The notes beneath the pieces were generated by a model. It was not told the DNA's origin. It saw nothing but the letters and a program-made list of their open reading frames with translations, and did not search any database. From a virus, in IMG/VR virus record IMGVR_UViG_3300011113_000262, positions 1 through 22,723 of that record: 22,723 nucleotides of DNA. One strand, written 5' to 3'. Shown piece after piece: positions 1 to 22,723 of the stretch. The position numbers were made by a program, and so were the translations under genes. Each line of letters begins with the position of its first letter. Position 1 is the first letter of the stretch.

Positions 1-1379
1 TCAAGGATCAGCTTGAACTGGAAGCTCTGTCTCGTGGGAGCGGGTCTCAACCGTACGGCTACGCCGGAGGCGGTCTGGTCGCATTTGACCTCGGTGGCAA
101 GACAGAGGTAAAACCTTTGACCGCTGCTGACATTGAAGGTGCTGACCTTGAATATGCTATGGCGCAAGCTGCTAGCAGTGGAACAGCAACCCCTATTACA
201 GATGAACAAATCCGCGATGCGGTTAGGAGAAATGGGGTTTTTTCGTATGTAGAATCTTTGATTGGTGATCGCCCTGGCTCACGTAATGTGAGCGGCCAAA
301 GAGAATGGGACCGCCGCGCTGAAGAAATTAAACAGCGTTACGGGCAACTTGTGCGTGAGCAACAAGCTAATACAAACCCCACTGTACGTCCCGCTGCTCC
401 TGCCGCTGCTCCTGCCGCTGCTACTGCCGCTGCCACCCCTGCCGCTGCTACTGCTGCTCCTGCCGCTACCGCTGCTCCTGCCGCTACCGCTGCCCCTGCC
501 GCCGCTCCCGGTGCTGCTCGCCCTGGTGCTGCTCGCCCTGGTGCCGGTACTGGTGCTACCCGTACTCCTCCCCCGGATCCTATTGCTGCTGACATTGCGG
601 CGTATCTTGCGCAAGGCCAAGAAGCTATTGGGAAGATGCAGGGGCGCGGCAAGGTGACCCCTGCGGAGATTGCGCTTCGTGAAGCCCTGCTGAAGGCGCA
701 AGAAGCTGAACGCGAACCACGTGTGGAGTACAAAGAACCCGAAGGAATGACACCTCGGGAACTTCTCCAGCTTGCATCATTCGATACCACTAAAGGTCGA
801 TGGATGGGCAGTCTTGCTGAGAAGGCTGCTGGTGTCATGACGGCTCGGGAAGCCAAGGCGGAAGAGTTCAGGAAGCTTAACCGTGAGATCGATATTGCCA
901 ACCGCAGGCTCAACACCGCTCTGGCTCAACAACGTTTGGCGTACGCTACCAGTGACAGACAGGCCCAAGAGGCCGCAGATCTTGCTGTTGCTAATGCCAA
1001 GCTGGCGCTGCGTGAAAAGGTCATTGACTTTAGTCTGAAGGCGGAAGACACTGAATCCAGGCGGATAGCTGCAAACGCGGCTGACAAGGCTGCTGGACAA
1101 CGCGGGGAAGCTCGACAAGAACTAACTGCTCGTGACCGCGCCAATCTACGAGATAAGGCCATTGATAATATTGCGAAAGACCAGCAAGTTCCAGTAGCGG
1201 TTGCTAGGGCGAGGGCTGAAGCGCAAAGACGTAATGTTGCATTTGATGAAAAAGCGTTCCGCGAACAACTTGTTGAACGCGAATATCAATCCCTGTTGGC
1301 AGCGGCGGAAGGTCGTACAGTAGCCCCCGTCACTACAAATGAGCGTGTGGTCGATTTCTCCAGCATCGGTACTAAGTAA
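1..1379 (+). CDS. Virion-associated protein, C-terminal part (5' end outside window)
   Basis: The reading frame is open from the left edge (first full codon at base 3) to TAA at 1377-1379, so the gene starts before the window. A TTG at 117 is only an internal codon. Near the edge the frame reads GYAGGGLVAFDLGG, a Gly-rich motif I associate with phage structural or internal virion proteins. Then comes an Ala/Pro/Thr-rich low-complexity segment (about 382-570), followed by a long charged, Ala-rich helical region that probably forms coiled coils, with many Ala, Arg, Glu and Gln residues. No catalytic motif was found. It lies one base upstream of the giant internal-protein gene and was presumably co-transcribed and packaged with it. 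The virion role is inferred from motif style and neighbour; the exact family is unknown. Confidence 0.7.
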   Translation, partial: KDQLELEALSRGSGSQPYGYAGGGLVAFDLGGKTEVKPLTAADIEGADLEYAMAQAASSGTATPITDEQIRDAVRRNGVFSYVESLIGDRPGSRNVSGQREWDRRAEEIKQRYGQLVREQQANTNPTVRPAAPAAAPAAATAAATPAAATAAPAATAAPAATAAPAAAPGAARPGAARPGAGTGATRTPPPDPIAADIAAYLAQGQEAIGKMQGRGKVTPAEIALREALLKAQEAEREPRVEYKEPEGMTPRELLQLASFDTTKGRWMGSLAEKAAGVMTAREAKAEEFRKLNREIDIANRRLNTALAQQRLAYATSDRQAQEAADLAVANAKLALREKVIDFSLKAEDTESRRIAANAADKAAGQRGEARQELTARDRANLRDKAIDNIAKDQQVPVAVARARAEAQRRNVAFDEKAFREQLVEREYQSLLAAAEGRTVAPVTTNERVVDFSSIGTK

Positions 1380-1380
1380 T

Positions 1381-8085
<6,705 letters not shown>

Positions 8086-8090
8086 CCCTC

Positions 8091-8129
8091 AAAGAAAAAC
8101 GCCCCCGGGGAGCAAGCTCACCCGGGGGC
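8091..8129 (-). terminator. Rho-independent-type terminator at the convergent junction
   Basis: A perfect 9-bp stem, gcccccggg (8101-8109) with cccgggggc (8121-8129), is extended inward by GAGC/GCTC (8110-8113 with 8116-8119, one bulged base). On the minus strand the hairpin is followed by GTTTTTCTTT (8091-8100), which suits termination of the leftward replication operon after the 79-residue gene. On the plus strand no T-run follows, so it is only a possible weak stop for the structural genes ending at 8085. Confidence 0.75.
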
Positions 8130-8174
8130 CAACTAGGAGGGAGATACCGGCCCAGCATGCGACCAGTGGGCGCA

Positions 8175-8414
8175 CTATACCTCACGCCAGATGCGGATGC
8201 CAAGCATCCCCTGCTCGATGCGTTCAGCCCACGCGGTCTTCCACCCCAGCCCGCTGTAGCGCGTAGCCATCACGGACCCCATGGACCGTGCATCCAGGCA
8301 GGGCACGAAGAAGCTCTGCCCCGGCTCCATCCACTGCGGCAGGCGGTACTTGACGCCCCTGATAACGGCGATCTCAGGCAGTTGGTGCGGGAACCGCTGA
8401 TTCGTCGAGGTCAT
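8175..8414 (-). CDS. Short conserved phage protein of unknown function (79 aa)
   Basis: It starts at ATG 8414 and ends with TAG, overlapping the last 41 bases of the primase-helicase gene in another frame. The protein has an aromatic, basic composition, a central GQSFFVPC segment, then SMGSVMATRYSGLGWKTAW and a C-terminal GIRIWR ending. This arrangement (FFVP, a small-residue helix with an Arg, then a GVR/GIR-W-R ending) resembles a widespread family of short phage proteins, possibly DUF7303-like, whose role is not known to me. It is the last gene before the terminator. The overlap and weak ribosome binding site lower certainty, but its composition argues for a real gene. Confidence 0.65.
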   Translation of the reverse strand: MTSTNQRFPHQLPEIAVIRGVKYRLPQWMEPGQSFFVPCLDARSMGSVMATRYSGLGWKTAWAERIEQGMLGIRIWREV

Positions 8415-11181
8415 CGAGGTTCAGCAAAGAGCGGGCTTTCGGGAACTCCAGCACATCAACCGCCCCCAGGTCGGTGCGCCAGCCTGCGCCCATGCGTTTC
8501 TTCGTGACGTTGACGACGCCGCCCGTCTCTTGCTTGAACATGGAGCCAATCTCCCGGGCGTTGATAAAGTTCGTCGCACACCACTTCGTGAACTCACGTT
8601 TATTGATAAACAGTGTGTCTGAATCAGGTTCGTATCTGATCATGAGTTCGCCTTGAGGCTCTACTCGTGGCACCTCAGGGATGCCATTGGTGCCAGAACG
8701 CTTGTTCACGATCAGGATGTTCCTGATGTTCTTGTTGACAAACGCCGACACCGTGCTAGACGCAGTGGTGCTGGTAGTCTTCAGTTCATCACGCAGTTCC
8801 CGGACCTTACCCACGAGCTTCTTTGCAATGCGGCCAATGTTGAACTTGGTCAGCCCCAGTTGGTTAGTGATCAGCCCTGCTGTGACCATACAGATAACGA
8901 TGTTGAGCTTGTACCGTTCAGTCTGGGTCCAGCGCTCCATACTGTAGACCTTGTCCCGGGTAGCTTCCCAGGTGCGCTTCACCTCATCCAAGTGCGGGAT
9001 TACGTAGCGCATGTAGATATCGCCAGCGTGCCCGTAATTGTCCAAGAGTTTGTTGAAGATCAACTGTGCGCCTAACACATCCTGAGGCAGGGGCGTCTTC
9101 AGATGGATATCCAGAACCCGTGCAAGTTCCCCCTGCGGGTCTGCCTTAATCGTCACCAGCCGGTCTTCAAAAGCGGCGTTGCTAGACATGATAGTGATCT
9201 GTTTCCAGCGGGTGTTGTTGACGCGTTCTGCGTTGGAGTTCGCCTGCATGCGATCCCGTGCTCGACCCTGCGTAGAGTTATAGAGCAGATCAGATAGCTC
9301 CATTGGCTCCACGTTAGTCATCTCATCGATGGCTACGACGATGCCGTTCATCATGCCCATCCGGTGTATCTTTGTCAGCTTAGTATCCTGTGCATCCTTC
9401 ATCATGCTTACAGGGTCACCAAAGATGGAGTTGGCAACACGCAGGATCGTTGTCTTGCCGGTGCCAGACTTCTTCGAGTAGTAGTTCAGCACGCCACCGT
9501 TTTCCGGTGACAGGTGCATGAGCACGCTCCCAAAGCCAGCCAGCACACCGGCAGCGTGCAGGTCCATATCTGGGGTGTTGTACAGATCGACAGCGCTCTT
9601 CCATTCTTCAATGTTGCCTTTGGGTACGAACCAGTTGATGTAGTTCTCCAAGGGCTTCGACGTTGGGCTGTGGATCACGCCATTGCGGGTGTACTCACGG
9701 TTGCCAATGACGAAGGTGTTCTCCGCTGTCCAGCCAAATTTAACTCGCATGTTGTTAGCCTTCTCGGCTTTCTGTAGTTCTTCGATCATCTTGCTGAACA
9801 GCAACTGCAGGCCGCTCAGTTGGCGATCTTCAAACGCAATTACACCCTCACGATTTATACAGTCGCGGAATTTGTCTTTCGACGCAACCTCACTCTGCTG
9901 TATCGTGAACTCACGTACATCGTTGTGCGGAAGATGGTGCCTGACCCATAGCGTGTCACCGCCCCCACCTCCATCTCGCATCCGTTTATAGATGTAGATG
10001 TCATAGGGGTTGACCAGAACGGTCTTGTCTCCCTGCGGGTTGTACTGCCGCATGTAGACGCCACCGGTGGCGCCGCGCACAAACGGCGCTGGGTAGGGCG
10101 GGATGGTCTCTTCCCGGTTCTCGACCTTGACCGCCACCGGCTCGGTCGTTGTCTTGATCTCGGAACCAAGCTGGATCGGGGAGGTGATCTTGCCCAGGTG
10201 TGGGCACTTCTCGCACCGGGGGCCTTCATCGAGTCCTCGGAACGTCTCACAGGTGTACGGACCCTTGGTCAGCGCAGCCTTGGCTTCAGTCTCATCAGGG
10301 CTGTAGCTGGGGTGGTCCTTGGAGATTTCATGGATGGCCCAGTCCCTGTCTTCACAGTGCTGAGCAATCGACAGAACAGCCCGCCACAGCGGTTCAGGTA
10401 GCGTTTCCTGATTCCGAATGGCGTAATCGATCTGCGAACAGCCAAAGCCACCCACAGACTTCATCCAGATCGTCTGGAATTTGTTGGTCTTGTTGGGGTC
10501 AACGAAGAGCTTCTTTGTCTCTTCTATTGATCCTTTAGACAGCGCACGCGCCCTGGCAAACATGTCCGCTTCGGACACAGAGACGCCAATGATGTTGCGC
10601 AGCGTATTGAAGTCATGGTGCTTGACCGGTGTCAGCAGTGTGACCGTCGCACCATTCTTGGTGTTGATCGTGCCAGGGATTCGCAGTACCCGGACGTAGT
10701 CCGCCGTGCAGGCGCCGTCAACTACGAACCCCTCGGTCTTGCACCGGTCCTTGAGCGCATTGGCTACAGCATGCCATTCATGCAGAGCGACGCTATCATT
10801 GAAGAACCAGTGAACGTGGATACCGTTACCGGAGTCAATCAGTGTCGGCTTGGGCAGGCCGACAGTTGTGCAGAATGTTCGCAGGGCGGTGAGCCCTTCT
10901 GCTTTGTCTTTGTACGGTTTCTCCTCTCCGCAGTCTATGTCTATGTACAGTTCGCGCTTCGCTACGGCGTTCTCTGCGTTCGCTTTTTCTTGTGCTCCAA
11001 ACCCTGCTGTGGCGTAGTAGAGATCAAGTCCTGTGCGGGATAGCTCTTCTGCTTGCTGCGCCATCTCCTCGAATGATGAAGAGAAGACGTTACGACGCCT
11101 ATCTGTAGGTTTGTGGATTAGCCGTAGTGCATAGCGCGTGCCTTGTGGAAGGATGCTTCTGAAGAAGTCTAAGAAAGCCAT
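8374..11181 (-). CDS. Primase-helicase (archaeo-eukaryotic-type primase plus ATPase domain)
   Basis: This gene encodes 935 residues from ATG 11181. An upstream in-frame GTG at 11211 is possible, but the family-like start is MAFLDFFRSILP. The N-terminal third looks like an archaeo-eukaryotic-type primase (RepB/PriCT-like): YIDIDCG at about 79-85 carries the metal-binding acidic pair, SGNGIHVHW at about 117-125 the catalytic His motif, and RVLRIPG at about 164-170 is a conserved core strand. A Cys cluster (C311, C323, C326, H328) lies in the linker. The C-terminal half has a P-loop SGTGKTT (about 572-578) and a Walker B VVAIDE (about 615-620), like a DUF927/SF3-type helicase. It would unwind and prime the phage replication fork, replacing separate DnaG and DnaB proteins. 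Family placement is by motif only. Confidence 0.85.
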   Translation of the reverse strand: MAFLDFFRSILPQGTRYALRLIHKPTDRRRNVFSSSFEEMAQQAEELSRTGLDLYYATAGFGAQEKANAENAVAKRELYIDIDCGEEKPYKDKAEGLTALRTFCTTVGLPKPTLIDSGNGIHVHWFFNDSVALHEWHAVANALKDRCKTEGFVVDGACTADYVRVLRIPGTINTKNGATVTLLTPVKHHDFNTLRNIIGVSVSEADMFARARALSKGSIEETKKLFVDPNKTNKFQTIWMKSVGGFGCSQIDYAIRNQETLPEPLWRAVLSIAQHCEDRDWAIHEISKDHPSYSPDETEAKAALTKGPYTCETFRGLDEGPRCEKCPHLGKITSPIQLGSEIKTTTEPVAVKVENREETIPPYPAPFVRGATGGVYMRQYNPQGDKTVLVNPYDIYIYKRMRDGGGGGDTLWVRHHLPHNDVREFTIQQSEVASKDKFRDCINREGVIAFEDRQLSGLQLLFSKMIEELQKAEKANNMRVKFGWTAENTFVIGNREYTRNGVIHSPTSKPLENYINWFVPKGNIEEWKSAVDLYNTPDMDLHAAGVLAGFGSVLMHLSPENGGVLNYYSKKSGTGKTTILRVANSIFGDPVSMMKDAQDTKLTKIHRMGMMNGIVVAIDEMTNVEPMELSDLLYNSTQGRARDRMQANSNAERVNNTRWKQITIMSSNAAFEDRLVTIKADPQGELARVLDIHLKTPLPQDVLGAQLIFNKLLDNYGHAGDIYMRYVIPHLDEVKRTWEATRDKVYSMERWTQTERYKLNIVICMVTAGLITNQLGLTKFNIGRIAKKLVGKVRELRDELKTTSTTASSTVSAFVNKNIRNILIVNKRSGTNGIPEVPRVEPQGELMIRYEPDSDTLFINKREFTKWCATNFINAREIGSMFKQETGGVVNVTKKRMGAGWRTDLGAVDVLEFPKARSLLNLDDLDESAVPAPTA

Positions 11182-11238
11182 GGGGGCACGGGAGTAGCCC
11201 AGGTGCGACACGCACCAGGGAAGCTGGCTGGATGGGGT

Positions 11239-11472
11239 TCACGCCGGGGGGAGGGTCGAACGATAGTACGCCAGCACCCGCTCACGCAAGTGTTTGGAGA
11301 CGTCTCGTTTTCCCGAGAACCAGCGGTAGACCGCCGCCTTCGTGACGTTCAAGGCTTCTGCGACATCAGCTACCGGAACCTGCCGATAGATGCACAGACG
11401 CCCCAGTTGCACGCCAAGCAGGCTCTGGTCCGCGTCGGAGTTGAGCCGAACGATCTTTGCGGTGTAGGACAT
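11239..11472 (-). CDS. Small helix-turn-helix DNA-binding protein
   Basis: It encodes 77 residues from ATG 11472; a TTG at 11535 would add 21 poorly conserved-looking residues and was not chosen. Residues about 33-55 (VADVAEALNVTKAAVYRWFSGKR when read across the stretch) match the helix-turn-helix pattern of XRE/Cro-type or homeodomain-like regulators: a first helix with ADVAEAL, a turn at NVT, and a recognition helix AAVYRWFSG. It lies between the SSB-like gene and the primase-helicase, with a 108-base hairpin-rich leader upstream. It may regulate the replication operon or be a replication initiator; both are inference. No strong Shine-Dalgarno is seen before the chosen ATG, so the start is uncertain. 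Confidence 0.75.
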   Translation of the reverse strand: MSYTAKIVRLNSDADQSLLGVQLGRLCIYRQVPVADVAEALNVTKAAVYRWFSGKRDVSKHLRERVLAYYRSTLPPA

Positions 11473-11580
11473 GGTGTAGGGTGGGGCGGTCCCGGCGCAA
11501 CCCGGGACTATTGCAGGAGGGCAGGAGACCTCCAAGAGGAATCCCCATGCTCACGGCGCTTGCCGCCGCCCCAATTCTGA
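11473..11580 (-). promoter_or_regulatory. 108-base gene-free leader with several short hairpins
   Basis: This spacer lies between the SSB-like gene and the helix-turn-helix gene. It holds three local inverted repeats: tcccgg/ccggga (11490-11495 with 11502-11507), ggagg/cctcc (11516-11520 with 11529-11533) and cggcg/cgccg (11554-11558 with 11564-11568). No T-run follows any of them, so they do not look like terminators. They could be an operator region or mRNA leader structure for the downstream regulator, but no promoter boxes were convincingly recognised. Confidence 0.35.
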
Positions 11581-12582
11581 TCAGTCGTCGGCGTCGTCAC
11601 CCCACTGCGACAGGATGCTGCTCACATCCGGCACTGCAGGGGCGGGAGCCTTGGCTTCACGCACAGCGGGCTCTTCAACCGGTGCCGGGGCGGGTGCCGC
11701 CACGGGGGCCGGAGCGGGCTTGGTGGCCTTGAAAGCGCTCGGTGCAGGGGTGGGCTTGGGCGTGGGCTTCGGAGCCGCCACAGGAGCCGCAGGCGTGGCA
11801 GAGAACACAGGCATCGGAGCCGGTGCCGGAGCGGGCGCAGGGGCGGGCGTGCCGTCCTCAGGTGCACCGTCCATCTCACCCACGGTCATCGTCACAGCGT
11901 CGATGGCAGCGGGCTCGTCCTTGCGGCTGACCACTGCGTGGTACTCGGTTTCCTCCAACGGGCGCACCGCGCTGAACGTTACCTTGACACCCTCAGCCTC
12001 AGTGTCGAAGCGAAGCTCGGTGACCACCGAGTTGACCTCGATGCCGTGCCCGCCCAGGAAACGCGCGTACTGCTGCAGGCCCATCTTGCGCCCTTCGCCC
12101 TGACCGAAGATCGACTGCGGGGGGATGGTCATCGCGTAGATGTCACCGTCCATGTCGTTCTCCAGCAGCACGGCCAGACGACGTTGGAAGCGGCAAGCAC
12201 GAGTGTCCGGACGATCACCAGAGCCCTTGATGTTCTGCGGGCACTTGTCACAAGCGCTGGCCTGCGGCGTTTTCACAGAAGCATGCGGGGCCTTGCCATC
12301 CTCGGACCAGCAGATCGGGCGAGCCTTCGTACCCTTGACGTACTTCTCGGCGTAGAAGGTGCGGGAGTTGGCGGGCGCAGCGCGAACCACGACGATGTTC
12401 ATCGACCGGTTCTCGTTCTTGGCAACCTCTTGGCCACCGACGATGAGACGGAACACGCCACCCTCCAAGCTGATGCGCTTGGTGCTGGTGCCCATAAGCG
12501 ACCGGGTCAGGTCGCTGAGTTCGCCGCGCTTCAGATGCGCGGGCAGTTGGCTTCCATTCTGGAACAGAGTCAGTTCAGACAT
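11581..12582 (-). CDS. Probable single-stranded-DNA-binding protein with Cys cluster and acidic tail
   Basis: It encodes 333 residues from ATG 12582, which directly follows the TGA of the upstream gene. An AGGAGA Shine-Dalgarno sits six bases upstream inside that gene, so translation is coupled. The N-terminal globular part (about 1-235) carries four cysteines, C91, C111, C114 and C130, spaced like a structural zinc site. Residues about 240-310 form a Pro-Ala-rich flexible linker. The end reads SSILSQWGDDADD, a short hydrophobic-acidic tail like the protein-interaction tip of SSB proteins. Globular core, disordered linker, acidic tip and location among replication genes together suggest the phage ssDNA-binding protein. 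I do not recognise a named family, and the OB fold is not proven. Confidence 0.6.
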   Translation of the reverse strand: MSELTLFQNGSQLPAHLKRGELSDLTRSLMGTSTKRISLEGGVFRLIVGGQEVAKNENRSMNIVVVRAAPANSRTFYAEKYVKGTKARPICWSEDGKAPHASVKTPQASACDKCPQNIKGSGDRPDTRACRFQRRLAVLLENDMDGDIYAMTIPPQSIFGQGEGRKMGLQQYARFLGGHGIEVNSVVTELRFDTEAEGVKVTFSAVRPLEETEYHAVVSRKDEPAAIDAVTMTVGEMDGAPEDGTPAPAPAPAPAPMPVFSATPAAPVAAPKPTPKPTPAPSAFKATKPAPAPVAAPAPAPVEEPAVREAKAPAPAVPDVSSILSQWGDDADD

Positions 12583-12993
12583 TCAGGCTCTCCTAACAGT
12601 AACCGTGTACTTGGTTTCGACATTCATGCCCTTGGGCATCTTGTCTGGATTTGCTTTGAGGAACTCCCCCATAGCTTTCTGCGCAACGCGCCTCTCAAGT
12701 AGATCGAGTGCTTGGTTCTCCTTGACGAAGTTGTGCATAGACTCCCAATCGGAAGTCCAGTAAGAAGTTCTGACACCACGGATGATGGTGCCTGCGCCGG
12801 TCTTGATACTGTCTGCGCCGGCACGCTTGCAGACATCCAACAGTGTGTGTTCGATCAGGTCCATCTGATCTTTGATCTCTTTGTCCTTGGCCTCGTATTC
12901 GGTGGACAACGCAGCGCGGGCATCGCGCATCTTGATGTACGCCTTGACGAGCTTTTCAGTGGGCACTTGAGGTGCCTCGGTGCTGGGCTCCAT
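12583..12993 (-). CDS. Conserved phage protein in replication operon, helical (136 aa)
   Basis: It starts at ATG 12993; the reading frame extends further upstream, but this ATG has an AGGAGA Shine-Dalgarno four bases before it. The protein is a helical stretch (KLVKAYIKMRDARAAL, then a Glu/Lys/Asp-rich helix) followed by a compact domain with SYWTSDWESMHNFV and a C-terminal beta-like TKYTVTVRRA. I recognise this as a recurring phage hypothetical found beside SSB-like and helicase genes, but its biochemical role is unknown to me. Its stop abuts the start of the SSB-like gene (TGAATG), so the two are translated together; a role in recombination or replication is inferred from that pairing. Confidence 0.8.
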   Translation of the reverse strand: MEPSTEAPQVPTEKLVKAYIKMRDARAALSTEYEAKDKEIKDQMDLIEHTLLDVCKRAGADSIKTGAGTIIRGVRTSYWTSDWESMHNFVKENQALDLLERRVAQKAMGEFLKANPDKMPKGMNVETKYTVTVRRA

Positions 12994-12997
12994 GGGA

Positions 12998-13003
12998 TCT
13001 CCT
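12998..13003 (-). promoter_or_regulatory. Ribosome binding site deciding the start of the 136-aa gene
   Basis: The minus strand reads AGGAGA four bases before ATG 12993. The upstream in-frame extension (to 13104) has no such site and would run into the nested inverted-repeat region, so this site fixes the start. Confidence 0.7.
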
Positions 13004-13016
13004 AGAGTTAAAGGGT

Positions 13017-13187
13017 GTGGACTTGATGGTGGTGGCTGGCGCTGATCTCCAGCTTCCCTGCGACGACAGGTAGAGGCTCCATCGTTTTCAATCTTGCGTA
13101 CCACTAGGACTCAGCCGCAAGCAACGTCGCATCATTCTGCGAACTTCCCCGCGCATCAGCCTGCGCTCTCACCACCATCAAGTCCAC
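13017..13187 (-). repeat. Nested inverted-repeat element, possible structured RNA or cruciform
   Basis: Within the 215-base gap between the helicase stop and the 136-aa gene start, a perfect 18-bp inverted repeat (gtggacttgatggtggtg at 13017-13034 with its complement at 13170-13187) encloses three further nested complementary pairs: gctgat/atcagc (13041-13046 with 13155-13160), tgcgacg/cgtcgca (13059-13065 with 13125-13131) and cttgcg/cgcaag (13093-13098 with 13116-13121). The apical loop is 17 bases. All pairs are in register, so one strand could fold into a long interrupted hairpin. A competing local hairpin gcgca/tgcgc lies at 13151-13166. On the minus strand it would be the leader of the 136-aa/SSB-like pair. 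No poly-T follows it directly, so it is not a simple terminator. Strand and function are unknown. Confidence 0.65.
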
Positions 13188-13208
13188 GATTGCATTCTGT
13201 CCGAGAGT

Positions 13209-14780
13209 TTACGTGGCAACTTTGGGCGTGTCAAGCACCTCCTGTCGATAGAGGTCGAGCAGGGTGCTCATGTCCTCGGTCTTGGCGTCCAACGCATCGT
13301 AGAGCTTGCGCTCCACTTCTGTACCGCAGAGCCTGACCACAAGGCAGGGGTTCTTCTGCCCCGAGCGGTGCACCCGGGCATTGGCCTGATGGTAGGTCTC
13401 GTTCGATGTCACGGGCCCCCACCAGACCACGGTGTTGGCTGCGTGCAGGGTCACCCCGTGCGAAGCCGCCGCAGGCTGGATGAGCAGCACCCTCGGGTCA
13501 GGCTGAGTCTGGAAGTCCGCGAAGATCTTGTTGCGCTGCCCCACCGGCACGCTGCCGTCGATCACATCCACAGTGAGTTCATCCTTCTTGAGCCTTTCAT
13601 GGAGCACTGTGATCGTGTGCCGGAAAGGGACGAACACCAGCACCTTGTGGGTGCTCTCTTCGATGGCTTCCAACAGCACGTTGTACCGGGTAGTGATGTC
13701 GAACTCAACAGAGTTGCCGTCGTCAGAGTACACCGCACCGCAGGAGACTTGAAGCAGCTTGTTGAGGTTGGTAGCTGCATTGACCGATGTGACAGTCTCA
13801 CCACCCGCCGCCATGATGAACTGCTCCTTCAACATCTTGTAGTACTTGGACTGCTGAGGAGTCAGCGGTACGTTACGCGTTGTGTACAGGAGTTCAGGCA
13901 GATCCAGGCAGTCGTCTTTGGTGAACCTGATAGCAGGCTGCAAGACTTGGTTCACCACCTCCTGGGCGTTCGACTTTGCCTTCCACTTGAACTGCGTGAT
14001 CTTGTTCATCACACGATCACGGAACGAGTAGAAGTAGCTGGGCACTGACTTCGGGTCCATCATCTTGGCAAGACCGTAGGCATCGGTCGGTGCTTGCGAT
14101 GCAGGAGTACCTGTTGCCATCCACAACCATGTGTCAGGGGTGATCAGTTGATTGATCGCCTTCCACCGCTTGGTCGTCGCAGTCTTCACAGCGTTTGCTT
14201 CGTCAATGATGATGAGGTCAAAGCCACCCGCCTTGAGTTCTTCAAGGACAGTCTCAACACCATCAAAGTTGATCACCACAAACTCAGCGTCTGACGCGAT
14301 GATCTTGGCACGCTTCTTGCGGTCACCATAGGCAACGTCCACCCTGCGGTGCATCAGCGTCTTGAACAAGTCGGCCTGCCACGCTGGCACCATGATGGAC
14401 AGTGGGCAGATGACCAGCACCCTGCGGATGAACTTGCGTGTCAGCAGGTAGTCCGCTGCCCAGGCAAACGAAGCGGTCTTGCCCGTGCCCGGGTCGTTGA
14501 AGCAGAACGCACGCTTGTGCAGCGTCATGAACGCTGCCGTCGTCTTCTGGTGGTTGAACGGCTTGAAGATCCCAGGCCACTTGTAGCGGCCCAGGATAGG
14601 TGACGGTACGTTCTTGACCCCCAGGTTGCGCAGTACGCGGGCTTCATCCAGGCCCCACCAGACTAGGACATCAGCACCTTGTGGGTGCTGTGCTACCACC
14701 TGTGCTTTCGGCACAGTGTTTAGAACCCGCTCCGGGTTGCGTAGCCGGAGCAAGAGCGCTTTGTTGTTGATTATCTGCAT
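13209..14780 (-). CDS. SNF2-type superfamily 2 DNA helicase
   Basis: It encodes 523 residues from ATG 14780, preceded by a weak GGGAAG site; the longer upstream start is unlikely. Helicase motifs in order: Q/N-rich FNHQ before motif I; Walker A DPGTGKT (about 96-102); motif II IIIDEAN (about 190-196); motif III ATGTP (about 222-226); and the SNF2 signature motif VI HQANARVHRSGQ (about 464-475). The two RecA-like domains lack long insertions, so this is a compact phage form. Expected role is ATP-driven translocation on double-stranded DNA, supporting replication or recombination or stripping host proteins. The first 36 codons or so overlap the end of the upstream 161-aa gene in another frame. 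Assignment to SNF2-type is firm from the motifs. Confidence 0.93.
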   Translation of the reverse strand: MQIINNKALLLRLRNPERVLNTVPKAQVVAQHPQGADVLVWWGLDEARVLRNLGVKNVPSPILGRYKWPGIFKPFNHQKTTAAFMTLHKRAFCFNDPGTGKTASFAWAADYLLTRKFIRRVLVICPLSIMVPAWQADLFKTLMHRRVDVAYGDRKKRAKIIASDAEFVVINFDGVETVLEELKAGGFDLIIIDEANAVKTATTKRWKAINQLITPDTWLWMATGTPASQAPTDAYGLAKMMDPKSVPSYFYSFRDRVMNKITQFKWKAKSNAQEVVNQVLQPAIRFTKDDCLDLPELLYTTRNVPLTPQQSKYYKMLKEQFIMAAGGETVTSVNAATNLNKLLQVSCGAVYSDDGNSVEFDITTRYNVLLEAIEESTHKVLVFVPFRHTITVLHERLKKDELTVDVIDGSVPVGQRNKIFADFQTQPDPRVLLIQPAAASHGVTLHAANTVVWWGPVTSNETYHQANARVHRSGQKNPCLVVRLCGTEVERKLYDALDAKTEDMSTLLDLYRQEVLDTPKVAT

Positions 14781-15156
14781 TCTTAGCTTCCCAACGCAAA
14801 ATAGCTTCTGACACAAACCGGTCCCAGTCTCGCTTTGTGACGCTCTCTTTTACTACGTCTAAGATGAGATGTCCTAACCCGGGCCGATCTTTTCTTGGCT
14901 GCAGGATATGTATCTGCGTGCTTAGTTCTTTGTGTTCTGCACCGAGCACCTTTCTTTGCTCTTTGGTAAGGGGCTCGTTAGTCAGCCTGTCTTGGATGTG
15001 CCTAATCTTGGCCCTTAGACATTCAACTTGGTCAGGTATTGAAAGGGTCTCTGGAGACCCCCAGCCCAACAGATTTACGCCACGTACGGAGGGTCGAGTT
15101 GAGAATGAACCCTCGCGCTTGTAAAACTGTTGTTTCTCAGCGGTGGTTTTGTACAT
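14671..15156 (-). CDS. Unknown phage protein (161 aa), overlaps helicase start
   Basis: It starts at ATG 15156 with a GAGGT site about seven bases upstream that overlaps the stop of the exonuclease gene. The middle (residues about 40-90) is a charged helical pair with KEQRKVLGAEHKEL; residues about 92-125 form a compact segment (GHLILDVVKESVTKRDWDRFV). The last 35 residues or so are low-complexity (Gln, Ala, Pro, Gly, Thr) and lie wholly within the 110-base overlap with the helicase gene. The helical core resembles small phage hypotheticals found beside helicase genes, but no function is recognised. It sits between an exonuclease and a helicase, so a replication or recombination accessory role is plausible but unproven. 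Confidence 0.7.
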   Translation of the reverse strand: MYKTTAEKQQFYKREGSFSTRPSVRGVNLLGWGSPETLSIPDQVECLRAKIRHIQDRLTNEPLTKEQRKVLGAEHKELSTQIHILQPRKDRPGLGHLILDVVKESVTKRDWDRFVSEAILRWEAKNADNQQQSALAPATQPGAGSKHCAESTGGSTAPTRC

Positions 15157-15163
15157 ACGTACC

Positions 15164-15697
15164 TCACTTCAACACGAACTTGTTGTCTTCCGCCATACGC
15201 AGCAGGCGCAGTGCCTGAGTCTTAGCATCATCAATCGCAACATGTCCGGTGCCTACGCGCTCGATCTTGGTCTTCAAGAACATGGAGGCAATCGTTCGAT
15301 AGCACCGGTCGTTCCAGAAGTGCCACGGCACATCATGCTTCACAGCACGGTACGCAGCGGCCACTAGTGCGTTGTCAAAGTTGGCACCGTTACCCCAGAC
15401 CACCGCAAAATCCAGCGGGGGCATCCACATGGTGAGCTTGGTCAAGGCGACTTCGAGGCTGAACTCCCCTTTGAACGCTGCCTTGCGAGCTTCCTCTGAC
15501 TGCTTGCTCCACCATTCCAGAGTGCTTTTCTGCGCACGCAGGCCCGCCGCTTTGCAGGACTCCGGATCGATGGTCACGTAGAACTCTTCGCCCAGACCTT
15601 TGTCTTGGCTAAATTTCACAGCACCGATGCTGAGGATGATGTCCCCCGGGCGGGTGCCCAGAGTCTCGATGTCTATCATCACATGTTTTACTTCCAT
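15164..15697 (-). CDS. DEDDh 3'-5' exonuclease (Rv2179c/RNase T-like)
   Basis: It encodes 177 residues from ATG 15697, preceded by GGAGCGGAGA. The catalytic residues of the DEDDh group are visible: MIDIETLG (Asp9, Glu11), GANFDN (Asp108) and GHVAIDDA (His152, Asp157, the HxAxxDA pattern). Length and motif style fit the small free-standing 3'-5' exoribonuclease Rv2179c-like family that phages often carry. It would trim single-stranded 3' ends of RNA or DNA by a two-metal mechanism; substrate preference cannot be read from sequence. The gene follows a hairpin pair and precedes the 161-aa unknown gene by seven bases. Its first codons and ribosome binding site nearly match those of the DNA polymerase gene. 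Confidence 0.9.
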   Translation of the reverse strand: MEVKHVMIDIETLGTRPGDIILSIGAVKFSQDKGLGEEFYVTIDPESCKAAGLRAQKSTLEWWSKQSEEARKAAFKGEFSLEVALTKLTMWMPPLDFAVVWGNGANFDNALVAAAYRAVKHDVPWHFWNDRCYRTIASMFLKTKIERVGTGHVAIDDAKTQALRLLRMAEDNKFVLK

Positions 15698-15705
15698 TCT
15701 CCGCT

Positions 15706-15770
15706 CCAAAAAGAGATCTAGCCCAAGGGACAAAGTCCGTTGAGCTAGTTGTTGCCCCGATCCCCGGGGC
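15706..15770 (-). terminator. Twin hairpins with T-run between HNH and exonuclease genes
   Basis: Reading leftward after the HNH stop there is a GCCCCG/CGGGGC hairpin (15754-15770, 5-base loop), then a longer one at 15718-15748: nine paired positions (one G-U) around a C-C mismatch, then a further GGAC/GTCC stem with a TTT loop. It is followed by ATCTCTTTTTGG (T-run at about 15708-15713). This looks like an intrinsic terminator or attenuator inside the operon, placed in the leader of the exonuclease gene. The T-run is short and offset by four bases, so partial termination or an mRNA-stability role is equally possible. Confidence 0.5.
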
Positions 15771-15775
15771 TGGGT

Positions 15776-16042
15776 TTACTTGCCCGAGTTCGGGCCTTTA
15801 AAATTCCGTGCGCTGTTCGCGCTGAACGACTTGAGCCGCACGTTTCCGGGCTTGCTCTTACCGCCGTCCTTGATGGGGGTCAGATGGTCAAGGGCTTTGC
15901 CCTTGCGTGAATCCTTCCCATTCTCTTTATCCCACGCTCTTCGAGCACGCTGTCGTTCAGACTGCTTGGCCCTGCCGCCGTTGGCAAGAAAGTCAGCGTA
16001 CTCTTTCTTGTGGTCCCGGTCCTTCATGTCCTTGTAGGGCAT
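15776..16042 (-). CDS. Small HNH-type endonuclease
   Basis: It encodes 88 residues from ATG 16042; the earlier in-frame ATG at 16054 is rejected because the GGAGG Shine-Dalgarno (16048-16052) lies between the two. The first 50 residues are highly basic and helical (many Lys, Arg, Asp). The second half carries the HNH beta-beta-alpha pattern: ALDHLTPIKDGG (Asp52, His53), a GN pair (Asn67), and SANSARNF with Asn76/Asn80. There are no zinc-binding cysteines. Proteins of this kind nick or cut DNA and often travel as selfish genes or serve in packaging; here it sits between a Cas4-like nuclease and an exonuclease, so either a recombination role or simple hitch-hiking is possible. Confidence 0.75.
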   Translation of the reverse strand: MPYKDMKDRDHKKEYADFLANGGRAKQSERQRARRAWDKENGKDSRKGKALDHLTPIKDGGKSKPGNVRLKSFSANSARNFKGPNSGK

Positions 16043-16043
16043 G

Positions 16044-16727
16044 TCAGCCTCCATTCGCCCCGTTGTGAGGGCAGGTAGTTACAACACAGTGCCTTCGGCA
16101 CAGCCCCGAGGGGTTAGGGTTCCACACCCCCAGATTGTGCGCGACTTCCAGGCGTCGTACATCTTCCATCCACTGCCGCCAGTAGATCTTTTCCTGCGCC
16201 ACCTCGTAGTCAGCAGGCTTGAAGTTGTTGGCAACGACGAACAGCAGTCCTGCCTTCACCTTGCGGATGAACGGAAAGTGCTTGAAGATCATCAACGCCA
16301 TCAACTCAAGCTGCGACGTATCAGCGTACTTCGTGGACTTGCTGGTCTTGTAGTCCACCATCCTAGCAGTGCTCTTCTCTTCGTTGATGATGAGAAGGTC
16401 AGCGATACCACGGCACCACACCGTGCTGTCCCTGAACCCGCAAGGCGTGAGTTCTTTCGTCAGCCCCATCTCGTACTCGCAGTACTTCGTCCCAGGCAGC
16501 GAACGAAGAGCGCTCAGATGTGGTTTGGTGAAGCTGAACTCCGGTGGTAGCTCCGTCCCATCCCGCATGAAGTTCTCGGCAGCAGTGTGGAAATTCTTGC
16601 CGTACAGAGTAGCTTCAGTATGCTCGGGCTCCTTGAAGTTTCTTGCGACCTTGATCTCAAAAAACTTTTTTGGACAAGTCTTGAATGACTTGAGGGACGA
16701 GTAGGACCAGGGTCCAGGCAGTGTCAT
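16044..16727 (-). CDS. Cas4/RecB-like PD-(D/E)XK nuclease with Fe-S cysteines
   Basis: It encodes 227 residues; the ATG at 16727 overlaps the previous stop by four bases (ATGA). The pattern of RecB/Cas4-type nucleases is complete: WSYSSLKSFKTCPKKF at the N-terminus, His47 in the FHTAAENF helix, GIAD (Asp110) and MVDYKT (Asp125, Lys127) for metal binding, then a Gln/Glu-bearing helix. Cys18 together with C210, C214 and C219 (CRRHCVVTTC) gives the four-cysteine set that binds a 4Fe-4S cluster in Cas4, AddB and related proteins. It probably resects or processes DNA ends during phage recombination or replication. There is no CRISPR array or cas1/cas2 nearby, so it is not part of a CRISPR locus here. 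Confidence 0.9.
   Translation of the reverse strand: MTLPGPWSYSSLKSFKTCPKKFFEIKVARNFKEPEHTEATLYGKNFHTAAENFMRDGTELPPEFSFTKPHLSALRSLPGTKYCEYEMGLTKELTPCGFRDSTVWCRGIADLLIINEEKSTARMVDYKTSKSTKYADTSQLELMALMIFKHFPFIRKVKAGLLFVVANNFKPADYEVAQEKIYWRQWMEDVRRLEVAHNLGVWNPNPSGLCRRHCVVTTCPHNGANGG
16048..16052 (-). promoter_or_regulatory. Ribosome binding site deciding the HNH start
   Basis: The minus strand reads GGAGG five bases before ATG 16042. It lies downstream of the alternative ATG at 16054, ruling that start out. Confidence 0.75.
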
Positions 16728-16924
16728 GACGAACGCGGACGGGCCGAGGGCCCGTTCTCCATGATGGCTAGTACACCCTGAAGGATACGCACTTCCACGC
16801 CGAGATGCAAGGCCGCTTCGCTTGCTTCAGCGTACCGGCACTCCAGGCACAGATCATGGACCTGCTTGGTGATGCGCTCGATGGTGATGAGCGGCATCGC
16901 GTAATCATTGAGGTTCTCGTTCAT
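16724..16924 (-). CDS. Small helical phage protein (66 aa)
   Basis: It starts at ATG 16924, overlapping the polymerase stop by four bases, and ends overlapping the nuclease start by four bases. Residues about 11-60 form two helices with LITIERITKQVHDLCLECRY and a second helix ending in VLAIMENG. I recognise this as a recurrent short phage protein found next to polymerase or nuclease genes; no catalytic motif is present and its role is unknown. Two possible metal-binding Cys residues (CLEC) are present but unpaired with a second motif. The double overlaps make it very likely a translated gene. Confidence 0.75.
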   Translation of the reverse strand: MNENLNDYAMPLITIERITKQVHDLCLECRYAEASEAALHLGVEVRILQGVLAIMENGPSARPRSS

Positions 16925-18777
16925 GCTTCCCCGTAGTTCCGGCCCACGCCGGATTCACAGTTGATCGGACATCCTTTGGCCCAGTCGGGCACCCAGCGCA
17001 TGCACTCCTCGACGTAAGCCCGAGCAGGCTCGACCTCTTCCTCTGGAGCCAGGGCGACGACGCTGTCATGCACGGTGAGCTTGGTGGGTAGTTTACGTGC
17101 GATACGCAACATCTGGTACATCACGATGATTCGGGCCAGTGCTTGGCATACGTTCTCCACCAACTTACCACCATAGATGTCCACCAGACCTGTGTCGTCT
17201 TTGTAGCGCCAACGGCTACGGCCCCCTTCAAAGTTGCGGTGTAGCTGTGGGTAGCTGATGTACAGACCGCTGGGTAGGCGAACACCGTACTTCCCTTCAA
17301 TCCGCACCACACCTTCCCGCCCAAACCACATGCTTTCATTGTCGTACATCGCTTGGATGGCGCGTTCACCATCACTCCACAGCTTCACGATCTTGGGTAC
17401 GCTATTACGGTACGTGTGAATGATGCGTTCGCATTCGCCTGCTGGCATGTCCACCGAAGGCTTCGCGGCTTTGAGCGTGACCTGCAGCTTCCCCGCTCCG
17501 GTCTGATATCCGCACCCCAGCACCACGGTCTTACCGAGAAAGCGTTCCTTGGTATCTGCCTTGGTGATTGGCCTTCCGAAGATGGTGCTTGCCAGCTTGC
17601 AGTACACATCGACACCGTTGGCAAAGTCCTGCACAAGGTCATCCTGCCCAGCCCACCACGCCAGCATGCGGGCCTCGATGTTCGATGAGTCGCAGTTGAT
17701 CAGCACCCACCCAGGCGGCGCCTCGATGCACTCCTTGAGCCCGACGTTGCCCCGCGAGGGCAGGTTCTGCAGGTTGATCCCGTCCCCGCCCGACGAGCGC
17801 TTCGTCCGGGCATAGGCGTACTTCAGCGGCACAGGGAACCGTGGGTCGCGGTTGGCGATGTTGATGAACCGCTGCGTGCGGGTCTCCTCCAGGGTGCTCT
17901 TCACCCCCAGGCGGGCAGCGGCCAGGGCCTGCACGGTCGGGCTCTCGTGCTCCAGCAAGTCCTTCATGCCCGGGTCGGTCTTGGCGAAGGCGAAGGTCTG
18001 TCTGCCCGTGGTCGGGCTCACCTTCATTGGTGGTGGTACACCAAGTTCTTCAAGCAAGGCGGCGAACTTCTGGTTGGACATAAGCTCGGCTTTGTCCACC
18101 GTTACCCGCCGCATCAGCGCAGCTTTCTGCTCCAGTACCTCCTCCAAATGCGCTTCGAGTTTGGGCAAGTTGAGCCGCAGCATGGGCTCCGTGAACATGC
18201 GGATGTGCAAGTCGATGAGCTTGAGTTCCTGTATAGGGAACAGCCCACGGTTGTCGCCCTCGCTTGGGTCGTACCATCCGTTGGACATGAGGTTCCACAA
18301 CTCGTAGCACAGTTCAACGTCATGCAGGCAGTAGGCAGCGTACTGCTCGAACTCTTCTGGGGAGATGTCTTTGCGACGCCGGCCCATCATGTTCTGCACA
18401 AACGTGCCCTTGTCCTCCAACCCGTAACGCTTTGCCAGGGAAGCCAGGGAGTTGTTCCTGGCCCCGAACATGGCACGCCCCATGGACAGGGTGTCTAGCC
18501 ACGCCGCAGGGTTCACACCGAAACGCCACGCCAGGATGGCACCGTCGAACAGGGTGTTGTGGCACAAGACCGCGTAGCGGCCCCACTCTATGTCGTCGAA
18601 CCGGTGCTTGATCTCAAGGTGCGTGCCGTCGATGACCTCCGTGCGCCCATCCGGCCAGCGCATGCCGACCATGATGATCTCGAAGTGGGGGTTGCGTATG
18701 TACTCTTCTGTCGTCAGTTTGCTTAGACTGTACTGCTTATCATAGTAAGTTTCGAAGTCAAGCGTCAGGACTTCCAT
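16921..18777 (-). CDS. polA: Family A DNA polymerase with 3'-5' proofreading domain
   Basis: It encodes 618 residues from ATG 18777, whose A is shared with the TAA of the upstream gene. Exonuclease motifs: LDFETYY (Asp7, Glu9), NTLFDGA (Asp78) and YCLHD (Tyr149, Asp153). Polymerase motifs: A, INCDSSNIEAR (Asp363); B, R412xxxK416xxxL420GxxY424; C, VHDS (His570, Asp571). No 5'-nuclease domain is present, as in phage replicative enzymes. This is the phage's replicative polymerase, working with the primase-helicase and SSB-like protein. The residue equivalent to E. coli Phe762 (K+4 in motif B) is Leu420. Its C-terminus ends CESGVGRNYGEA and overlaps the 66-aa gene. Confidence 0.96.
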   Translation of the reverse strand: MEVLTLDFETYYDKQYSLSKLTTEEYIRNPHFEIIMVGMRWPDGRTEVIDGTHLEIKHRFDDIEWGRYAVLCHNTLFDGAILAWRFGVNPAAWLDTLSMGRAMFGARNNSLASLAKRYGLEDKGTFVQNMMGRRRKDISPEEFEQYAAYCLHDVELCYELWNLMSNGWYDPSEGDNRGLFPIQELKLIDLHIRMFTEPMLRLNLPKLEAHLEEVLEQKAALMRRVTVDKAELMSNQKFAALLEELGVPPPMKVSPTTGRQTFAFAKTDPGMKDLLEHESPTVQALAAARLGVKSTLEETRTQRFINIANRDPRFPVPLKYAYARTKRSSGGDGINLQNLPSRGNVGLKECIEAPPGWVLINCDSSNIEARMLAWWAGQDDLVQDFANGVDVYCKLASTIFGRPITKADTKERFLGKTVVLGCGYQTGAGKLQVTLKAAKPSVDMPAGECERIIHTYRNSVPKIVKLWSDGERAIQAMYDNESMWFGREGVVRIEGKYGVRLPSGLYISYPQLHRNFEGGRSRWRYKDDTGLVDIYGGKLVENVCQALARIIVMYQMLRIARKLPTKLTVHDSVVALAPEEEVEPARAYVEECMRWVPDWAKGCPINCESGVGRNYGEA

Positions 18778-19067
18778 TATCTCCGCTCCAAGAACCACTG
18801 CTCCAGTAGTTCGATTGTATCCTCTCTGACCACCATCGTACTGCCCCCGGCTTTGTTGATCTCAGCCATCTCACGTTCTTGTAGTGCAGTAGGTTTGTTG
18901 AACCCTGCCTTGCACTCAACGCCCAAGAACATGCCCTTGAAGCACCCGATGATGTCAGGGATTCCGGCACGCCCGTAGCCGTTCTGTGCTGGAAAGAAGT
19001 AGTAAGCCTTGTACTTCTTGATGATCTCGACGCACTTGGCCTTGACCTTGGACTCCGGTGTGCTCAC
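18777..19067 (-). CDS. VRR-NUC nuclease
   Basis: It encodes 96 residues from GTG 19067, which overlaps the DUF3310 gene stop by four bases (GTGA) and has AAGGGGG five bases upstream. It is a minimal VRR-NUC domain: Glu5 in the N-terminal helix, GYGRAGIPDIIGCFKG with Asp38, FLGVECK with Glu51 and Lys53, and a Gln63-bearing helix (LQEREMAEI). These are the PD-(D/E)XK active-site residues. Stand-alone phage members act as structure-selective nucleases, plausibly on branched replication or recombination intermediates. Its last codons (FLERR) double as the ribosome binding site of the polymerase gene, tying the expression of the two together. Confidence 0.93.
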   Translation of the reverse strand: MSTPESKVKAKCVEIIKKYKAYYFFPAQNGYGRAGIPDIIGCFKGMFLGVECKAGFNKPTALQEREMAEINKAGGSTMVVREDTIELLEQWFLERR

Positions 19068-19366
19068 TTAGCCCCCTTGGTGCGTGCGTCCCAGGTTGCC
19101 CGCTGGGCCCGGAGTACCGCATCGGCATCGGTCTCTGGTGCAGCCGTACCTGTCTCCACCTCGATCAGCTTCTCGATGTAGTGCTTGGCCTTGCGGAGGT
19201 CTTCTACGCCACCTTTCTGCCGCCAACGTGAGACGTATTTGACGACGTTTCCTGTAAGAAACCCGCAAAAAGCTTCGTGGCTAAGCCAGGATTGCAACGC
19301 GTCCCATGGTTGCACTTCTTTACCTTGGTAATGCGTTCCACCGACTTGGTAGTCATTTGCACTCAT
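19064..19366 (-). CDS. DUF3310 (SaV-like) protein
   Basis: It encodes 100 residues from ATG 19366; the strong AAGGAG site (19373-19378) selects this start over an upstream one at 19408. The family pattern is clear: VGGTHYQGKEVQPWDAL near the start, then GNVVKYVSRWRQKGGVEDLRKAKHYIEKLIE. DUF3310 proteins are very common in phages and are often labelled nucleotide kinase, but the biochemical basis is weak and the function is effectively unknown. It overlaps the homing endonuclease upstream and the VRR-NUC gene downstream by four bases each. Confidence 0.9.
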   Translation of the reverse strand: MSANDYQVGGTHYQGKEVQPWDALQSWLSHEAFCGFLTGNVVKYVSRWRQKGGVEDLRKAKHYIEKLIEVETGTAAPETDADAVLRAQRATWDARTKGAK

Positions 19367-19848
19367 GCCGCGCTCCTTTCTTTTGCTCGAAGTTGCTGTA
19401 TTTGCCAAACCATCTGCACGCCCAACACATCTGCAGAATAGTGCAAATTTTCTTTTCTAGACATCCAGCACAAGTTGTTAGCCGTATTATCCAGACGGTC
19501 CCCGTTTATGTGGTTGACGTCTTCTTTACCTTCAAGAGGCAAACCATTAAAAGCCGTACACACTAGGCGGTGTACCTCATACGTTTTTGGCTTGTTGTCT
19601 CTGTGCAGGCTGACATGCAGGTACTTATTTGAACCAACCGCCGGTGCCAGGAGCTTGCCACCATACGCGCGTTTTTGTACTCTGGTCGGGTTTTTAGGAT
19701 GCGGGCGTTCTAAAAAGCGAACAACGCTTCTTATTTGTCCGAGGCTACTTGCTTCGTATAGGGACTCCCATCCCGGTATTGCTCGCCATTCTTCGGTCTG
19801 AATAGCCTTGTTCTTGTAGTGTCCGGGACCGATGTTGTTTGCGCTCAT
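19363..19848 (-). CDS. Free-standing NUMOD4-HNH homing endonuclease
   Basis: It encodes 161 residues from ATG 19848, with stop-start overlaps on both sides. Residues about 18-45 form a NUMOD4 DNA-binding motif (EEWRAIPGWESLYEASSLGQIRS), and about 91-140 an HNH_3 domain (VHRLVCTAFNG with His93; DVNHINGDRLDN with His113; NNLCWMSRKEN). These enzymes cut intron-less or gene-flanking sites and spread their own gene. The first 17 residues, MSANNIGPGHYKNKAIQ, do not belong to NUMOD4 and resemble the beginning of DUF3310 proteins, including the intact one next door. The gene also looks more A/T-rich than its neighbours by eye (not measured), consistent with recent acquisition. Confidence 0.9.
   Translation of the reverse strand: MSANNIGPGHYKNKAIQTEEWRAIPGWESLYEASSLGQIRSVVRFLERPHPKNPTRVQKRAYGGKLLAPAVGSNKYLHVSLHRDNKPKTYEVHRLVCTAFNGLPLEGKEDVNHINGDRLDNTANNLCWMSRKENLHYSADVLGVQMVWQIQQLRAKERSAA
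19373..19378 (-). promoter_or_regulatory. Ribosome binding site of DUF3310 gene
   Basis: The minus strand reads AAGGAG six bases before ATG 19366. It lies inside the last codons of the homing endonuclease, so it survived the insertion of that gene and fixes the DUF3310 start. Confidence 0.7.
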
Positions 19849-20075
19849 GTGTTTCTCCAGTTGACGTTATGTTGTTCGGGTTTGATTTTGCGATCCTTTA
19901 GCCGGTGCCGTGATTGCGTCTTCGTGGGCATAGTCATGCCGAGTTCAGCGGTCTCGCAGGAAACGTAGGTCTTGAAGCACAGCGCACACATGCGCCTGCG
20001 CCAGACTTTGCCATCAGCAGGCCTGCTTTCCAGCACTTGGCTCTTGCCGTCACGGGTGCAGTGGGGGCATTTCAT
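19845..20075 (-). CDS. NrdR-like zinc-ribbon protein without ATP-cone
   Basis: It encodes 76 residues from ATG 20075 and ends overlapping the HNH gene by four bases. MKCPHC (C3, C6) and MCALC (C30, C33) form a zinc ribbon; between them VLESRPADGKVWRRRMC closely follows the N-terminal domain of NrdR, the ribonucleotide-reductase repressor (pattern RxIDSRPxxxxxxIRRRRxC). The ATP-cone that normally follows in NrdR is absent; the remaining tail is basic and polar. It may bind DNA as a stripped-down regulator, for example of host or phage promoters, but this is inference. Confidence 0.75.
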   Translation of the reverse strand: MKCPHCTRDGKSQVLESRPADGKVWRRRMCALCFKTYVSCETAELGMTMPTKTQSRHRLKDRKIKPEQHNVNWRNT

Positions 20076-20221
20076 TCTTTCAAGATCTCCTCACCAAGTT
20101 GCCCCGTTGCCCACTCCATTTCCGCGAACAGATGGTCCGGAATCACGACCTTGTTCGCCAGTATCAGCGACTCCAAGGTGCTGAGCAGGATGAGGATGTT
20201 GAGGTATTGTTCGCGGGTCAT
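20072..20221 (-). CDS. Very small helical protein (49 aa)
   Basis: ATG 20221 overlaps the previous stop by four bases, and its own TGA (20072-20074) overlaps the start of the zinc-ribbon gene by four. The translation starts MTREQYLNILILLSTLESL and ends GQLGEEILKE: a hydrophobic helix, a turn with VVIPDHLF, then an acidic helix. No known family is recognised. The evidence that it is a gene is the exact double ATGA chaining in an operon where every neighbour does the same; the GAGGAG inside its end serves as ribosome binding site for the next gene. Confidence 0.7.
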   Translation of the reverse strand: MTREQYLNILILLSTLESLILANKVVIPDHLFAEMEWATGQLGEEILKE

Positions 20222-20532
20222 TTCATGTTCCTCCCAATCTCTGCTGCAGCACGGACGATGGCGCGACGGGTGGCGGCGATGGGGTCTTGGTTTTTGTACT
20301 CCTCATACTCGCAGTGCTCCCACGGCTCAAAACAAGTTGCTTGAACGCAGTGTTTTTGTACCTCAAGACCAAAGTAATCTCTGATGCCTATAGATACCAT
20401 CAGCCGCAGCGCATCGCCGTCGTCGGCGATGGGGTTCCACGCATTTCCAGTTGCGGGGCACCAAAACAAACCGCCTCCCGACTCAATCCCCGCCGCCTTG
20501 GCAGCAAACTCCAGCATTTCTCTGTCGGTCAT
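20218..20532 (-). CDS. Conserved phage protein of unknown function (104 aa)
   Basis: It starts at ATG 20532 after AAGGGGGA and overlaps both neighbours by four bases. The start MTDREMLEFAAKAAG and the motif WNPIADDGDALRLMV are typical of a family widespread in proteobacterial phages and prophages with no assigned role. A C-terminal helix (PIAATRRAIVRAAAEIG) follows several cysteines (C53, C89, C95, C102-like positions not forming a clear metal site). The longer reading frame upstream (to 20616) is rejected in favour of this start because of the ribosome binding site and overlap. Confidence 0.75.
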   Translation of the reverse strand: MTDREMLEFAAKAAGIESGGGLFWCPATGNAWNPIADDGDALRLMVSIGIRDYFGLEVQKHCVQATCFEPWEHCEYEEYKNQDPIAATRRAIVRAAAEIGRNMK

Positions 20533-20759
20533 GTGTTCCCCCTTGCGCGGATGGCAGCAGCTATGCGCTGCGCTATACCCTCGATGCTGGCCTCGGCATC
20601 GGCAATTTGGGCGCATTCCTCGCGCTCGGCAGCGGCGACGAGGGCGGCGAAGCGTTCAATGGCATCTGGCACTGGGTACAGCACAGGCTTGTCGCTGGTG
20701 ATTTCGACCGGCGGCATCCCCGCCTCCCGCGCCATGCGGATGATGTCGTCGCGTGTCAT
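20529..20759 (-). CDS. Conserved phage protein of unknown function (76 aa)
   Basis: It starts at ATG 20759, preceded by the strong GGAGGAGGGG site and overlapping the previous stop by four bases. It reads MTRDDIIRMAREAGMPP, then an Ala/Glu-rich helix ERFAALVAAAEREEC and a C-terminal helix IAQRIAAAIRARG. This combination is a very common short phage/prophage protein in Proteobacteria; no function is established to my knowledge. It is probably wholly helical and soluble. Confidence 0.8.
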   Translation of the reverse strand: MTRDDIIRMAREAGMPPVEITSDKPVLYPVPDAIERFAALVAAAEREECAQIADAEASIEGIAQRIAAAIRARGNT

Positions 20760-21355
20760 TTCCCCTCCTCCACCGGCTCGGCCATGCACTTCGTGCATAG
20801 ATATGGGGACGGAGGGAAGCTGCGGTCGAAACCGTTGTCGGCAGGGCCGTTGCATTGGGGGCAGCGGGATAGATCAGGCTCGGTTGCGTAGCATTCCTTA
20901 CACGCCCCATCTTCTACGCCGTGTAGACAGTCGCTATCCTGCTGCGCTTCCATCAGTTCACCAGCGCGGATACTCGCGCCGACGTCCACTGGGCCAAACG
21001 TATCCAGTTGATGGATTACGCAGCCGTCCCATTGCGCGGCAATACGTTCGCGCTCTGCGACCTGCACCGGCTCGGCCTGCTGCGCCAGGGCGGCGTCGCC
21101 AAACACCAAAGGTCTCCGTCCAGTGGCAATCGCGTCCTCGGCGATGAACGTGCGGGCTTCGTTAAGTTCGACTGAGCCGTCGTGGTGCTGCTTCCACCAC
21201 GCCACCGGCTCCACCGGCTCCACCGGCTCGGCCTGCTGCGCCAGGGCGGTCTCTAGGATGCTGATTGCGCCCTCCACTCGCATCTCGCCAGCGTTGTTCT
21301 TCAGCGCCTCCAGCGCCTGCTCGACGGTGGCGCGGGGTAAGGTGATGGTAGTCAT
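20756..21355 (-). CDS. Phage protein with repeated AQQAEPV motif and C-terminal zinc ribbon
   Basis: It encodes 199 residues from ATG 21355, with GGAGGTGAAGGA upstream and four-base overlaps at both ends. A short N-terminal helix region (VEQALEALKNNAGEM) leads to ALAQQAEPV at about residue 37, then VEPVEPVAWW, a second ALAQQAEPV at about 89, and a Cys-rich end (C143, C152, C155, C165, C168, C187, C190) that could hold one or two zinc sites. The AQQAEPVAW module is frequent in phage early-region proteins. A perfect 29-bp direct repeat at DNA level underlies the duplicated motif. Function unknown. Confidence 0.75.
   Translation of the reverse strand: MTTITLPRATVEQALEALKNNAGEMRVEGAISILETALAQQAEPVEPVEPVAWWKQHHDGSVELNEARTFIAEDAIATGRRPLVFGDAALAQQAEPVQVAERERIAAQWDGCVIHQLDTFGPVDVGASIRAGELMEAQQDSDCLHGVEDGACKECYATEPDLSRCPQCNGPADNGFDRSFPPSPYLCTKCMAEPVEEGK
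21065..21249. repeat. 29-bp perfect direct repeat inside the AQQAEPV gene
   Basis: The same 29 bases occur at 21065-21093 and 21221-21249, beginning caccggctcggcctgctgcg and ending in cagggcgg. Just next to the second copy, ccaccggct is repeated in tandem (about 21202-21229). The repeats encode the two AQQAEPV motifs and could drive expansion or contraction of the gene. Confidence 0.8.
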
Positions 21356-21585
21356 TCCTTCACCTCCTCATACGTGGCGGCGAAAATGTCGGGCTTGCAT
21401 GGGTAGTGCTCACCTTTGATGCCGGTGATGATCCAGTCACCGGGGGTGACGATGTGATTGCCTTCCAACGTCTTGATGTACCCCACAGGTCTGGCGCTGT
21501 CGTGCTTTGCGTAGACCTCCGGATGATCACCGTTCTTGAACCACTGCGTGGCCTCGATGACCACGGGCTTCTTTCTGAATTTCAT
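21352..21585 (-). CDS. PGDYG-like phage protein (77 aa)
   Basis: It starts at ATG 21585 after AGGAAAGGGA; the longer frame to 21615 lacks such support. The text MKFRKKPVVIEATQWF, then TLEGNHIVTPGDWIITGIKGE and YPCKPDIFAATYE matches a very widespread short phage/prophage protein with a PGDYG/PGDW core. It is predicted to be a small beta-rich fold; its role is not known. Four-base overlaps link it to both neighbours. Confidence 0.85.
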   Translation of the reverse strand: MKFRKKPVVIEATQWFKNGDHPEVYAKHDSARPVGYIKTLEGNHIVTPGDWIITGIKGEHYPCKPDIFAATYEEVKE

Positions 21586-21713
21586 GATGTCCCTTTCCTC
21601 GTGCAGGCCGCACATCTCCAGATCCCACGCCGCAGACTGCTGCCCAGGTGGTCGCGGAAGTCCTTGTTGCAGTCAAAGCAGCGGCGTAGGAAGGCTCGGG
21701 GGTTTATGGTCAT
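21582..21713 (-). CDS. Very small zinc-ribbon protein (43 aa)
   Basis: ATG 21713 overlaps the previous stop and TGA 21582-21584 overlaps the next start, each by four bases; GGAGAA precedes the ATG. The peptide begins MTINPRAFLRRCFDCNKDF and ends RCAACTRKGTS. CFDC (C12, C15) and CAAC (C34, C37) make a classic four-cysteine zinc ribbon with many Arg residues, so nucleic-acid binding is likely. It is too short for default gene callers but fits the operon's overlap chain exactly. Confidence 0.75.
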   Translation of the reverse strand: MTINPRAFLRRCFDCNKDFRDHLGSSLRRGIWRCAACTRKGTS

Positions 21714-21991
21714 TTCTCCACCCTCTCGATCTCAACGCGCAGCGCGGCCATGACGTCTTTGGCTTGCTCGACCAGCGCCCATAGCACCGCATCAGACTGC
21801 AGGCAAGCACGGATCGCAGCGTTCTCGTCGCCAGGGCCTTTGTCGCCACTGTCCACCCATTCGATGTCGTGCAAGGCTTTGGCAACTTTGGCGAGATGCA
21901 CTTTAAATGCCAGACGTTCCGGCGTGTGAGTAGCAAACGTCGCGTCGTACTCCAGCTTGGAGTACAGGTAGTTCATGCTGCCGCCGCTCAT
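21710..21991 (-). CDS. Conserved phage protein of unknown function (93 aa)
   Basis: It starts at ATG 21991 with GGGAGGG six bases upstream and overlaps both neighbours by four bases. It begins MSGGSMNYLYSKLEYDATF and continues with LAKVAKALHDIEWVDSGDKGPGDE, a pattern I recognise from many proteobacterial phages and prophages, then a long C-terminal helix. No enzymatic motif or function is known. The upstream-extended frame to 22027 was rejected because it lacks a ribosome binding site. Confidence 0.8.
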   Translation of the reverse strand: MSGGSMNYLYSKLEYDATFATHTPERLAFKVHLAKVAKALHDIEWVDSGDKGPGDENAAIRACLQSDAVLWALVEQAKDVMAALRVEIERVEK

Positions 21992-22080
21992 AGCGCCCTC
22001 CCAATAATCACGCCAACGACAAACCAAATCGTGAGGGATGCAAGAATAATAATTGCAGCGAGAGTGATGACCTTCCTCAT
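21988..22080 (-). CDS. Single-pass membrane micropeptide (30 aa)
   Basis: ATG 22080 overlaps the previous stop by four bases and its TGA (21988-21990) overlaps the next start by four. The peptide MRKVITLAAIIILASLTIWF continues VVGVIIGRAL: two basic residues, about 22 hydrophobic residues, then Arg. It is a single transmembrane helix, probably inner-membrane with a cytoplasmic N-terminus. Role unknown; small hydrophobic peptides in phage early regions may block host membrane functions or superinfection, which is speculation here. Confidence 0.65.
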   Translation of the reverse strand: MRKVITLAAIIILASLTIWFVVGVIIGRAL

Positions 22081-22334
22081 TTCCCCACCCCCACAGGTGC
22101 GAACACCAACACGATCAGGATGATGGCGACGATGATGCCCACAATCTTCGGCCACCACGGTTCCGGCTGTTCTTGATACCAAGGCTTCTCGCCAACTTCG
22201 TCCGGGTCAACGCACGGCTCTACCGGCACCCATTCTTGCCCGCAATAAACGCACTTGTATCCTCCAGAGAGGTAAGGGCGCCATTCATGTTGGCCAGTCG
22301 TTGACGGCAGGCAGCTATCAAGATTCTTGTCCAT
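22077..22334 (-). CDS. Small membrane protein with zinc-finger-like N-terminus (85 aa)
   Basis: It starts at ATG 22334, with AAGGAG seven bases upstream; its start lies 17 bases inside the previous gene. The N-terminal part has C8, H16, and YKCVYCGQEW (C28, C31), possibly a small zinc site. An acidic, aromatic stretch (EKPWYQEQPEPWWP) follows, then one transmembrane helix KIVGIIVAIILIVLVFAPVG at about residues 63-82. No signal peptide is visible, so the Cys part is probably cytoplasmic. The next gene also encodes a membrane helix and overlaps it by four bases, hinting that the two act together; function unknown. Confidence 0.75.
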   Translation of the reverse strand: MDKNLDSCLPSTTGQHEWRPYLSGGYKCVYCGQEWVPVEPCVDPDEVGEKPWYQEQPEPWWPKIVGIIVAIILIVLVFAPVGVGK

Positions 22335-22668
22335 GTAATCTCCTTGTGATGTCGATTTGTTGCTGCTTGGCACGATATGCCGCACTGCGTGCGACGGATG
22401 GCACACGGGGCATGCGCTTGGCGTCTTTCCCCGGGCCGAGCTTGTATATCTTTAGGGTGAATCGGCCACGCGTATCGCAGCCCCAGGATGCAATATGCGC
22501 AGCACCCGCACGGTGTAGCTCCCTGGCGTACTCCAGTACCGTGACGTAGTGCAGCCCGGTCAGTTCTGCTAACTCGTAGCACGAGTGCTCGCCTTCGATC
22601 ATGTACTTGATGAGTTGTGCGTAGGTCAGGGCGCCTACCTTGATCATCTTGCGGCGTGGTGCGGTCAT
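22318..22668 (-). CDS. Winged-helix-type DNA-binding protein
   Basis: It encodes 116 residues from ATG 22668, preceded by GAGGAAAGA and overlapping the previous gene's stop by four bases. Residues about 13-56 read LTYAQLIKYMIEGEHSCYEL followed by AELTGLHYVTVLEYARELHRAG, a helix-turn-helix with the recognition helix in HYVTVLEYARELH. A wing-like segment (RGRFTLKIYKLG) follows, then a basic tail (SVARSAAYRAKQQQ). It resembles small phage winged-helix proteins and is a candidate regulator of the operon it sits in. An inner Met8 is an alternative start. Confidence 0.8.
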   Translation of the reverse strand: MTAPRRKMIKVGALTYAQLIKYMIEGEHSCYELAELTGLHYVTVLEYARELHRAGAAHIASWGCDTRGRFTLKIYKLGPGKDAKRMPRVPSVARSAAYRAKQQQIDITRRLHGQES

Positions 22669-22723
22669 TCTTTCCTCGCTTTCAGCATGGCGTCGGCCAT
22701 CTGATACGCAAACCCCGCCACCT
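22665..22723 (-). CDS. C-terminal end of a small phage protein (cut by window edge)
   Basis: The frame is open to the right edge and ends at TGA 22665-22667, overlapping the next ATG by four bases. The visible tail reads VAGFAYQMADAMLKARKE. A final Tyr/Ala-rich helix ending in ADAMLKAR is common at the C-terminus of short phage proteins of unknown function. The overlap and helix pattern support a real gene, but no family can be assigned from 18 residues. Confidence 0.6.
   Translation of the reverse strand, partial: VAGFAYQMADAMLKARKE

Follow-up and report, generated by a model that had tools for sequence, protein, structure and literature searches.

A widespread structured RNA of tRNA-like topology in phages, prophages and phage-plasmids

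Introduction

The only sizeable gap in the replication operon of an uncultivated viral genome (IMG/VR record IMGVR_UViG_3300011113_000262, of which the whole stretch of 22,723 nt was analysed and is called the window below) contains a long inverted repeat, which raises the question of what this repeat is and on which level it acts. An earlier note, based on the sequence alone, had described an 18-bp perfect repeat enclosing three further complementary pairs, foldable into a long interrupted hairpin, and had listed a phage noncoding RNA, an RNase III processing site, a translational switch and a replication-origin cruciform as candidates. The present analysis identifies the feature as a member of a widespread family of structured RNAs carried by phages, prophages and phage-plasmids, unannotated and outside Rfam 15. 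The existence of the RNA family and its fold is virtually certain; its function is treated with graded confidence in the Discussion.

Results

The inverted repeat and its operon

The replication operon lies on the minus strand and leads from DNA polymerase A and exonuclease genes (from 18.8 kb) through a SNF2-type helicase to a 136-aa protein, followed by a second protein and a DUF927 primase/helicase-like protein. The repeat occupies the gap between the helicase stop codon and the gene of the 136-aa protein, which gave a weak, sub-threshold match to Mu Gam/Gp157-like proteins. The features of the locus are as follows.

13209-14783, minus strand: SNF2-type helicase gene
13206-13234, minus strand: sigma70-type promoter TTGACA-17-TAAACT, overlapping the end of the helicase gene
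13017-13203 (about ±2 nt), minus strand: acquired cassette, absent from the close relatives L004, L007 and L010; consists of a 16-nt lead-in and the RNA element
13170-13187, minus strand: P1, 5' strand, 18 nt (7-9 bp in most members)
13151-13166, minus strand: P2 hairpin GCGCA-GGCUGA-UGCGC, in the "D-arm" position
13156-13160, minus strand: P2-loop side of the kissing pair, GCUGA
13054-13150, minus strand: hypervariable middle, 97 nt (12-166 nt in the family)
13035-13053, minus strand: P4 hairpin GCUGG-AGAUCAGCG-CCAGC, in the "T-arm" position, abutting P1 directly
13041-13045, minus strand: P4-loop side of the kissing pair, UCAGC
13017-13034, minus strand: P1, 3' strand
12999-13003, minus strand: AGGAG, Shine-Dalgarno sequence of the gene downstream, not part of the element
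12583-12993, minus strand: first gene 3' of the element, encoding the 136-aa protein (phrog_13900)

The 18-bp repeat was present as described, with perfectly complementary arms at 13017-13034 and 13170-13187 separated by 135 nt; in 150 rounds of dinucleotide shuffling applied to the whole window, perfect repeats within 300 nt reached at most 15 bp. The region was also free of any convincing gene, as had been stated. Folding of both strands, suggested in the earlier note as a check, gave values much better than those of shuffled sequences on either strand (z about -4.5).

The architecture inside the repeat had to be revised. A rod containing all inner pairs was 12-25 kcal/mol worse, and the rod-like nested fold was rejected on energy. 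Among the three inner pairs, the 6-bp GCTGAT/ATCAGC proved real, but as a loop-loop kissing pair and not as a continuation of a rod; the 7-bp TGCGACG/CGTCGCA and the other 6-bp pair, CTTGCG/CGCAAG, fall within the variable middle and are missing from the minimum-energy fold. The gcgca/tgcgc hairpin is likewise real and corresponds to the conserved P2, but the competing role assigned to it in a translational switch was discarded, the Shine-Dalgarno sequence lying beyond P1 and being unsequestered in the predicted fold.

The promoter, which recurs in almost all close relatives that possess the gene pair, agrees with the suggestion that the element is a minus-strand leader of this pair. The transcription start is predicted at about 13199. 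As the promoter ends at 13206 on the minus strand, the element would form the extreme 5' end of the operon transcript, and the minus strand is taken, from the sequence, as its transcribed strand. A separate observation concerns a conserved dyad, CAAAGTT...AACTTTG, located at 13203-13225 in the window and also present in relatives; it covers the promoter spacer and the -10 region and is likely a repressor operator of this phage group.

Absence of the element from close relatives

A total of 80 IMG/VR loci encoding the 136-aa protein were compared, nearly all of them with the helicase directly upstream. In the closest locus, L004 (98% identical protein), and in L005-L011, L014 and L053, the gap measured about 35 nt and contained no element, with the promoter, the Shine-Dalgarno AGGAG and the start conserved. 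The same arrangement of two genes and promoter, with only the ~35-nt gap, was found in phages 91-98% identical in the next protein. When aligned to L004, L007 and L010, the window carried about 187 extra nt (13203-13017), and no target duplication was detected at the insertion in comparison with L004-L014. None of the other contigs that have the gene pair carries the element in this gap, which precludes a covariation analysis at this position.

The earlier note had regarded relatives that keep the flanking genes without complementarity as evidence against the structure. Such relatives do occur at this site, yet homologues are found elsewhere in other phages, and judging by the close relatives alone would have dismissed the finding. 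The element in the window is an acquired cassette, its homologues occupying other places in other phages. The lead-in of the cassette, ATGCAATCGTGGA, also occurs in the element of another phage, L462.

Two other insertions were observed around the same promoter. In L034 (IMGVR_UViG_3300037502_000788), an unrelated 86-nt insert (2873-2958) occupies the same promoter-proximal site and consists of a 12-bp perfect closing stem with three inner hairpins (z -4.3). No homologue of it was found in phage records, and it gave no model or blast match to the element, so it was rejected as a homologue and is considered a look-alike only. Five loci have a protein gene of ~700 nt inserted after the helicase gene and just upstream of the conserved promoter; this gene (starting MQPLNYCRQLIK...) is located at L012:2148-3000, L017:2193-3000, L028:2151-3000 and in relatives.

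Further structured repeats were noted in related genomes. A second conserved structured element (L190:7583-7701, L193:7670-7786, L197:19802-19877) is closed by a 14-bp stem, CTGC(YYARAKYG)CT, in which changes are compensated, and has a middle 48-91 nt long. Another, shared by L190:5474-5664 and L201:13172-13335, has 13-bp ends GGGACCGGGTGTC, a CACGC-rich middle and an adjoining intrinsic terminator. A 13-bp perfect inverted repeat at L207:10624-10718 and L223:4716-4810 apparently falls inside the coding region of a small HTH gene similar to window 11239-11535. Inverted repeats of these related genomes were not accepted as homologues, as their sequences differ and neither blast nor model homology was obtained.

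Identification and distribution of the family

An exact search with a 17-nt stem arm alone returned 37 chance matches, none accompanied by the second arm. No Rfam 15 family matched the window above its gathering score, and relaxed thresholds yielded noise only, in line with the statement of the earlier note that no named element was known. The family was revealed when the 201-nt region was compared with phage records by sensitive blastn, which gave two-piece matches (query 26-52 and 146-184) within the same records but at differing spacing, including HK620, HK633, Klebsiella phage ZCKP8 and others. Two conserved blocks thus recur at variable spacing in unrelated phages.

With the HK620 copy as query, matches were obtained in 375 phage records (INPHARED) and, among 5,426 complete E. 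coli genomes, in 1,030, with 249 of the E. coli places on plasmids. Another copy used as query matched 485 plasmid records; all these blast counts include partial matches. The HK620 copy itself had no Rfam match above the gathering score, with hits listed up to E = 10. Among the listed matches, none carried an RNA annotation; most were annotated "none", and some lay beneath hypothetical proteins. Blast matches and exact-pattern scans of IMG/VR together provided a set of at least 150 distinct further copies with both blocks. As the pattern scans favour copies with the conserved blocks, loop conservation is overstated.

Carriers include phages P1, HK620 and BASEL Bas80, and the hosts named in the phage records read or scored were Gamma- and Betaproteobacteria. 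The window carries a single copy, and one to three copies per genome were found elsewhere; P1 has two, and one P1-like plasmid has three in tandem. Searches with the covariance model R2 (see below) found no copy in T4, lambda, P22, HK97, N15 or Mu, and HK022 gave 14.1 bits (E = 0.05). Neither the core sequence nor a description of the element was found in open-access PMC text. The RNA fits none of the described families against which it was tested; structured RNAs as such are known from phages.

Conserved fold and covariation

The same pairs form in nearly all of 151 copies. P1 consists of GGUG/CACC with three to five outer pairs, usually 7-9 bp in total compared to 18 in the window. After a 3-nt linker follows P2, with the consensus GCGCA-GGCUGA-UGCGC, then the middle and P4, with the consensus GCYGG-AGAUCAGCR-CCRGC, directly after whose 3' strand the closing strand of P1 begins.

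In an alignment of 46 diverse copies, 97.5% of cells paired, and 78 double-changed cells were counted against 19 expected (0/500 shuffles); slid controls paired in just 27-50%. When the window was left out, 15 of the 23 pairs were changed on both sides, with 79 double-changed cells where shuffles gave 20.7 (0/500); the slid controls failed again. Model R2, built from the alignment excluding the window, nevertheless detected the window at 65.7 bits (E = 4.7e-17), with P1, P2, P4 and both blocks present, and its best match in 53 loci of the window phage's relatives reached 20 bits. G-U pairs occurred as intermediate states in P1, P2 and P4 as well as in the kissing helix.

The copies nearest to the window, L462 and L399, share with it a 5' lead-in (ATGCAAYCGTG) and a long P1. 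Across these three copies, four pairs of the long P1 were changed on both sides and 98% of cells paired. The compensatory stem changes sought by the earlier note were thus obtained both in the family alignments and in the long P1, and there is support for its candidate, a phage noncoding RNA read from the minus strand as the leader of these two genes.

Evidence that the variable middles share a fold was weak (median z -0.8). The middles of Alcaligenes phage CASP1 (L565:1494-1610) and Iodobacter phage PhiPLPE (L308:639-757) are similar, so the middle may be under constraint in this subfamily.

Kissing loops

Nearly every copy, the window included, has a P2 loop (GCUGA) complementary to its P4 loop (UCAGC). 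As these loops are nearly invariant, a scan was aimed at copies without C at the fourth pairing position of the P4 loop. The intact variants recovered had U at this position, which keeps a G-U pair. Two loop pairs were lost in L561, and in the degenerate copies L547 and L548 P2 was lost along with the P4-loop motif. A double change from G-C to A-U was found in PhiPLPE and in L564; the strong conservation of both loops leaves few double changes, which weakens the case for the kissing pair.

In the window, the conserved fold lies 1.7 kcal/mol above the pseudoknot-free minimum when the kissing pair is excluded. The kissing duplex alone is estimated at -7.3 kcal/mol, which outweighs this difference, so that the conserved fold is plausibly the best one by this calculation.

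Strand, terminators and tRNA genes

Intrinsic terminators within 150 nt 3' of the element on the same strand were found in 26 of 112 non-redundant copies, compared to 2.6% of random positions, and on the other side in 2 of 112. A tRNA gene within 500 nt accompanied 16 of 150 copies, always on the same strand, compared to 2.9% at random; the remaining 134 had none at this distance. For tRNA T-arm motifs, the enrichment was about 14-fold upstream of copies, 12-fold within the middle and 10-fold on the downstream side. In L409:528-740, a complete tRNA-Pro (CGG) gene was called within the middle. In ZCKP8, tRNA-Arg and tRNA-Met lie directly 3' of the copy, and tRNAs also lie downstream of the copies in SOVA965 and CASP1. 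In Bas80, tRNA-Met follows the copy, both being oriented against the surrounding structural genes; copies opposite to both neighbouring genes argue for an RNA gene. The neighbouring genes were diverse, and no constant protein partner was found among them.

Discussion

The topology of the element is that of a tRNA: an acceptor-like closing stem, a D-arm, an insert, a T-arm and an elbow, with no anticodon or CCA. It shares with tRNA and tRNA-like structures, including the tRNA-like domain of tmRNA, a closing stem of 7-9 bp, a short linker, a hairpin in the D-arm position, an insert, a 5-bp T-arm hairpin abutting the closing stem, a loop-loop elbow contact and the proximity of tRNA genes. It differs in lacking the anticodon arm and CCA, in its hypervariable middle, in a Watson-Crick kissing elbow, and in loops of 6 and 9 nt with a fixed, unrelated sequence. 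ARAGORN called no tRNA in the window, no tmRNA with a tag peptide was called there, and the Rfam tRNA model did not match the element. The likeness is one of topology alone and does not indicate common descent.

On this basis, the following mechanism is proposed. A copy was gained as a cassette just 3' of the replication-operon promoter; given this position, the element would be the first ~185 nt of the operon transcript, transcribed as its first segment. The RNA would fold during synthesis, be retained or trimmed to a stable RNA, and act in trans by presenting its tRNA-like acceptor, T-arm and elbow surface to a host factor that handles tRNA, such as a processing enzyme, a tRNA-targeting nuclease or a ribosome-linked factor. 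The middle, variable as it is, would be a domain that is either tolerated or exchangeable. The P2 and P4 loop sequences, which differ from those of tRNA D- and T-loops, speak against mimicry, as does the absence of a tRNA gene within 500 nt of most copies (134 of 150), and the leader positions of the copies in the window, HK620 and P1 are compatible with a cis role too. The account as a whole, comprising family, fold, cassette gain and mimicry in trans, has about an even chance of being correct, and the trans-acting mechanism taken singly falls somewhat short of that.

Several known RNAs resemble the element in part. The T4 stable RNAs C and D are encoded in the T4 tRNA cluster and have no known function; they are likewise stable phage RNAs near tRNAs, but T4 gave no R2 match. 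The put RNAs of phage HK022 are structured RNAs of operon leaders without a partner protein gene, and the element resembles them in all these respects; the differences are the score of HK022 with R2, the copies situated outside leaders and the lack of an Rfam match. The prophage sRNAs AgvB, AsxR, Pas and STnc100, described as base-pairing sRNAs (PMC13192938), are similar in prophage location and nearby tRNAs, but Rfam has separate families for AgvB, AsxR and STnc100, and none of these matches the element. GOLLD and ROOL, large ornate RNAs of unknown function (PMC12286853), are also structured RNAs of bacteria and phages, but far larger, of other folds and already named.

The main rival is a cis-acting leader, in which the emerging transcript would target RNA polymerase or the mRNA of which it is part, for example through put-like processive antitermination or operon autoregulation. 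The window copy begins about 12 nt after the predicted start of the replication operon, the HK620 copy has a leader position between pR'/qut and the terminator tQ, and the two copies of phage P1 are flanked by trnT and trnI, within the leader of the ban operon, which C1 controls, and overlap hypothetical genes of the opposite strand. Many copies are also preceded by Q-like antiterminator genes and followed by genes for holins or terminase small subunits. Against such a role, 23 of 132 copies, about a sixth by rough gene calls, are oriented against both neighbours, a terminator directly follows 23% of copies, close relatives of the window phage keep the operon without the element, and HK022, the put phage, matches R2 only marginally. 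A cis role is considered unlikely, though it is the reading that competes most seriously.

A simpler possibility is an RNase III site or a 5'-protective hairpin stabilising the operon mRNA, for which the long stem alone would matter. It fits the 18-bp stem, which is very stable and stands at the transcript's 5' end, as well as the independent insert of L034, which places a closing stem at the same spot. Conservation, however, peaks in P2, P4 and the loops and not in the length of P1; a plain hairpin would need none of this conservation, which makes such a role improbable.

A DNA-level element (a cruciform origin, an attC-like folded recombination site or a MITE-like mobile repeat) would suit a cassette with inverted ends that moves between phages and varies in its middle, but it is very improbable in view of the insertion without target duplication, the strand-specific terminators and same-strand tRNAs, the G-U intermediates, and the low copy number, with no clear copy in the examined records of relatives. 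The origin cruciform of the earlier note found no support, and a MITE was rejected on the missing target-site duplication and the single copy in the window.

Returning to the trans-acting tRNA mimic, it would constitute a new class of phage RNA with a kissing-loop elbow and an exchangeable middle, present in hundreds of proteobacterial phages including P1, and decoying or occupying a host factor that handles tRNA or targets it in defence. This is put forward tentatively, with slightly more reserve than the mechanism itself. A family present in the classical phage P1, in HK620, in a BASEL phage and, by blast, in about one fifth of complete E. coli genomes has apparently been missed by annotation and by Rfam 15. 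Its fold and strand are defined sufficiently for function tests in ordinary laboratory phages. If the RNA is a tRNA mimic, it would bear directly on tRNA-targeting defences and on the reason for the presence of tRNA clusters in phages.
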